Below, piece after piece: positions 1 to 64,000 of a stretch of DNA of 64,000 nucleotides (its first letter is position 1; each line of letters opens with the position of its first letter). Made by a program: the position numbers and the translations under genes. The stretch comes from an uncultured Bacteroidota bacterium (lineage in GTDB: Bacteria > Bacteroidota > Bacteroidia > NS11-12g > UBA9320). The stretch lies in the NCBI GenBank assembly GCA_913043145.1, contig CAJWLP010000004.1:1-64000 (forward strand). The letters run 5' to 3'. The notes under the pieces were generated by a model. The model did no database searches, was not told where the DNA came from, and was given only the letters and a program-made list of their open reading frames with translations.

Positions 1-117
1 ATTCAAAACTCCAGTCATCATGAATGAAAAATAATTCTTCTAAAAAAGTTCGAAACTGGGACCAAGAGGTTCACCAAGGGGAAATAGTTAAGGCATTTTG
101 ACAAAAACGCCCTCTCC

Positions 118-558
118 TTACCACCTAAAATTAGTCCTAGCAGTACTTATAACTTCATAAAACCTATCGTTAACTATGCGGAGGTTATGTTGTTGAGTAA
201 ATGAATCTCTTACGTTCGAATTGTACCATTTATTTGTACTTTTAAATGTCCCATCTGTCTCTAATCTCCCCCAATTCACACTCTCTTGATATTTGTTATC
301 ATACCCCCAAGTCAAAAAACTATCACTGTTTACTTTATGCTTAAATACAAAAATGGTATCAACAAATATGCTTGAATCTAATAATGTTCCACTTTGAGTA
401 GCGTAATAGTTAACATATCTTGTTCCTAAATAAGCTCCTGAATAATCTACAAAACTTGGCTCAGAAGTTACTACTGGTTCAGGTGTTGCTTCATCATCAG
501 AACAAGCAATAAACAAAATATTTACTAAAATTATTGAAAGTATTAATTTTTACATCAT
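118..558 (-). pseudogene. Small lipoprotein gene with a nonsense codon in the signal peptide
   Basis: The reading frame downstream of position 516 encodes about 131 residues with no recognised domain, beginning FIACSDDEATPEP, which looks like the end of a lipoprotein signal peptide with a lipobox Cys. In the same frame the sequence continues upstream to two ATG codons (558-556 and 555-553), giving Met-Met-STOP-Lys-Leu-Ile-Leu-Ser-Ile-Ile-Leu-Val. The stop is TAA at 552-550, where Lys (AAA) would be expected, so one base change would restore an ordinary signal peptide. The only other start is TTG at 516, which would leave too little hydrophobic sequence for export. Function is unknown. Either the gene is newly inactivated or the base is a sequencing error. 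It is divergent from the YceI gene. Confidence 0.6.
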
Positions 559-641
559 TCAATATTAGTTAAACGTAAATCAATCACAAGAAAAACATAA
601 CTATTGTTATTCCGTTTAATAAGTAATGTTTATTAAATATT

Positions 642-1265
642 ATGAAAAATATATTAAAATACGCTAGCGTCTTATTGATTATAGCATCGTGTACTCAAAC
701 AGGACCCTCAACTAACGCAACTGACGCACAAACAATATTGGAAAGGCCAAATAGCTATGATAGTCTTATTATTGATAATCAAAAAAGTAACTTATTTTGG
801 AAAGGAACCAAGCCTACTGGGGACATCCATGTTGGAACCGTAAAAATCAAAGAAGGAACACTGAATATTTCTGGTGAATCAATAGTTGGCGGTAAGTTTA
901 TAATCGATATGAACTCCATTTTAGTCACAGATAAAGACATGAGTGAGAAGGGTAAAAGTAAATTAAAAAAACACCTCACTAATGATGATTTCTTTGAAAC
1001 CAACAATTATCCTGAAGCCATATTAGAAATCACTTCCTCCACATCAGATAGTCTTGAGGCTAACCTTAAAATTAAAAACATTACCAAGTCAATTACTATC
1101 CCTTATTCTCTAATTAAAGATAATGGGAAAATAAATGCTAATTCTTCATTCTCTATCGATCGAACCCTATGGGGAGTAACTTATAAAAGTAGCTTCTTTA
1201 AAAATCTAACGGATCGTTTAATTGATGATGCCATTCAATTTGACATTGAGCTTATAGGTTCGTAA
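642..1265 (+). CDS. YceI family lipoprotein
   Basis: A 207-residue exported protein. Residues 1-17 form a lipoprotein signal peptide with lipobox I-A-S-C, so Cys17 is the probable lipidated residue. Residues about 40-205 match the YceI lipocalin-like beta-barrel pattern: an early FWKGTKPTG segment, GGKFIIDMNSI, a D-F-F-E-T-N-N-Y-P-E-A block and a C-terminal F-S-I-D-R-T-xW-G-V-xY-K-S motif. Family members bind polyisoprenoid or other amphiphilic molecules in the periplasm; the ligand here is not known. It sits alone upstream of the SOUL gene with a 52-nt gap, so the two could be co-transcribed. The start is the first ATG before the signal peptide. Confidence 0.85.
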   Translation: MKNILKYASVLLIIASCTQTGPSTNATDAQTILERPNSYDSLIIDNQKSNLFWKGTKPTGDIHVGTVKIKEGTLNISGESIVGGKFIIDMNSILVTDKDMSEKGKSKLKKHLTNDDFFETNNYPEAILEITSSTSDSLEANLKIKNITKSITIPYSLIKDNGKINANSSFSIDRTLWGVTYKSSFFKNLTDRLIDDAIQFDIELIGS

Positions 1266-1317
1266 AAACCTGGTGACATAAAAAACCTATTACATATCTG
1301 AAGTTTAGCATAAAAAA

Positions 1318-1905
1318 ATGAAAATAGTTATTTCAATTCTTGGAACCCTTATATTGGTTTTTGTAATCGTACAACTTTTTGCACTTAAAACCCAAAAAGA
1401 TATAGAAACCTACCCATATAAAGTTGTCAAAAAATATGAACAATTTGAAATTCGTAAATACGAATCAAGACTTTTCACATCGGTAACTCTCCCTACTAAT
1501 CAATATAAAAATGCCTCTGGAAATGGGTTTTCCATTCTAGCAGGTTACATTTTCGGTAATAATAAAACCAACGAAAAAATAGCTATGACATCACCTGTTG
1601 CTATGTCTCTGGAGGATTCAATGACAATGATGTTTATGGTACCTGAAGAAAATAAAGAGTCCCTTCCCGAACCAAACTCAAAGCAGATAAAATTTCATGA
1701 AGAACCAGCAAAAACTGTAGCTGCAATCACTTTTAGTGGATGGGCTGATCAAGAAAAAATCAATCACTATAAAAGCGAATTAATTGACGCATTGGAATCT
1801 AATAATATACCCTACACTCAAAAATTTTTCTTTCTCGGTTATAACGCTCCTTACGAAACCTACAATCGACGAAATGAGGTTATCGTAGAATTGGATAACC
1901 CTTAA
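1318..1905 (+). CDS. SOUL family heme-binding protein
   Basis: A 195-residue protein with an N-terminal hydrophobic anchor at residues 3-23 and a SOUL/HBP domain from about residue 30 to the end. The typical opening E-T-Y-P-Y-K-V-V-K-K-Y-E-Q-F-E-I-R-K-Y, the I-A-M-T-S-P-V central motif, the M-M-F-M-V-P segment and the terminal Y-N-R-R-N-E-V segment are all visible. Proteins of this family bind heme or tetrapyrroles in eukaryotes; bacterial members are poorly characterised. The anchor suggests attachment to a membrane with the domain outside the cytoplasm. Downstream is a DUF2007 gene. The function call is by family only. Confidence 0.85.
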   Translation: MKIVISILGTLILVFVIVQLFALKTQKDIETYPYKVVKKYEQFEIRKYESRLFTSVTLPTNQYKNASGNGFSILAGYIFGNNKTNEKIAMTSPVAMSLEDSMTMMFMVPEENKESLPEPNSKQIKFHEEPAKTVAAITFSGWADQEKINHYKSELIDALESNNIPYTQKFFFLGYNAPYETYNRRNEVIVELDNP

Positions 1906-1971
1906 AGAAGCTGTTTAAAAAACTTTAATTATGTTCGTGATTAATCAATATCATCATTGGTAAATCAAAGA

Positions 1972-2181
1972 ATGAGTTTAGAAAAGTGGGTAACACTTAA
2001 AGTGTCAAATAAATCTTATCAATTACATATAATTGAAGGGAGGTTGTCTGAAAACGGAATTCAATCTGTTATTGTCAACAAAATAGACTCATCATATCTT
2101 AATTTTGGCGAAGCTGAATTGAACGTCAAGGAATCAGATTTTGAGAGAGCAAAAGAAATCTTGAAAAATGACGAAAAGTAA
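1972..2181 (+). CDS. DUF2007 domain protein
   Basis: A 69-residue soluble protein beginning MSLEKWVTL. The order of a short strand, I-x-E-G-R-L-x-x-x-G-I, then V-x-N-K-x-D-S-S-Y and a closing E-L-x-V-x-x-x-D-x-x-x-A-x-E-I-L resembles the small DUF2007 (putative signal-transducing) fold common in Bacteroidota. A TTG at 1957 in the same frame would add five residues, but the ATG at 1972 gives the usual family N-terminus and is preferred. No partner is evident. A 7-bp inverted repeat lies just downstream (2190-2219). Confidence 0.7.
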   Translation: MSLEKWVTLKVSNKSYQLHIIEGRLSENGIQSVIVNKIDSSYLNFGEAELNVKESDFERAKEILKNDEK

Positions 2182-2235
2182 ATTAATCATTGACCTCTGG
2201 AATATAAATGATAGGTCAAACTTATTTAAAATAGC

Positions 2236-3255
2236 ATGAAAAAAGTTACAGCAATCCTTTTACTTTTCACATGTGCTTTTTCATCTGCACAAATCCCCCA
2301 AGAAATCACTTATAATGGTATCAAACGGAGTTTTATTTATTACACTCCATCTTCTTGGTCAGAGTCTGAGCCTATGCCACTCCTTATTGTTCTTCATGGA
2401 CTAACTCAAGTCGGTAAAGGCATTATGGACTTTTCAGGATTTAATGATATAGCAGAAGATAACAACTTTGTAGTGTGTTATCCCGATGGTTTAAATCGGA
2501 CTTGGAATGCAAATATGAATGTTTCGATATCTCAAGCTGATGACATTGGATTTATTGAAGAAATTACGCTCATCATGCAGAAAAAACTAAATACAAATCC
2601 TAGTAAACAATACTTGTGTGGAATATCCAATGGGGCGTTTATGAGTCATAAACTTGCATGTGAATCAAGTCAATGCTTTGCTGGGATTGCTACGATTGCC
2701 GGAACTATGAGCGATACTGTATTCAAAAATTGTAACCCGACACACACCAACAATATACTTCATATTCATGGAACTGCCGATGCTATTGTCAATTATAACG
2801 GATCTTCAACAACAGGGGTATCTGTTGACCAACTTATGAAGAAGTGGCGATCGTATTTAAATTGTGATTTAAACCCACAAAAAGAGGATATGCCTAACCC
2901 GAATCGATTGGATTTGTCTTATCCTGAACGCTATACTTACACCAATTGCAAAAACGGAACACTCGAACATATAAAAATAGTAGGTGGTGGTCATCAATGG
3001 CCCGGAATAATTGGTCTACTAGGTGGTGTCGGAACGATCAATATGGATTTCTATTCCCCACAATTAATCTGGGACTTCCTAAAAGATAAGTCATGCAACC
3101 AAACTTCTTCCATTGATGAGTTAAAAGTCAACAATACTAAATCAATCATTAAAATTACCGATTTGTTAGGTAGAAAAGTCAATATAAATTTAAATGTACC
3201 CCTCATTTATTTTTACGATGATGGAAGTGTCGAACGTAAATTTCAATTGAATTAA
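2236..3255 (+). CDS. Secreted PHB-depolymerase/LpqC-type esterase
   Basis: A 339-residue alpha/beta hydrolase with a Sec signal peptide (residues 1-19, cut after S-S-A-Q). The core runs from about residue 25 to 290. It shows L-H-G-L (oxyanion region, residues 53-56), the nucleophile motif G-I-S-N-G with Ser131, H-G-T-A-D with probable catalytic Asp182, and G-G-G-H-Q-W-P-G with His253. This is the arrangement of PHB depolymerase and feruloyl-esterase-like family CE1 enzymes. The last 40 residues resemble a shortened T9SS-type tail (K-I-T-D-L-L-G-R-K-V, then F-Y-D-D-G-S-V-E-R-K-F), so export through T9SS is possible but uncertain. The substrate is unknown. It converges with the DUF457-GH16 gene. 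Confidence 0.8.
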   Translation: MKKVTAILLLFTCAFSSAQIPQEITYNGIKRSFIYYTPSSWSESEPMPLLIVLHGLTQVGKGIMDFSGFNDIAEDNNFVVCYPDGLNRTWNANMNVSISQADDIGFIEEITLIMQKKLNTNPSKQYLCGISNGAFMSHKLACESSQCFAGIATIAGTMSDTVFKNCNPTHTNNILHIHGTADAIVNYNGSSTTGVSVDQLMKKWRSYLNCDLNPQKEDMPNPNRLDLSYPERYTYTNCKNGTLEHIKIVGGGHQWPGIIGLLGGVGTINMDFYSPQLIWDFLKDKSCNQTSSIDELKVNNTKSIIKITDLLGRKVNINLNVPLIYFYDDGSVERKFQLN

Positions 3256-3286
3256 ATTTAAAATCCGTCAGAAATAATCAACCTAT

Positions 3287-5287
3287 CTAATTATATACTC
3301 GTACATAATCAATTTCAATAGCATCAGAAATAAAATTGGGGTCAATTAATGGTTCAATTGCAAAATTCAATAATAAATATTGTTCTGAGGTATATGGCCA
3401 AGTCTCTTCATTTTTAAACGTTGGCTGATAGGTGTAGTGAACCACATCATCAATCATAAATACCAGTTTTTCTTCTGACCAATCTAACGAATAGATATGG
3501 AATTCTGATGAGCAGGTAGGTATGAGCCTTCCTCCTTGATTAATAGTTTCTCCATGACTGTATGGTGTATGGGTGGCACTTTTTACCAAATTTTGTTCCC
3601 TTCCCCAATGTTCCATAATATCAATTTCACCACAAGCTGGCCAAGGTGTATTACCAAAACCTTTTTTTTGCCAATATGCCCCATCTTCACTTATGTTTTT
3701 ACCTAGTGTCCAAAAGGCTGGCCAGGTACCTCTTCCGGAAGGTAGTTTAGCCCTAATATCTACACGACCATATTTAAATGCAATTTTAGAATTTAGTCTT
3801 GCTGATGTATATTCTTTTGTTTGACCTTGGTCTGTAAAAGTTTCTTTGATAGCAACAATCTTCAATATACCATTTTCAACAAATGAATTATCGATGCGAT
3901 TTGTATAATGTTGAACTTCATTATTATACCAACTGCCCCCAGAGGGTAATTTTGTCTGATGAAACCACTTAAGGGAATCTACAGGACCGTTCTTATCAAA
4001 TTCGTCTGACCATATAAGCTCACGAGTTTTTGCTGCATGATTTACTGTATCTATTGGTTGAAATAGTTGAGAATGATTCATTGAATCTATACCCATGACT
4101 CGCTTAATTAAAAATGGAAACATGTTCTTTCTTAGGTCTTCAGGTGGACCACTTTGAACTTCGTTTAACACATAAAATCCATCTTCTTCATTAATCATAA
4201 ACCGAAAGAAATAGTCATCAGGCCCCGTGCCTTTTCCTGAAAATGATCCAAACCTTAAGTCACTGAATTGGTATTCGTCCCCCATATCATGCACCGTAAA
4301 AAATCCATCGCTAAACCACTGTAATGTCTGAAGCGTTTTATTTCTCTCATAATTTTTTAGCAAATTATGATTCTTATCAATCTTTGAAAAAGTTATATCT
4401 TTTTCATCAAATAAAGAATACTGAGATAGATAATAGTGGTCCTTTGTTTCCCCGGTATAATTCCATAAGATATTAGTCAAAATAGATGGATTTGTTATAA
4501 ATCGCTCAATTTGAGTACCTTGATTTTTAATAGATTCTGCAAATAATTGATTGATTCGATTCTTATTAAATACCGTAAATAATAAGTACGCTGAACTAAA
4601 AACAATTCCGATATAATTCCAATGCCTACGACGAGGAGATTGAAAGGGTATTCTTGATGCAATGATTAAGCATACCAAAAAGGGAACCGTATAAAGAGGA
4701 TCTGCAACAGAAATTGTACTCCAGGCAACACGTATATCAGAAAAAGGAAGAAATAACTGCGTACCATACATAGTAAAACAGTCCAACAATGGGTGAGTAA
4801 TAAGAGCCCAGAAGAACAACCATTGCCAATCACGAATAGTTGCATTTGGAGGAGTCCATCCATTACTAAAATAGCTGTTTTTAATGTTTAAATAACCCAA
4901 CAATACTAACCCAAAAGAGGCTATTATTAGTGGTATAAAATTATCAGGATAAAGACGTGAAAAGACAAATTGTAATGCTGAAATAATTAAAATAACTGCT
5001 AGTGATTTTGAGCTAATTGCTATCCATTTATGACTGCTACTAGTATAAATTTGATTCACTAACCACCCAAATAAAAAAGCCCCAAGAACACAAAACAAAA
5101 TAGAATGACTAAACCCCCTATGGAAGGCAACATTGTCAATCTCAGATAAAAAAAGACCACCTAAAACATCTAAATCTGGGATGGTCCCTCCAACAGCACC
5201 CCACAACATCGCTCTGTTCCCAATTTTTTTACCGAGAGTAACTTCTCCAACAGCAGCACCTAAAACAATTTGTGTTAATGAATCCAT
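3287..5287 (-). CDS. DUF457/YdjM-type membrane protein fused to GH16 glucanase
   Basis: One uninterrupted 666-residue frame holds two normally separate proteins. Residues 1-400 are a YdjM/YbcI (DUF457) metal-dependent hydrolase-like membrane protein. It has I-P-D-L-D at 36-40, H-R-G-F-S-H-S at 56-62, H-P-L-L-D at 165-169, about seven membrane segments to residue 241, and then a soluble tail. Residues 420-666 are a full-length glycoside hydrolase family 16 domain with W-S-D-E-F at 426-430 and the catalytic G-E-I-D-I-M-E-H at 553-560 (Glu554, Asp556, Glu559). GH16 enzymes of this type cut beta-1,3 or mixed glucans such as laminarin. The Arg-rich loop at 212-222 should be cytoplasmic by the positive-inside rule, which would put the GH16 part in the periplasm. 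No signal peptide or start separates the halves. Confidence 0.85.
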   Translation of the reverse strand: MDSLTQIVLGAAVGEVTLGKKIGNRAMLWGAVGGTIPDLDVLGGLFLSEIDNVAFHRGFSHSILFCVLGAFLFGWLVNQIYTSSSHKWIAISSKSLAVILIISALQFVFSRLYPDNFIPLIIASFGLVLLGYLNIKNSYFSNGWTPPNATIRDWQWLFFWALITHPLLDCFTMYGTQLFLPFSDIRVAWSTISVADPLYTVPFLVCLIIASRIPFQSPRRRHWNYIGIVFSSAYLLFTVFNKNRINQLFAESIKNQGTQIERFITNPSILTNILWNYTGETKDHYYLSQYSLFDEKDITFSKIDKNHNLLKNYERNKTLQTLQWFSDGFFTVHDMGDEYQFSDLRFGSFSGKGTGPDDYFFRFMINEEDGFYVLNEVQSGPPEDLRKNMFPFLIKRVMGIDSMNHSQLFQPIDTVNHAAKTRELIWSDEFDKNGPVDSLKWFHQTKLPSGGSWYNNEVQHYTNRIDNSFVENGILKIVAIKETFTDQGQTKEYTSARLNSKIAFKYGRVDIRAKLPSGRGTWPAFWTLGKNISEDGAYWQKKGFGNTPWPACGEIDIMEHWGREQNLVKSATHTPYSHGETINQGGRLIPTCSSEFHIYSLDWSEEKLVFMIDDVVHYTYQPTFKNEETWPYTSEQYLLLNFAIEPLIDPNFISDAIEIDYVRVYN

Positions 5288-5518
5288 AAAAACTGCTGCT
5301 AAACTACTTATTTATACATAGTTTACTATAAACTCAAATAAAAATATATCAATATTCTCTTGTAAACTCATCTATGTTACTGCCTCGTAACCACTTTTAT
5401 AAATTACTAAATATTAACTTATTTCTTTTAGCAACTAAAAATCTTAGATTTGGATAAATCTTAATAGTGAATTATAATTAAGATTTAAACATATATAAAC
5501 CAATAAATTAAATACAAA

Positions 5519-5956
5519 ATGACACAAACAACACTTCTCATTCTTAGTATAATTGCTGGGATTGTAACACTAATCTCCGTTTATGGAGTTATCAAAAAAG
5601 AACGGAAATTTTTCTTACTAGGTCTATTCCTTTATTCCTTTTTAGTAGTCCCTAATGAGTTGATGGCCTACTTTGACTCTGGCAATATGGTCCACCTAAT
5701 GACTGCTGGGTTATGGGCTGTCCAATTTATAATTGCCTTTCCAGTTAAAGCATCCTACGATTCATCTAATACTGTTGCATACATGCTTGTCAAAAAAATG
5801 CTGTTAGCCATTATTATTATCAATCTATGTGGAATAAGTTTAACCTATAATGTTGAAGCTTTACCTGACTTTTTTGCCCTGTATCATGGGGTTTTCTGTG
5901 CACTTAGTACATTATTAATCATCAAATTTCATCGCGGTGAAATTGTAGCAGAGTAG
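5519..5956 (+). CDS. Small integral membrane protein, unknown
   Basis: A 145-residue protein with four predicted membrane helices (about residues 4-24, 32-52, 60-75 and 92-112, with a further hydrophobic stretch near 117-135). I do not recognise the family. There are no catalytic motifs and no signal peptide. The gene stands alone: it is divergent from the DUF457-GH16 gene across a 231-bp AT-rich gap and is closed by a clear hairpin terminator at 5977-6009. The ATG at 5519 is the first possible start. Confidence 0.65.
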   Translation: MTQTTLLILSIIAGIVTLISVYGVIKKERKFFLLGLFLYSFLVVPNELMAYFDSGNMVHLMTAGLWAVQFIIAFPVKASYDSSNTVAYMLVKKMLLAIIIINLCGISLTYNVEALPDFFALYHGVFCALSTLLIIKFHRGEIVAE

Positions 5957-5976
5957 GATTTTTTTAATAAGACTAT

Positions 5977-6009
5977 AAAACCTCATGTGAATTCGCATGA
6001 GGTTTTTTT
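5977..6009 (+). terminator. Rho-independent terminator
   Basis: The stem pairs AAAACCTCATG (5977-5987) with CATGAGGTTTT (5996-6006) around an 8-nt loop and runs into a T tract. It closes the 5519 gene and separates it from yifB, whose own promoter box follows. Confidence 0.85.
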
Positions 6010-6052
6010 ATAAAATCAAAATATTGAATCCTTCAATGATTAATATTCCATT

Positions 6053-6060
6053 TATATTTG
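6053..6060 (+). promoter_or_regulatory. -7 promoter box before yifB
   Basis: TATATTTG matches the Bacteroidota -7 consensus TAnnTTTG. Only 6 nt separate it from the ATG at 6067, so the transcript may begin at or just before the start codon. Confidence 0.65.
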
Positions 6061-6066
6061 CTTTTC

Positions 6067-7608
6067 ATGCTTGTAAAGACTAATGGAAGTGCTGTTTATG
6101 GCATATCTGCTCAACTCATCACCGTAGAAGTAAATGTAGGCCAAGGGGCCAAAACTCAAATCATAGGCTTGCCAGACAATGCCGTTAAAGAAAGTCAACC
6201 TCGGGTAAATGCTGCCATGAAAAATTGTGGCTTCACCTACCCAAGAAAAGGAGTAATTATCAATATGGCCCCAGCTGACATTCGAAAGGAAGGTTCCGCT
6301 TATGATTTAACCATTGCCATTGGAGTAATGGCTGCGGGTGAATTGATAAAGACTAAACTTTTGGATGAAACAATCATAATGGGTGAGCTGAGTTTGGATG
6401 GAAGTATTCTCCCCATTAAAGGAGCATTACCCATTGCTATTCAAGCTCAAAAAGACGGATTCAAACGATTAATTATTCCGTGCGAAAATGCAAGAGAAGC
6501 AGCTATTGTCAAAGATGTTGAAGTTTATGGTATGAAAAATTTAGAAGATGTAGTTACACTCCTAGAAGGAACAAAGAAATTTGACAGAACTGAGGTAAAT
6601 CCTCGAGATGATTTTGCTGAGGGAATTCAAAAATTAACCTATGATTTTAGTGACGTAAAGGGGCAAGAAAACATCAAACGGGCAATGGAAATTGCTGCTG
6701 CTGGAGGGCATAATATTATTCTAATTGGACCTCCGGGTGCAGGTAAAACCATGCTAGCAAAACGTTTAAATACCATACTTCCTCCCATGAACCTTTATGA
6801 GGCCCTAGAAACTACAAAGATTCACTCAGTCGCTGGCAGACTTGGTACTAATGCCTCATTAATGGCTCAACGTCCATTCAGAAGCCCACACCATACCATC
6901 AGTGATGTAGCGTTGGTAGGTGGTGGAAATCACCCACAACCCGGAGAAATAAGTCTGGCTCATAATGGTGTTCTTTTCTTGGATGAATTACCCGAATTTA
7001 AAAGAACTGTTTTAGAAGTTCTTCGCCAACCATTAGAGGAAAGAAAAGTTACGATATCTCGAGCAAAGTTTTCTGTAGATTACCCCTGCAGCATGATGTT
7101 AGTTGCTAGTATGAATCCATGTCCTTGTGGGTACTTTAACCATCCCGAAAAAGATTGCGTTTGTGCTCCTGGTATAGTTCAGAAATATTTAAGTAAAATC
7201 AGCGGACCTTTACTAGATAGGATTGACATCCACATCGAAGTAACACCAGTTAACTTTGACGAACTTAATCAGAACACAAATCAAACCATGGAACAAAGTG
7301 CTCAAATCAGAGAGCGAGTAGTTAAGTCAAGAGAAATCCAAAACAGTCGCTATGAAAAACTACCTATATACAGTAATTCTCAAATGGAAAGCAACTTGAT
7401 CCGTAAATATTGTGAAATTGATAATCAAGGTTCTCTACTCTTAAAAAATGCAATGACTAAACTTAACCTCAGTGCAAGAGCTTATGATCGTATTTTAAAA
7501 GTAAGTCGAACCATCGCAGATTTAGATGGAAGTGAGCATATTGGTGTCGTTCATCTCGCAGAAGCTATCCATTATAGAAGCCTAGACAGAGATCATTGGG
7601 GCAGGTAA
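6067..7608 (+). CDS. YifB/ComM-like Mg-chelatase family AAA+ ATPase
   Basis: A 513-residue cytoplasmic protein. The N-terminal ChlI-like (Lon protease S16-like fold) domain spans about residues 1-165 and contains G-L-P-D-N-A-V-K-E-S. The AAA+ module follows, with Walker A G-P-P-G-A-G-K-T (221-228), F-R-S-P-H-H-T, Walker B F-L-D-E-L-P-E-F near 300, and the family signature N-P-C-P-C-G-Y near 353. The E. coli relative YifB/ComM is a helicase acting on branched DNA in natural transformation. The role here is inferred only from homology. A TTG at 6058 lies inside the promoter box, so the ATG at 6067 is taken as the start. It is followed by the thioesterase, which has its own promoter. Confidence 0.92.
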   Translation: MLVKTNGSAVYGISAQLITVEVNVGQGAKTQIIGLPDNAVKESQPRVNAAMKNCGFTYPRKGVIINMAPADIRKEGSAYDLTIAIGVMAAGELIKTKLLDETIIMGELSLDGSILPIKGALPIAIQAQKDGFKRLIIPCENAREAAIVKDVEVYGMKNLEDVVTLLEGTKKFDRTEVNPRDDFAEGIQKLTYDFSDVKGQENIKRAMEIAAAGGHNIILIGPPGAGKTMLAKRLNTILPPMNLYEALETTKIHSVAGRLGTNASLMAQRPFRSPHHTISDVALVGGGNHPQPGEISLAHNGVLFLDELPEFKRTVLEVLRQPLEERKVTISRAKFSVDYPCSMMLVASMNPCPCGYFNHPEKDCVCAPGIVQKYLSKISGPLLDRIDIHIEVTPVNFDELNQNTNQTMEQSAQIRERVVKSREIQNSRYEKLPIYSNSQMESNLIRKYCEIDNQGSLLLKNAMTKLNLSARAYDRILKVSRTIADLDGSEHIGVVHLAEAIHYRSLDRDHWGR

Positions 7609-7645
7609 TCCGAATAAGCCTAACAAGGAAGTAAAAAATACGTAC

Positions 7646-7653
7646 TAAATTTG
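7646..7653 (+). promoter_or_regulatory. -7 promoter box before thioesterase gene
   Basis: TAAATTTG fits TAnnTTTG and ends 5 nt before the ATG at 7659, again predicting little or no 5' leader. Confidence 0.6.
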
Positions 7654-7658
7654 CACCT

Positions 7659-8051
7659 ATGCAATTGGTAACAACACACGTGTGCATGGTCAAGGATATT
7701 GGTGTCCATGGTAATCTTTTTGGAGGAATCATGATGGCCTGGATTGATGAAGCTGCAAGTGCCATGGCTGTAAGTACCTGTCACACTCCCAATATGGTCA
7801 CTGTAAAAGTGGACGAATTAGTTTTCAAAAAGAAGGTCAAAGAAGGTTACTTAATACGTATTTATGGGGAGGTAGCTAAAATGGGGAATACCTCCATTAC
7901 ATTTAAAATTGAAGCCAGAAAAGTAAGCGTGTACACTGGAGAAGAAGATGTGGTTGTTACGACAAACATCACCTTTGTTCGAATAGATGAAGAAGGGAAA
8001 CCAACCCCTATACCTACCATCGTAAAAGAACGATATCAAAACCCTAGCTAA
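7659..8051 (+). CDS. Hotdog-fold acyl-CoA thioesterase (YciA-like)
   Basis: A 130-residue single-hotdog protein. The order V-x-x-x-D-I-G-V-H-G-N-L-F-G-G, then M-x-W-I-D-E-A-A, then V-K-V-D-E-L-V-F-K-K-K-V-K-E-G, matches acyl-CoA thioesterases of the YciA/BFIT type, with the catalytic Asp expected in the W-I-D-E-A segment. Such enzymes release free fatty acids from acyl-CoA in the cytoplasm. Substrate chain length cannot be read from the sequence. It starts 50 nt after yifB but appears to have its own promoter. Confidence 0.85.
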   Translation: MQLVTTHVCMVKDIGVHGNLFGGIMMAWIDEAASAMAVSTCHTPNMVTVKVDELVFKKKVKEGYLIRIYGEVAKMGNTSITFKIEARKVSVYTGEEDVVVTTNITFVRIDEEGKPTPIPTIVKERYQNPS

Positions 8052-8108
8052 ATACTTCGTTTACCTTTCTTCTCGTTATAGGATTAAGTGACTAAAATTT
8101 AATTTCCT

Positions 8109-8801
8109 ATGACACACCAAAATAATCGTAAAAATCTTGATCGAGTTATCTTATTCGAAATTGGAATAATCATTGCCTTGCTCTTCGTAAATTATGCGTT
8201 GAACCTATCCTATGAGATTAACTTACCGCTAGTACACACAGAGGAAAACATACTAGAAGATCAAGCTTTCCAACTCGTTGAACTAACCGAAAAAAAAGAG
8301 AATTTTCAAGAAGAAAGAATTAAGACTAAGGAAATTGCCAAACTGTTTGACCTAAGATCAATGATTAAACAAGTTGACGATTTATTTGATTTAAAAATCA
8401 ATAAAATCGTTCCTCAAAATATACCCGCATTATCTGATATCCAACCCATTTTAGTTCAACCCATTATTGACTCCTCTACAATCATTAGAGATTGGGCTGA
8501 TCAAATGCCTGAATTCCCTGGAGGAAATGATGCCTTAAATAATTACATTAATAATCATTTTGAAATCCCAGATATCATATTCGAAATGGCAAACAGCGTT
8601 AAAGTGGTAACTCAATTTGTTGTTAATGAAAACGGGGATATCAATAACATTAAAATACTGCATTGTTCCAAACCTGGTTTTGGGGTAGAAGAAGCGGTCA
8701 AGAGTGTTTATAAAAGTATGCCAAAATGGGCTCCAGGAATGAACAAGGGAAGACCCTCCAAGATTAGAATGAAACAACCTCTAAAAATTAAAATACGTTA
8801 A
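8109..8801 (+). CDS. TonB family energy-transducer-like protein
   Basis: A 230-residue protein with a short basic N-terminus, one membrane anchor at about residues 13-30, a charged linker, and a C-terminal TonB domain from about residue 140. The domain shows M-P-E-F-P-G-G-x-x-A-L, V-x-x-x-F-V-V-N-E-N-G-D-I and the closing M-P-x-W-x-P-G-x-x-x-G-x-P segment typical of Bacteroidota TonB homologues. TonB proteins span the periplasm and pass inner-membrane energy to outer-membrane receptors. No exbB, exbD or TonB-dependent receptor lies nearby, so its partner is unknown. It converges with feoB. Confidence 0.85.
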   Translation: MTHQNNRKNLDRVILFEIGIIIALLFVNYALNLSYEINLPLVHTEENILEDQAFQLVELTEKKENFQEERIKTKEIAKLFDLRSMIKQVDDLFDLKINKIVPQNIPALSDIQPILVQPIIDSSTIIRDWADQMPEFPGGNDALNNYINNHFEIPDIIFEMANSVKVVTQFVVNENGDINNIKILHCSKPGFGVEEAVKSVYKSMPKWAPGMNKGRPSKIRMKQPLKIKIR

Positions 8802-8815
8802 AAAAACTAATCCTT

Positions 8816-10672
8816 TTAACTAAAAACACTAAAGACTACCCAGCTACCGAAATAAGCTAGCACAGTCATGTAAACAAATTGAATGGAAGGCCATTTCCAT
8901 GACCTTGTTTCTTTATAAACTACAGCCAACGTACTCATGCATTGCATAGCAAAGGCATAAAATACCATTAAAGACAGAATCACCGCTAATGAATATACTG
9001 GCTCACCATTTTTGTGCCGATCTTTTTTCATCTTCTCTCGAAGCTGATCAAAGTCCTCTTCATCTCCAACACTGTAAATTGTACTCATCGTTCCTACAAA
9101 TACCTCTCTTGCTGCAAAAGACGTAATTAGTGCTATTCCTATTTTCCAATCAAAACCAATAGGAGCAATGCTTGGCTCGATGGCTTTCCCAAAATGACCA
9201 GCATAACTCTGCTCGAGCGAATGTGATTCTTGGATACTCAAGGATTGATCTGTTTTTGGACCATAGCTAGCCAGGAACCATAAAACAACCGAAATTATCA
9301 AAATAATCTTACCCGCTTCAGTCACAAAACTTCTTGATTTTTGCCAGCAATTTACCCATATATTACCCCACCTTGGTGAATGATAAACAGGTAATTCCAT
9401 GATAAAATAAGAGGGAATATTATACTTAATAAACCATTTAAAAACAATTGCGGCAACGAGGGCTGCAGCAGTTCCTAATACATACATGGATAACATAACA
9501 AGGGCCTGAAGACTAATAAGTCCAAAGACTGGAGTATTTGGAATTGCCATAGAAATTAGAAGTGTATATACGGGCAATCGGGCAGAACAACTCATTAAAG
9601 GTGTTACCATTATAGTTATTAGTCGATCTTTCCAATTCTCAATATTACGAGTACTCATAATCGCTGGTATTGCACAAGCAGCCCCACTCAATAATGGCAC
9701 AACCGATTTTCCACTTAAGCCAAGACCCCGCAACATTTTATCCATTATAAAACTAACTCTGGCCATGTAGCCTGTGTCCTCTAACAAACTCATGAAGAAG
9801 AAGAGAATAGCAATTTGAGGAACAAACACAACCACACCTGCAATTCCCGCTACTAATCCATGAATTATTAATTTTTTCAGCCAGCCATCAGGAAGGACTT
9901 CAGTAAGATATTCTCCTAACATTCCAAAGCCATTTTCAATCCAATCCATTGGATAAGAAGCTAGCGTAAAGACACTCTGAAAAATAAAGAGTAAAACCAG
10001 CAGAAAAATTAAATATCCCAGAACGGGATGAGTAGCAAAAGCATCAATTTTACCCGAAATTAATTCTCTTTTGGTCTTAATTTTAGTTGTTTTATTTAAT
10101 AATTTAGCAATTGAATCATAGTGCGATTCATGTGTGTGATCATTCTCTGAACCAAATGGATAATGTGGTATAAACTGATCTTGAAAAAGAGCCTTTTTTA
10201 AAGAATTTACTCCTTCCCCAGTTCTTGCATTTATTTTAAATACCCTAATCCCTAGTTCTTTTTCTAGACGTTCAACATCAATTTCAAAACCCTTAAAATC
10301 AGCTATGTCAATCATGTTTAACGCCAATATCATTGGCGTTCTATGCTGAGCTAATTGACTGAAATAAAATAGATTACGCTTTAAGTTAGATGCATCTGCA
10401 ATGTATAGAATTGTATCTGGTGGTGGATCTTCAAAAAATACCCTAATTGCTTCCTTTTCGTCCAAACTTTTTGGATTAAAAGAGTACGTTCCAGGAGTAT
10501 CAACCAATTCAATTTTCCGCTTACCTTGCGTGACTGTCCCTACCTTATTTTCAATGGTTGTACCTGGTACGTTAGTAATCTTTTGTTTTAATTTAGTTAA
10601 GCTATTAAACAGAGAAGACTTCCCACAATTTGGGTTTCCTACAAGAACAATTTTAGGTAACTTGGTATCCAT
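8816..10672 (-). CDS. feoB: Ferrous iron transporter FeoB
   Basis: A 618-residue Fe(II) transporter of the inner membrane. The N-terminal GTPase has G1 G-N-P-N-C-G-K-S-S at 12-20, followed by the D-T-P-G-T-Y-S-F (G3) and N-M-I-D (G4) motifs. The C-terminal half is the membrane permease with two Gate-like repeats, the second including the T-S-F-A-A-R-E-V-F-V-G segment. It is a little shorter than many FeoB proteins, but the domains look complete. It begins one base after the feoA frame ends, so the two genes are surely co-transcribed. Regulation by iron is likely from family knowledge, but I could not identify an operator. Confidence 0.95.
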   Translation of the reverse strand: MDTKLPKIVLVGNPNCGKSSLFNSLTKLKQKITNVPGTTIENKVGTVTQGKRKIELVDTPGTYSFNPKSLDEKEAIRVFFEDPPPDTILYIADASNLKRNLFYFSQLAQHRTPMILALNMIDIADFKGFEIDVERLEKELGIRVFKINARTGEGVNSLKKALFQDQFIPHYPFGSENDHTHESHYDSIAKLLNKTTKIKTKRELISGKIDAFATHPVLGYLIFLLVLLFIFQSVFTLASYPMDWIENGFGMLGEYLTEVLPDGWLKKLIIHGLVAGIAGVVVFVPQIAILFFFMSLLEDTGYMARVSFIMDKMLRGLGLSGKSVVPLLSGAACAIPAIMSTRNIENWKDRLITIMVTPLMSCSARLPVYTLLISMAIPNTPVFGLISLQALVMLSMYVLGTAAALVAAIVFKWFIKYNIPSYFIMELPVYHSPRWGNIWVNCWQKSRSFVTEAGKIILIISVVLWFLASYGPKTDQSLSIQESHSLEQSYAGHFGKAIEPSIAPIGFDWKIGIALITSFAAREVFVGTMSTIYSVGDEEDFDQLREKMKKDRHKNGEPVYSLAVILSLMVFYAFAMQCMSTLAVVYKETRSWKWPSIQFVYMTVLAYFGSWVVFSVFS

Positions 10673-10673
10673 T

Positions 10674-10913
10674 CTAACTATTAAAAAGAGGGTTTAATAG
10701 GTTTACCTGAATACTGTAGGCTTCTTTTTTTCGCATACTCAATGTATATTCCTCTAGTTCAAATGCAATAGGATCCCCGAAAGGTGCCCTCATAATTGGT
10801 TTAACAAGAACACCTGGAACACACCCCATTTCTTGTAATTTTTCTTTGTATGGTGAATCTTCAATCGAAGAAATTCTTGCTATGCTCCCAATTGGTAATT
10901 CAGTCAGTTTCAA
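10674..10913 (-). CDS. feoA: FeoA, small SH3-like Fe(II) transport protein
   Basis: A 79-residue protein with the FeoA SH3-like pattern: L-P-I-G-S-x-A-R-I, then L-Q-E-M-G-C-V-P-G, then a terminal F-E-L-E-E-Y-T-L-S-M-R-K-K-E-A. FeoA assists FeoB at the cytoplasmic face. The start is TTG (10913-10911) because no in-frame ATG precedes the conserved region. A near-consensus box CATCTTTG lies about 15 nt upstream, consistent with promotion just before feoA. It is directly followed by feoB. Confidence 0.9.
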   Translation of the reverse strand: MKLTELPIGSIARISSIEDSPYKEKLQEMGCVPGVLVKPIMRAPFGDPIAFELEEYTLSMRKKEAYSIQVNLLNPLFNS

Positions 10914-10967
10914 AACGCGACTGCAAAGATGTGTTTTTATTTGGATTAATTAAACATAAGGCCACTT

Positions 10968-12944
10968 CTACCAATTTATTAATTGTGTGACCTTATCCTT
11001 CAGTCTACTCTTGGCCATAAAATTATGCTCTAAATTTTCATTAAACGGAATAGGTGTATCTAAACTACATACCCTCATTACAGGTGCGTCTAAATATGTA
11101 AAACAATGTTCTCCTATCCAAGCCGCAATCTCACCACCTATACCTCCTTGTTCTGTATCCTCATGGACAATAATAACTTTCCCTGTTGCTTTTACCCCTT
11201 TTTTAATGCAGTCTTTATCCAATGGCACTAATGTTCGTAGATCAATTAAAGTAGCATTAATCTCCAAATCATTGATAACTTCTTGACACCAATGAACACC
11301 CAAACCATAGCTAATAAATGTAATGTCTTCGCCTTTTAAAAGAGTTTTTGCTTTACCAATATCAATAGTATATTCTTGGGTGTGAACATCCTCACGAATG
11401 CTTCTGTAAAGTCCCTTATGTTCAAAAAAAAGAACTGGGTTTGGGTCTTCAAACGAGGCCAATAGTAAACCCTTGGCATCAGATGGAGAACTAGGGTATA
11501 CTATCTTTAAACCTGGTATATGAAAAAACCAAGCTTCATTACTCTGACTGTGAAATGGCCCTGCTGCTGCACCACCACCAGTTGGCATTCTAATCACAAT
11601 ATCGCTATGCTGTCCCCAACGATAGTGTGTTTTTGCTAAATTATTAGCTATTTGGTTAAAACCACAACTTACAAAATCAGCAAACTGCATTTCAACCATT
11701 GCTTTCTTACCGCCAATTGTCAAACCTAATGCAGCTCCTAATGGTGCAGCTTCACTAATTGGTGTATTTCTTACCCTACTTTCCCCAAACTCCTCTACAA
11801 AACCCTCAGTAATTTTAAATACTCCACCGTATGATCCAATATCTTGACCCATTAGTATCAAATTATCATGCTTTTTCATCGCTATTTTTAAGGCATCTTG
11901 AATAGCATCTATGAATCTTAATTCCTTGGTCTCACCTTTAGGGTTTCTTGAGATTGGATGGTGATCTCTAAAAACGTCATTTATTTCATTATGGCTATTA
12001 ATTTCCGTTGAATCAGTTGATGAGAAAACTAAAACAGCATCTGAAATTTCATCCGAAATTTGATTTCGTACTTTTTGCAATAGATTATCATCTACAATAT
12101 TTTCCCTTAGTAAATAATTCTCATAATTAAGAATTGGATCCCTTTCTCCCCACTTTTCCATAAGTTCTTTTGGAACATATTTATTTCCGCTTGCCTCTTC
12201 ATGTCCTCGCATTCTAAAAGTCTTGCATTCTAGTAAAAATGGACGTGGGTTTTTTTTCAAATCTGATGCTATTGCTGATACTTCATGAAAAACTTCTAAT
12301 ACGTTATTACCATCTATAATCCTACCTTCAATGCCATAACCAATTGCCTTATCTGAAATATGCTCACACCTAAATTGATCACGGCTAGGAGTACTTAATC
12401 CATAACCGTTGTTTTCGATTAAAAAAATCACAGGTAAATCCCAAACAGCTGCCAAATTAATGGCCTCATGAAACTCACCTTCACTAGTACCTCCATCTCC
12501 ACTAAAGGCTAAACTTACTTTTTGTTTACCATCTAATTTATGTGCAAGAGATACCCCATCTGCAACACTTAACATCGATCCCAAATGAGAAATCATTCCA
12601 ACAATATGATGATCAATTGATCCAAAATGAAAAGATCGATCACGCCCTTTTGTAAATCCATTACTTGAGCCTTTCCATTGTTCAAATAATTTTGTTAATG
12701 GAATGTTTCGTGTAGTAAATACTCCCAAGTTTCGATGAAGTGGGAATATATATTCGTCGTGTTCAAGAGCTAGTGTAGCTCCCACTGCTATAGCTTCTTG
12801 ACCGATTCCACTAAACCATTTGGAAATTTGACCTTGCCTGAGGAGCTTAAGCATCTTTTCCTCGACCATCCTTGGTTTGACAAGTGCCGTATAAATCGCA
12901 TGATGCTTATCTTGGCTTAAACTCGTGAACTTATCAAAATCCAT
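10968..12944 (-). CDS. Branched-chain 2-oxoacid dehydrogenase E1, fused alpha-beta
   Basis: A 658-residue thiamine-diphosphate enzyme. Residues about 1-330 are the E1 alpha part, with the TPP/Mg motif starting G-D-G-G-T-S-E-G (about 149-156) and ending E-N-N. Residues about 345-658 are the E1 beta part, with the G-Q-D-I-G-x-Y-G-G-V-F, T-P-I-S-E-A and M-P-T-G-G-G-A-A-A-G-P-F-H-S-Q-S segments. It decarboxylates branched-chain 2-oxoacids and passes the acyl group to E2 lipoamide. Fused alpha-beta E1 proteins of this kind are usual in Bacteroidota. Neither E2 nor E3 is in the window, so the complex must be assembled from other loci. It is divergent from the pabA-like gene. Confidence 0.9.
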   Translation of the reverse strand: MDFDKFTSLSQDKHHAIYTALVKPRMVEEKMLKLLRQGQISKWFSGIGQEAIAVGATLALEHDEYIFPLHRNLGVFTTRNIPLTKLFEQWKGSSNGFTKGRDRSFHFGSIDHHIVGMISHLGSMLSVADGVSLAHKLDGKQKVSLAFSGDGGTSEGEFHEAINLAAVWDLPVIFLIENNGYGLSTPSRDQFRCEHISDKAIGYGIEGRIIDGNNVLEVFHEVSAIASDLKKNPRPFLLECKTFRMRGHEEASGNKYVPKELMEKWGERDPILNYENYLLRENIVDDNLLQKVRNQISDEISDAVLVFSSTDSTEINSHNEINDVFRDHHPISRNPKGETKELRFIDAIQDALKIAMKKHDNLILMGQDIGSYGGVFKITEGFVEEFGESRVRNTPISEAAPLGAALGLTIGGKKAMVEMQFADFVSCGFNQIANNLAKTHYRWGQHSDIVIRMPTGGGAAAGPFHSQSNEAWFFHIPGLKIVYPSSPSDAKGLLLASFEDPNPVLFFEHKGLYRSIREDVHTQEYTIDIGKAKTLLKGEDITFISYGLGVHWCQEVINDLEINATLIDLRTLVPLDKDCIKKGVKATGKVIIVHEDTEQGGIGGEIAAWIGEHCFTYLDAPVMRVCSLDTPIPFNENLEHNFMAKSRLKDKVTQLINW

Positions 12945-12993
12945 TCCTACGAAATAAATATAATAATTCTAAGTGTTCGTCTCTTATCGTGTC

Positions 12994-13001
12994 TATTTTT
13001 G
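12994..13001 (+). promoter_or_regulatory. -7 promoter box before pabA/trpG-like gene
   Basis: TATTTTTG is a perfect TAnnTTTG match, with only 4 nt between it and the GTG at 13006. This decides the start: an upstream in-frame GTG at 12973 would lie 5' of the promoter box. Confidence 0.65.
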
Positions 13002-13005
13002 TACG

Positions 13006-13605
13006 GTGCTACTTTTATTGGATAATTACGACTCCTTTACATACAATCTGTATGACTATTTTTTAAGATGTGGTGCTGAAGTAGAAGTAATACGAAATGA
13101 TCAGATTGAACTAGACAACTTGAATCAAAAATACAAAGGAATTATATTATCTCCAGGACCAGGAAAGCCGAAAGATGCAGGTAAAATGATGTCTTTGATT
13201 AAACAATATCACAATAAACTCCCCATTCTTGGTGTCTGTTTGGGAATGCAAGCTATCGGAGAATTTTTTGGTGCTAGCCTCATTCAATCAAACTATCCAA
13301 TGCATGGGAAGATGAGCACCTTAAAATACAATGTGAATCATCCGCTGTTTTTTGAAGTAACCCCCCCTTTAAAAGTCTGCCGATATCATTCACTAATATT
13401 GGATAATATTCAAAATACGTCACTAAATTTAATTGCAACCTCAAATAAAGATGAACCAATGGCTATTGCCCACCATACTTTGCCCATTTGGGGAGTACAA
13501 TTTCACCCTGAGGCTATTCTGACACCTCAGGGACTTCAATTAATCAATAATTGGTTATCTTGCATCAACTCTAACAACAAAAAAATAATGAATACGTTAA
13601 ATTAA
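13006..13605 (+). CDS. Glutamine amidotransferase, PabA/TrpG type
   Basis: A 199-residue class I glutamine amidotransferase. It starts V(M)-L-L-L-L-D-N-Y-D-S-F-T-Y-N-L. It has L-S-P-G-P-G-x-P, the nucleophile elbow G-V-C-L-G-M-Q with its catalytic Cys, and W-G-V-Q-F-H-P-E carrying the His-Glu pair. It supplies ammonia to chorismate-using enzymes for p-aminobenzoate (folate) or anthranilate (tryptophan). Which one cannot be settled because no PabB or TrpE is adjacent. The GTG start at 13006 fits the promoter box and the family N-terminus. The CBS gene follows after 6 nt, so they share a transcript. Confidence 0.88.
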   Translation: MLLLLDNYDSFTYNLYDYFLRCGAEVEVIRNDQIELDNLNQKYKGIILSPGPGKPKDAGKMMSLIKQYHNKLPILGVCLGMQAIGEFFGASLIQSNYPMHGKMSTLKYNVNHPLFFEVTPPLKVCRYHSLILDNIQNTSLNLIATSNKDEPMAIAHHTLPIWGVQFHPEAILTPQGLQLINNWLSCINSNNKKIMNTLN

Positions 13606-13611
13606 TTAAAA

Positions 13612-14262
13612 ATGATTGCTGCAAGAAGCACTTATATCATCCCTGAAATAAATGAAAAAACATCACCTGCTGTGTGTGTCGAAGTAATGATAGATGCTCA
13701 ATGTTTTGAGCTCCCAGTCCAAAAAAGCAATCAACTCATTGGCTCTGTTACCCTGGAGGACTGCATATCTTCAAAAGAAAAAACTATCGAAAACTTAATT
13801 TCTCCCGGATTTTTAAGTGTTCATTACCAAATGCACCTTTTTGATGTACTACAAATTTTTAAGTCATCTGCTAAGAATGTCTGTGCAGTTTTAGGAGAAA
13901 ATCAAGAATGGGTAGGTATTCTCACAAAAAATCAGATGATTAATTCACTTTCTCAAACACTATCTATTGAGCAAAACGGATCAATTCTAATTCTTGAAAT
14001 GTCATCAGCACATTATTCTACTAATGAGCTATCTCGAATAATTGAAGGGGAGGGAAGTAAAGTCCTTGTTATGTGGCTTCATAAGGATGAAGATTCTGCT
14101 CGAATTAAAGTAACTGTGAAAATAAATACCTCAAATGTCGAGAGAATTATCAATGGATTTGATCGATTTGGCTATGATGTTATTGCCACATTTGGAGACG
14201 AAGACTATAAAGAAAACATAGATCGTAAATTTCAATCTTTAATGAAATACATTGATTTCTAG
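13612..14262 (+). CDS. CBS domain protein
   Basis: A 216-residue cytoplasmic protein. Two CBS motifs occupy about residues 15-125: a first I-G-S-V-T-L-E-D-C-I and a second W-V-G-I-L-T-K-N-Q-M-I. A C-terminal region of about 75 residues looks ACT-like (alternating strands ending in G-F-D-R-F-G-Y-D-V). CBS pairs bind adenine nucleotides and often regulate a partner. In many Bacteroidota a CBS protein of this sort lies next to NAD kinase, as it does here two genes downstream. The ligand and the regulated partner are unknown. Its stop overlaps the start of the Omp85 gene by 11 nt. Confidence 0.8.
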   Translation: MIAARSTYIIPEINEKTSPAVCVEVMIDAQCFELPVQKSNQLIGSVTLEDCISSKEKTIENLISPGFLSVHYQMHLFDVLQIFKSSAKNVCAVLGENQEWVGILTKNQMINSLSQTLSIEQNGSILILEMSSAHYSTNELSRIIEGEGSKVLVMWLHKDEDSARIKVTVKINTSNVERIINGFDRFGYDVIATFGDEDYKENIDRKFQSLMKYIDF

Positions 14263-15640
14263 AATTTCGATTTATGTTTTATTGTCATTGATTACCCGAA
14301 TGACCCAGGCCTATGAATCCCTTCCCATTCGTTCAATTGAAATCAAAGGGAACAATCAAACTAACAGTTTTGTCATCAAAAGAGAACTCCTCTTTGAAGA
14401 AGGTTCTTCATATGTTTATAACGAGGTCTTTGTAGAACTCGTCAATCAATCTCAGTCAAGAATTTTAAACTTGAACCTATTTAATAAAGTGGAAATAAAC
14501 ACGTTCATTGATAGTGTTAACCACTATGAAGTCTGCATTAAAATAGTTATACATGTCGTTGAAAAATGGTACCACTGGCCTTTGCCATTTGTCGAATTTA
14601 GCGACCGAAACTTTAATGTCTGGGGAAATTTAGACTTTGATCCGAGTCGAACAAACTATGGTTTGTATGTTTTTAACTACAACCTATGGGGAAGAAACCA
14701 CACCCTAAAAACTAAATTTAAAACGGGTTACAATACCAAATTTGGTTTAGAATATCGGATACCATTTCTATCACAAGAAAGTAACTGGGGTATCAAAGCA
14801 TTAATGGATTACTCCTCACAAAATGAATTGTGGTATGAAACAATAAACGATAGTTTACAATTTTATAAAAATGATAAAAATGATCTTATCAAAAATACAC
14901 AAGCTGCAATAGAAGTCAGTAAACGGCTAACTCCTTTCACCCATTTTTACCTCTCAACAAAATACCAATACGATCAAATTGACTCTTCTGTTCCAACCAA
15001 TGACTATCTCATAAATAATGCAAAGGATCAAAATACATTTACAATCCAATGTCGCATTGAAATTGACAAAAGAAACAACCCCTTTTTCCCAACAGAAGGA
15101 AGCTTTATGAGTGTCGATATGACTGAATTATTATGGGCTAATCAAAGTCGAGCGTATAATTTCAGAATGGGATTAAAAATGCAAAAATTTACTAAAATTT
15201 TCCCCAATGTTTATACTGCTTTGTCATGCTATACCCAATTGAATTCAAATAAAGAACCACCCTATTCGCAGCGGAAAATACTGGGTTATCAAGAAAGTAT
15301 TCGGGGATTTGAACATTATGTCATAGATGGTACAAGTGGACTAAAAGGGAATGCCGCAATCCGAATTCATGCTTTGAACTCTAATCTATCTCTACCCTTT
15401 ATCCCATTCAAAAATTACCAAGAACTCCCTGTAAATATGTATTGGGAAATATACTCTGATGCAGGTTATGTAAATTATAATTATTCCAACGAAACCAATC
15501 AATTGGTCAATGCTTTCCTGTACTCAGCTGGGCTGGGTTTAAATACCCTATTTTATAACGATCAAATTCTTAGATTAGAATATAGTTTGAACAGTTTAAA
15601 AGAACATGGTTTCTTTGTACACTTTAAAAAGGCCATTTAA
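14252..15640 (+). CDS. Short Omp85/TamA-like outer membrane protein
   Basis: A 462-residue exported protein. A signal peptide (about residues 1-20, ending T-Q-A) is followed by one POTRA-like domain (about 25-110: I-R-S-I-E-I-K-G-N-N-Q-T-N, then F-N-K-V-E-I). A beta-barrel runs to the C-terminus, including D-K-R-N-N-P-F-F-P-T-E-G-S and G-Y-Q-E-S-I-R-G-F-E, the usual Omp85 barrel signatures. It is much shorter than BamA, so it is not the main assembly factor. The start is TTG at 14252 and overlaps the CBS stop, suggesting translational coupling. nadK begins on the very next base after its stop. Confidence 0.8.
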   Translation: MISRISIYVLLSLITRMTQAYESLPIRSIEIKGNNQTNSFVIKRELLFEEGSSYVYNEVFVELVNQSQSRILNLNLFNKVEINTFIDSVNHYEVCIKIVIHVVEKWYHWPLPFVEFSDRNFNVWGNLDFDPSRTNYGLYVFNYNLWGRNHTLKTKFKTGYNTKFGLEYRIPFLSQESNWGIKALMDYSSQNELWYETINDSLQFYKNDKNDLIKNTQAAIEVSKRLTPFTHFYLSTKYQYDQIDSSVPTNDYLINNAKDQNTFTIQCRIEIDKRNNPFFPTEGSFMSVDMTELLWANQSRAYNFRMGLKMQKFTKIFPNVYTALSCYTQLNSNKEPPYSQRKILGYQESIRGFEHYVIDGTSGLKGNAAIRIHALNSNLSLPFIPFKNYQELPVNMYWEIYSDAGYVNYNYSNETNQLVNAFLYSAGLGLNTLFYNDQILRLEYSLNSLKEHGFFVHFKKAI

Positions 15641-16522
15641 ATGAAAGTAGCACTCTACGGAAGACCCATTAAATATCCTAACTTTCCATTGTTTTTTGAA
15701 CGTTTTGTTTCAGCACTCAATGCTAACGATATAATTTTTGAAACCACTTATTCGTATGGAAAGTTCTTAAAGAAAGAATATGATATCAACCACCCCACGT
15801 GCAGTAATGAATCTCTATTAAATAAGCATTTTGATTGTTTAATAAGTCTTGGCGGTGATGGAACTGCTCTTGACACTTTATCTCTTGTGAGAGACAGCGC
15901 ACTTCCTGTGATGAGTATCAATTTGGGTAGACTCGGCTTTTTGGCTAATATAAAAATTGATGAAGTAGACAAAGCAATCCATGCTTTAAAAAATGGGTTA
16001 ACTAGTATCGAAAAAAGAACCGTAATTCAGGTGGATTCTAATGTGGACGAAATCAATGAATTTCCATATGCACTGAATGATTTTGTCATTCAGAAGCGTG
16101 ACACATCAGCCATGATTACACTAAAAACTAGCCTCAATGAATCATTCTTAAACACCTATTGGGCAGATGGATTAATCGTAGCTACTCCAACTGGGTCCTC
16201 TGGATACAGCTTAAGTTGTGGTGGCCCCTTTATTTTTCCAGGATCTAATTCATTGGTTATCACTCCAATAGCTGCTCATAATCTAACGGTAAGACCTGTT
16301 ATAATTCCAGACCAATCCGTTTTGGAAATCGATACTAGTGGTCGAGGAAAAAATGTACTTATCACATTAGATTCTAGGTCATTTGTTGTACCATCTAACA
16401 CCAAACTAACTTTAAAACGTGCCTCTTTCGAATTCTCAATGATTCAACTACAGGGGGTCAGTTATATGGATACAATAAGGAACAAATTACTCTGGGGTGC
16501 AGACCGAAGAGATGAAGTGTAA
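15641..16522 (+). CDS. nadK: NAD kinase
   Basis: A 293-residue cytoplasmic enzyme phosphorylating NAD to NADP. It shows L-G-G-D-G-T near residues 70-75, G-R-L-G-F-L-A, A-L-N-D-F-V-I (equivalent of the N-E/D motif), and the substrate segment A-T-P-T-G-S-S-G-Y-S-L-S-C-G-G-P. Length is normal. Its ATG follows the Omp85 stop with no gap, so translation is likely coupled across the CBS-Omp85-nadK run. It converges with the HPPD gene. Confidence 0.95.
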   Translation: MKVALYGRPIKYPNFPLFFERFVSALNANDIIFETTYSYGKFLKKEYDINHPTCSNESLLNKHFDCLISLGGDGTALDTLSLVRDSALPVMSINLGRLGFLANIKIDEVDKAIHALKNGLTSIEKRTVIQVDSNVDEINEFPYALNDFVIQKRDTSAMITLKTSLNESFLNTYWADGLIVATPTGSSGYSLSCGGPFIFPGSNSLVITPIAAHNLTVRPVIIPDQSVLEIDTSGRGKNVLITLDSRSFVVPSNTKLTLKRASFEFSMIQLQGVSYMDTIRNKLLWGADRRDEV

Positions 16523-16536
16523 ATCTGCTAATCTTC

Positions 16537-17670
16537 TTAAAGTGTACCTCTCAATTCTTGTTCTCTTTCAATCGCTTCAAATAAAGCTTTGAAGTTGCCT
16601 TTACCAAAAGAAGTAGCTCCTTTTCGTTGAATAATCTCAAAAAATAGCGTTGGTCTTGGTTCGATTGGTTTTGTAAAGATTTGAAGCAGATACCCTTCGT
16701 CATCTCGATCAACTAAAATTCCTAATTCTCTAAGTGGAGCAATATCTTCATCTATTTCTCCTACTCGGTCTAAAACTACATCATAATAATTGTCGGGCAC
16801 ACGCAAAAATTCTACGCCTCTTGATACCAATTCTCGTACTGTTTTAATGATGTCATTAGTAGCAACAGCAATATGTTGTACCCCAGGGCCTTCATAAAAG
16901 TCAAGGTATTCCTCAATTTGTGACTTCTTCTTCCCATCAGCAGGTTCATTGATTGGAAATTTAATTCGCCCATTTCCGTTACTCATTACCTTACTCATTA
17001 AAGCGGTGTAATCTGTTGAGATATCTTTGTCATCAAAAGAAACAATCTGAGCAAATCCAAGGACATCTTTATAAAAATTGACCCATGTATTCATCTGACC
17101 CAACTCCACATTTCCAACCATATGATCTATATACATTAAGCCAGTGCTTGTTGGATTGTAAGAAGACTCCCATGCAGTGTAACCAGGAAGAAAAACTCCG
17201 TTGTAATCTTGGCGTTCAACAAAAACATGGACAGTTTCCCCATAGGAGTAAATGCCTGATCGAATTACCTTGCCCCCAGCATCCTCCTCTTGTGTTGGAG
17301 ACATATAATGTTTCGCTCCACGTTTGATAGCCTCATTATAAGCTTCCGTAGCATCCGGAACCCATAAAGCAACAACCTTTACCCCATCACCGTGTGACTC
17401 AATATGTCTTCCAATATCTGTTCCACTTTTTAAGGGAGAAGTAAGAACTAATCTTATCTTATCCTGTTGTAAAACATAGCTCTCTCTATCTTGTAAACCT
17501 GTTTCCAAACCTGCATAAGCAATACCCTGAAAACCAAACGCTGTTTTATAAAAATGAGCAGCTTGTTTGCTATTACTGACGTAAAGTTCTACATAATCAG
17601 TGCCAAGCAATGGCATAAAATCCTGTGCTTCATTATATAATTTAGGTAGTGTCTGTGTATTCGTATTCAT
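16537..17670 (-). CDS. hppD: 4-hydroxyphenylpyruvate dioxygenase
   Basis: A 377-residue non-heme iron dioxygenase converting 4-hydroxyphenylpyruvate to homogentisate in tyrosine breakdown. It has two vicinal-oxygen-chelate domains. The probable iron ligands are His in Y-I-D-H-M-V-G-N, His in Q-H-I-A-V-A-T-N-D-I and Glu in F-F-E-I-I-Q-R-K-G. The C-terminal G-A-x-x-F-G-K-G-N-F-K-A-L-F-E-A-I-E-R-E-Q is also conserved. The frame extends 13 residues upstream, but the ATG at 17670 gives the normal N-terminus and lies 17 nt after a -7 box. No homogentisate dioxygenase or fumarylacetoacetase gene is nearby. Confidence 0.93.
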   Translation of the reverse strand: MNTNTQTLPKLYNEAQDFMPLLGTDYVELYVSNSKQAAHFYKTAFGFQGIAYAGLETGLQDRESYVLQQDKIRLVLTSPLKSGTDIGRHIESHGDGVKVVALWVPDATEAYNEAIKRGAKHYMSPTQEEDAGGKVIRSGIYSYGETVHVFVERQDYNGVFLPGYTAWESSYNPTSTGLMYIDHMVGNVELGQMNTWVNFYKDVLGFAQIVSFDDKDISTDYTALMSKVMSNGNGRIKFPINEPADGKKKSQIEEYLDFYEGPGVQHIAVATNDIIKTVRELVSRGVEFLRVPDNYYDVVLDRVGEIDEDIAPLRELGILVDRDDEGYLLQIFTKPIEPRPTLFFEIIQRKGATSFGKGNFKALFEAIEREQELRGTL

Positions 17671-17687
17671 ATTGTATTGTTTTAATA

Positions 17688-17695
17688 CAAAATTA
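17688..17695 (-). promoter_or_regulatory. -7 promoter box before hppD
   Basis: Read on the minus strand this is TAATTTTG, matching TAnnTTTG, ending 17 nt before the chosen ATG at 17670. Confidence 0.55.
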
Positions 17696-17733
17696 AGCTT
17701 GAGCCTCACAATAAAAAAACAGTTAGAAAAGAC

Positions 17734-18180
17734 TTATTCTTTATTTCTACTATCTAGCCAAACTGTTACTGGTCCATCATTGACTAAACCTACCCGCATC
17801 ATAGCCCCAAACTGACCTGTCTGTGTGGATATTTGCTTTTGACACTCGGTTACAAAGGTTTGATAAAGGGGTAAAGCAATATCTGGATGAGCAGCATTTA
17901 TAAAAGAGGGTCTATTCCCTTTTTTGGTAGATGCATGGAGTGTGAACTGACTTACAACCAATAGCTCTCCACTAACATCCTTTATGCTTTGGTTCATTTT
18001 CCCATTAACATCCTCAAATAGTCGCATTTTAATAATCTTATTTGACAACCAAGTAATATCAGTTTGGTCATCTGTATCTTGAACCCCGATTAGAACCAAT
18101 AAACCCTTATCTATTGAAGAAATTTTTTTTTCATTCACCTCTACATAGGCTTCAGATACACGTTGGACCAATGCTCTCAT
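17734..18180 (-). CDS. dtd: D-aminoacyl-tRNA deacylase
   Basis: A 148-residue cytoplasmic enzyme that removes D-amino acids (and Gly) from tRNA. The sequence begins M-R-A-L-V-Q-R-V-S-E-A and carries the catalytic S-Q-F-T-L-H-A motif and the cross-subunit V-N-D-G-P-V-T-V motif, where Gly-Pro is the chiral proof-reading element. Length is normal. It lies upstream of hppD on the same strand and ends 64 nt before the hppD ATG. Confidence 0.95.
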   Translation of the reverse strand: MRALVQRVSEAYVEVNEKKISSIDKGLLVLIGVQDTDDQTDITWLSNKIIKMRLFEDVNGKMNQSIKDVSGELLVVSQFTLHASTKKGNRPSFINAAHPDIALPLYQTFVTECQKQISTQTGQFGAMMRVGLVNDGPVTVWLDSRNKE

Positions 18181-18285
18181 ACCACAATTTTAATACATAT
18201 TATAAAAATCATAATAGGTAAAAAAGGATGAAACAAACTAGCAAAATCATGTAATAAATATATTTTGTTTTTAATTAACCCAAAT

Positions 18286-18293
18286 TATATTTG
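18286..18293 (+). promoter_or_regulatory. Promoter of tRNA-Val
   Basis: The -7 box TATATTTG is preceded by a -33-type TTTG at 18264-18267, with 18 nt between them, a textbook Bacteroidota promoter. The tRNA begins 10 nt after the box. Confidence 0.75.
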
Positions 18294-18303
18294 CAGCCCT
18301 TTT

Positions 18304-18378
18304 GGGAGCTTAGCTCAGTTGGTTTAGAGCATCTGCCTTACAAGCAGAGGGTCGCTGGTTCGAATCCAGCAGTTCCCA
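18304..18378 (+). tRNA. tRNA-Val (anticodon TAC)
   Basis: All cloverleaf arms can be drawn. The acceptor GGGAGCT pairs with AGTTCCC, with one G-T pair. The D stem is GCTC/GAGC. The anticodon stem TCTGC/GCAGA encloses loop CTTACAA with TAC at its centre. The T stem GCTGG/CCAGC holds TTCGAAT. The discriminator is A, and a full CCA end is not encoded. A strong promoter precedes it and a terminator follows. Confidence 0.95.
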
Positions 18379-18399
18379 CACTGATTATCAAATGAATAG

Positions 18400-18428
18400 A
18401 GTCTCGCTTAACGGCGGGACTTTTTTTA
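18400..18428 (+). terminator. Rho-independent terminator after tRNA-Val
   Basis: The stem AGTCTCGC pairs with GCGGGACT (one G-T pair) around a TTAACG loop and is followed by seven or more T. It lies 22 nt past the tRNA and closes a one-gene transcript. Confidence 0.85.
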
Positions 18429-18571
18429 TTTGCGTTTACAAAAACAATCATAAGATGCTTAAAAAATGACACCAATTTGTTAGATGTGAAACAGGACACA
18501 TGAAAAAGGGGTGTTAATTCGTTGTATAACTTCCAAGAGTATATTTATTATTTTGCCTTCTCAAGAAAAGC

Positions 18572-21034
18572 ATGAAAAAAGCTCTCAAAATATTGGTCGC
18601 TGTTTTAATAATTATTACAGGAATCTCAGCAGCACTGTTTTTTTACTTTCAAAAAAACATACAACCAATGTTGGTTTCTGAAATAAGTAAATCACTTGCC
18701 GTTCGTGTAAGTGTGGATGATATTAAAGTTACCCGAATACTGGATTTCCCTAAAATTGGTGTTCGACTTTCTAATATATCTGTAGAAGAAAGTGTTCCTT
18801 TTTATAAAGATAAACTAATCAAAGCCAACGAGGTAAATTTATATTTAAATATTGTGAAACTTTATCAAGGCAAATATATCATTGATGAAATTTCAATAAG
18901 AGGGGGAACTATTAACATTGTAGACTTCGTAAACTCAAATAACTATGATATAATTAAGTCATCTAATGATAAAAGATCTAAGAACATAGGTTTTGAAATT
19001 GATCAACTTAAACTGCTGAATTGTTCCTTAAAATATAACCATATTCCCTCCAAAACGAATATTAATGGATTTACCTCATTATCCAATATTGGCATCAAGT
19101 ACAATAATTCGTCTACATACTTAAAGATTAAATCTGATCTTAAAAAACTAAATCTTTTAGTTAGTAATGATGACTACATTGATGATAAAAATGTATCGTT
19201 TGACACTAAAATTATTGTAAATACAAACCTCAAAACAATAATCATTGACCCAACTGAATTAAACATTGAAAGTATTAATCTTTCAACTCATGGTAAAATA
19301 AATTATGATGAATCCTCGCTTGTTGATATTAAATTCAAAAATGGAAGAGCGGATGCCAAAAATTTAATTCATATTTTACCAACCAGCTTAAAAAATAATT
19401 TTGATAATTTTAATCTTGACGGGAACCTTGCTATCGATGGATTTATAAATGGAAATTCAAGCAAAAATGGAAAGTTATCTATCGGGTTTGAATATGAACT
19501 GACTGATGGCAACTTAATAATGAAAGAAAATAAAATCGGTATAAATCAACTTGATGCAAAAGGCATGTTTTCTATGCCAAATTTAGAAAATATTAAAAAT
19601 TCCACGTTCTATTGTAAACTAAGAAGTGCAAGTAATGGCTCAAATCATGTTGAAGGAAATATTGAGGTCATTGATTTTGAAAAGCCAAGAATAAAATGGC
19701 AGGGTTCAGCAAAATTAGATCCTGTGTTCATTTCTAAATTTACGCCTAATCCAAATTTTATTCCCTCAGCCGGTTTAATAAATTTAAATGGCTCTATATC
19801 AATTACTTATGATATAAACCAAAGTAAAATAATACCCAATACTTTTGACTACAATGGTGCAATTTCTATAAAAAACATTCAAGGTAAAATTATAAATCCT
19901 GAACTAACTATTCATGAATTAAGTGCAGAAGTTCAATCAAAAGATGATAGTCTAATTATTCAAAATACACTAATCAATTATAACCAAACTCAAGCAAATA
20001 TAAGTGGCTATATTGAGAATGTAGCATCCATATTTAACGACAAAAATCAAACTAAATTTATTGGTGATTTGGAAGTTAATAACTTATATATTAATGAATT
20101 ATTAACTGAAGATTCAACGACCAAAACAGAAAATAACAACAATGAATTATCCCCAATTCATTTCAAGTTAACAACCAAAGTAAACAATTTTAATATTAAT
20201 GATTTTAAAGCCGAATCAATTAATGGAACATTGATTTCTGACAAAAAATCAATTCAACTAAAAGACCTCAAAATGGCTGCACTTGACGGTACAATATATG
20301 GGGATGTGTCAATGAATAATTGGGGTGAAAATTATCTACTTGACATACAAAGTGAATTACATGAAGTCAATATCAAAAAACTATTTAGCCAGTTTAATAA
20401 TTTTTATCAGGGTGAAATTACAGATAAAAATATAAGTGGAATATTAGATGGTAGTATTGTTACCAAAGTGATTTTGAATCATGATTATGAACCAATTCTA
20501 CCTAAACTCTATGCTAAATCAACAATAACAATTGAAAATGGTGCTTTGACTGGATATGAGCCACTAAAAGAACTTTCATCCTTTGTTCACGTTAAAGATT
20601 TAGAAAACATAAAGTTTAAAACATTGAATAATTCTATTGAAATATTTGATGAAACTATTTTTATTCCAAAAATGAAAATTGAGAATAACGCACTCAACCT
20701 CCAACTAGAAGGCACGCATACCTTTGACAATTTAATGTCTTATGCTATGGAAATAAGTGTAGCAGAATTGCTAGCAACAAAGGCAAATTGGATAGCTAAA
20801 AAAGCAGAAAAAAGAATTGAAAGAAATAAGAATGGCGGACTTACTGCATACGTACTCATGGAAGGAACTCCAAATGATCTAAAAATTAAATATGATCGAT
20901 CAACCGTAAAGGAAAATATCAAAGAAGAAGTTAGGAACGAAAAAAAGAGGTTCATACAAACATTAAAGGGAGAAAGTACGCTGCAAGATCAAAAGAAAAA
21001 AATAAAAAGTTACGACGACATTTGGGACGAATAA
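18572..21034 (+). CDS. AsmA family protein
   Basis: An 820-residue protein with a single N-terminal membrane anchor (about residues 5-28) and a long repetitive beta-rich body expected in the periplasm. The opening segment after the anchor (K-S-L-A-V-R-V-S-V-D-D-I-K-V, then L-S-N-I-S-V-E-E) and the C-terminal region around L-E-G-T-H-T-F-D-N-L-M-S-Y resemble AsmA/TamB-type proteins. Family members form beta-groove bridges that move phospholipid toward the outer membrane or affect its assembly. The protein is rich in Asn, Ile and Lys, like its neighbours. It converges with hemW, with one base between stops. Confidence 0.82.
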   Translation: MKKALKILVAVLIIITGISAALFFYFQKNIQPMLVSEISKSLAVRVSVDDIKVTRILDFPKIGVRLSNISVEESVPFYKDKLIKANEVNLYLNIVKLYQGKYIIDEISIRGGTINIVDFVNSNNYDIIKSSNDKRSKNIGFEIDQLKLLNCSLKYNHIPSKTNINGFTSLSNIGIKYNNSSTYLKIKSDLKKLNLLVSNDDYIDDKNVSFDTKIIVNTNLKTIIIDPTELNIESINLSTHGKINYDESSLVDIKFKNGRADAKNLIHILPTSLKNNFDNFNLDGNLAIDGFINGNSSKNGKLSIGFEYELTDGNLIMKENKIGINQLDAKGMFSMPNLENIKNSTFYCKLRSASNGSNHVEGNIEVIDFEKPRIKWQGSAKLDPVFISKFTPNPNFIPSAGLINLNGSISITYDINQSKIIPNTFDYNGAISIKNIQGKIINPELTIHELSAEVQSKDDSLIIQNTLINYNQTQANISGYIENVASIFNDKNQTKFIGDLEVNNLYINELLTEDSTTKTENNNNELSPIHFKLTTKVNNFNINDFKAESINGTLISDKKSIQLKDLKMAALDGTIYGDVSMNNWGENYLLDIQSELHEVNIKKLFSQFNNFYQGEITDKNISGILDGSIVTKVILNHDYEPILPKLYAKSTITIENGALTGYEPLKELSSFVHVKDLENIKFKTLNNSIEIFDETIFIPKMKIENNALNLQLEGTHTFDNLMSYAMEISVAELLATKANWIAKKAEKRIERNKNGGLTAYVLMEGTPNDLKIKYDRSTVKENIKEEVRNEKKRFIQTLKGESTLQDQKKKIKSYDDIWDE

Positions 21035-21035
21035 A

Positions 21036-22166
21036 TCAACTCATAAAAAGTGTGCTTGAAATATGATCCGCGAATAGCATGCCTTTATCTGTCAGTTTCA
21101 TTTTTGAATTTTTCATTTCTAACCAATTTAATGAAGTCCAATACTTAATATCCTCCTCAAATATGGAAGCAACATTGTAATTATACTTGTCAGATAACAA
21201 CTTTAAATCCACTCCCCATTTAGTCCGCAATCCAGTCAATAAATACTCATTCATTCGATTATTTATTGTGAGTTTTTCAGTCTCAAAAGATCGATTTCCT
21301 GAACGGATAAATTCAAGATAAGATTGATTGTTACTCACATTCCAATGCCTACTAATGCCATCATAACTATGAGCCGACGGACCAACTCCTAGGTATTTGT
21401 TGCCACTCCAATATGATGAATTATGTTTTGAATAATTACCTGGCTTACAAAATGATGAAACCTCATAATGCTCCCAACCGAGATCCCTGGTCTGTTGGAC
21501 CAGTATTTGATAATGACCTGACGAAGTTTCATCACTTGGTTTCTTATATTTCCCTTGATTTACTAATTTAACATACGGAGTATTTTCTTCCATGGTTAAA
21601 CTATAAGCCGAAAGATGGTTTACAGGTAAATTAAGAGCCTCTTTAAGACTATCTGACCATTCTCTGTCACCAAGTTGAGGAAGGCCATAAATTAAATCTA
21701 ATGTTATATTATTAAAACCTGCCTCTGCGGCATATTCAATAGATTTTTTAGCTTGACAAGCATCATGGCTCCTATTCATCCATTTAAGATGCTCATCATT
21801 TAAACTCTGAATTCCAATACTTAATCGATTAATCCCAACAAACTTTAATTCTCTTAAATATTCTTTAGATAAGTCATCAGGATTACATTCAAATGTTATT
21901 TCAGCATTTTTTTCAATGTTATAATGACCATAGACCACTCCTAAAATTTCATCGATTTCTTTTATAGACAAAACACTCGGAGTTCCTCCTCCAAAATAAA
22001 TGGAACTGATCGATTCCTTCGAATCAAAAAAATCTTTTCTTTTCTTTAATTCCTGGCAAATTGCTGTGATAATTTTTTCTTTTATTTTAAATGAAACTGA
22101 AAAATGAAAATCACAATAAAAACATGCCTTTTTACAAAATGGTATATGGATATATATTCCTGACAA
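21036..22166 (-). CDS. hemW: HemW-type radical SAM protein
   Basis: A 376-residue radical SAM protein. The [4Fe-4S] motif C-x3-C-x2-C is at Cys11, Cys15 and Cys18 within Y-I-H-I-P-F-C-K-K-A-C-F-Y-C. Then come Y-F-G-G-G-T-P-S, E-C-N-P-D-D, R-L-S-I-G-I-Q-S and D-L-I-Y-G-L-P. HemW binds heme and is proposed as a heme chaperone; it is often mis-annotated as oxygen-independent coproporphyrinogen oxidase. The start is TTG (22166-22164), since no ATG precedes the conserved region. It is divergent from the second Omp85 gene. Confidence 0.88.
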   Translation of the reverse strand: MSGIYIHIPFCKKACFYCDFHFSVSFKIKEKIITAICQELKKRKDFFDSKESISSIYFGGGTPSVLSIKEIDEILGVVYGHYNIEKNAEITFECNPDDLSKEYLRELKFVGINRLSIGIQSLNDEHLKWMNRSHDACQAKKSIEYAAEAGFNNITLDLIYGLPQLGDREWSDSLKEALNLPVNHLSAYSLTMEENTPYVKLVNQGKYKKPSDETSSGHYQILVQQTRDLGWEHYEVSSFCKPGNYSKHNSSYWSGNKYLGVGPSAHSYDGISRHWNVSNNQSYLEFIRSGNRSFETEKLTINNRMNEYLLTGLRTKWGVDLKLLSDKYNYNVASIFEEDIKYWTSLNWLEMKNSKMKLTDKGMLFADHISSTLFMS

Positions 22167-22194
22167 TTATAATTTTTACTAATGCAATATCGTT

Positions 22195-22202
22195 TATTTT
22201 TG
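22195..22202 (+). promoter_or_regulatory. -7 promoter box before second Omp85 gene
   Basis: TATTTTTG matches TAnnTTTG and ends 9 nt before the GTG start at 22212. Confidence 0.6.
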
Positions 22203-22211
22203 TAATTAAAC

Positions 22212-23951
22212 GTGTACAAAGTTTTAGTAATCACTAGCTTATTTATCCTTCCTTTTTTTTGCAAAGCTCAAATGGTCACTTTGAGCATTAAAAGTGAGAG
22301 TAACACATCCTACACCCAATTGCCTGACTCTTCATCTGTTTTTCGTAAACTACAACAAGAAATAAATAACTATCGCACTAAAGGCTTCATAGCTGCGAGC
22401 ATTGACTCAACAAAATATGCTAATGACACAATTATTGCGTACTTAAACCATGGTGTTCCATTCGCACATATGGAAATTAATACCCATAATCTTCCTGATG
22501 AGTACATAGGATCAGCTAAAAGACAGACCTTAAATTTAGTTACGTTTTCAAAATTGCAAAAAAAAGTGATGCAAGATTATGAAAACAAGGGTTTCCCGTT
22601 TGTCTCTATATCTCTTACAGAACCAAAAATTAAAGAAGATACATTGGTCGCGAATATCATATTAGATCCATATATACAGTTTGTTTATGACACCATTGTT
22701 GTTATTGGTAATTCTAGCCTATCAAAAAAATACTTATGCAAATATCTCGATATTGAAGAAGGGGCTCTATACAACGAGGGAAATATTAAAAACATCGATA
22801 CCAAGCTTGAAAATTTGCCCTTAGTAAAAGTCAAATCAGAGACTCAGATTCTTTTTTTTAGGGGAAGAGTCAGAATTATATTAAATATTGACGATTCATC
22901 AATAGATCAGTTTGACGGCATTATAGGCTTAGCCCCAAATAGTAATAACGTTGAAGAAAATACTCTTTTAATAACCGGAGAACTAAATGTTAAATTAAAT
23001 AATTTATTTAAAAGTGGAAAACAGTTACAAATTCAATGGAAAAACTACCTCAAAAACTCTCAAAAACTTAATTTATCTTCAACCATTCCATACCTTTTTA
23101 ACTCAAAATTTGGAATTAATGGAGAATTTAAACTTAATAAATTTGACACATTATTCTTAAACTTAAATAGCCAACTTTCCATTAGACATCAGAACAGTGG
23201 CAACAATTACATTCAATTTTATTACCAAAATATACAAAGCAATCTCTTAAGCGTTGACACCAATTCTATCAGGTTGCAAGAAAGAATTCCTAGCAATAAC
23301 CCCTTCAATATTGACAACTATGGCCTGAGCATGTATAAGAAAAAAGTTGATTATTTAAATAATCCAAGAAGAGGATTTGCGATTCTGACTGATCTTGCTA
23401 TTGGCCAAAAAACTATAAAAAAAAATAGAGTAATAAATAACATGAAATTTTTTGACTCGGAAACAGGAAAAACTTTATCACTTTATGACACTATCAAACT
23501 GAAACAATTAAGACTAAATGCATTTATAAACTTAACATCGTTTATTCCAATCAAAGAGAAAAGTACCATTCACCAAAATTTATCATTTAGAGGGTTGTTC
23601 AGTGAGCAAGTATTTTTTAACGAACTATACAATTTTGGTGGTTATTCTAACTTAAAAGGATTTGATGAAAATGAGTTTTTTGCTAGTAAATCACTCATTT
23701 ATACACTAGAATATCGATATCTTATTGGAACAAATAGCTATATAGGCTTATTTATAAATGCTGCAGCATACGAAGACAAAATTAAAAGCTCATCAATCAT
23801 TTATGATAAACCAATTGGATTTGGTCTTTCTAGTAATCTTGAAATTGGGCAAGGTATTCTTAACATATCTTATGCTTTAGGATCTCAAAATAATAATGGA
23901 TTTCAATTGGGTTCAGCTAAGATACATTTTGGAATTATTAATTATTTCTAA
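22212..23951 (+). CDS. Omp85/BamA-like outer membrane protein
   Basis: A 579-residue exported protein with signal peptide residues 1-19 (ending F-C-K-A-Q), a GTG start and an N-terminal region of POTRA-like domains (about 30-220; for example V-V-I-G-N-S-S-L-S-K-K-Y-L). A beta-barrel follows with N-N-P-R-R-G-F-A-I near 385, F-G-G-Y-S-N-L-K-G-F-D-E-N-E-F-F-A and L-E-Y-R-Y-L. These are the strands and loop-6 features of the Omp85 superfamily. It is shorter than BamA and probably does a specialised insertion or export job in the outer membrane. The DUF4271 gene follows after 7 nt. Confidence 0.8.
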   Translation: MYKVLVITSLFILPFFCKAQMVTLSIKSESNTSYTQLPDSSSVFRKLQQEINNYRTKGFIAASIDSTKYANDTIIAYLNHGVPFAHMEINTHNLPDEYIGSAKRQTLNLVTFSKLQKKVMQDYENKGFPFVSISLTEPKIKEDTLVANIILDPYIQFVYDTIVVIGNSSLSKKYLCKYLDIEEGALYNEGNIKNIDTKLENLPLVKVKSETQILFFRGRVRIILNIDDSSIDQFDGIIGLAPNSNNVEENTLLITGELNVKLNNLFKSGKQLQIQWKNYLKNSQKLNLSSTIPYLFNSKFGINGEFKLNKFDTLFLNLNSQLSIRHQNSGNNYIQFYYQNIQSNLLSVDTNSIRLQERIPSNNPFNIDNYGLSMYKKKVDYLNNPRRGFAILTDLAIGQKTIKKNRVINNMKFFDSETGKTLSLYDTIKLKQLRLNAFINLTSFIPIKEKSTIHQNLSFRGLFSEQVFFNELYNFGGYSNLKGFDENEFFASKSLIYTLEYRYLIGTNSYIGLFINAAAYEDKIKSSSIIYDKPIGFGLSSNLEIGQGILNISYALGSQNNNGFQLGSAKIHFGIINYF

Positions 23952-23958
23952 TAATTAG

Positions 23959-24654
23959 ATGAACTTTGAAGCATTGAAAGAAACAATCATTATACATGAG
24001 CTATTACTAAGACATGAGGTTCCTGGAATTCTTAAGTACTCACTTATTCTAGCCTTACTTCTAATTGCTTTTATATATGTTCTAATTCCTAACTTATTTC
24101 TTCACATAAAGCATTTATCATTAATCCCAATTCAAAGGTTTCAATGGCAAAGTGAAAAATATAATGAGAATATTATCTTTCGATTAAGTTCGTTTTTTTT
24201 TGTGACCTTAATATTTAGCATAGCTATTTACTCTTATTTACCCGATATATATTGGTTTAATGAGACTGATACAATGAGATTCTTTATAATATTAGGGGGT
24301 ATTGTAAGCTTATTCTTAGTTAAACTAATGTTAGATTACTCTTACTTTCAACTACATAGAGCCAAACAAACATTCAACTTAATTATTGATTATCAATATG
24401 GCATAAATCAATTATTTGCCATTATAATTGGAAGCTTAACTCTTGTAGATGTATACTCCTATGGATTAATTAGCAAGTTCTACATAGTGGTCTTAATAAC
24501 ATTATTGATATACCTTGCTCTTCGATTTATTGGTACCACAGTTATTCTAATAAACAATTTTAGCTATCCCATTTTAACTGTAATTGTTTACCTTTGCACA
24601 TTCGAATTTATATGTGTAATGGTTTTCATGAAGGTATTGTTCGATAACATATAA
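23959..24654 (+). CDS. DUF4271 membrane protein
   Basis: A 231-residue integral membrane protein with about six hydrophobic helices (first near residues 23-43) and a short conserved-looking L-R-F-I-G-T-T-V-I segment near the penultimate helix. The length and its position directly before hemD match DUF4271 proteins of Bacteroidota, whose function is unknown. It lies 7 nt after the Omp85 gene and 11 nt before hemD, so the three probably form an operon. Its TAA stop overlaps the ribosome-binding site of hemD. Confidence 0.75.
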   Translation: MNFEALKETIIIHELLLRHEVPGILKYSLILALLLIAFIYVLIPNLFLHIKHLSLIPIQRFQWQSEKYNENIIFRLSSFFFVTLIFSIAIYSYLPDIYWFNETDTMRFFIILGGIVSLFLVKLMLDYSYFQLHRAKQTFNLIIDYQYGINQLFAIIIGSLTLVDVYSYGLISKFYIVVLITLLIYLALRFIGTTVILINNFSYPILTVIVYLCTFEFICVMVFMKVLFDNI

Positions 24655-24658
24655 GGAG
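24653..24658 (+). promoter_or_regulatory. Shine-Dalgarno-like site before hemD
   Basis: AAGGAG lies 7 nt before the TTG at 24666 and overlaps the DUF4271 stop codon. Strong Shine-Dalgarno sites are rare in this phylum and in this window, and it supports the TTG start. Confidence 0.6.
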
Positions 24659-24665
24659 ATAAAAA

Positions 24666-25409
24666 TTGAGCATTAAAAGTATTCTTATTTCTCAACCACA
24701 CCCCGGTGGCAAAAAAACTGTTTATGACACCCTGACCGAAAAATTTGGAGTTAAGGTGGATTTTCACCCATTCATAGAAGTTAAAGCTGTTCCGGCAAGG
24801 GACTTACGCAAGCAAAAACTTCGGATTCTTGATCATGATGCCATTATTTTCAATTCAAGAAATGCAATTGACCATTTTTTCAGAATAGTTGAGGAAATGA
24901 AAGTAGATATTCCTACCACAATGAAGTATTTCTGTACCAATGAAGGAGTTTCTTTGTACATTCAGAAATATACTCAGCTGAGGAAAAGAAAAATGTTTGT
25001 AGGAAAAGGTACTAATTCCTCATTTTTAGACCTCCTAAAAAAACATAAAACACTCAATTATCTCTTTCCTTGTTCTAATATACGTAATGAGGTTATTCCT
25101 AATTTTTTGGAAAAAATGGAAATCAACCATACAGAAGCAATCATGTATCACACAGTGAATTCAGATTTGTCTGATTTAGCAAGCGTTTATTATGACATCT
25201 TAGTCTTTTTTAGCCCACAGGGTATTTCATCGTTATTTGCGAATTTTCCGGATTTTGAACAAGAAGATCGAGCAATTGCTGGTTGGGGTAAAACAACAGA
25301 TCTAGCTTTGACAGAAGCTGGATTAAAGAATACAATAGCAGCACCATCTCCCCAGCACCCTAGTATGGTTGCAGCTTTAGAAGCCTTTATTAAAAGTAAG
25401 CTTAAATAA
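24666..25409 (+). CDS. hemD: Uroporphyrinogen-III synthase
   Basis: A 247-residue cytoplasmic enzyme that cyclises hydroxymethylbilane to uroporphyrinogen III in heme synthesis. HemD proteins are poorly conserved. The supporting features are the two-domain alternating alpha/beta layout, I-L-I-S-Q-P near the N-terminus, I-I-F-N-S-R-N-A-I-D-H-F-F, V-F-F-S-P-Q-G-I-S-S-L, and the terminal A-A-P-S-P-Q-H-P-S-M-V-A-A-L. The start is TTG after a Shine-Dalgarno-like site. The gene ends inside the 3' end of the convergent methyltransferase gene (8-nt overlap). Confidence 0.88.
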   Translation: MSIKSILISQPHPGGKKTVYDTLTEKFGVKVDFHPFIEVKAVPARDLRKQKLRILDHDAIIFNSRNAIDHFFRIVEEMKVDIPTTMKYFCTNEGVSLYIQKYTQLRKRKMFVGKGTNSSFLDLLKKHKTLNYLFPCSNIRNEVIPNFLEKMEINHTEAIMYHTVNSDLSDLASVYYDILVFFSPQGISSLFANFPDFEQEDRAIAGWGKTTDLALTEAGLKNTIAAPSPQHPSMVAALEAFIKSKLK

Positions 25410-26595
25410 AACGCCTACAGAGAATCGCTTCATTATCTCTAGATTTTAATAAAAATAAAAACCAATCACCCCCATCTGTTGTGCCTAATTTTTTATGCCA
25501 TTTAGCTGGTGATTCATTTATTCCTTTAATTATAATGTTTAATTTATTCAAATTATTTTTTCTTAAGGATTCTTTTATTTTCTTGACAGTTAACGATGAT
25601 TTATCAATAACACTAAATGTTCTAAACCCTGTTAAAGCACTATTTTTAGAAAAAAAAATTTGGAAATTTAAGTGCTTAGAAACGCCTTTGCTCTTTGTAA
25701 AAAAATGGAAGCATGAAGATTTTGCTACTAAAACTGAAGGAATATGCAAAAACTTGTTGTAATTGTTTTCATAAGTATAGTTTTTTCGTGAAAAATACTC
25801 TTCGAACGGGACCGAAACTCTAAAATTATTATAAACATCTGCTAGATGAATAAATGCATTACTTGTTTCATTAGCTAGTGAACAGTCAATGATAATTCCC
25901 ACCTCTTTAACCTCGTTTTTTTCTGCAATTACATGAACAGATGCTAGGTTATCAAAACATCTCATAATTTCACTTAAATCGAATAACGGAGATAGTTTAA
26001 TATAGATTTTTGATGCTACTTTCTTCATCAAGTCTATATTACCCAAAATATCTGGTTTTAAATATCTTAAATCAACAGATCGCCTATGACTACTTCTTCT
26101 GTCAGGGTCAACATATATCCAATCCGCTACTCTATTAGGTAACAACTCAATAGCATCACCATGTATTCTCTTGATATTGGTAACTCCTAATTTTTTGAGG
26201 TTAAAACTTGCTAATAAATGAAGAGATTGATTCAATTCAATAGCTTCAACCTGTTCAAAGTTTTCAGCTAAATAAATACTATCCACACCTATACCAGCTG
26301 TCAAATCAAGTAATTTTCCCCCACTGATAAAAGTAGACTTATATTTTGCGACCTCTTCTGAAGTTGACTGCTCGTATGAACGCTGATTGATAGCTAATAA
26401 ATTCTTTGATATAATGGGTACTTTTTGAGCTGCTTTTCTATAAATAGCAATTAATTGCAATGCTATCTTTAAATCAAATGATGTTTTACCAGCATACTTA
26501 AGTGCTAAAGCAACTGGATCTTTATTTAAATTATTTTGAATGAAACGAATACCCTCGTTACTAGATAAAACCGTGATAATATCTTTACTTTGCAC
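25402..26595 (-). CDS. Class I SAM methyltransferase, THUMP-like C-terminus
   Basis: A 397-residue protein. A helical N-terminal part (about 1-95) precedes a Rossmann methyltransferase domain with L-L-D-L-T-A-G-I-G-V-D-S (motif I), V-E-A-I-E-L-N, H-G-D-A-I-E-L-L and I-Y-V-D-P-D-R-R. The D-P-D-R-R/S-S-H-R-R segment recalls RNA methyltransferases of Bacteroidota annotated as THUMP-like. The C-terminal 100 residues form the THUMP-like region. An RNA target is likely but not shown. It converges on hemD with an 8-nt overlap and is divergent from the small lipoprotein gene. Confidence 0.78.
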   Translation of the reverse strand: MQSKDIITVLSSNEGIRFIQNNLNKDPVALALKYAGKTSFDLKIALQLIAIYRKAAQKVPIISKNLLAINQRSYEQSTSEEVAKYKSTFISGGKLLDLTAGIGVDSIYLAENFEQVEAIELNQSLHLLASFNLKKLGVTNIKRIHGDAIELLPNRVADWIYVDPDRRSSHRRSVDLRYLKPDILGNIDLMKKVASKIYIKLSPLFDLSEIMRCFDNLASVHVIAEKNEVKEVGIIIDCSLANETSNAFIHLADVYNNFRVSVPFEEYFSRKNYTYENNYNKFLHIPSVLVAKSSCFHFFTKSKGVSKHLNFQIFFSKNSALTGFRTFSVIDKSSLTVKKIKESLRKNNLNKLNIIIKGINESPAKWHKKLGTTDGGDWFLFLLKSRDNEAILCRRFI

Positions 26596-26650
26596 TAATT
26601 TTAATGTAAATACGTTTAACTTTAAACGCTCACAATATTATCATACTATC

Positions 26651-26782
26651 ATGAACATAAAAAAAATCTTATCCCTGCTATTTCTTGCAATTATCATAAG
26701 TACAGCTTTTGTATCGTGTAAATCAAGAGATGCCTGTCCGGGAATGAGTCAGGTCAAAATCTCTCAGAACAAAGCAGTATAA
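26651..26782 (+). CDS. Very small (43-residue) lipoprotein
   Basis: A 43-residue peptide with a lipoprotein signal of about 22 residues ending T-A-F-V-S-C, then only about 20 mature residues including C-K-S-R-D-A-C-P-G-M-S-Q. The frame is open further upstream, but the ATG at 26651 is correct because it begins the signal peptide. Similar tiny lipoproteins with a Cys-Pro pair occur in related genomes as far as I recall; their function is unknown. It ends 9 nt before ytxJ, so the two are co-transcribed. Confidence 0.7.
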   Translation: MNIKKILSLLFLAIIISTAFVSCKSRDACPGMSQVKISQNKAV

Positions 26783-26791
26783 GCCGTTAAC

Positions 26792-27121
26792 ATGTGGTCA
26801 GTTACCAAGGATTATGATATTCAATCTTTGCTAGAAGAAGAAAGGCCTGTACTAATTTTCAAACACAGTTATCGGTGTTCTATAAGCTCTATGGCACTAC
26901 AACGAATAGAACGAATTCATAAAGAAATTAGTGAAAGTGCAAATTTTGTTCTTGTTGACGTAATAAAGCAGCGTGATTTTTCTTTAAAAATTGCCAAATA
27001 TTTTAACATAAAACATGAATCACCACAAATCATCTTTTATAATAGAGGTACTGTCCAATTCACAGATTCACATATGAATATTAAATCATCCAAAGTCTTG
27101 GATTATCTAGTAAATTATTAG
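26792..27121 (+). CDS. ytxJ: YtxJ, bacillithiol-system redox-active protein
   Basis: A 109-residue thioredoxin-fold protein. It has F-K-H-S-Y-R-C-S-I-S-S-M-A-L with a single active-site Cys, then V-D-V-I-K-Q-R-D-F-S and H-E-S-P-Q-I-I containing the cis-Pro. This is the YtxJ pattern (bacillithiol-linked thiol exchange; also called BrxC/monothiol bacilliredoxin). It implies the organism makes bacillithiol or a similar low-molecular-weight thiol. The gene lies downstream of the tiny lipoprotein and upstream of a barrel-like exported protein. Confidence 0.85.
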   Translation: MWSVTKDYDIQSLLEEERPVLIFKHSYRCSISSMALQRIERIHKEISESANFVLVDVIKQRDFSLKIAKYFNIKHESPQIIFYNRGTVQFTDSHMNIKSSKVLDYLVNY

Positions 27122-27128
27122 AAATTTA

Positions 27129-27842
27129 GTGGTTGTGATTAAAACGAATATCATCAACTTATTTTTTACGTTTTTCTTTTTTAATGCTTTGTGTGTAAAT
27201 GCACAAGAGCATTCAATTGAATTATCAGGAGGAATAAATATATCAACAAACGGGTATGGAATTTACTTTCAATCATGCTTTCCTAAAGTCAACTCAAAAA
27301 TTAAAAACTCGATTACGCTATACAGTCATACAATAAAACATGCCCAAGAAACGCGAATTAAAAATGAAAAGTACATCAATCCCAGTCCATATGTACTCGG
27401 GAAAATTAATGCTGGAGGAGGATTTGGAATTGACTTTACATTTCATCATCAAATTGGCTCCCATCAAGACAATTCACCCAAACTATTTTTAGGTGCCTCA
27501 GTAGGGCCAATATTAGGAATTATGAAACCCTATTATGTTTCATTTGACAAGCCAGGCGAACCAAATCAAATAATTGTTCAAAATGAAGGCTTACTAGGTA
27601 AACAAGATTCAATTATTGGAAGTATCGTTTGGACAAAGGGGTTAAGTGAGCTGTCATATACACCTGGTATTCATTTTGACCTAAACTTTTTAATTCAATG
27701 GAGAAACTACAATCGAGCTCATAATTGGCAAAATGGCATTCGAATTAATTATTTCCCAAAAGGATTATATATACTGTTGCTAGCCAATAATTCTTCATTT
27801 ATATCTATCTATACACAATATGGTTTCAATCGGAAAAAATAA
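27129..27842 (+). CDS. Exported beta-barrel-like protein, unknown
   Basis: A 237-residue protein (GTG start; GTG at 27135 is an alternative) with a signal peptide ending V-N-A-Q near residue 26. The rest alternates hydrophobic and polar residues with many aromatic residues, as in outer-membrane barrels: S-G-G-I-N-I-S, A-G-G-G-F-G-I-D-F-T-F-H-H and a C-terminal S-I-Y-T-Q-Y-G-F-N. I cannot assign a family. It is 7 nt after ytxJ and probably in the same transcript. Confidence 0.6.
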   Translation: MVVIKTNIINLFFTFFFFNALCVNAQEHSIELSGGINISTNGYGIYFQSCFPKVNSKIKNSITLYSHTIKHAQETRIKNEKYINPSPYVLGKINAGGGFGIDFTFHHQIGSHQDNSPKLFLGASVGPILGIMKPYYVSFDKPGEPNQIIVQNEGLLGKQDSIIGSIVWTKGLSELSYTPGIHFDLNFLIQWRNYNRAHNWQNGIRINYFPKGLYILLLANNSSFISIYTQYGFNRKK

Positions 27843-27948
27843 TTATTGTTTTCTTACCATTTTATGACCAACCTAGGTCAACTATTCTTTGAAAGTATTA
27901 AATCAAAACTTAAATTCGTATGTTTAATAAGTGATCATATTTAAAGTT

Positions 27949-30669
27949 ATGAAAAGAAGTACAATAATATTAGCGTTAGCTGCTTTATCACTAGCGATTT
28001 TCGCAATCGTTTCAACAATTGATGTCCCTGGAAATGCCTATACACCAAGAATAAAACAGACTCAGGGTATATCTGGATATCAGTCTTATTTAAAATCAGT
28101 AAGAGCCAACCAGAATACTGGTTTTGTATCTAATGAAGATGTTAATCAAGTTATTGATGAGATTAGCCTCCAAAATAATACAAAATTCAAATCTGACTGG
28201 CCCTTAAAATGGGAGTTCAGAGGACCTGATAATATTGGTGGGCGTACACGATGTCTTGTTATCGATAAAGATAATTCGTCAATTCTTTATACAGGAGGAG
28301 TCTCTGGTTCTGTGTTTAAATCAACTAATGGTGGAGGCAGCTGGTCTCCAATCACTTTAGGAGATGAAAATTTTGGTATTGTAAGCATGGCTCAAACAAA
28401 TGATGGTACATTGTTTTACGGTACAGGTGAAAATGGCTTATTACTATCAAACCCTAATGGGGATGAAGGTTCTGGTTTCAACGGAATGGGAATATATAAA
28501 TCTACAGATGGAGAGACTTTTAGCGAGCTTGCAAACACCAAATCGTTTGGTAATGTATACATCTTAACAGCCCACCCTACAACTAATCATATTTACTCAG
28601 GCTCTTCCAACGGATTGAGAGTTAGTGAGAATGGTGGTGATACCTGGAAATTGATAAAAGGCGGCAGCTGCAAAGAAATAAAATTCAATAAAAATGGCGT
28701 TTTACTTGCTAGTATTGGAAATTTAATCTGGAGATCTGCTACCCCAAATGATATATCATCCTATCAAACTATTGGTGGTTTCACTAACAATAGAAGAGCG
28801 GCAATTGGTTGGGCTGAATCAGACGATAACTATTGTTATATTCTCACCGTAGGTAATGTAACTTTTGATGGTCAAAGCTATGGTGGAGGCTCGTTAACTG
28901 GACTTTACAGATCGACCGATGCAGGACAAACATTTACACAAGAAGTTGGTCAAATGAGCCAATTTTTTGCACCATTCACCTACATAGGTTTACAAGCACA
29001 AGGACTTTATGACCTTGCATTAGGAGTTCACCCACGTGATAAAGATCGTGTGTTTATTGGAGGTATTTTATTCGCAGAATGGACACTTCAAGATGGACCT
29101 AAAATTGTTGGAAACACCTTTAACTCGCCTCAAAACCCATTTGGAATTCACTCGGATAAGCACTTAATTACGTTTGATAATACTGGGGAAGATCCCATCA
29201 TGTACATATGTAGCGATGGAGGTGTTGCTAGAACAACTACCCCTGAATTAGATCGTTATAAGAATATCAGTACAAATTTAAGTACAACACAATTCTATGG
29301 AATTGCAGCAGATGTTAGAGGAAGAATTTTGGGAGGAACACAAGATAATAATACACTTCTAATTACTGGAGAATCATATCCAAGAAAAATTGCTGAAACA
29401 GTGATAGGTGGAGACGGTTTTGAATGTGCTATAAGTACTTATAATCCAAATTTCATGTTTGGTGAGAGCCAATACGGTAATTTAAGAAGATCCATCACTG
29501 CTGGTTCAAGTTTTGAATCTATTTGGGACAATAGAATTAGCTCTTCTTTTGCATCAGCAAGTAGACCCACAGGATATTTTAATAATCCATTTACACTTTG
29601 GGAAAATCCTGCAGTTATTGATAGTATCGAAACCTATGGTAACAGAGAATCAGATGATTCAATAGCAAACGCAAGATTATACTTTGCTACAAATGACGGC
29701 ATATGGATGTGTAAAAATGTATATGGGAAGCCTCATGACCCAACAAATCCAAAAGACGGATCAATTCGATGGTTTAGAATTTCAAACTTGAAGCGTGTTC
29801 ATTACATGACTCCCAGCAAAAACGGTGAATCATTATTTGTAACTACAGGCAACGGAAAGATTTATAGAGTTGATAATCTATTATCTACACAATTTGATAC
29901 CTTAAGTTTGCCTATTAATAATCAAATAGCTTCGAATCTAAGCACTTTAGTCATATCACAAGGGCTTGGTGTAAATTCAGCTAGAACTATTACGTCAGTT
30001 GCAATAGATCCAGAAAACTCAAATCGTATGATTGCAACTATTGGAAATTATGGTAATACAAATTATGTGTACAGCACAGAAAATGCAATGGATGCATCGC
30101 CTAATTGGTCAAGTATTCAAAGTAATCTACCTAAATTCCCAGTCTATCACGCAGTAGTAAGTATCAAAAATCCTGATGTTATTATATTGGGTACAGAATT
30201 TGGTATTTGGGCAACCAATAATGGACGATCTACAAACCCCACATGGTCAGAAGCAGGTGATGGAGTGGATAACGATATACCATTACCAAGGGTCCCCGTT
30301 TTTGATCTTGTTCAGGTTGAAAGTAATTCATCTACAGGTCCTAGGATATATGCAGGAACCCATGGTATGGGAATCTGGGAAACAAAGTCTATGCTTACAA
30401 GTGTTCGACCTAAAACTAATAACACAACAACAAGAATAATTAATGCGTATCCAAATCCTGCAAATAATTTTGTTAATATAGATGCAAACATCAAAGGAGA
30501 TTATATACTGAAGGTTTACGGTCTTAATGGAAATATAATTTATCAATCAAAAGGTAAAAATTCTAAAACAATACGAATAGCAACTTCTAATTGGAAATCA
30601 GGAAACTACTTTGTTGAGATTCAAGGTAATAATTCAAGAAGCTCATCTAAAATTATTGTTCAACACTAG
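27949..30669 (+). CDS. Secreted BNR/VPS10-like repeat protein with T9SS sorting domain
   Basis: A 906-residue exported protein. An N-terminal hydrophobic signal (about 1-25) is followed by a large beta-propeller region with sialidase-type Asp-box repeats such as S-T-N-G-G-G-S-W, S-E-N-G-G-D-T-W and S-T-D-A-G-Q-T-F. The C-terminal 80 residues form a T9SS type A sorting domain: Y-P-N-P-A-N-N-F-V, Y-G-L-N-G and a last W-K-S-G-N-Y-F-V-E-I strand. It should be exported through T9SS and held on or released from the cell surface. Asp boxes do not prove sialidase activity, and no catalytic site was identified. The frame starts upstream at 27931, but the ATG at 27949 begins the signal peptide. Confidence 0.82.
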   Translation: MKRSTIILALAALSLAIFAIVSTIDVPGNAYTPRIKQTQGISGYQSYLKSVRANQNTGFVSNEDVNQVIDEISLQNNTKFKSDWPLKWEFRGPDNIGGRTRCLVIDKDNSSILYTGGVSGSVFKSTNGGGSWSPITLGDENFGIVSMAQTNDGTLFYGTGENGLLLSNPNGDEGSGFNGMGIYKSTDGETFSELANTKSFGNVYILTAHPTTNHIYSGSSNGLRVSENGGDTWKLIKGGSCKEIKFNKNGVLLASIGNLIWRSATPNDISSYQTIGGFTNNRRAAIGWAESDDNYCYILTVGNVTFDGQSYGGGSLTGLYRSTDAGQTFTQEVGQMSQFFAPFTYIGLQAQGLYDLALGVHPRDKDRVFIGGILFAEWTLQDGPKIVGNTFNSPQNPFGIHSDKHLITFDNTGEDPIMYICSDGGVARTTTPELDRYKNISTNLSTTQFYGIAADVRGRILGGTQDNNTLLITGESYPRKIAETVIGGDGFECAISTYNPNFMFGESQYGNLRRSITAGSSFESIWDNRISSSFASASRPTGYFNNPFTLWENPAVIDSIETYGNRESDDSIANARLYFATNDGIWMCKNVYGKPHDPTNPKDGSIRWFRISNLKRVHYMTPSKNGESLFVTTGNGKIYRVDNLLSTQFDTLSLPINNQIASNLSTLVISQGLGVNSARTITSVAIDPENSNRMIATIGNYGNTNYVYSTENAMDASPNWSSIQSNLPKFPVYHAVVSIKNPDVIILGTEFGIWATNNGRSTNPTWSEAGDGVDNDIPLPRVPVFDLVQVESNSSTGPRIYAGTHGMGIWETKSMLTSVRPKTNNTTTRIINAYPNPANNFVNIDANIKGDYILKVYGLNGNIIYQSKGKNSKTIRIATSNWKSGNYFVEIQGNNSRSSSKIIVQH

Positions 30670-30697
30670 AAATAACTAAAATAATTATTCTAGTTTC

Positions 30698-30732
30698 AAA
30701 TCCGTTCTGGTTTACCTAGAACGGATTTTTTT
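30698..30732 (+). terminator. Rho-independent terminator
   Basis: AAATCCGTTCT (30698-30708) pairs with AGAACGGATTT around a GGTTTACCT loop, followed by a T run. It ends the BNR-repeat gene. Confidence 0.85.
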
Positions 30733-30862
30733 GTAAACTATTTAAATATTTTATGCCAATATGGCGTTTAATTTAAACAATTTTAAGAGAAATGTGTCAT
30801 TTTGTCTTAATTTTACACTGGGAATGTAATTTGATAGTAGTTTCAATATAAAATTAAAAAAT

Positions 30863-31285
30863 ATGAATATTAGACAGCCTAAAGTAATCACAGACATCTT
30901 CCAAAGTAATTTTGATAACGTGTTACATGAGATTTTAAATACTCAAAGCATAAAAGATAACCAAGTCAATCTTCCAAAAGTGAACATCTATGAAGATGAA
31001 AAATCATACCATATCAAAACAGTTATGCCTGGGGTTGATAAAAAAAATGTTTCATTATCACTTGACAACAACACCTTAATCATATTCGGTACGACTAATC
31101 AAGAAAATAATGAAGGATTAACCTTATTAAAGTCTGAAATTAATTTTAAAGATTTTAAAAGACGAATAGCTCTACCAAAGAACTCAGATCAACAATCAAT
31201 TTCAGCTAACTTAATCAATGGCGTGTTAGAGGTTGTTATAAAAAAGAAACAAAAAATTAAGCCTAAAAGCATTATTGTTAAGTAG
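30863..31285 (+). CDS. Small heat-shock protein Hsp20
   Basis: A 140-residue alpha-crystallin-type chaperone. The domain covers about residues 38-130: P-K-V-N-I-Y-E-D-E-K-S-Y-H-I-K-T at the start, M-P-G-V-D-K-K-N-V-S-L-S, and a closing A-N-L-I-N-G-V-L-E-V-V-I-K-K, equivalent to the A-x-x-x-n-G-V-L motif. Such proteins hold unfolded proteins in the cytoplasm under stress. The 190-nt upstream region contains the preceding terminator and an AT-rich stretch, but I could not assign a promoter with confidence. It converges with the DUF2807 gene through a shared terminator. Confidence 0.9.
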   Translation: MNIRQPKVITDIFQSNFDNVLHEILNTQSIKDNQVNLPKVNIYEDEKSYHIKTVMPGVDKKNVSLSLDNNTLIIFGTTNQENNEGLTLLKSEINFKDFKRRIALPKNSDQQSISANLINGVLEVVIKKKQKIKPKSIIVK

Positions 31286-31296
31286 TTAAAGCGTAT

Positions 31297-31336
31297 GTAA
31301 ATGGTCGATTCATCAAAGAATCGGCCTTACTTTTTT
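31297..31336. terminator. Terminator between hsp20 and the DUF2807 gene
   Basis: A long hairpin pairs GTAA-A-TGGTCGATTC with GAATCGGCC-TTAC around ATCAAA and runs into TTTTTT. It closes hsp20. The same stem overlaps the last codon and stop of the convergent DUF2807 gene. Confidence 0.8.
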
Positions 31337-32061
31337 ATCAACTGACCAGAACCCGTTCTATTTGCAAGGATTTTATATTCACTTGGTTCATTGAGATAGA
31401 AAATATTACCAGAATTATGTATGTTCATATACATGCCTTTTGTTGCATTAACATAACAGTCTAAAGGAGAATGTGAATCGATATATACTTCTTCACAAAT
31501 AAGGTGTTCTGAATTTAAATCTGAAATTTCTTCTATGCTCCCCTTAAGAACTCTTAAATTTCCCTCAAGTATGGTTTTAGCTGAATTTCTTGATTGAATG
31601 AAAACCTCGTCTCCAGACAATATTAGCTTAATATCTGATAGTGCTGGATGTAAAATATTTAAAAATCCAATATTAATAGTGTCGTTCGATACAACTTCTG
31701 CAATAGATTCTATGTGAAGACCCGTCAACTCTTTTATGTAGACAATTATCTTGATTTCATAATTAAACGAACGAACAAAATTACAGGTGTTCCTATTTAC
31801 TAATCTGAGTTGCTTGTTTGACACATTACTTTCAATCTGATCTAAAAGATTGGATGGTCCATTTAATTCTATTCTACCATATTGAGTACTATCTTGAATT
31901 AAAACAACCTTTATTCTATCCTCAACGTATAGTTTGTCAAATCCAGACACATCTCTATCTAGTGAAACAATATCACCCATACTGGTTAAGCAATCATCCT
32001 TTTGCTGACCACTGCATGAAGACAACATTATTATAACTATATACCAACTAAGATATTTCAT
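31327..32061 (-). CDS. DUF2807 (GIN domain) lipoprotein
   Basis: A 244-residue lipoprotein. Lipobox L-S-S-C follows a short signal (Cys16). The body is a beta-helix-like DUF2807/GIN domain (putative autotransporter-adhesin head-like) with D-R-D-V-S-G-F-D-K-L-Y-V, V-L-I-Q-D-S and a late N-x-G-S-G-Q pattern. The function of the family is unknown, and adhesion is only suggested by its name. Its start overlaps the stop of the PagL-like gene by 4 nt, making it the last member of the gldAFG gene run. Confidence 0.8.
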   Translation of the reverse strand: MKYLSWYIVIIMLSSCSGQQKDDCLTSMGDIVSLDRDVSGFDKLYVEDRIKVVLIQDSTQYGRIELNGPSNLLDQIESNVSNKQLRLVNRNTCNFVRSFNYEIKIIVYIKELTGLHIESIAEVVSNDTINIGFLNILHPALSDIKLILSGDEVFIQSRNSAKTILEGNLRVLKGSIEEISDLNSEHLICEEVYIDSHSPLDCYVNATKGMYMNIHNSGNIFYLNEPSEYKILANRTGSGQLIKK

Positions 32062-33143
32062 AATTGATAACCTAACCCTATTTCAAAAAAATCAGCTACA
32101 CCTCGATGAAATCTCAGCATTCCTTGTGTATACCATTTTTTATTAAACTTGTAAGCTAACCCCATACGCTGACTCAATGCATTCTTGAGTATTGAAGGCT
32201 TATATAAATAAGCACCCATTTCAACAATTATATTGACCTTGCCAAATCCCCACTGAAAACCACCAGCAAGAGCAAGCTCAGACTGATCCATAACTGAGAT
32301 ATGATATGGGGATATCTCAGGATTTATTGAGTGTACATATGACTTATCCAATGTATAGTCCAAACCAAAACGCCAAGCCCTCACTTCACCCTTATTGAAT
32401 AATCCTCTTAATTGAAGGCCCCAAATATTGAAATCCTTTGGATTTGCAAAGTTTCGTTGCTTTCTGCCATAAATAAAAAGAGCAGTCCAATCAACTTTCT
32501 TCTTTTTAAGCACAGGTATAGGTTTTATTTCCTTATCAACTTTATTATGGAAACCATACCTTAATGTAATTGAGGGAATATTATACCCTAAATTCGGAAC
32601 CTTAAAAGCGGCATTAGAATAATGAGAGATGGAAATTCCGGTCTCAATATAATCATCATTAGTAAGTTCTTTTCTACCAACCAAACCAAACTGCATACTT
32701 CCATTAATATTACTACCAATAGCTTGATTTCTTCTATTTTCAAAAACGTCAAACTTCTTGGTTAAATATGCTAATCCTGCACCCATTCTAAATCGAAAAT
32801 CTACCTCTCGGAATGAAAAAACTTTTAATTTTATATGAGACAAAAACCCAAAAGCATGACCTGTTTGCTCCATACCTAAATTATAATACATAAGTCCAAT
32901 ACCTGTCGAAGGCTTATTGTAATTTGTGCCCCAATACGAATTTTCTTTTTCTTTTTCAAATGAAATATCAAAGCCATAATTATGTGCAGCTAAATTCTTT
33001 AAATCTGCTCTATGGGCTAATAAAAATCCTGGCGTACTGCTTAAGCTCAAGTAGCTATTATCTTGAGCAAAGTTTGGCTTAAAAATACAAAGCAAAACAA
33101 CAAAAAAACTCAAATGTATGCACCTATGTATACTCAAGCCCAT
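32058..33143 (-). CDS. PagL-like acyloxyacyl hydrolase (lipid A deacylase)
   Basis: A 361-residue outer-membrane barrel with a signal peptide ending P-N-F-A-Q (about residue 27). The segment I-S-H-Y-S-N-A-A-F-K-V-P-N-L-G-Y-N (residues 172-188) matches the PagL active-site region H-x-S-N-A with P-N-x-G-x-N; His174 and Ser176 are the probable catalytic pair. PagL removes the 3-O acyl chain of lipid A. The length of about 360 is normal for Bacteroidota members, although enterobacterial PagL is half that. The start is the ATG at 33143, because the upstream extension lacks a signal peptide. It overlaps the gldG stop by 10 nt. Confidence 0.8.
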   Translation of the reverse strand: MGLSIHRCIHLSFFVVLLCIFKPNFAQDNSYLSLSSTPGFLLAHRADLKNLAAHNYGFDISFEKEKENSYWGTNYNKPSTGIGLMYYNLGMEQTGHAFGFLSHIKLKVFSFREVDFRFRMGAGLAYLTKKFDVFENRRNQAIGSNINGSMQFGLVGRKELTNDDYIETGISISHYSNAAFKVPNLGYNIPSITLRYGFHNKVDKEIKPIPVLKKKKVDWTALFIYGRKQRNFANPKDFNIWGLQLRGLFNKGEVRAWRFGLDYTLDKSYVHSINPEISPYHISVMDQSELALAGGFQWGFGKVNIIVEMGAYLYKPSILKNALSQRMGLAYKFNKKWYTQGMLRFHRGVADFFEIGLGYQL

Positions 33144-34912
33144 CTTTTTCTTCGATAAAATGTATTCAAAAGGCCAAAAATCATAATCATGAAAATGGGA
33201 AGTATCATGTTTAAAGATTGCCAAAAAAGTTTATCTTTTTTAATCTTCCCTTTATCTAATAAACGAAGTATCACCTCCTTACTTCTCACTTCTATAAGAT
33301 TATTATCGTCACATAAATAGTCAACACAATTTAGAAAAAACTTTTTATTTGCAAACTCTACGGGTCCAGAAAACTGCTTAGAAGCAAACTTATCATACCC
33401 CAATGGATACACCTTACCATCTGAGGACACTTGGTTTCTGATTAAATCTCCATCACCAATCACAATCATTGAATTTTGAGCTATTGACTCTGAAAAAGGT
33501 AAATCAAAAGATCTTTTTACACCATCTCTATATCGAAAAGGGCTAATAAATTCTCCTTCAATAAGAACAGCAGAAATTTGGTTTCCATTTCTAAAATTTG
33601 ATGGATTTTGTTTATTCTTCAAAATATCTAATGAAAGCAATACTGGATTCGCAGCCACTCTTGACTTACTAGATGAACGAAGTAACACTGTTTTTTTAAG
33701 AGTTTTACGAGCAGTAGTATCAAGTGTGCTACAATATCTTCCCCAAACATTTTCTAAATTTCTAGAAACAGGGTTGTCATCAACTGCACTAAATAATGGG
33801 TAAAAGATCCATGGCCAAAACCCTGGACGATTTGTTTGCTGGTTTATCGCTGGAATTCCATGACATTGGATATCCTGTACAAGATTTGGTTTTATTTTTA
33901 TACCGTACTGAAATAAGATGTCATCTAAATTATGCCCATGATTTACGGTCATTACCTGCCCGTACTTTGCAACTGAATCCATTTCGGCTAGTAGGTTTTC
34001 AATGAGAAAAATAACCTTGCCACCATTCATCACATACTGGTCTAAAATATATTTTTCTGGTTCTGTAAACTCAATCACGGGCTTTGCAACTATAAGACCT
34101 TTGTATGATTTTAGCTTATTAATTAATCCCTCAACTAATACACTAAAAACAGGTTTCTGAGGGTTATTTACTACATCAGAAGCGAATATTTTATAACAAT
34201 TACTATCTCTTAGATTAAGGTTTATTCTATCTAAGGAATAAAATTCACTTAATGAATTAGCTATATCAGCTGTTTCTATTGATGAAAGCTCCCCATGACC
34301 AGATGAGAAAGCTAATTTGATACTTTTGCCCGACAATCCTTTTCGAATAGCTGTTCCAATTTCGTACTCTAATAGTTCAATCGAGCTATTAATTTCAACC
34401 TCTAATGATTTCCCAAATTGACGTTTTAATAAATTAATTGGATATTCTTTACCTTTATAAAAAACAATACCTGATGGTAATATGTATTTTTCTGTAGGTG
34501 ACTCATCTGGTCTTAACTCGGGCTGTTCAATTTGCAACCCTTTTTTAAAAACTTCTTTTAGGATTGACTCTTTCTCCTTAATATTCTTGCCAGCTAAAAT
34601 ATCCTCAAAATCAAACTTAACCCTACCATCAGAGGCCAATCTGTACTCATTTAATATGTCTCGTGTAGCTGATTGAAGTTGCTTGTATTCAACAGGAAGG
34701 TCTCCATCCAAAAAAACTGTTATGTACAAATCGTCATCCAGCTTTTTCAATAATTCTCGTGAGGAAGTGGATAATGTAAATCTCTTTTCTTTGGTTAAAT
34801 CTATTCGGAAATAAAACTCATTAGCTATGAAGTTAAACAAACAAATCACCAATGCACCGAGAATGACTTTTCCCATTATCTTTTTATTCTTATTAATAAT
34901 TTTAACTACCAC
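33134..34912 (-). CDS. gldG: GldG, gliding-motility ABC transporter auxiliary protein
   Basis: A 592-residue protein. An N-terminal membrane segment (about 13-33) is followed by F-Y-F-R-I-D-L-T-K-E-K-R-F-T-L-S, typical of the GldG/ABC-type uncharacterised transport (DUF4350-like) family. A large extracytoplasmic domain comes next, and a C-terminal membrane helix (about 566-586) ends F-Y-R-R-K-R. With GldA and GldF it forms an ABC transporter needed for gliding in Flavobacterium johnsoniae. The start is GTG at 34912, overlapping gldF by 7 nt; the ATG at 34876 is an alternative that gives a shorter N-terminus. Confidence 0.88.
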   Translation of the reverse strand: MVVKIINKNKKIMGKVILGALVICLFNFIANEFYFRIDLTKEKRFTLSTSSRELLKKLDDDLYITVFLDGDLPVEYKQLQSATRDILNEYRLASDGRVKFDFEDILAGKNIKEKESILKEVFKKGLQIEQPELRPDESPTEKYILPSGIVFYKGKEYPINLLKRQFGKSLEVEINSSIELLEYEIGTAIRKGLSGKSIKLAFSSGHGELSSIETADIANSLSEFYSLDRINLNLRDSNCYKIFASDVVNNPQKPVFSVLVEGLINKLKSYKGLIVAKPVIEFTEPEKYILDQYVMNGGKVIFLIENLLAEMDSVAKYGQVMTVNHGHNLDDILFQYGIKIKPNLVQDIQCHGIPAINQQTNRPGFWPWIFYPLFSAVDDNPVSRNLENVWGRYCSTLDTTARKTLKKTVLLRSSSKSRVAANPVLLSLDILKNKQNPSNFRNGNQISAVLIEGEFISPFRYRDGVKRSFDLPFSESIAQNSMIVIGDGDLIRNQVSSDGKVYPLGYDKFASKQFSGPVEFANKKFFLNCVDYLCDDNNLIEVRSKEVILRLLDKGKIKKDKLFWQSLNMILPIFMIMIFGLLNTFYRRKRWA

Positions 34913-35634
34913 TTTCTACCCCTTAAAGCTAATAATGTTAAACTAAGAAAAATAAAGATTAAAGACATAAAATAAGCCAAATCTCTAGAGTCAACAACGC
35001 CTCGACTAATTGAATCATAATGCAATTGTATTCCTAGAGATTGAACAAAACTATCATATGAGCCAAATAATGAAAGGTTACTTAATTGCTGAAAACCAAC
35101 ATAAAAAAAGAAACATAAAAAAAGACCTAGTATGAACGCAACAATTTGATTAGGTGTAATTACAGATGAGAATATTCCTATACTAGCATATGAAGCACCC
35201 AACAATATCAATCCAATATAGGACCCCATAGTAGCACCAGTGTCGATGTTGCCTACGGGTGAACCCAATCTGTATATTGAATATGCATACACCAATGTTG
35301 GGAGTACTGCAAAGACAACTAAGGTCACTGATGCCAAAAATTTACCTAAAACAATTTGAACATCAGTAATAGGCTTTGTGCTCAAAATTTCAAATGTTCC
35401 TTGCTTTAATTCTTCTGAAAATGACCTCATGGTAATAGAAGATATTAAGAATGTGAACACCCATGGTGCCATAAAAAAGAGAATATCCAAATTAGCATGA
35501 CCCAAAACAAGAACATTACCATCAGCAAAAACCCACGTAAATAATCCAATAATTAATAAAAAAACAACAATAACTACATAAGCGATTAATGAACTTAAAA
35601 AGCTTCTTATTTCTTTCTTAAAGATACTAATCAT
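34906..35634 (-). CDS. gldF: GldF, ABC transporter permease
   Basis: A 242-residue membrane protein with six predicted helices, beginning M-I-S-I-F-K-K-E-I-R-S-F-L-S-S. It carries the permease-type coupling segment R-S-F-S-E-E-L-K-Q-G-T-F-E-I-L-S-T-K-P-I near residues 68-87. The size and the pairing with gldG match GldF. It starts inside the last codons of gldA (8-nt overlap) and its stop overlaps the gldG start, so translation is coupled. The substrate of the GldAFG transporter is unknown. Confidence 0.9.
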   Translation of the reverse strand: MISIFKKEIRSFLSSLIAYVVIVVFLLIIGLFTWVFADGNVLVLGHANLDILFFMAPWVFTFLISSITMRSFSEELKQGTFEILSTKPITDVQIVLGKFLASVTLVVFAVLPTLVYAYSIYRLGSPVGNIDTGATMGSYIGLILLGASYASIGIFSSVITPNQIVAFILGLFLCFFFYVGFQQLSNLSLFGSYDSFVQSLGIQLHYDSISRGVVDSRDLAYFMSLIFIFLSLTLLALRGRKW

Positions 35635-36541
35635 AATCTGTTAACTTTTGAAAAATAGATTCTAAAGACTTTTCCTGTTCCCTTTGCTCAACAATAATTG
35701 TATCAGAGGTAACCGCAAATTTAAAAAGTAACTCGGCTAAGTCTACATGGGGTTCGGAATAGACAATGAATGTTTTTTCATCTATTGAATCGATCGACTT
35801 TATAGCAGAAATTGAAGATAATATAGATAGATCTATTGCATCTCTAAATCTCACATGAATTGAATTCTGTTTATTGCCCCAATTTTTCTTGACTGCATCT
35901 AATGTATCATCAGCGATGACCTTTCCTTTATTAATTATAATCACTCTACTGCACATAGCCTCTATTTCTTGCATTATATGTGAGGATAATAAAATGGTTT
36001 TGTCTTCCCCAAGAGAGAGAATGAGGTTTCTTATCTCTTTCATTTGATTGGGATCTAATCCGGAAGTTGGCTCGTCTAGAATAAGTACGTCAGGATCGTT
36101 TATTAAAGCCTGTGCTAGACCTACACGTTGTTTATATCCTTTAGATAATTGACTAATCTTTTTATGACACTCACTTCCAAGTCCTGTCGAATCAATAACT
36201 TTATTAATAGCTGTCCTTGAGTCCTTGATTTTATAAATATCAGCAATAAATCCAAGATACTCTTTAACAAACATATCTCCATAAAGAGGATTTAATTCTG
36301 GAAGATAGCCTACTCTTTTTTTGATCTTTAACCCATCTGTAGATACGTCCATACCTAAAATATGTGCACTACCAGAAGTCTCATTAACATAACCGCTTAA
36401 GATTTTCATAGTAGTACTTTTCCCAGCACCGTTTGGCCCTAAAAATCCAACGATTTCTGATGGCCCAATTGAAAATGAAACTTCATCTAAAGCTATCTGG
36501 CTGCCATAAATTTTGGTTAAATTTTGAACTTCAATGGACAT
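35627..36541 (-). CDS. gldA: GldA, ABC transporter ATP-binding subunit
   Basis: A 304-residue ATPase. Walker A G-P-N-G-A-G-K-S-T is at 35-43, the signature L-S-K-G-Y-K-Q-R near 133, Walker B V-L-I-L-D-E-P-T-S-G-L-D-P, and H-loop S-S-H-I-M. The C-terminal 90 residues are the extra domain common to this subgroup. The identity as GldA rests on length and on direct linkage to gldF and gldG. Its ATG overlaps the stop of the upstream T9SS cargo gene (TAATG arrangement). In F. johnsoniae, as far as I recall, gldA lies apart from gldFG, so the linked order here is of interest. Confidence 0.88.
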   Translation of the reverse strand: MSIEVQNLTKIYGSQIALDEVSFSIGPSEIVGFLGPNGAGKSTTMKILSGYVNETSGSAHILGMDVSTDGLKIKKRVGYLPELNPLYGDMFVKEYLGFIADIYKIKDSRTAINKVIDSTGLGSECHKKISQLSKGYKQRVGLAQALINDPDVLILDEPTSGLDPNQMKEIRNLILSLGEDKTILLSSHIMQEIEAMCSRVIIINKGKVIADDTLDAVKKNWGNKQNSIHVRFRDAIDLSILSSISAIKSIDSIDEKTFIVYSEPHVDLAELLFKFAVTSDTIIVEQREQEKSLESIFQKLTDYD

Positions 36542-39429
36542 TACCGATTAATAATGATCGTTTGGTGAAAGACTTGATTTGGATATGTGAGTATGAGCTT
36601 ATATGTGCCTGGAATTAACTCCGAAACATCTAATATGTTTTTGGAACCATCAATTGAAGTTTTTATAACTTCTTGTCCAAAAATATTTGACAATATAAGA
36701 TTACCCTGATCTTTTATGTTTTCTGAAATAATGACAATAATGTTATTTGCAGGAACTGGAAATATTGAAATTTGATTCTGTTCAATCGTTTGACTACCTG
36801 CAGAACTAGTAATCCTCATTTCTGCATACCCAGAACAGCCATTCGAATCAATCACTGTAACACTATATTTATTTTTAGCAACAACCTCAATACTCTCAGT
36901 AGTTTCGCCTGTACTCCATAGATAAGAATTATAACCTGAACCAGGTGTTAATGTTAATGGATCACTAGTTCTTAAAGCTGTATCATTTCCTAGAGAAATA
37001 ATTGGACTTTCATATTTACTTATTGATATACTATCTATATATGAACAATCATCCTCATTTGTAACTTCCAAATAATAAAGACCGGGCCCTTTTATATTCA
37101 TCATTTCAGCTGAACTACCATTGTACCATAAATAATCTTTCATATTAACTGGTCCTATTAGTTGATAATCCACAACATCGCAAAAACCAGTATCTGCACC
37201 AAAACTAAATTTAGGTGTCTCAAAATATTGGATTTTAACTGTATCAAACGCAGGGCATCCAAAGCTATTATATGCCTCCACATATACCATTGTATCCATA
37301 CTAGTTGAAAATGTATTTTTAGATGAACTTATACCGTTCCATTTGTAACCCGTAAAAAATGATGGACCAAAAAACTCTATCATTAACCCTTCACAAAAAG
37401 CAGTATCTTGTCCTATATCAATTTTAGAAGACGGATTAGTGAGGATTTGAATGCTATCTGAATAAACACAACCAAAACTATCAACAACGGTTAAAGTATG
37501 AATCTTAGACTGGTTGGTAGCATAAGTTTGATTAGCAGATGTGATATTATTCCAAGTATAGGACTGCATATTTGATGGTCCAGTAAATGTGACATTTAGG
37601 TTCTCACAAATTGTTGTATCATTTCCTAATGTAAATACTGGTAGCGATTTTTGCTCAACATAAAGGGTATCATAATACTTACAAATATTATTGTCAATCA
37701 TTAACAAATTAAGCGTATCTGCGTTAGAAAGGGTGACAGAATTGGTATTAATCTTTACTCCGTTTTGATTCTCCCATTCATATAACAGCATGTCTTTCAT
37801 TCCATTTACAGTTACAGATGATCCATCACAAAAGAACGTATCAGATAAAAATTTCTGTGACCTTCGTGGGTTTACTTTTACAGAAATTATTGCTGAATCC
37901 GACTTGCACAAACCGTCAGCAGAAGATACAACAAGCTTATATTCAGTGTCACCTATTGGAGAAACTCTTGGATTGGCTATACTGCTCGAAAACGATGAGC
38001 CTGTTGTTGATGTCCAGGAATATTTATAACCACTAATTGATGACCTACCGATATTAACTGAACTGCCTGAACAAATACTCAGTGTATCCCCTATAACTCT
38101 TGCTTCTAGACTACAACAAATAACCGAATCGCTTGAATTGAATTTATTTTTAGTAAATGAAACACTTGCATTCGTATTCAATGATGTAATCTGTGAAAAA
38201 CTATTCTTGCTTAGACTCATGCTACCCATTAGTCGAACAAATTCAACATCTGTAGCACATTGAATGTTAAAGGATTTAGGGATTTTAGTAATATATAAAT
38301 CCTCCGAGGAGGTATTCCCTAGTGAAGTCCCCGATGTAAATAATGAAAAACCTTGGGCAGATGACCCCATTATAGAAACTCCTGACTGACCATCAAGATC
38401 CATCCCACCAAGCTTTTGACCTGGAGAAATATTACCTAAAGAAGTTAGATTACATACAATAGCATCGCTAGAAAATGGAGTGGTTGCTGAAATTGCTATA
38501 ACAATAGAATTATTTTCTCCGAGTTTTAAATCTCTTAACTGATCAATCAGATTTGTACCCAATAGCTCATTACTAATTACATCAAAATTTGTATCTAACT
38601 TACATATTAAGATTTCTTCATCATTTCCACCATTAAGTTTAATATCGCCTGCAACATAAAATTTATTATCTTGAGATCTGATTATTTTAGTTGCAAACTC
38701 TGAATCACTAGTTCCAATATTTTTGGATAGTAAGACACCTCCGGCAGAAGAAATTGCTAAAAGCTGAAAATCACTATCTCCCTTTGAACCTATGTTTACA
38801 GAGTCGTTTTCTGTATTGCCAGCAATAATGATTCTTCCACGATTATCTTCTAACAATGAATATCCTCTATCATTCCCTTTACCCCCAAACGAACGTGTCC
38901 ATGATACATTTCCATTGCTTGTCAGTTTGCATATGAGTATGTTATCGTCCAAAGAATCAGTTTTTACATAACCACAGGCATAATAATCCCCAGATATCGA
39001 TTGAATTACATCAAAAAGCTGTTCAGAACTATCTGTTTTAAACGTCCTCGACCATTGAAGTGTGCCACTTGAACTTATCTTAGACACAAAACCATCTTCA
39101 TTATTTAAACTCCCTTCAGTATATCCACAAATAATAATCCCGCCATCACTTGTTGGGCTCATACTTGTTGCACTGTCTTGATATGGTTTACCATAAGTAT
39201 ATGACCAAATCACACCACCTAAACCATCCGTTTTAGATACCCCAAAATCCTTACTACCCTGACCTGAACTATTGGTATTATATAGCAAAAAATAATCGCC
39301 CGATGATGATTGAAATGAGGCCTGTGCTTGATCTGACGAATCATTTAGAATCAGTTTCACAAAACTTGTATTCTGTGAATAAGCCTGAATTGAAAAAATA
39401 AGTCCTATTAATGATAAAAATATTTTCAT
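36541..39429 (-). CDS. Large T9SS cargo with propeller and Ig-like repeats
   Basis: A 962-residue secreted protein with a signal peptide ending Q-A-Y-S-Q near residue 19. Residues about 25-390 form a beta-propeller-like region with repeats of the type G-x-x-x-x-x-G-Y ... D-x-x-x-x-K-x-x-x-x-G-x-x-x-W-x-R-x-F-G-G. Residues about 440-880 contain six Ig-like repeats of 65-85 residues, each opening near a D-T-xx-C motif and carrying a W six to nine residues after a Gly-Pro or similar turn (for example G-N-D-T-T-I-C-E and G-Q-D-T-A-F-C-E). The sixth repeat lacks the first Cys. The C-terminal 75 residues are a T9SS type A sorting domain (F-P-V-P-A-N-N, G-T-Y-K-L-I-L). It is the first gene of the gldAFG run and overlaps gldA. 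Function is probably adhesive or surface-structural. Confidence 0.82.
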   Translation of the reverse strand: MKIFLSLIGLIFSIQAYSQNTSFVKLILNDSSDQAQASFQSSSGDYFLLYNTNSSGQGSKDFGVSKTDGLGGVIWSYTYGKPYQDSATSMSPTSDGGIIICGYTEGSLNNEDGFVSKISSSGTLQWSRTFKTDSSEQLFDVIQSISGDYYACGYVKTDSLDDNILICKLTSNGNVSWTRSFGGKGNDRGYSLLEDNRGRIIIAGNTENDSVNIGSKGDSDFQLLAISSAGGVLLSKNIGTSDSEFATKIIRSQDNKFYVAGDIKLNGGNDEEILICKLDTNFDVISNELLGTNLIDQLRDLKLGENNSIVIAISATTPFSSDAIVCNLTSLGNISPGQKLGGMDLDGQSGVSIMGSSAQGFSLFTSGTSLGNTSSEDLYITKIPKSFNIQCATDVEFVRLMGSMSLSKNSFSQITSLNTNASVSFTKNKFNSSDSVICCSLEARVIGDTLSICSGSSVNIGRSSISGYKYSWTSTTGSSFSSSIANPRVSPIGDTEYKLVVSSADGLCKSDSAIISVKVNPRRSQKFLSDTFFCDGSSVTVNGMKDMLLYEWENQNGVKINTNSVTLSNADTLNLLMIDNNICKYYDTLYVEQKSLPVFTLGNDTTICENLNVTFTGPSNMQSYTWNNITSANQTYATNQSKIHTLTVVDSFGCVYSDSIQILTNPSSKIDIGQDTAFCEGLMIEFFGPSFFTGYKWNGISSSKNTFSTSMDTMVYVEAYNSFGCPAFDTVKIQYFETPKFSFGADTGFCDVVDYQLIGPVNMKDYLWYNGSSAEMMNIKGPGLYYLEVTNEDDCSYIDSISISKYESPIISLGNDTALRTSDPLTLTPGSGYNSYLWSTGETTESIEVVAKNKYSVTVIDSNGCSGYAEMRITSSAGSQTIEQNQISIFPVPANNIIVIISENIKDQGNLILSNIFGQEVIKTSIDGSKNILDVSELIPGTYKLILTYPNQVFHQTIIINR

Positions 39430-39471
39430 ACGAAATAGCAATGTTCTTTAGCTTTCGCAATGTAGAAATTT

Positions 39472-40041
39472 TCATTTATTTAAATGCCATCTTTTAGCAA
39501 CTTTTAGGGAATAGTTTACAAATGATGAAAGCCCTTTATTAAAATGCTCGTTGTCCAACAAAAATCCATCACTATCAATACACTTGGTCACCTCTTGTAC
39601 CTCAAAAGAATATGATGAAGTCATACTCTCAAGATTAAAAAATCCAATTATTTTATTGAATACTGTGACAAGTTGAACTGCTGGCATTCTTCCACCTCTT
39701 CCTGCACTAACTCCAACTGTGGCAATTACTTTGTGGTTGAAAATATGAATATAATCCTCTTGAGCTAATTGATGAATAGTATTAATAATCTCAGCTGTTG
39801 GAAACCAGTTATATTCAGGTGTAACTACACATAATAAATCTGATTTTTTAATTGAATCAATCAACTTTGTTTGAAATGCTGATTGATTATCTTTTGCAAT
39901 ACTTGCTTGATTAAAGTTTGGCAAATCATATTCTTGAAAGTCAACAATTACCGAATCACTAAACTGATTCGAAAGTGCTTTAGATACACGAAGTGTATTG
40001 TTGTTTTTTCTAGCTGAACCTGATAAAACACAAACCCTCAT
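39472..40041 (-). CDS. NADPH-dependent FMN reductase family protein
   Basis: A 189-residue flavodoxin-fold protein. The N-terminus has V-L-S-G-S-A-R-K-N-N-N-T (FMN phosphate loop), then C-V-V-T-P-E-Y-N-W, and V-G-V-S-A-G-R-G-G-R-M-P-A. These are the marks of NADPH:FMN or quinone reductases. It is the last gene of the tyrS operon, overlapping the unknown membrane protein gene by 4 nt. Another flavin-linked enzyme is two genes upstream, so the two may exchange flavin or electrons, although this is inference. Confidence 0.82.
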   Translation of the reverse strand: MRVCVLSGSARKNNNTLRVSKALSNQFSDSVIVDFQEYDLPNFNQASIAKDNQSAFQTKLIDSIKKSDLLCVVTPEYNWFPTAEIINTIHQLAQEDYIHIFNHKVIATVGVSAGRGGRMPAVQLVTVFNKIIGFFNLESMTSSYSFEVQEVTKCIDSDGFLLDNEHFNKGLSSFVNYSLKVAKRWHLNK

Positions 40042-40571
40042 AACTTTTTCTTAACCACAGTTGCTATACTTTTGACCGTTTTATAGTTTCTTGCAAAATC
40101 AATAAACCACCATTTAAAACTAGGGGTACTTTTTATAGTAAACACATTCTCTTTTTTTGAAACTTCAATCTTATCTGCCTTCAAAAAATACACCTTTTTT
40201 AAAGCTGATATTTGACTATCAAGTAGTTTCACCTCTTTATACTTGGAATTGTTTATTAACCAATCTTCTAATTGCTCTAATGTAAAATCACTTTTAACTT
40301 GAACCTCTTGATGAGATTTTAAGTAATTCTGATCTGGGACTCCCTCTGCTTCTTCAAAACTTAACGTATGATAAAGAGATATCAAAAAACCAAATGCAAA
40401 CGACGTAAAAAAAGCAACATTTAAATTACTCTGAATAAACGTAAAACCATATTTCCAACCTTCTTCTTTCATGAATATAATAGCAATGGATGTAGGCAAT
40501 ATCAACACCCATATCCTTAGTAAGTATGAAAAAGAAATTATTATCTTAAAGAATAACTTTTGAATATTCAT
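40038..40571 (-). CDS. Unknown membrane protein with soluble C-terminal domain
   Basis: A 177-residue protein with two membrane helices (about 11-32 and 51-69) and a soluble C-terminal part of about 100 residues rich in Lys and Glu, ending in a basic tail (V-V-K-K-K-L). No known domain is recognised. It is squeezed between two flavoprotein genes with 4-nt overlaps at both ends, so it is surely expressed with them and may be a membrane partner of one. Confidence 0.65.
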   Translation of the reverse strand: MNIQKLFFKIIISFSYLLRIWVLILPTSIAIIFMKEEGWKYGFTFIQSNLNVAFFTSFAFGFLISLYHTLSFEEAEGVPDQNYLKSHQEVQVKSDFTLEQLEDWLINNSKYKEVKLLDSQISALKKVYFLKADKIEVSKKENVFTIKSTPSFKWWFIDFARNYKTVKSIATVVKKKL

Positions 40572-41419
40572 TGATTTAACTGATTAAGTATGGCATAAGC
40601 TAAAGTCACATTATTAGAATTCAATAAGTTTTTAGCATTTTCAAGGGTGCGACCTCCTGAATAGTTGGAGAGTAGTTCCCTTTGCTCATTTGTACTAGGT
40701 ATCCTTTGCATACTGCCAATTTTTCCAAGATCATTACCAGTCAAATCTTTACTCAAGCGAATATTATCCGGTAAAGCATCAACCCCAATTCCAACAGTTG
40801 CTATTGGTTTGTCAACTTCAAACATTGAGTTTTTATCTGATCTACAATACCAGTTACCCCCCATTCTACTGACTAAATCTATCTTTTGTTGATCAACCAA
40901 GCCATCTTGGTCAAGAACAAACTCATTTATGTGTATCTTACTGACTTCGCAAAAAATCAAATTCCCCGCACCTCCGTTGGACCCCAGTTCTCTTATATCT
41001 TTTACCTTGCACTCAAATTGAACAGGCGATTCTAAGACTCTAAATGGTAAAATTGTTTCAGATTCAACCGGTGTAAAACCTGTCTTAACAAATTCATCTG
41101 TATCCTTATCAAATGGTGAACTTGCCAAACTCATTTGCTGAACCATTGCATATGTAACCACGTTAATCACAACCTCAGGAACTTCTTTTACATTGAAATA
41201 AGTGTCTTTATTCGTATTCGTTCTTCCACTTCGTGCTGGGGAAAATATGAGTATGGGCGGATTAGCACTAAATACATTAAAAAAACTAAATGGTGCTAAA
41301 TTTCTATTGCCCTTTTTGTCAATTGTACTTGCAAAAGCAATTGGACGAGGGCCAATACTTCCTAAAAGGTATCGATGAAGTTTAGAGACAGATATTTCTT
41401 TAGGGTCAATTGATATCAT
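40568..41419 (-). CDS. Flavin reductase domain protein
   Basis: A 283-residue cytoplasmic protein with an FMN-binding split-barrel domain over about residues 12-205: L-G-S-I-G-P-R-P-I-A-F-A-S-T, N-L-A-P-F-S-F-F-N, P-P-I-L-I-F-S-P and V-I-N-V-V. Such domains reduce or bind FMN, and the family name is flavin reductase-like. The remaining 80 residues are an extension of unknown role. It begins 3 nt after tyrS and overlaps the next gene by 4 nt. Confidence 0.85.
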   Translation of the reverse strand: MISIDPKEISVSKLHRYLLGSIGPRPIAFASTIDKKGNRNLAPFSFFNVFSANPPILIFSPARSGRTNTNKDTYFNVKEVPEVVINVVTYAMVQQMSLASSPFDKDTDEFVKTGFTPVESETILPFRVLESPVQFECKVKDIRELGSNGGAGNLIFCEVSKIHINEFVLDQDGLVDQQKIDLVSRMGGNWYCRSDKNSMFEVDKPIATVGIGVDALPDNIRLSKDLTGNDLGKIGSMQRIPSTNEQRELLSNYSGGRTLENAKNLLNSNNVTLAYAILNQLNQ

Positions 41420-41422
41420 AAG

Positions 41423-42703
41423 CTAACTCTTTATGAGTATAAATTTATTCTTTTTACCTCGCTGTAATAGAACGTATTTTGAATTTATTAAATCTGCTTC
41501 TGAAAAGATAAAATCCTCCGTAACTTTTTCACCATTCACTGACACAGAATTTTCTTTTAATGCACGTTTTGCCTCACTTTTACTTGGGAGAAACCCTGAA
41601 TCTGCACACAAATCCACAATATTAACTCCGTGAACATAAGACACTTGGTATTTTTTAACACCGTTAAATATAGAAAAAAAGTCATTTTCACTTAAATTCC
41701 GTAAACTGTCAGATGTAGCTTTCCCAAACAGAATATCTGTTGCTGTTAATGCTGTTTCATATCCAGTATCTCCGTGCACCCATTTAGTAATATATGCTGC
41801 TAAGTCTTTCTGAAGAGCCCGCAAGTGCGGAGCATTTTTATGTTCTTTAATAAGATCTTCGATATAACCCTTTGTGTGTAGAGTAAATATTTTTATGTAA
41901 CGCTCAGCATCTTCATCCGAAGTGTTCATCCAGAATTGATAAAATTGGTATGTACTAGTTTTTTTTGCATCAAGCCAAACATTTCCTCCCTCACTTTTGC
42001 CAAACTTACTCCCGTCAGATTTTGTAATCAACGGTGCCGTCAAAGAAAACCCTTTGCCATTTCCTTTTCTTCGTATGAGTTCAGTTCCTGTCACAATATT
42101 CCCCCACTGATCGCTTCCTCCCATTTGAAGTTTTACGTTTTTTTCACTCCAAAGATGGTAAAAATCAAATCCTTGAACCAACTGGTAACTAAACTCTGTA
42201 AAGCTCATGCCATCTTCTAAGCGGTTTTTAACTGAATCCTTAGCCATCATATAGTTGACCGAAATATGCTTGCCGACATCTCTAATAAAATCTAAAAACG
42301 AAATACTCGTAAACCAATCAAAGTTATTTACTACTTCGGCACTATTTTCTCCACAATCAAAGTCTAAAAATTGTTCTAATTGCTTTTTCTGACTGTTGAG
42401 GTTGTAGTTAATTGAATCTATATCTAGAAGTTGACGCTCCGACTTTTTGCCTGACGGGTCACCAACCATTCCTGTTGCACCACCAACAAGAGCTATTGGC
42501 TTATGCCCAGCTTTTTGAAGGTGAACTAATAGTATAATAGGTACTAAATTACCAATATGTAAAGAATCCGCTGTTGGGTCAAAACCAACATATCCGCTAG
42601 TCATTTCCTCCAAAAGGAGATCTTCTGTACCTGGTACCGCCTGATGAAATAGGCCACGCCATTTTAATTCCTGAACTAAATTATAATTTGGTGAAAAGTC
42701 CAT
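41423..42703 (-). CDS. tyrS: Tyrosyl-tRNA synthetase
   Basis: A 426-residue class I aminoacyl-tRNA synthetase charging tRNA-Tyr. It has Y-V-G-F-D-P-T-A-D-S-L-H-I-G-N (HIGH-equivalent), L-V-G-G-A-T-G-M-V-G-D-P-S-G-K, a Q-x-G-G-S-D-Q-W-G-N binding segment, and K-F-G-K-S (KMSKS-equivalent). The C-terminal S4 RNA-binding domain includes S-K-S-E-A-K-R-A. It is complete and leads a four-gene operon with two flavoproteins. A promoter box lies 17 nt upstream. It is divergent from polA. Confidence 0.96.
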   Translation of the reverse strand: MDFSPNYNLVQELKWRGLFHQAVPGTEDLLLEEMTSGYVGFDPTADSLHIGNLVPIILLVHLQKAGHKPIALVGGATGMVGDPSGKKSERQLLDIDSINYNLNSQKKQLEQFLDFDCGENSAEVVNNFDWFTSISFLDFIRDVGKHISVNYMMAKDSVKNRLEDGMSFTEFSYQLVQGFDFYHLWSEKNVKLQMGGSDQWGNIVTGTELIRRKGNGKGFSLTAPLITKSDGSKFGKSEGGNVWLDAKKTSTYQFYQFWMNTSDEDAERYIKIFTLHTKGYIEDLIKEHKNAPHLRALQKDLAAYITKWVHGDTGYETALTATDILFGKATSDSLRNLSENDFFSIFNGVKKYQVSYVHGVNIVDLCADSGFLPSKSEAKRALKENSVSVNGEKVTEDFIFSEADLINSKYVLLQRGKKNKFILIKS

Positions 42704-42720
42704 TTAAGATGTTTAAACAA

Positions 42721-42728
42721 CAAAGGTA
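42721..42728 (-). promoter_or_regulatory. -7 promoter box before tyrS
   Basis: On the minus strand this reads TACCTTTG, a TAnnTTTG match, ending 17 nt before the tyrS ATG. Confidence 0.6.
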
Positions 42729-42775
42729 AAAATTTGATTGAGTGTTCAAGCACAATGTATAATTCAAAATTGATT

Positions 42776-42783
42776 TACTTTTG
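42776..42783 (+). promoter_or_regulatory. -7 promoter box before polA
   Basis: TACTTTTG matches TAnnTTTG and ends 13 nt before the polA ATG at 42797. It faces away from the tyrS box across a 47-nt spacer. Confidence 0.6.
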
Positions 42784-42796
42784 AGCAACTTTAATT

Positions 42797-45580
42797 ATGT
42801 CTGCTAAAAAAAAATTATTTCTACTCGATGCATATGCACTAATATTCAGGTCTTATTATGCATTTATCAAGAATCCTAGAATAACATCCTATGGACTTAA
42901 CACCAATGCAATATTTGGATTTACAACTACACTGTTAGAAGTAATAGAAAAACACAAGCCCACACATATTGCAGTATGTTTTGATCATAAATCAGAAAAT
43001 ATTCGGAAAAAAGAATACCCTTTATATAAAGCAAACAGAGACGAAACACCAGAAGATATCAAAAGATCTGAACCATTTATTCGGCAAATTATAGACGCTT
43101 TTAACATTCCTATCATTGAAAAAGAAGGATATGAAGCTGACGATGTAATTGTTACTATGGCTACTAAAGCCGAACAAGAAGGGTTTATAACTTACATGAT
43201 GACACCAGATAAAGATTTTGGACAAGCAGTCACAGAGAATATACTCATTTTTAAACCCGCACGAGGTGGAAACGCTCCAGAAATTATGGGACCCGAGGAA
43301 GTATGTGAAAAATTTGGACTAAATGACACAAAACAGATCATTGATTACCTAGGGATGATGGGTGATGCAGTCGACAATATACCAGGAATTCCTGGTGTAG
43401 GTGCAAAAACAGCATCAAAATTACTATTAGAATATGGGTCGATGGAAAATCTCTATAACAATACAGATAAGATTAAAGGTAAATTGAGAGAAAAGATTGA
43501 AAACAATAAGGATCAAGCATTTCTATCGAAGCATTTAGCAAAAATCATTACAGATGTCCCAGTCACATTTGATGAAACTGATTTGTTAAGGTCGGATCCA
43601 AATAAAGAAGAAATCAATAAACTATTTAAAGAGTTAGAGTTTCGTACATTAACAAAAAGAGTTTTTAGTGACACGATGAGTGAGCCAAAAACTGTTCAAG
43701 GAGATTTATTTTCTAGCTCTAATCAAAATTCAGTTATACTAAAAAGCTCCACACAAAACCCTAAAATAAACACTATTGAAACCACCGACCACGATTATCA
43801 ACTTATTGATAATCAAGTAAAAAGAAATTTATTGATATCCAAATTAGAAAAAGTAGAATCTTTTTGTTTTGACACTGAAACCACTTCCTTAAATGAATTA
43901 GATGCTCAAGTTATTGGAATCTCATTTTCTTATGAAAAAGGGAAAGCTTATTATGTAAATATGCCCGACAACTTTGATGAAACAAAAGTGATTTTGGCTG
44001 AATTTAAAAATGTCTTTGCAAGTGAGAAGATTGAAAAAATAGCCCAGAACTTAAAGTATGACTTAAAGGTTTTGATGAAATACGACATAAGAATAGCTGG
44101 CCCGCAATTTGACACGATGCTTGCCCATTATCTAGTTAATCCTGATGGCCGACATAACATGGATATTTTAGCAGAAAAATACCTTAATTACAAACCTGTT
44201 TCTATCGTGAGTTTAATTGGGAAAAAAGGCAAAAACCAGTTATCATTTGCTGATGTGCCAATTGAAAAGGCTAAAGAATACGCATGTGAGGATGCTGATA
44301 TCACCTTCCAATTAAAACAAAAAATTTATAACGAATTGATGGATAAGGAACTGGCACATTTGATGATTCGCCTTGAAATGCCTTTAGTGCATGTACTTTC
44401 TGATATTGAAATGGAAGGAATAAGAGTGGATAGCAAATTCTTAAGCGACTATTCAATCGAGCTGGAACGTATGTCTATTGAAATTGAAAAATCCATCTAT
44501 GCAATTTCAGGCATGAATTTCAATATAGCTAGCCCAAAGCAACTAGGTGAGGTATTATTTGATCATTTAAAAATAGATGCTAAGGCCAAAAAAACTAAAA
44601 CAGGCCAATATAAAACCGATGAAGCAACGCTAGAAAAACTAGCAAGTGAAAATCAAATTGTAAGCAATATTCTAAAATTTAGAAAAATCAACAAATTACG
44701 TTCAACCTATGTGGATGCATTACCCAAATTAATTCATCAAAAAACTGGAAGAGTACACACACATTTTTCTCAAGCCGTGGCTGCTACCGGTCGGTTAAGT
44801 AGCACAAACCCCAACCTACAAAACATCCCTATAAGAACAGACTTGGGTAAAGAAATAAGGAGAGCTTTCGTACCAAGAGACAAAGACCACACATTACTTG
44901 CCGTTGATTATTCCCAAATAGAATTAAGAATTGTAGCATCTATTGCCGAGGATAAAGGAATGATCGAAGCCTTTAATAATGGCATGGATATACATACAGC
45001 AACTGCCTCAAAAGTTTTTGGGGTAAGCTTAGAAGATGTCACAAAAGAACAACGTTATAAAGCTAAAAGTGTGAACTTTGGTCTCATATATGGCCAAGGT
45101 GCTTTTGGCTTAGCACAAAATTTAAAAATTTCTCGAACAGAGGCTAAAGACTTAATAGATGCCTATTTTGAACAATTTAGTGGTGTGAAAAAATATATGG
45201 ATGACACCATCAATTTCTGTAGAGAAAATGGCTTTGTTAAGACAATAATGGGTAGAAAACGATTCATCCCGGATATAAACTCTAATAATCAAACTGTTGT
45301 TGGGTTTGCAGAAAGAAACGCAATAAATGCTCCAATTCAGGGGAGTGCTGCAGATATGATAAAGCTTGCGATGATTAACATTCATAGGCGTTTGTTAACA
45401 TTAGACACAAAAACTAAAATGATACTTCAAGTCCATGACGAATTATTATTTGATGTCCCAAAAGAGGATTTAGATAAAATTAAAGCAATTATTAAACATG
45501 AAATGGAGGTTGCTTTGCCTCTAAATGTTCCTGTTATTGCTGAGGCAGGAAATGGCGACAACTGGTTAGAAGCTCATTAA
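42797..45580 (+). CDS. polA: DNA polymerase I
   Basis: A 927-residue enzyme of repair and Okazaki-fragment processing. The 5'-3' exonuclease domain (about 1-290) has L-L-D-A-Y-A-L-I-F-R-S, Y-E-A-D-D and G-V-G-A-K-T-A. The 3'-5' exonuclease domain (about 345-525) retains F-D-T-E-T-T, so proofreading residues appear intact. The polymerase domain carries D-Y-S-Q-I-E-L-R (motif A), R-Y-K-A-K-S-V-N-F-G-L-I-Y-G (motif B) and Q-V-H-D-E-L-L (motif C). Length is normal. lpxH follows after 20 nt. Confidence 0.97.
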   Translation: MSAKKKLFLLDAYALIFRSYYAFIKNPRITSYGLNTNAIFGFTTTLLEVIEKHKPTHIAVCFDHKSENIRKKEYPLYKANRDETPEDIKRSEPFIRQIIDAFNIPIIEKEGYEADDVIVTMATKAEQEGFITYMMTPDKDFGQAVTENILIFKPARGGNAPEIMGPEEVCEKFGLNDTKQIIDYLGMMGDAVDNIPGIPGVGAKTASKLLLEYGSMENLYNNTDKIKGKLREKIENNKDQAFLSKHLAKIITDVPVTFDETDLLRSDPNKEEINKLFKELEFRTLTKRVFSDTMSEPKTVQGDLFSSSNQNSVILKSSTQNPKINTIETTDHDYQLIDNQVKRNLLISKLEKVESFCFDTETTSLNELDAQVIGISFSYEKGKAYYVNMPDNFDETKVILAEFKNVFASEKIEKIAQNLKYDLKVLMKYDIRIAGPQFDTMLAHYLVNPDGRHNMDILAEKYLNYKPVSIVSLIGKKGKNQLSFADVPIEKAKEYACEDADITFQLKQKIYNELMDKELAHLMIRLEMPLVHVLSDIEMEGIRVDSKFLSDYSIELERMSIEIEKSIYAISGMNFNIASPKQLGEVLFDHLKIDAKAKKTKTGQYKTDEATLEKLASENQIVSNILKFRKINKLRSTYVDALPKLIHQKTGRVHTHFSQAVAATGRLSSTNPNLQNIPIRTDLGKEIRRAFVPRDKDHTLLAVDYSQIELRIVASIAEDKGMIEAFNNGMDIHTATASKVFGVSLEDVTKEQRYKAKSVNFGLIYGQGAFGLAQNLKISRTEAKDLIDAYFEQFSGVKKYMDDTINFCRENGFVKTIMGRKRFIPDINSNNQTVVGFAERNAINAPIQGSAADMIKLAMINIHRRLLTLDTKTKMILQVHDELLFDVPKEDLDKIKAIIKHEMEVALPLNVPVIAEAGNGDNWLEAH

Positions 45581-45584
45581 TAGC

Positions 45585-45592
45585 TATTTTTG
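45585..45592 (+). promoter_or_regulatory. -7 promoter box before lpxH
   Basis: TATTTTTG lies just after the polA stop and ends 8 nt before the ATG at 45601. Confidence 0.55.
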
Positions 45593-45600
45593 CATAGATA

Positions 45601-46344
45601 ATGGGCAAGACATATTTCGCTTCTGACTTTCATTTAGGAACCCCTGATTACACCTCATCATTAGTTCGTGAAAAAAAAATTGTTCAATGGCTAGAATCCA
45701 TAGAACAAGATTGCGAAAACCTCTTTCTATTAGGTGACATATTCGATTTTTGGTTTGAATATAAAACCACAGTTCCAAAGTACTTTAATAGATTACTTGG
45801 AAAGCTTGCATCAATGACTGACTCAGGAATTTCAATCTACTTTTTCAAAGGAAACCACGATATGTGGACATTTGATTACCTGGAAAAAGAAATTGGCCTT
45901 AAAGTTATAGATGAAGAATGGATAGGTGAAATTGATGGCAAAAAATTTTACATACACCATGGAGATGCTTTGTGGAAAGAAGAAAGAGGTTACAAGATTA
46001 TCCGCAAAATTTTTAGGAGTCGAATAGCTATATGGTTGTTTCGTCGTTTGCACCCAAATTTTGGAGTAGGATTCGCAAATTATTTAAGTAGAAAAAGCAG
46101 AAAGAAAAACAGTCAACTGGATCAAGTTGAAATTCCTTTAGAAAAAGAGTATCAGATTCTATTTGCTAAGGAATACTCCAAGACAAACTCAATCGATTTC
46201 TTTATTTTCGGACATAGACATAAACCACTTGAACATTTAATTAATCGTTCCACTAAAGTGATAAATCTTGGTGACTGGGTAACCCACTTTACATATGCAA
46301 CATTCGAAAATGATAAAGTTAAATTACATAATTATATCTCTTAG
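45601..46344 (+). CDS. lpxH: UDP-2,3-diacylglucosamine diphosphatase
   Basis: A 247-residue calcineurin-like phosphoesterase hydrolysing UDP-2,3-diacylglucosamine to lipid X in lipid A synthesis. Metal-site motifs are in order: S-D-F-H-L-G, L-L-G-D-I-F-D, F-K-G-N-H-D, Y-I-H-H-G-D and F-G-H-R-H. The length fits LpxH, although Bacteroidota LpxH-like proteins could also be other family phosphoesterases. A weak promoter box precedes it. Its 3' end overlaps the next gene by 35 nt. Confidence 0.87.
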   Translation: MGKTYFASDFHLGTPDYTSSLVREKKIVQWLESIEQDCENLFLLGDIFDFWFEYKTTVPKYFNRLLGKLASMTDSGISIYFFKGNHDMWTFDYLEKEIGLKVIDEEWIGEIDGKKFYIHHGDALWKEERGYKIIRKIFRSRIAIWLFRRLHPNFGVGFANYLSRKSRKKNSQLDQVEIPLEKEYQILFAKEYSKTNSIDFFIFGHRHKPLEHLINRSTKVINLGDWVTHFTYATFENDKVKLHNYIS

Positions 46345-47104
46345 TATTTTAAGTTCGCTTAAAGTAAAAGGTCAAGATACCCTTACCTTAAATAACTTAA
46401 AAAATATTTCTTATTTGAGTATCGATGCTAAAGGTAATAAGTATATTTCAGATGACTTATTGACGTTGTATAAATATGGCCCCAATAACAAATTAATAAC
46501 AAATGTAAACAACAAATCATACGGAAATATTACTAGTATTGATTGCTCTAATCCATTTGAAATTTATGTGTTCTACAAAGATCAAAATATTCTTGTATTT
46601 TTTGATAATATGCTCAACATAAGAGGTGAAGTTCGATTGAATGACTTTCAGATGAATAATGTTACTTGCGTATCAAGATCATACGACAACCATATTTGGC
46701 TTATTGATATGTCAGAAAATAAATTGTTGAAAATTAGCAAATCAGGAAAGAGACTAGCTGAATCTAACTATTTAAATTCAATCACTAGAAAGCAAATTAA
46801 TCCATTTAAAATATGGGAACTCAACGGACAAGTCCATGTTGCAGACTCAACACTAGGAGTCTTTACATTTGATATTTACACTACTCTAGATAAGACTTAC
46901 TATACCAAAAGTTTTTCTTCCATAACTTGTAATACTGATTATTTATATTACAATCAAAAGGGAGCAGTTGTCAAGTACAATAAAGCACTAAGAACTCCCA
47001 TAAATACAACCACTTATATTCCACGTAAAGCTAAGTTAGCCATTGAAAGTGATCGTCTATATTACTATTACGACAATAAAATAATTTCATTGAAACATCC
47101 CTAA
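46310..47104 (+). CDS. Exported propeller-like protein, unknown
   Basis: A 264-residue protein with a signal peptide ending V-K-G-Q near residue 21. The body has repeating strands of the type I-S-Y-L-S-I-D-A-K-G-N-K-Y-I-S and Y-K-Y-G-P, which suggest a small beta-propeller. No catalytic residues stand out. The start is the ATG at 46310, inside the lpxH coding region in another frame, so it is likely translated by coupling. The function is unknown. Confidence 0.6.
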   Translation: MIKLNYIIISLSILSSLKVKGQDTLTLNNLKNISYLSIDAKGNKYISDDLLTLYKYGPNNKLITNVNNKSYGNITSIDCSNPFEIYVFYKDQNILVFFDNMLNIRGEVRLNDFQMNNVTCVSRSYDNHIWLIDMSENKLLKISKSGKRLAESNYLNSITRKQINPFKIWELNGQVHVADSTLGVFTFDIYTTLDKTYYTKSFSSITCNTDYLYYNQKGAVVKYNKALRTPINTTTYIPRKAKLAIESDRLYYYYDNKIISLKHP

Positions 47105-47138
47105 AATAGTTTCGGTTGATTTGCCCATTCATTATAAA

Positions 47139-47146
47139 TACATTTG
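47139..47146 (+). promoter_or_regulatory. -7 promoter box before prfA
   Basis: TACATTTG matches TAnnTTTG and ends 6 nt before the ATG at 47153. A TTTG at 47120-47123 may be the -33 element, although the 15-nt gap is short. The box argues against the in-frame TTG at 47144, which lies within it. Confidence 0.6.
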
Positions 47147-47152
47147 CCATTC

Positions 47153-48217
47153 ATGCTTGAAACATTAGAAGGAATACATGCTAGATTTAAAGAGGTAGAA
47201 CTACTATTAAGCAGCCCAGAAGTAGCATCTGACATCAAACAGTTCACTAAGCTTAACAAAGAATATAGTGACCTAAAGCAAATTGTAGAACGCTACTTTG
47301 AATATAAAAATTTAATTGGAAACTTATCAGAGGCTAGAGAAATTATAGCAAGTAGCGAGGATCCTGAAATGAAAGAAATGGCTCGCGAGGAACTTGAAGA
47401 GCTAACAGCCAAGCAAGAACCTCTAGAGGAGGAAATTAAATTACTTTTAGTACCAAAAGATCCAGAAGATGATAAAAATGCAATGGTTGAGATACGTGCT
47501 GGAACAGGAGGCGATGAGGCTAGCATTTTTGCCGGCGACCTATTTAGAATGTACACGAAATTTTTTGATTCACAAGGATGGAAATATGAAACTATGGAAG
47601 CAACAGAGGGTACATCTGGTGGGTACAAAGAAATTATTATTAAAATAGAAGGAAATGAAATTTTTGGCACCTTAAAATTTGAAGCCGGTGTGCACCGAGT
47701 TCAAAGAGTTCCTGAAACAGAGACTCAAGGCAGGGTGCATACATCTGCCGCAACAATAGCAGTACTTCCTGAGGTTGAAGAAATTGATTTAAAAATAAAC
47801 CCTGCTGACATATCGCTTCAAACATCTCGATCTGGAGGTGCTGGTGGTCAAAACGTAAATAAAGTAGAAACAAAGGTTCAACTAACCCATAAACCATCTG
47901 GAATTGTAGTAGTTTGTTCACAAGCGAGGTCACAATTAGCTAATCGCGAAATAGCAATGGATATGTTACGATCAAAGTTATACGATTTAGAGCTCGTTAA
48001 ACGCAATGGAGATATTGCAGCTCAAAGAAAGACCATGGTATCAACTGGCGACAGAAGTGCAAAAATCCGGACTTATAACTATCCGCAAGGAAGAGTGACA
48101 GATCATCGAATAAATCTCACACTGTATAATCTAAACGGTGTGATGAATGGGGATATTGGCGAAATTATTGAATCGTTGAAATTAGCCGAAAATGCTGAAA
48201 AATTAAAAATGGGTTAA
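47153..48217 (+). CDS. prfA: Peptide chain release factor 1
   Basis: A 354-residue factor that ends translation at UAA and UAG. The domain order is normal: a coiled-coil N-terminal region, [11 protein letters not shown], then the peptidyl-hydrolysis loop G-G-Q at residues 231-233. The anticodon-mimic P-x-T region sits between Glu-rich strands, and the sequence ends [10 protein letters not shown]. The ATG at 47153 is used because the promoter box occupies the upstream frame. Confidence 0.96.
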
Positions 48218-48281
48218 CTTTTAGTTTTTATATATTTATTAACATAAAGACCTGTTTTTTGCCATTTTTAAGACAAAAAAA

Positions 48282-48289
48282 TATTTTTG
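48282..48289 (+). promoter_or_regulatory. Promoter of glnN
   Basis: A -33-type TTTG at 48258-48261 and the -7 box TATTTTTG are separated by 20 nt, close to the Bacteroidota consensus. The ATG follows 20 nt after the box, a longer leader than most in this window. Confidence 0.7.
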
Positions 48290-48309
48290 CATCATAAAAT
48301 ATACTTAAA

Positions 48310-50472
48310 ATGAGGTTTGAATCACTAAAAACAGTTTCCACAAGAAAAAACTTTACCAAAAAAGATAAATCTATTTCATTCACAGAGCTTTTTAATAGCA
48401 ATGTATTTGACGATTCTGCAATGCGAGACTTTCTCAGCAGAGAAGCCTATGAATCAGTCAGCAATTCAATTAAAAATGGGAAAACCATTAATAGAAAAAT
48501 GGCCGAACATGTAGCTTCAGGTATGAAGCGTTGGGCATTGAGTAAAGATGCAACACACTATACACACTGGTTTCAACCACTTACTGGTTCTACTGCAGAA
48601 AAGCACGATTCATTTTTTGAGCCTGAAAATGGTAAGGCCGTTGAAAAATTTACCGCAGGAGCTTTGGTTCAACAGGAACCTGATGCATCTAGCCTGCCAA
48701 GTGGTGGACTAAGGAACACTTTTGAAGCAAGAGGATACACGGCTTGGGACCCTTCTTCTCCAGCATTTATATATGAGAATACTGCTGGAAAAACACTTTG
48801 TATTCCAACAGTTTTTGTTTCATATAATGGTGAAGCTTTAGACTATAAAGCTCCATTGCTAAAGTCCCTTAATTTGGTGGATAAAGCAGCAACTGACATC
48901 TGTAAATATTTTCTGAAGAAAGTTTCATCTTGCACAGCTTCTTTAGGAATTGAACAGGAATATTTCTTAGTAGATGAAGCCATGTATCAAGCCAGACCTG
49001 ACCTGGTTATGTGTGGCAGAACACTTGTTGGACATGCTCCAGCAAAAGGACAACAAATGGATGATCATTATTTTGGATCTATTCCTGACAGAGTCTTTAA
49101 CTACATGTATGACTTAGAGGTAGAAGCGGCAAAAATTGGAATACCACTAAAAACAAGACATAATGAAGTTGCTCCAGGACAATACGAATGTGCACCAATG
49201 TTTGAGGATGTAAATCTTGCAGTTGATCATAACCAACTTTTGATGGATTTAATGGATGAAGTTGCAAAACGTCACCATTTCAAAGTATTATTACATGAAA
49301 AGCCTTTTGCTGGAATTAATGGGTCAGGAAAACACAATAATTGGTCGTTAATCACAAATACAGGAGTTAATCTGTTATCTCCGGGGTCAGATCCCAACTC
49401 GAATTTACTTTTCTTGACTATTTTTATAAATACAATTAAAGCATTACATGATAACTCTGATATAATTCGGGCAAGTATTGCCTCGGCATCTAATGATCAC
49501 AGACTTGGAGCTAATGAAGCCCCACCCGCTATTATTTCTGCATTTATTGGATCAAAACTAACACAGGTATTGAACGCTTTCTTGAAAGACTCAACTGCAG
49601 AGGATACCGACGAAAAAAAATCAATCAATATTGATAAAATTCCAGAAATATTTAGAGATAATACGGATAGAAACAGAACTTCTCCCTTTGCATTTACAGG
49701 CAACAAATTTGAATTAAGAGCCGTAGGGTCATCTACAAATTCCGCACAACCCATGACAGCTCTCAACACTGCAGTTGCTAATCAATTAATTCAGTTTAAA
49801 GCGAACGTTGATGCAGATGTAACAAAAGGGAAAGACCTCAAAAAGACCATCGTTCTAGAACTTAAAAAAGTTTTAAAAGATGCTAAAAATATACTTTTTG
49901 AGGGAAATAATTACAGTGATGAATGGGCAAAAGAAGCAAAAAAGAGAGGCTTGAGTAACATAAAAAATACACCAGAATCACTTAAAGCATATATAAGCAA
50001 ACAAGCCATAAATACTTTCGTTAAAAATGGCATCTTCACTAAAGAAGAACTTCATGCCAGATACGAAATAATGTTGGAAGATTACATGAAAAAAATCCAA
50101 ATAGAAGGTAGGGTTCTTGGAGAAATAGCATACTCTTATGTTCTCCCTCCGTCAATCGAATACCTAACTGTTGTTGCCGCCAATATTAAAACACTTAAGG
50201 AAGCAGGAATAGAAGTTGGTAAAGCACAAAAAGAACTCGTTCAGACCATAGCAGAACACATTGATATGGTAAAAACGAAGACAGATAAAATGGTGGAATC
50301 TAGAAAAAAAGCCAATAGCCTTCAAGATACTGAAAAACAAGCCATATCGTACCATTTTGATGTTAAAGAATCATTCGATGACATCCGCTACCATATGGAT
50401 AAACTCGAACAATTGGTAGATGATAAAATCTGGCAATTACCAAAGTACAGAGAATTGCTTTTTTTACGATAA
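48310..50472 (+). CDS. glnN: Glutamine synthetase type III
   Basis: A 720-residue cytoplasmic enzyme making glutamine from glutamate, ammonia and ATP. Type III hallmarks are visible: the long N-terminal region with H-W-F-Q-P-L-T-G, S-L-P-S-G-G-L-R-x-T-F-E-A-R-G-Y-T-A-W-D, G-x-E-Q-E-Y-F-L-V-D, E-V-A-P-G-Q-Y-E, G-I-N-G-S-G-K-H-N-N-W-S and the long helical C-terminus. Length is normal (type III about 700-730). It appears to be a single-gene unit with its own promoter, ending near an inverted repeat. Confidence 0.96.
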   Translation: MRFESLKTVSTRKNFTKKDKSISFTELFNSNVFDDSAMRDFLSREAYESVSNSIKNGKTINRKMAEHVASGMKRWALSKDATHYTHWFQPLTGSTAEKHDSFFEPENGKAVEKFTAGALVQQEPDASSLPSGGLRNTFEARGYTAWDPSSPAFIYENTAGKTLCIPTVFVSYNGEALDYKAPLLKSLNLVDKAATDICKYFLKKVSSCTASLGIEQEYFLVDEAMYQARPDLVMCGRTLVGHAPAKGQQMDDHYFGSIPDRVFNYMYDLEVEAAKIGIPLKTRHNEVAPGQYECAPMFEDVNLAVDHNQLLMDLMDEVAKRHHFKVLLHEKPFAGINGSGKHNNWSLITNTGVNLLSPGSDPNSNLLFLTIFINTIKALHDNSDIIRASIASASNDHRLGANEAPPAIISAFIGSKLTQVLNAFLKDSTAEDTDEKKSINIDKIPEIFRDNTDRNRTSPFAFTGNKFELRAVGSSTNSAQPMTALNTAVANQLIQFKANVDADVTKGKDLKKTIVLELKKVLKDAKNILFEGNNYSDEWAKEAKKRGLSNIKNTPESLKAYISKQAINTFVKNGIFTKEELHARYEIMLEDYMKKIQIEGRVLGEIAYSYVLPPSIEYLTVVAANIKTLKEAGIEVGKAQKELVQTIAEHIDMVKTKTDKMVESRKKANSLQDTEKQAISYHFDVKESFDDIRYHMDKLEQLVDDKIWQLPKYRELLFLR

Positions 50473-50490
50473 TTCATTTAATCGAACCTT

Positions 50491-50529
50491 AATTTGCATC
50501 CTCTTAATCATGTGAGGAGGATGTAAATT
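50491..50529. repeat. Near-perfect inverted repeat after glnN
   Basis: AATTTGCATCCTC (50491-50503) pairs with GAGGATGTAAATT (50517-50529), 13 bp with one G-T pair and a 13-nt loop. It is not followed by a clean T run, so it may be a weak terminator or RNA-stabilising hairpin. Confidence 0.6.
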
Positions 50530-50597
50530 AGAATTATATCTTTATTTTATTTGTTTTTGGGCGTATATTTTTTGATTTTTGACGTTCTTAATACAAT

Positions 50598-53198
50598 ATG
50601 AATAATCCATTATTGAACACCATTAAGATAATCTTCCCAATTGGTATAATTATCTTTCTAGCTAGTTGCAAGACTATATCTATGAAAAAAGCTGATGAAG
50701 CAATGCAACTTAAAAACTACGCTATTTCAGCAGATATGTATGACCAATTGGCAAGCAATACAAAACTCACTAAAGATGTTCGTCAAACTGCAGCCTATCG
50801 TGGAGCGGAAAGTTATAGGTACAATCACCAACCTAAAAAAGCACTCAAATTATATGTAAAGGCTAAAAAATATGGAGCCAAAGATCCAGTAGTTACTTAC
50901 CGAGTTGCACAAATGTATAAGCAACTTAATCAATACGAAAATGCCATTGAAAATTTCAAATATTATCAAAAAGAAATGCCTTCGGATGAGCGTGTCGAAT
51001 CGATGATAAAAGGATGTGAATCTGCTCTTAAATGGAAAGAAGAAAAAACAAGATATACCATAACACCCTTTAAACCAGCTAATGATAGAGCATCAGATGA
51101 CTTTTCTCCAGTATGGGCTGATCGAAAAAAGAAATCAATAATGTTCACCTCTGATCGAGAAGGTGGAGTATCTAAAAATCCCTACGACAGAACATTGAGA
51201 TTACACTCTGATGTTTGGCAAGTAAAAAAAGGAAAAAGTCGTGGTAAATCTGAAAAATGGAGTGAGGCAGAATTAGTTGAAGGGCTTAACACAAAGTATA
51301 ATGATGGGACCGTTACTTTTAACAGCCGAATGTCAAAAATGTATTTCACCCAGTGTAATGGAGAGTCAGGTAAAGAACCTAAGTGCAAAATATATGAGGC
51401 ACGAAAATCCGGAAAAGGATGGCAAATGAATCCTGAACCATTAAGTTTTTGCTCAGGTGCAGAAAATAATAACTGGAATTATGGACACCCTGTTCTCGCT
51501 AAAAGAGACAAAGTGATGTATTTTGCCTCAGACAGACCAGGAGGATATGGAGACACCTTAGGATTAGAAAAAACTAAAGATATTTGGATGGTAACATTTG
51601 TAAGACGAGGAAGAACATGGAGTGAACCCATCAACCTTGGACCAAATGTTAATACCGAATACAATGAGATGTTCCCATATGTTCATAAAGATGGTTCCCT
51701 ATATTTTGCCTCTGAAGGTCATCCTGGGCTTGGTGGATTAGATATATTTTACACTGTAAAAACAGACGAAGGTCCAACCGAATGGGCAATTCCCACTAAT
51801 ATGAAAAGTCCCGTAAATTCATCTGGTGATGATTTTGGCATCATTCTTAACGATACAAAGGAAGCTGGTTTCTTCACCTCGAATCGTACTAAAAGTCAAG
51901 ATGATATTTTTGAATTTACTATGGAGCCTATTGAGTGTACTCTCAAGGGGCAAGTTACGGACTGCGATAGTGGAACAGCCATTGGAAATGCACTAGTTGA
52001 AATTAGTAATAATGTTGATTCATTAATTATACGATTAAGAACCGATGAGCGAGGTTATTACGATACTAAAATTGGCATCAATAAAGAATACACAATAGCT
52101 GTTTCCAAAAGACAGGCTTATTATTACGATGCGAAGCCACAATACATAAGTACTGTTGGGGTAGAAAATTCACTCGATTGTCAATATGTAAAAGACTTTT
52201 GTCTTAAAAACACATGCAACGATGTATTTGTACTACCAATTTATTACGATTTAGCAAAAGCCTTTATTCGTTCAGATGCTAAACCTATTTTAGACGATTT
52301 GATTAAAACACTCAAAAAATATCCTAAAATGGCTGTTGAATTGGGCTCTCATACAGACTGTAGGGCATCCTTTGAATACAATAGAGATTTATCACAAAGA
52401 AGAGCTGATTCAGCCATTTCATACCTTATTGAAAAAGGTGGCATCAATCCCTTCCGTCTTGACGCTAGAGGTTATGGAGAGTCTCAGTTAGTAACCGATT
52501 GTCCATGTGAAGGTCCTGTTAAAAGTAGCTGTTCAGAAGATGAACATCAAAAAAACAGAAGAACTACAGTTAAAGTTGTAAACTGTAACTTTGATATTCA
52601 ATCCATCGGAGTAGATTACTCACAAAGAAATGACGAGGCACTGAATGGAAAGGGATCTATTTACAGTCCTTACCTGCTAGAAAAACAAAGAGAATTCCTT
52701 GAAAAAACAAAAGGAGATATTGACAGCTTCATGCGGGCTAAGGCAATTGAAGATAGCCTAACCCTTGTAAGACAAGCAGAGGAAGAGTTCTTAGCTAAAT
52801 ATGACTTCCTTCCTTTAACTCCTACAAAAACTGAAGGGACATACAGTGTCTATGGTTATGTTGGAAGAAAGAAAATCAGATTCCAATACACCGGGGAAGA
52901 TAGAAGAACACTGATGCCTCAAATCCTAGTTGAACAATTAATTAAGACTGGCAAATTAAGCCCTGAAGATTTTAGAGACTCTGGCACAAAAATTAAACTG
53001 TCTGATGGAACCAAAATCTATGGAACTTCATTTACACTAAAAGAGCTTAAAATCAATAACAAAATTTATACTAAGGTTAAATGTAAAATGACAAATACTA
53101 AAAAGCCAGTATTGGGATATAACTTGTTTGACAGAGAGTATGTTGATTTTGAAATTAAGGATAATAAACTTTGGTTGCTGAAAGATACTGAAGAATAA
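50598..53198 (+). CDS. PorE-like OmpA lipoprotein with retropepsin-like C-terminal domain
   Basis: An 866-residue lipoprotein with lipobox L-A-S-C at Cys24. TPR repeats cover about residues 25-150. PD40/WD40-like propeller repeats cover about 165-440 (F-S-P-V-W-A-D, F-T-S-D-R, Y-F-A-S-D-R-P-G-G-Y-G, G-L-G-G-L-D-I-F). A carboxypeptidase regulatory-like domain is at 445-535, and an OmpA peptidoglycan-binding domain at about 542-660 (S-H-T-D-C-R, N-R-R-T-T-V). This order is that of PorE-type T9SS components, which link the outer membrane to the cell wall. The extra tail (about 748-864) resembles a retropepsin fold, with L-S-D-G-T-K-I, L-K-I-N-N-K-I and P-V-L-G-Y-N-L-F, but the D-T-G-A active-site motif is Y-T-G-E (Tyr764-Glu767). 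No porP/sprF partner is adjacent. Confidence 0.8.
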   Translation: MNNPLLNTIKIIFPIGIIIFLASCKTISMKKADEAMQLKNYAISADMYDQLASNTKLTKDVRQTAAYRGAESYRYNHQPKKALKLYVKAKKYGAKDPVVTYRVAQMYKQLNQYENAIENFKYYQKEMPSDERVESMIKGCESALKWKEEKTRYTITPFKPANDRASDDFSPVWADRKKKSIMFTSDREGGVSKNPYDRTLRLHSDVWQVKKGKSRGKSEKWSEAELVEGLNTKYNDGTVTFNSRMSKMYFTQCNGESGKEPKCKIYEARKSGKGWQMNPEPLSFCSGAENNNWNYGHPVLAKRDKVMYFASDRPGGYGDTLGLEKTKDIWMVTFVRRGRTWSEPINLGPNVNTEYNEMFPYVHKDGSLYFASEGHPGLGGLDIFYTVKTDEGPTEWAIPTNMKSPVNSSGDDFGIILNDTKEAGFFTSNRTKSQDDIFEFTMEPIECTLKGQVTDCDSGTAIGNALVEISNNVDSLIIRLRTDERGYYDTKIGINKEYTIAVSKRQAYYYDAKPQYISTVGVENSLDCQYVKDFCLKNTCNDVFVLPIYYDLAKAFIRSDAKPILDDLIKTLKKYPKMAVELGSHTDCRASFEYNRDLSQRRADSAISYLIEKGGINPFRLDARGYGESQLVTDCPCEGPVKSSCSEDEHQKNRRTTVKVVNCNFDIQSIGVDYSQRNDEALNGKGSIYSPYLLEKQREFLEKTKGDIDSFMRAKAIEDSLTLVRQAEEEFLAKYDFLPLTPTKTEGTYSVYGYVGRKKIRFQYTGEDRRTLMPQILVEQLIKTGKLSPEDFRDSGTKIKLSDGTKIYGTSFTLKELKINNKIYTKVKCKMTNTKKPVLGYNLFDREYVDFEIKDNKLWLLKDTEE

Positions 53199-53214
53199 AT
53201 AAATTTAAAATCTA

Positions 53215-54369
53215 GTGAGTAGATATGAAATGAGAGGTGTCTCCGCCCAAAAAGAGGACGTACACCAAGCTATCTCTAACGTTGACAAGGGGATATTCCC
53301 CAACGCATTCTGTAAAATTGTTGAAGACTATATCGGAAAAGATGACTCCTTTTGTAATATTATGCATGCTGATGGAGCAGGCACAAAGTCATCCCTTGCA
53401 TACTTATACTGGAAAGAGACCGGTGATATTAGTGTTTGGAGAGGTATTGCTCAAGACGCTTTAGTGATGAATCTTGATGATATAATTTGTACAGGAGCAA
53501 CGGGTCCATTCTTACTTTCAAATACTATTGGAAGAAATAAGCACCTCATTCCGGGAGAGGTGATAAAAGAAATTATTGATGGATTTGAAGAATGCATCGA
53601 GACAATGCGATCGTTCGGAACGGATATAAAGTTTACTGGAGGCGAAACTGCAGATGTTGGTGATCTTGTTAAAACAATTATTATTGATAGCACTGTCGCA
53701 TGTAGGCCTCAAAGGTCTTCTATTATAGAAGTCGATATTAAATCATCGGATGTTATTGTAGGTTTTTCCTCTTATGGTCAAGCTACCTACGAAAAATCGT
53801 ATAACGCAGGAATGGGCTCCAATGGGCTTACGTCTGGAAGACACGATCTGCTAAAACACGACTATTATAATAAATACCCTGAGTCTTATGATGTTAACAC
53901 CAATGAAGATTACATCTATTCTGGTATTTTCTCACTGACCGATAACCTTAATGGAACTGATGTCAATATTGGCCAAGCACTTTTATCCCCAACAAGAACA
54001 TATGCCCCCATATTAAATCAAATTTTTAACAACAATGATTTAAAAGAGGCCATTCACGGGATAATCCACTGTACAGGTGGTGCCCAAACAAAGGTTATGA
54101 AGTTTTTAGACAAACCATTGCATATTATTAAAAATGATCTGTTGCCAATTCCACCTCTGTTCCAGATGATTCAATCTACTACTGAAACATCTATGAAAGA
54201 AATGTTTGAAGTTTTTAATATGGGTCATCGCCTTGAAGTATATTGTGATGAAAATATTGCCCAAGAACTCATAAAAATTTCTAATCAATTCAATGTTGAA
54301 GCTAAAATCATTGGGCGATGTGAAAAAGCCAATGAAAAAACTTTAACTATTAATGATATCTCTTACTAA
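53215..54369 (+). CDS. purM: Phosphoribosylformylglycinamidine cyclo-ligase (AIR synthase), Bacteroidota type
   Basis: A 384-residue AIR synthase-family enzyme of purine synthesis. It has R-G-V-S-A-Q-K-E-D-V-H-Q-A-I near the N-terminus, M-H-A-D-G-A-G-T-K-S-S-L, A-Q-D-A-L-V-M-N-L-D-D-I and F-T-G-G-E-T-A-D-V-G-D. The length and sequence fit the PurM variant of Bacteroidota, with a longer central insertion than E. coli PurM. The start is GTG at 53215, 16 nt after the preceding stop. It is followed by rlmN after 15 nt. Confidence 0.88.
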   Translation: MSRYEMRGVSAQKEDVHQAISNVDKGIFPNAFCKIVEDYIGKDDSFCNIMHADGAGTKSSLAYLYWKETGDISVWRGIAQDALVMNLDDIICTGATGPFLLSNTIGRNKHLIPGEVIKEIIDGFEECIETMRSFGTDIKFTGGETADVGDLVKTIIIDSTVACRPQRSSIIEVDIKSSDVIVGFSSYGQATYEKSYNAGMGSNGLTSGRHDLLKHDYYNKYPESYDVNTNEDYIYSGIFSLTDNLNGTDVNIGQALLSPTRTYAPILNQIFNNNDLKEAIHGIIHCTGGAQTKVMKFLDKPLHIIKNDLLPIPPLFQMIQSTTETSMKEMFEVFNMGHRLEVYCDENIAQELIKISNQFNVEAKIIGRCEKANEKTLTINDISY

Positions 54370-54384
54370 CATCTATTATAGCTC

Positions 54385-55416
54385 GTGATAAATATTCGAT
54401 CACTTTCTAAAATTGAACTAATTCAAGCATGTGAAGACCTTGGTGTGAAGAAGTTTAGGGCCAATCAGTTATGGGAATGGTTGTGGCAAAAAAGTGCTCG
54501 CTCTTTTGATGAAATGACTAATCTTTCAAAAGAATTTAGACAAAAACTCAAAGAAAAATACAGTTTTCAGATACTTAGCATTGCTCACTCACAAAAAAGT
54601 TCAGATGGAACCATAAAGTACGCATTTAAACTAAATGACGGGTTTTTAATTGAAGGAGTATTGATACCAACATCTAGTCGGGTTACCGCTTGTATATCCT
54701 CACAAGTGGGATGTAGTCTGAGCTGCACCTTTTGTGCTACTGGATTTATGAAAAGGGAACGGAATCTTAGACTTGATGAGATTTATGATCAAGTTGCTAT
54801 TTTAAAAAGAGAAGCTGAACGAGAATACAATATTAATTTGAGTAATATTGTCCTGATGGGAATGGGTGAGCCATTATTAAATTATGCCAATGTTCTAGCT
54901 GGTATTGAAAAAATAACTTCTCCCGATGGACTGGGAATGTCACCCCAACGTATTACCTTATCAACCGCTGGCATAGCTAAAATGATTAAAAAACTTGGAG
55001 ACGATCAGGTTAAGTTCAATCTTGCATTATCACTGCATGCTGCAAACAATGAAAAAAGAAGTGGTATCATGCCAATCAATGAAAGTAATTCACTAGAAGA
55101 TTTGATTGAAGCCATCAATTACTTTTACGATAAGACTAATACAAGAATTACGCTTGAATATTGTGTAATTAATGATATAAACGATGATCCTCTTGAGGCT
55201 GAAGAGCTTGTTGCCTTTGCACGTCAAATTAAGTGTAAGGTTAATTTAATTGAATATAATCCGATAGACTTGGCTGAATTCCAATCCAGCTCTTCTGAAA
55301 AGATTCATCGATTTGCAGAATATCTAGAACGTAACAAAATAATTGTTAACGTCAGAAGAAGTCGAGGTAAAGATATTGATGCAGCATGTGGCCAGTTAGC
55401 CAATAAAATCAGTTAA
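54385..55416 (+). CDS. rlmN: Dual-specificity RNA methyltransferase RlmN
   Basis: A 343-residue radical SAM enzyme that makes m2A at 23S rRNA A2503 and tRNA A37. The cluster motif C-x3-C-x2-C is Cys110, Cys114 and Cys117 in G-C-S-L-S-C-T-F-C. G-M-G-E-P-L-L-N-Y and the C-terminal R-R-S-R-G-x-D-I-D-A-A-C-G-Q-L carry the methyl-carrier Cys. The start is GTG at 54385. The stop overlaps the convergent DUF393 gene by 8 nt. It is likely co-transcribed with purM. Confidence 0.95.
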   Translation: MINIRSLSKIELIQACEDLGVKKFRANQLWEWLWQKSARSFDEMTNLSKEFRQKLKEKYSFQILSIAHSQKSSDGTIKYAFKLNDGFLIEGVLIPTSSRVTACISSQVGCSLSCTFCATGFMKRERNLRLDEIYDQVAILKREAEREYNINLSNIVLMGMGEPLLNYANVLAGIEKITSPDGLGMSPQRITLSTAGIAKMIKKLGDDQVKFNLALSLHAANNEKRSGIMPINESNSLEDLIEAINYFYDKTNTRITLEYCVINDINDDPLEAEELVAFARQIKCKVNLIEYNPIDLAEFQSSSSEKIHRFAEYLERNKIIVNVRRSRGKDIDAACGQLANKIS

Positions 55417-55843
55417 AAAATCTGTCGCTTAATTCTTTTGTAGGCACACGGCATATAGAACGTTTTCCAAAAATTTTATACCGGTATTTTGCTATAAGTT
55501 TATAAACTAAATCCCTTAATTTTTTAGGTAACCCATTCCCATACTTTAGCATATTATAAGGAAATTTTAAATGCCTAGAGATCTCAATCACAGCATCCGA
55601 TTCAAAATAGTTTTTCCCATTAACCCTGAAAATGATACTGTCTAAAGACTCTGTTAAGTCAAAGTCATTTAAAAGTTGTCTAGCAAAATCAGACTGTAAA
55701 GAAGCAAATTGAAGGTAGTCTTCTTTTTCATGTTTTAAAATAAAATCTACTGAGTGGTTACAAAGATTACAAATGCCGTCAAAAAAGATAATGGGCCCAC
55801 TATAATCTGGGAACTTTACATTGTTATTTTTTTTGAAACCCAC
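55409..55843 (-). CDS. DUF393 (DCC) family thiol-disulfide oxidoreductase-like protein
   Basis: A 144-residue protein of the DCC family: I-I-F-F-D-G-I-C-N-L-C-N-H-S-V-D-F carries the D-x-x-C-x-x-C signature (Asp-Gly-x-Cys-x-x-Cys), with L-Q-F-A-S-L-Q-S further on. The frame is open upstream to 55960, but that part reads through the hscA promoter and lacks family sequence. The GTG at 55843, 17 nt after a minus-strand box TAACTTTG, is the better start. Redox function is suggested by the motif only. It is convergent with rlmN (8-nt overlap) and divergent from hscA. Confidence 0.75.
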   Translation of the reverse strand: MGFKKNNNVKFPDYSGPIIFFDGICNLCNHSVDFILKHEKEDYLQFASLQSDFARQLLNDFDLTESLDSIIFRVNGKNYFESDAVIEISRHLKFPYNMLKYGNGLPKKLRDLVYKLIAKYRYKIFGKRSICRVPTKELSDRFFN

Positions 55844-55905
55844 TAGCTCTCGAATAAGTTCAAAGTTAATATTGGATTCTATTAAATCACTGAAAATAGA
55901 TTGAA

Positions 55906-55913
55906 TATCTTTG
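55906..55913 (+). promoter_or_regulatory. -7 promoter box before hscA
   Basis: TATCTTTG ends 5 nt before the ATG at 55919, predicting a leaderless or nearly leaderless mRNA. It also rules out the in-frame TTG at 55901 as start. Confidence 0.65.
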
Positions 55914-55918
55914 CACCA

Positions 55919-57772
55919 ATGGCAAAAATATCCATTGATATAAATTCGGGAACCATACAAAAAGAATCAGCTGTAATAGGCATCGATTTAGGTACGACTA
56001 ATAGTCTAATTGCTACCATAAATTATAAAACACAAAAGCCTTACTGCATAACCAAAAACAATAAAAGTATTGTGCCAAGTACCATATACTTTGGTGAGCA
56101 AAATATTATAGTAGGCGAGGAAGCTTCAAAAAAACTGATTACCGACCCAAACAATACCCTTTATTCTATAAAACGATTAATGGGAAAAAGCTACCATGAT
56201 GTTGTAGAACAAAGCAACCAACTCAACTATCAAATAATTGACAATCAGGACAAGCTTGTTCAAGTAAAAATTAATGACCGATTCTATACCCCAATTGAAC
56301 TATCCTCTTTCATTCTAAAGGAATTAAAAAGTGTTGGTGCTGATCAATTAAATAAAGAAATTCAAAAAGTAGTCATAACAGTGCCTGCTTACTTTGATGA
56401 TTCTCAAAGACAAGCTACAAGAGATGCTGGTAAACTTGCTGGATTAGATGTTTTAAGAATTATTAACGAACCTACAGCAGCAAGCCTTGCTTATGGTTTA
56501 GGGTTAGATAAAGAAGAGTCTAAAATTGTTGCAGTATACGACTTGGGAGGTGGAACCTTTGATATTTCAATTTTAAATATTCAGCAGGGAATCTTCGAGG
56601 TATTGTCAACCAACGGAGACACTCATCTGGGAGGAGATGACTTTGATCATGCAATTGTGAATCACTGGATAACCCAACATTCAATAACCAAGCTGACTAA
56701 TAGCGATCGACAACTTTTAAGAATTACAGGAGAGCAAGCAAAAAAAGAATTAAGTTCAAATTCAAAATTCAAAAAAACTATCCAGATTAGTAATAAAGAT
56801 TTAAAAGTCACATTAAATCGAGAAGAACTTGAAAATGTTATCCAACCCATCATTGATCGAACAATTTCGATTTGTAATAATGCACTTAGTGATGCTGATA
56901 TTTCAGCTTATAAAATCCAAGAAGTTGTGTTGGTTGGTGGAAGCACGCGAACTCCAAAAGTCAAAAATAGCATTCAAAATTTATTCCCTGACGCGAAAAT
57001 AAATGATCAAATTAATCCTGACGAGGTAGTTGCTCTTGGGGCCGCAATAGAAGCAGATATATTAGCAGGTAATCGAACAGATTTATTGCTTTTAGATGTT
57101 ACACCACTTTCTCTTGGCTTAGAAACTATTGGTGGATTGATGGATGTCCTAATTCCAAGAAATAGCAAAGTACCTAGCCAACTCAAAAAAGAATATACAA
57201 CATCTGTTGATGGCCAAATTAATCTTGCTATAAATGTCTATCAAGGCGAGCGAGAGATGATTGCTGATAATCGAAAAATAGGCGAATTTATCTTAAAAGG
57301 CATTCCTTCTATGCCTGCCGGAATTCCAAAAGTAGAACTGACCTTCTTAATCAATACCGATGGTATTCTTCAAGTAAGTGCTATGGAATTAAGGTCTGGA
57401 GTTAGTCAAGAGGTAACCTTAAAACCGCAATATGGGATTACAGATCAAGAAATTAAAAATATGCTACAAGAGAGTTTAAGTTTCGCCCAGTCTGACATGG
57501 ATAAACGATCGCTTGCAGAATCTACTACTGAGGCAAAGCAACTCATTTATGCTACTCAAAAATTTATTCGAGAAAATAAAGCTTTATTAACTCCGAAGGA
57601 CATTGCAAAACTTGATGAAATTATGCAAGGATTAACTCAATGCATTAATAAAAAAGACCAAAATGCAATATCTTCTCATATAGAGAAGTTAAATGAATTC
57701 AGTAGACCATTCGCAGAAAAAGTCATGGATCACCAAATATCCAAAGCGTTAAGTGGTAAAAAAATCAACTAA
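55919..57772 (+). CDS. hscA: Hsp70 chaperone, HscA type
   Basis: A 617-residue Hsp70. The ATPase domain has V-I-G-I-D-L-G-T-T-N-S-L (phosphate 1), I-N-E-P-T-A-A-S-L-A-Y-G, V-Y-D-L-G-G-G-T-F-D-I-S and L-V-G-G-S-T-R-T-P. The substrate domain begins near L-L-D-V-T-P-L-S-L-G-L-E-T. The N-terminal extension M-A-K-I-S-I-D-I, the length near 616 and the lack of a DnaK-like acidic tail favour HscA (Fe-S cluster chaperone) over DnaK (about 635-640). No iscU, hscB or ferredoxin gene is nearby, so its partners are elsewhere or replaced by SUF. The PorT-like gene follows on the next base after its stop. Confidence 0.85.
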   Translation: MAKISIDINSGTIQKESAVIGIDLGTTNSLIATINYKTQKPYCITKNNKSIVPSTIYFGEQNIIVGEEASKKLITDPNNTLYSIKRLMGKSYHDVVEQSNQLNYQIIDNQDKLVQVKINDRFYTPIELSSFILKELKSVGADQLNKEIQKVVITVPAYFDDSQRQATRDAGKLAGLDVLRIINEPTAASLAYGLGLDKEESKIVAVYDLGGGTFDISILNIQQGIFEVLSTNGDTHLGGDDFDHAIVNHWITQHSITKLTNSDRQLLRITGEQAKKELSSNSKFKKTIQISNKDLKVTLNREELENVIQPIIDRTISICNNALSDADISAYKIQEVVLVGGSTRTPKVKNSIQNLFPDAKINDQINPDEVVALGAAIEADILAGNRTDLLLLDVTPLSLGLETIGGLMDVLIPRNSKVPSQLKKEYTTSVDGQINLAINVYQGEREMIADNRKIGEFILKGIPSMPAGIPKVELTFLINTDGILQVSAMELRSGVSQEVTLKPQYGITDQEIKNMLQESLSFAQSDMDKRSLAESTTEAKQLIYATQKFIRENKALLTPKDIAKLDEIMQGLTQCINKKDQNAISSHIEKLNEFSRPFAEKVMDHQISKALSGKKIN

Positions 57773-58387
57773 ATGAGATTACTATTAGTATTTCTTTGTA
57801 TGCCAATAATAACGTTTAGCTTAATTGCTCAAACTAATGATATATCAGACCATAGGCTTGGTATTAAAACTAGTTTTAACTTATCGAGTATGGTTGGTAC
57901 AGCATTAGAAAACCCTAGGATTAAATTTGGATATACTGCTGGAACATACTTTATTTCAAAAACCAAAAAGAAAACTGGTATTTATTCAGAAATAATTGGA
58001 AACTTCAAAGGTTCAAATTTTAAGAACGGTGATGCAGGATATTCCAAAATCGCTCTATTCTATGTTGATGCTTCCCTTTTACCATTATTTCGTCTCAAGA
58101 ATGAAAGCTCCATCTGTATCGGCCCAACTGTATCCTACCTTGGTCTTTCGTCACTATATGTCGGAGAGAAGAAAAAGTCCGAAATCGACAAACTCAGCTT
58201 AAAACCTTGGGAATATAGCATTACCCTGTACTACCTAATTCCTAAACCTGTCGTTTCTTTTCAATTTGGAACTAAAATTGGCCTTCGAAACATCAATGAC
58301 AACATCATTTTGGACAATATTACTCCTACCATTAACCAAAATGGGACTATTCAAAACATAAGTTTTGAAATTGGCATGTTATTCTAA
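57773..58387 (+). CDS. PorT-like outer membrane beta-barrel protein
   Basis: A 204-residue exported protein with a signal peptide ending L-I-A-Q near residue 21. The barrel begins L-G-I-K-T-S-F-N-L-S, then has G-Y-T-A-G-T-Y-F, Y-V-D-A-S-L-L-P-L-F-R and G-P-T-V-S-Y-L-G, and ends F-E-I-G-M-L-F. This is the small PorT-type or outer-membrane beta-barrel family of Bacteroidota. The true T9SS PorT cannot be told from paralogues by eye. Its ATG follows the hscA stop directly, so it is translated from the same mRNA. Confidence 0.75.
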   Translation: MRLLLVFLCMPIITFSLIAQTNDISDHRLGIKTSFNLSSMVGTALENPRIKFGYTAGTYFISKTKKKTGIYSEIIGNFKGSNFKNGDAGYSKIALFYVDASLLPLFRLKNESSICIGPTVSYLGLSSLYVGEKKKSEIDKLSLKPWEYSITLYYLIPKPVVSFQFGTKIGLRNINDNIILDNITPTINQNGTIQNISFEIGMLF

Positions 58388-58407
58388 AAAGGAGATGGGA
58401 GCTTTAT

Positions 58408-58629
58408 CTATAGCTCATCCTGATTAAAAAAGTAATCGTCGGTCGATGGATATTCTGACCAGATCTCTTCGATAGTTTCAAAGGGTTCTCCATCATCTTC
58501 GAGTTCTTGTAAGTTTTCTACTACTTCTAAAGGTGCTCCTGTTCTAATGGCAAAGTCTATCAACTCATCTTTCGTTGCTGGCCAAGGGGCGTCGTCTAGG
58601 TATGATGCAAGTTCTAATGTCCAATACAT
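58408..58629 (-). CDS. DUF2795 family small acidic protein
   Basis: A 73-residue acidic protein: M-Y-W-T-L-E-L-A-S-Y-L-D-D-A-P-W-P-A-T-K-D-E-L-I-D-F-A, then G-A-P-L-E-V-V-E-N-L-Q-E-L-E-D. This is a nearly invariant small protein of Bacteroidota in the DUF2795 family. Its function is unknown. It stands alone between convergent PorT-like and same-strand rlmB genes. About 95 nt upstream of it shows no other feature. Confidence 0.9.
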   Translation of the reverse strand: MYWTLELASYLDDAPWPATKDELIDFAIRTGAPLEVVENLQELEDDGEPFETIEEIWSEYPSTDDYFFNQDEL

Positions 58630-58725
58630 GGGCTGTAATATTATAGGTTCGTACTAATGGTGCGAAAATAACTTTTTTTCAGAATTCCCAATAACTGAAA
58701 ATATTGATTTTTAATTATCTGTATA

Positions 58726-59457
58726 TCAGACATTTAGCTCATGTAAAAGAATTCCAGCAGCAACCGAAACATTGAGCGAATCCATGTTTCCTTTCATTTT
58801 TATTCGCCAGACATAGTCCATAAGTGCTAATCGCTCACGCGATAACCCCTTGTCTTCATTGCCCATCCAAAGTGCCCATGAAGTCATTTCTTGAATATTC
58901 GAATGGTCCATCGTTTGATCTGTTTTTTCGGATGCCGCAATTTGTGGTATCCCCCAGCTTTTTAGATAGGTCAATGTATTGGCTAGGCTACTTACACGGG
59001 CCACAGGTAGTTTCAACAAAGCCCCGGCAGAGGATTTAATTGCTCCTTCACCTATTTCCGCATTGGCTTTAACTCCAACAATTAATAAATCCACCCCAAA
59101 TGCAAGACATGATCTAGAAATTGCTCCAATATTCCGAATGTCTTGAATACCATCAGCTACCAATATTCTTGGGGGCTCGCCATTTTCAAATAATCGGGTG
59201 ATGGTCTCTTCTAAGGGTACAAACTCTATAGGGCTTTTTATGGCTATTACCCCTTGGTGATTAGCTCGAGTAATGCGATTAAGTTTTTCAATAGGCACCA
59301 TCTGAAAGGGGGTGTTTGACTTTTTGGCGAGTTGTCTCAATACGCCAATTTTTTGCTTATCCGCCTGATTATTAACATATACCTTGCCTATGGTGACATC
59401 GCTATGTAGCAATTCTTCCACACCATGAAAGCCAATAATGATGCCCTCTCTACTCAT
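58726..59457 (-). CDS. rlmB: 23S rRNA Gm2251 methyltransferase (SpoU/TrmH)
   Basis: A 243-residue SPOUT methyltransferase. The N-terminal substrate-binding domain (about 1-75: I-I-G-F-H-G-V-E-E-L-L) is followed by the knotted SPOUT domain: I-L-V-A-D-G-I-Q-D-I-R-N-I-G-A-I-S-R, S-S-A-G-A-L-L-K-L, and G-N-E-D-K-G-L. The last motif is M-D-S-L-N-V-S-V-A-A-G-I-L-L. It methylates the ribose of a guanosine in 23S rRNA. It starts 5 nt after the DUF2723 gene, hence one operon. Confidence 0.92.
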   Translation of the reverse strand: MSREGIIIGFHGVEELLHSDVTIGKVYVNNQADKQKIGVLRQLAKKSNTPFQMVPIEKLNRITRANHQGVIAIKSPIEFVPLEETITRLFENGEPPRILVADGIQDIRNIGAISRSCLAFGVDLLIVGVKANAEIGEGAIKSSAGALLKLPVARVSSLANTLTYLKSWGIPQIAASEKTDQTMDHSNIQEMTSWALWMGNEDKGLSRERLALMDYVWRIKMKGNMDSLNVSVAAGILLHELNV

Positions 59458-59462
59458 CTAGA

Positions 59463-62400
59463 TTAATATAGAGCGGAGGATTGCTTGAAAAGATCCTCGT
59501 ACTTTATCGCCAAATCATCTCGTTTATACTCACGAGCTAGTGGGCCAATATTTCGAAGAATTTGAATATTCTCATTCTTATTATCCACTACGGTGAACTT
59601 CTTGTAGTAATTAATTAAATCAAATGCATCATCGCCTACTTCCATTAAAAACTGATCTCCTTTTTCTAATTGATTGGCTTTATAATAGATGTCTGCACTT
59701 GCTGCTTTCAACCTCAAATTCATGGGTAATAAGCTCTCTGGCATAGATGCATAGCATTTATCCAACAATGCTGTGGCTGTATCAAGTTTGTTCGTGTTAG
59801 CATAATAATCCGCTACTTGAATGAATAAGGATCTCAAGTTCTGAGGTACCAACTGAGCTTTATCGTCCAAAAACATCGTACCTTCTTCCATATTGCCCCA
59901 CTCGTATACATTCATTAACTTATTGTATAATAAATCCATGTCATCCATTCCTCGCATTCTTTTGTTTGCTTCTATGGGCAACAATTGATAAGTTAGGCCA
60001 TTATGTCTGAAATACTTATCAAGGTTCATATATACTGATGATCCAGTAGTAGTCGTCCAATAAATGGGTCTTTTCCATCCTGTTTTAGCATTAGTAGCAA
60101 TGATGTCTAATACAACCAAATCTCCCTTACTTAAGCCGCTCTTTCCAATATTCCAGTATATCTTATCGACAATCTTAGCAGTGTCTCTATCTGGCACATA
60201 TCCAGTAGCGATTACAGCTTTCTTATCTACTTCTACACTGAAATTTTTTACTGGAAATACATTAATCAGATCTCCTGCATTTGTTCGTTGCTTTCTGCTA
60301 GGTTCATCAGAGGTAACATACTTGAGAACTTGATCTAGTGGGTAATATTGATCTTGAGGAATTGATTTGTTTTCAAAGTATCGCACATAATCTCGTTTAC
60401 CCGCTACTATTTTCTCTGCGGGTATTGTTAGAGGTAATGCCTCGCTATCAAACACCTTTCTTCGTAGTGCACTGCTATACCACTCGGTTGGTAAAAGGCT
60501 TAAATTAATTACTCTTACATCTGTTCGAATTCCTTCTACATTTTGAGCGTACCAAAGCGGATAGGTATCGTTATCACCATTGGTAAAAAGTATGGCATTT
60601 TCCTCGCAACTATTTAAATAGTTTTTTGCAAACGATATCCCTAATTCTCTTCCCGAACGATCATGATCATCCCAATTTTGGAACCCCATCAATACTGGAG
60701 AAACCAACAAGGCAACAACTGTTGCACTTGATGCTGCTATGGTTTTATTAACTGATTTTTTTAATAAATCAACTAAAAATAAAACACTCAAACCTATCCA
60801 AATGCAAAATGTTTGGAATGAGCCCACCGAAGAATAATCTCTTTCGCGTGGCTCCATAGGGGGTTGATTTAGATAAACTACAACGAGTAAACCGGTAAAT
60901 AAAAATAGAGTCAAAACAGTGTAGAAATCCATCTTACTTTTTTGATACATCACTACAATACCTAATATTCCCAAAATTAAGGGTAAAAAGAAGAATGTAT
61001 TATGTGCTTTATTGTACCGCAAACTCACTGGAACATCTTGTGGTATACCAAGTCTCCATTCATCTAAAAATTTAATTCCAGAAATCCAGTTGCCCTCGAG
61101 ACTATTTCCTAAAACATTTTGAATATCATTCTGTCTACCAGCAAAGTTCCACATAAAATATCTCCAATACATCCACCCCAACTGGTACTTAAACATGAAC
61201 TTCATGTTATTGGCAAATGTGGGCTTTTTTTTCTTGACTGACTCTAATTGTTGTTCTAGCTGATTTCTTCCAGAATATTTTTTAATCATACCATTCCATA
61301 AGGGATAGTATCTAGACTTCTCGGACATATCGCCCATTCGAGGTAAAACCGTTGAGAATCGATCATCATAAATAGGCTCTTGTTTTGTCCCTATTTCTTC
61401 GTAAGAATCTTCTCCTCGTCTGTATTGTGTTTTGCCTTGTTCAATATCCACCAAATCAGCGTTGTAGTAAGGTCCAAAAAGTAACGGCCTTGAACCATAT
61501 TGTTCACGGTTAATATAACTAAGTAAACTTTCTGCATCTTGAGGATCATTCATGTCAATTGCGGGCTCTGCAATCGAACGAATCACCACCATGCTATATG
61601 ACGAAAACCCAAGCATTATAAATGCAAAACATAAAATAGCTAGGTTAGCAATCGGTTTGTTATTTTTAATGGTGTATTGAATTCCAAAAGTAATGCCTAA
61701 CACTATGAGTAATAAGAAAAACAAGACTCCTGAATTAAACGGCAAGCCGAATGAATTAACGAATATCTTGTCAAAAAATGCCGCAATAGCTGGCGTTTTG
61801 GGAATGATTCCCCATTGAAGTAGAGCTATGGAACCAAACCCAATAACTGATGCTCTGATGATATTTCTTCTACTTACTCCAAATTTATTTATGAAGTAAT
61901 ACAAGAATACTGCTGGTACAACCAAAATATTTAATAAGTGAAGTCCAATACCTAGACCTATAATATAGGCTATGAAAACTATCCAGCGATCGGAAGTAGG
62001 GTCTTCTTTTACTTTTTCCCATTTGAGAATTGCCCAAAATGCCAAAGCCATAAAACATGAAGAGCCCGCATAAACTTCTGCCTCTACTGCATTGAACCAA
62101 AACGTATCCATAAATGTAACAGACATAGCCGCTACAAGACCAGAACCGATTATAGAAATTGCATTGCCAAGATCAACTGATTTAACATTTAAGTCAATTT
62201 TAAGAATTTTTTTAGCAAAGTGAGTTGTAATCCAAAAAGTAAACATCACTGTGGCTGCACTAAAAACTGCACTCAACATATTTACCGCTATCGCTACTTC
62301 GTGTGTACCAGGTGTAGCAAAAATTGAAAATAGTCGTCCAAGCATCAAAAACAACGGTGCACCTGGAGGGTGAACCACCTGTAATCTGTAGGAAGCTGAT

Positions 62401-62519
62401 ATAAACTCCCCGCAATCCCATAAGCTTACAGATTGCTCCAAAGTCATTATATAAACAGCTATAGCCATTAAGAATGTAACCCATCCAAAAACAGTATTTA
62501 CCTTTTTAAAATTATTCAT
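59463..62519 (-). CDS. DUF2723 membrane protein (O-mannosyltransferase-like)
   Basis: A 1018-residue protein with about twelve membrane helices over the first 650 residues, then a long extracytoplasmic domain with TPR-like C-terminal repeats. The motif L-W-D-C-G-E-F-I-S-A-S-Y-x-L-x-V-x-H-P-P-G-A-P-L-F near residues 32-56 is the GT-C acidic loop of DUF2723 proteins (CAZy family GT117, as far as I recall), probable protein O-glycosyltransferases of the general O-glycosylation pathway of Bacteroidota. The frame extends upstream to 62600, but the ATG at 62519 gives the family N-terminus. rlmB follows after 5 nt. Confidence 0.9.
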   Translation of the reverse strand: MNNFKKVNTVFGWVTFLMAIAVYIMTLEQSVSLWDCGEFISASYRLQVVHPPGAPLFLMLGRLFSIFATPGTHEVAIAVNMLSAVFSAATVMFTFWITTHFAKKILKIDLNVKSVDLGNAISIIGSGLVAAMSVTFMDTFWFNAVEAEVYAGSSCFMALAFWAILKWEKVKEDPTSDRWIVFIAYIIGLGIGLHLLNILVVPAVFLYYFINKFGVSRRNIIRASVIGFGSIALLQWGIIPKTPAIAAFFDKIFVNSFGLPFNSGVLFFLLLIVLGITFGIQYTIKNNKPIANLAILCFAFIMLGFSSYSMVVIRSIAEPAIDMNDPQDAESLLSYINREQYGSRPLLFGPYYNADLVDIEQGKTQYRRGEDSYEEIGTKQEPIYDDRFSTVLPRMGDMSEKSRYYPLWNGMIKKYSGRNQLEQQLESVKKKKPTFANNMKFMFKYQLGWMYWRYFMWNFAGRQNDIQNVLGNSLEGNWISGIKFLDEWRLGIPQDVPVSLRYNKAHNTFFFLPLILGILGIVVMYQKSKMDFYTVLTLFLFTGLLVVVYLNQPPMEPRERDYSSVGSFQTFCIWIGLSVLFLVDLLKKSVNKTIAASSATVVALLVSPVLMGFQNWDDHDRSGRELGISFAKNYLNSCEENAILFTNGDNDTYPLWYAQNVEGIRTDVRVINLSLLPTEWYSSALRRKVFDSEALPLTIPAEKIVAGKRDYVRYFENKSIPQDQYYPLDQVLKYVTSDEPSRKQRTNAGDLINVFPVKNFSVEVDKKAVIATGYVPDRDTAKIVDKIYWNIGKSGLSKGDLVVLDIIATNAKTGWKRPIYWTTTTGSSVYMNLDKYFRHNGLTYQLLPIEANKRMRGMDDMDLLYNKLMNVYEWGNMEEGTMFLDDKAQLVPQNLRSLFIQVADYYANTNKLDTATALLDKCYASMPESLLPMNLRLKAASADIYYKANQLEKGDQFLMEVGDDAFDLINYYKKFTVVDNKNENIQILRNIGPLAREYKRDDLAIKYEDLFKQSSALY

Positions 62520-62678
62520 TGCGTGATTTTTTAAATCTTCGGGCGAAAATAAAAGATTTAGATCATAAAACTCCACCAATCTAAGTAATTCAATAAGCAC
62601 TTTATGAAAGAGAAATCATTTGAATTGGGCACTATTGGCATTTAGTTGGTTTATTTGCACATCATTAAACTCACTTAA

Positions 62679-63578
62679 TTGAAAGAACAATATCCAATAA
62701 GTTTTTGTCCTGTTTGCGGTCATTCGTCGTTTAAGCATTACTTAGATGTGCCTGACTGGCTTGTGTCAAAAGAACGATTTGAGCTAAAGCAATGTGAGCA
62801 ATGTCATTTTGTATTTACGGCAAATGCCCCAAGCGAAAAAGAAATCGGACCGTATTATAATAGCGAAGAATATGTTGAGCATTCAGACACAACTAATGGA
62901 TTGATATACTCCATATATCATGTGGCTCGAAGAGTAATGCTCAATTTTAAATATCGAAAAATAAAGCGTTTAAATACAGGGAAAAAATTACTTGATATAG
63001 GATCAGGTTCTGGCTACTTTATGAACCATATGAAAAAAAATGGTTATGATGTAACAGGTGTTGAAATTAGTGAGAAAGCTAATGCACTTTGTGAAAAAAA
63101 CTTTGGAATTAAAGCACACAGTCCTTCTGAATTTATTGAAGAAAAACTAGACAAAAATTACGATATCATTAGCTTATGGCATGTGTTTGAACATGTTTAT
63201 AGCTATGATACTTATTTTGATTTATTCTCTAAATCTTTAAACGATAAAGGCTACCTAATTTTGGCCCTCCCTAATTGCGATTCACCTGACGCTAAAATAT
63301 ATAAATCCTATTGGAGTGCTTATGATACCCCAAGGCATATATGGCATTTTACCCCTAAAACTATTGAGAAATTTGCAAAAAAGAGAGGGTTTAATATCAT
63401 CAAAAAGCACCGACTGCCACTCGACCCATTTTTTAATGCAATGGTGAGTGATTCTTACAGAGACAGATTTACTTTTTTACCCATTACACTTTTAAAAGGG
63501 CTTTATTCGTATCTCGTCTCATTATTAAACATCGAAAAATCTAGCTCGATTATTTATGTCTTTAAGAAGAACATTTAA
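62679..63578 (+). CDS. Class I SAM methyltransferase with zinc ribbon
   Basis: A 299-residue protein. An N-terminal Cys4 zinc ribbon (C-P-V-C-G-H at about 10-15 and C-E-Q-C-H near 39-43) precedes the methyltransferase domain, which has L-L-D-I-G-S-G-S-G-Y-F (motif I), V-T-G-V-E-I-S, and D-I-I-S-L-W-H-V-F-E-H-V with a proton-relay-like W-H segment. This arrangement is usual in methyltransferases of O-antigen or small-molecule methylation. The substrate is not known. The start is TTG at 62679, since the frame has no ATG before the ribbon. The stop overlaps the next convergent gene by 4 nt in a TTAA sequence. Confidence 0.85.
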   Translation: MKEQYPISFCPVCGHSSFKHYLDVPDWLVSKERFELKQCEQCHFVFTANAPSEKEIGPYYNSEEYVEHSDTTNGLIYSIYHVARRVMLNFKYRKIKRLNTGKKLLDIGSGSGYFMNHMKKNGYDVTGVEISEKANALCEKNFGIKAHSPSEFIEEKLDKNYDIISLWHVFEHVYSYDTYFDLFSKSLNDKGYLILALPNCDSPDAKIYKSYWSAYDTPRHIWHFTPKTIEKFAKKRGFNIIKKHRLPLDPFFNAMVSDSYRDRFTFLPITLLKGLYSYLVSLLNIEKSSSIIYVFKKNI

Positions 63579-64000
63579 ATCTTTGAGAACCTTTTGATGA
63601 AAACTCGATTATTTTCTATGATTTTCAAATAATACGTTCCCGATGCTAGCTCTGAAATATTTAATGCGTTTTTGAATGAACCACTCATCACTGTCTCACC
63701 CATTGAATTAATCACTTTTATGTTTGATGAAGTGTTTTCGTATCCAGCAATAACAATCTTTTGAGTAGCTGGATTGGGGTATAAATTGATTTGAAAATTT
63801 TCTAATTCAGCAATGTTTGCTGAGGTATTTTCAGTAATCGATATCGTGTCAATAAATACCCGATCTCCTCTGTTGTTTCCATTTCCATTAGCAGCCATTG
63901 CAGACACATAGAAAGTAACCGAACCTGTTCCGCTAGCAGGTGCCGTCCAATTAGCAATCCAAGTCTGTGCATTTGAAGAAGAGCTACTTGCAAATTTATG
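63575..64000 (-). CDS. T9SS-sorted protein, C-terminal part (runs off window)
   Basis: The 3' end of a larger gene whose start lies beyond 64000. The 141 visible residues are open to the window edge. They include W-x-A-P-A-S-G-T-G-S-V-T-F-Y-V-S-A-M-A-A-N-G-N-G-N-N-R-G-D, a pattern seen in reeler/choice-of-anchor V domains. A T9SS type A sorting domain follows: L-Y-P-N-P-A-T-Q-K-I-V-I-A-G, N-S-M-G-E-T-V and L-A-S-G-T-Y-Y-L-K-I. It should be exported by T9SS; the catalytic or binding part is outside the window. Confidence 0.8.
   Translation of the reverse strand, partial: HKFASSSSSNAQTWIANWTAPASGTGSVTFYVSAMAANGNGNNRGDRVFIDTISITENTSANIAELENFQINLYPNPATQKIVIAGYENTSSNIKVINSMGETVMSGSFKNALNISELASGTYYLKIIENNRVFIKRFSKI

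Follow-up and report, generated by a model that had tools for sequence, protein, structure and literature searches.

A YdjM-family membrane protein fused to a GH16 laminarinase domain in part of one genus of Bacteroidota

The window, that is, the whole stretch of 64,000 nucleotides analyzed here, carries on its reverse strand a single open reading frame of 666 amino acids, with an ATG start and zero internal stops, in which a complete YdjM protein, a linker of about 20 amino acids and a complete GH16 domain follow one another (Table 1). The preliminary description had proposed a single frame joining DUF457/YdjM to GH16, and the reading frame, the Pfam domains and a match to the laminarinase ZgLamA all bear this out, so that a real fusion is confirmed. 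We infer topology, activity, substrate and role: on balance, the product is probably a laminarinase that an inner-membrane tether holds in the periplasm, where it would act on imported beta-1,3-glucan.

Table 1. Features of the fusion gene in the window, and intact copies in other genomes of the genus
Feature	Position or contig	Strand	Basis or remark
ydjM-GH16 fusion gene, 666 aa + stop	3287..5287	-	ORF, Pfam, orthologues
YdjM membrane domain, residues 1-244, 8 predicted helices (last to 255)	4556..5287	-	PF04307 and AF2
Invariant polar group 1 (D38, D40, H56, R57, H61), putative metal/active site	5105..5176	-	32 unfused homologues; all 4 fusions
Invariant group 2 (H165, D169, D196), putative metal/active site	4700..4795	-	conservation
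YdjM C-terminal beta domain, residues ~256-399, predicted periplasmic	4091..4522	-	AF2
Linker, residues ~400-420, hypervariable	4028..4090	-	starts where unfused YdjM stops (RIRGI-stop, G028)
GH16 laminarinase domain, residues 421-666	3290..4027	-	Pfam, ZgLamA match, alignment; without T9SS tail
Catalytic motif E554-I-D556-I-M-E559	3611..3628	-	alignment to ZgLamA
Intact fusion in G025	JAQWZS010000007		88% identity
Intact fusion in G018	JADHMR010000035		77% identity
Intact fusion in G026	CAJXBI010000021		75% identity

The source genome (G000) is a fragmented MAG (1.70 Mb, 86 contigs, 80% complete), a state that would favor an assembly or frameshift artefact in which two genes became joined at residues ~400-421 (window ~4027-4090). 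However, intact in-frame fusions with the same junction are found in three more genomes of the genus, independently assembled and showing 75-88% protein identity (contigs in Table 1). An artefact is thus ruled out with next to no residual doubt, which also settles the concern about an assembly join raised in the preliminary description. Moreover, a contig of G021 opens within the gene, at residue 226, and continues across the join; the G022 contig begins only at residue 425, and the fusion state of that copy is taken from the tree. The fusion genomes are syntenic as far as the contigs reach, with a SOUL gene on one side and, on the other, a 145-aa membrane protein followed by a thioesterase, beyond which lies a ComM-like gene except in G026. 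Between SOUL and the fusion, the window also bears a secreted-looking esterase (Abhydrolase_2/Esterase, 2236-3255), which adjoins the fusion in G000 and G025 only and not in G018 or G026. The fusion lies outside any polysaccharide utilization locus, its neighbors being the SOUL, esterase, ComM-like and thioesterase genes.

Pfam YdjM (PF04307) matches residues 1-244 (E=3e-35, 121.6 bits against a cut-off of 29, profile positions 1-175 of 176). The conserved D and H residues of the family (D38, D40, H56, H61, H165, D169 and D196) are all present, and all 36 columns conserved across 32 unfused YdjM proteins are retained in the four intact fusions. The fusion thus has these residues in common with the YdjM/DUF457 inner-membrane proteins (E. 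coli YdjM and the 340-400 aa forms of Bacteroidia), which in contrast are unfused in every other genome sampled. A seven-helix YdjM had been described over residues 1-400; the family assignment stands, but the layout has to be revised. For residues 1-413, AF2 (mean pLDDT 88.7, pTM 0.82) gives eight helices (2-22, 24-45, 63-82, 86-112, 118-140, 151-169, 197-211 and 218-255), the Pfam match stops at 244, and a separate beta domain takes up residues ~256-400 (strands 262-379 and a helix at 383-397, mostly pLDDT ~90). An AF2 model of the entire protein is poor at 258-420, a stretch over which the YdjM rows of its alignment were truncated. The helix pair at residues 86-140 (window 4868-5032) is an extra one found in Saprospiraceae-type YdjM and absent from the ~340-aa forms. 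The earlier label "metal-dependent hydrolase" turns out to be annotation only: a fold search with the YdjM half gave no significant match among solved proteins, our literature searches found no supporting biochemistry, and the metal-dependent hydrolase (phospholipase-like) activity of YdjM is a prediction in the literature (PMC11442139).

In the other half, Pfam Glyco_hydro_16 is found at residues 490-633 (E=1.5e-19), and the sequence of ZgLamA, the GH16 laminarinase of Zobellia galactanivorans (PDB 4bq1/4bow), matches full-length over residues 417-665 (4bq1, E=2e-70; 46-48% identity). The beta-jelly roll and the ExDxxE motif of GH16 laminarinases are both present, and the GH16 model resembles the ZgLamA structure. 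The catalytic motif GEIDIMEHWG runs from residue 553, with E554, D556 and E559 aligned to ZgLamA E269, D271 and E274, as expected from the initial report of a complete set of catalytic acids, and the triad is kept in the fusions. ZgLamA differs in having no membrane protein attached. The fusion also has the extra ZgLamA-type loop, but among the loop residues linked to laminarin binding in ZgLamA (H170, E250 and E263; PMC5595797) only E250 is matched (E534), with Y454 in place of H170 and P548 in place of E263. Because two of the three named residues differ, laminarin specificity is not certain; from homology we infer a beta-glucan substrate, which may or may not be laminarin. Among related GH16 sequences, a Pseudomonadales MAG encodes a 1588-aa protein of CBM6, GH16, Ig-like and CotH domains (L046 1022-5788) whose GH16 is 64% identical to that of the window, and a similar GH16 at L086 (G040 C1:1473000-1476500) appears split in two frames (1105-1533 and 1500-2009), likely by a frameshift.

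The two halves can be traced to separate sources. The six fusion domains are monophyletic in the GH16 tree (100/99) and fall within a group of laminarinases of ~540 aa (530-550 aa); in each of the three such laminarinases checked with Pfam, a T9SS Por_Secre_tail comes after GH16. The laminarinases of this length from the same order (e.g. L013 and L012) are 60-67% identical in GH16 and represent the source family; unlike the fusion they are secreted, with an N-terminal signal-like region and an extra domain before GH16 and the Por_Secre_tail after it. The signal peptide and tail of T9SS-secreted laminarinases are missing from the fusion, whose frame opens with YdjM and stops at the GH16 boundary, and Pfam gives no Por_Secre_tail match in the protein. 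On the YdjM side, G028, of the same genus, carries a 400-aa YdjM gene alone at the syntenic locus between ComM-like and SOUL, ending RIRGI-stop, 66% identical to fusion residues 1-400 and with no GH16 adjoining. In the YdjM tree the fusions are monophyletic (100/95) and sister to G028 (100/100), and together they are nested in Saprospiraceae-type YdjM, apart from the ~380-aa YdjM that other members of the genus carry. The join retains the whole YdjM, adds ~20 variable residues and takes in GH16 from first to last residue; what flanks GH16 in the source family, an N-terminal region and a T9SS tail, is lost. The trees show a single origin of the fusion, in a common ancestor of some members of the genus, with T9SS-tailed laminarinases as the source of GH16 and the unfused 400-aa form as that of YdjM.

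No YdjM frame longer than ~420 aa other than the window's own was listed in a PF04307 survey of 395 Bacteroidia genomes. In 396 genomes of the phylum and a pattern scan of ~85,000 species, which picks up close relatives only, the matches outside the genus were to single halves. No further YdjM-GH16 case was found among ~900 Bacteroidota genomes, and literature searches returned no YdjM-GH fusion.

The loops richest in positive charge are 19-27 (3 K/R; K20K21..R25) and 208-221 (4 K/R; R212...R219R220R221). If both are inside, as the positive-inside rule would have it, the N-terminus, both invariant groups, the beta domain and GH16 lie outside, in the periplasm. The absence of the helix pair 86-140 from the ~340-aa members fits this topology, since an even number of helices leaves the remainder unchanged. 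The preliminary description had placed GH16 in the periplasm from the Arg-rich loop before the last helix; that loop holds in the predicted topology, but several other loops carry few charges and agree only weakly with it, and K242 and R244 directly after helix 8 weaken the call of a periplasmic C-terminus. On the AF2 model and the charge counts, the active-site-like residues of YdjM, its C-terminal beta domain and GH16 are all predicted to be periplasmic. A Met occurs at the join in all four intact copies (RVMGIDS/RIMGIDS), as would be needed if translation of a separate GH16 protein began internally, near residues 398-405. However, such a product would have no export signal of any kind and the Met falls within the R-I-x-G motif of the YdjM C-terminus, whereas a GH16 facing the cytoplasm would go against the charge distribution, which favors the C-terminus outside. 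Both variants are therefore highly improbable.

Pairwise dN/dS is 0.03-0.07 for GH16. In the YdjM half it is 0.12-0.18 for the membrane part and 0.08-0.16 for the C-terminal domain, whereas the 20-residue linker has higher values, 0.3-1.3; the ratios are rough for some distant pairs in which synonymous distances are saturated. The low ratios, together with the 36 of 36 conserved YdjM columns kept, suggest that both halves are functional, and the comparison shows both to be under purifying selection. Whether their functions are coupled is a separate question. It is a real possibility, though not the one we would expect, that YdjM serves as a mere anchor while keeping its ancestral envelope role, the jobs of the two halves being unrelated; this is compatible with a tethered glucanase and dispenses with coupling. 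The fusion is the sole full-length YdjM found in G000, G018, G025 and G026, and thus YdjM probably keeps its own role; the linker is free to vary and the gene neighborhood is unrelated to sugars. On the other hand, the join has been long retained across 75-88% identity, and no re-split descendant was seen. Prediction puts the two putative active sites on one side of the membrane, and selection preserves both halves, which would also suit a bifunctional enzyme whose YdjM hydrolase and glucanase share one substrate, such as a glucan-bearing lipid or another envelope glycoconjugate. We regard this as unlikely, because YdjM has no known substrate, the fusion is confined to one clade whereas unfused YdjM is widespread, and the ancestor of the GH16 half was an ordinary secreted laminarinase. 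It is equally doubtful that YdjM handles a glycan-linked envelope substrate and is here permanently coupled to a glucanase preparing or trimming that substrate; if it were so, the fusion would reveal what YdjM does.

The laminarin context of the source genome is consistent with the preferred reading of a tethered periplasmic laminarinase. Contig C5 carries SusC, SusD, a PKD protein, a second GH16, a GH3, a sodium:solute symporter (SSF) and a NUDIX/NrtR-type regulator, and this SusCD-GH16-GH3-symporter arrangement resembles laminarin loci. A second SusC/SusD-like locus lies on contig C51 (L108), its GH16 frame cut at the contig end. Imported laminarin oligomers are cleaved by periplasmic GH3 (PMC11345257), and periplasmic laminarinases have been described (PMC6246565). 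We propose that a YdjM-family inner-membrane protein and the catalytic domain of a T9SS-type laminarinase that had once been secreted were joined a single time. YdjM would span the inner membrane, expose its C-terminal beta domain on the outer side and substitute for the signal peptide as an export device, leaving GH16 tethered to the periplasmic face. There GH16 may cut internally the beta-1,3-glucan oligomers that SusC/D bring in, alongside the inner-membrane transporters and periplasmic GH3; such an endo-laminarinase would fit between import and GH3. Counting against this reading are the position of the gene outside a polysaccharide utilization locus, the two exchanged loop residues, the sparse charges of several loops and the failure to find GH17 in five of the six fusion genomes (see below).

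The preliminary description knew of no standard architecture of this kind, but a published parallel exists: MFS transporters that end in a GH17 laminarinase are described as common among marine Flavobacteriia (PMC6246565). Formosa FbGH17b (FORMB_24740) resembles the fusion in being an inner-membrane protein with a C-terminal laminarinase from marine Bacteroidota, and coupling of cleavage and transport at the inner membrane has been proposed for it (PMC6246565). It differs in having a sugar transporter instead of YdjM and another GH family, in sitting in a laminarin locus and in its independent origin. Pfam identifies the membrane part of the fusion as YdjM and not MFS, and it works like the MFS transporter at most as an anchor. 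The parallel is found even in the same genus: G030, which lacks the fusion, encodes a 781-aa MFS-GH17 (L112 2123-4468, checked with Pfam), and its locus also holds GH17 and GH30. Further unfused members of the genus have GH17 frames of 783-846 aa, on G016 C45 and G019 C1. GH17 was not found in five of the six fusion genomes (G000, G021, G022, G025 and G026), and their laminarin pathway thus looks smaller than that of their relatives. We also considered that the fusion had simply taken the place of GH17, but gave up this idea, since G018 has both, and G013, G028 and G029 have neither.

The kind of fusion is therefore already known; what is new here is the anchor, the GH family and the independent origin. 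Gene fusion has moved a laminarinase from the cell exterior to the inner membrane, where it is predicted to face the periplasm, a second, independent case beside the MFS-GH17 fusion. Taken together, the two suggest that marine Bacteroidota have adapted repeatedly by attaching enzymes for beta-1,3-glucan to the inner membrane, and the fusion may also give a lead on the function of YdjM.
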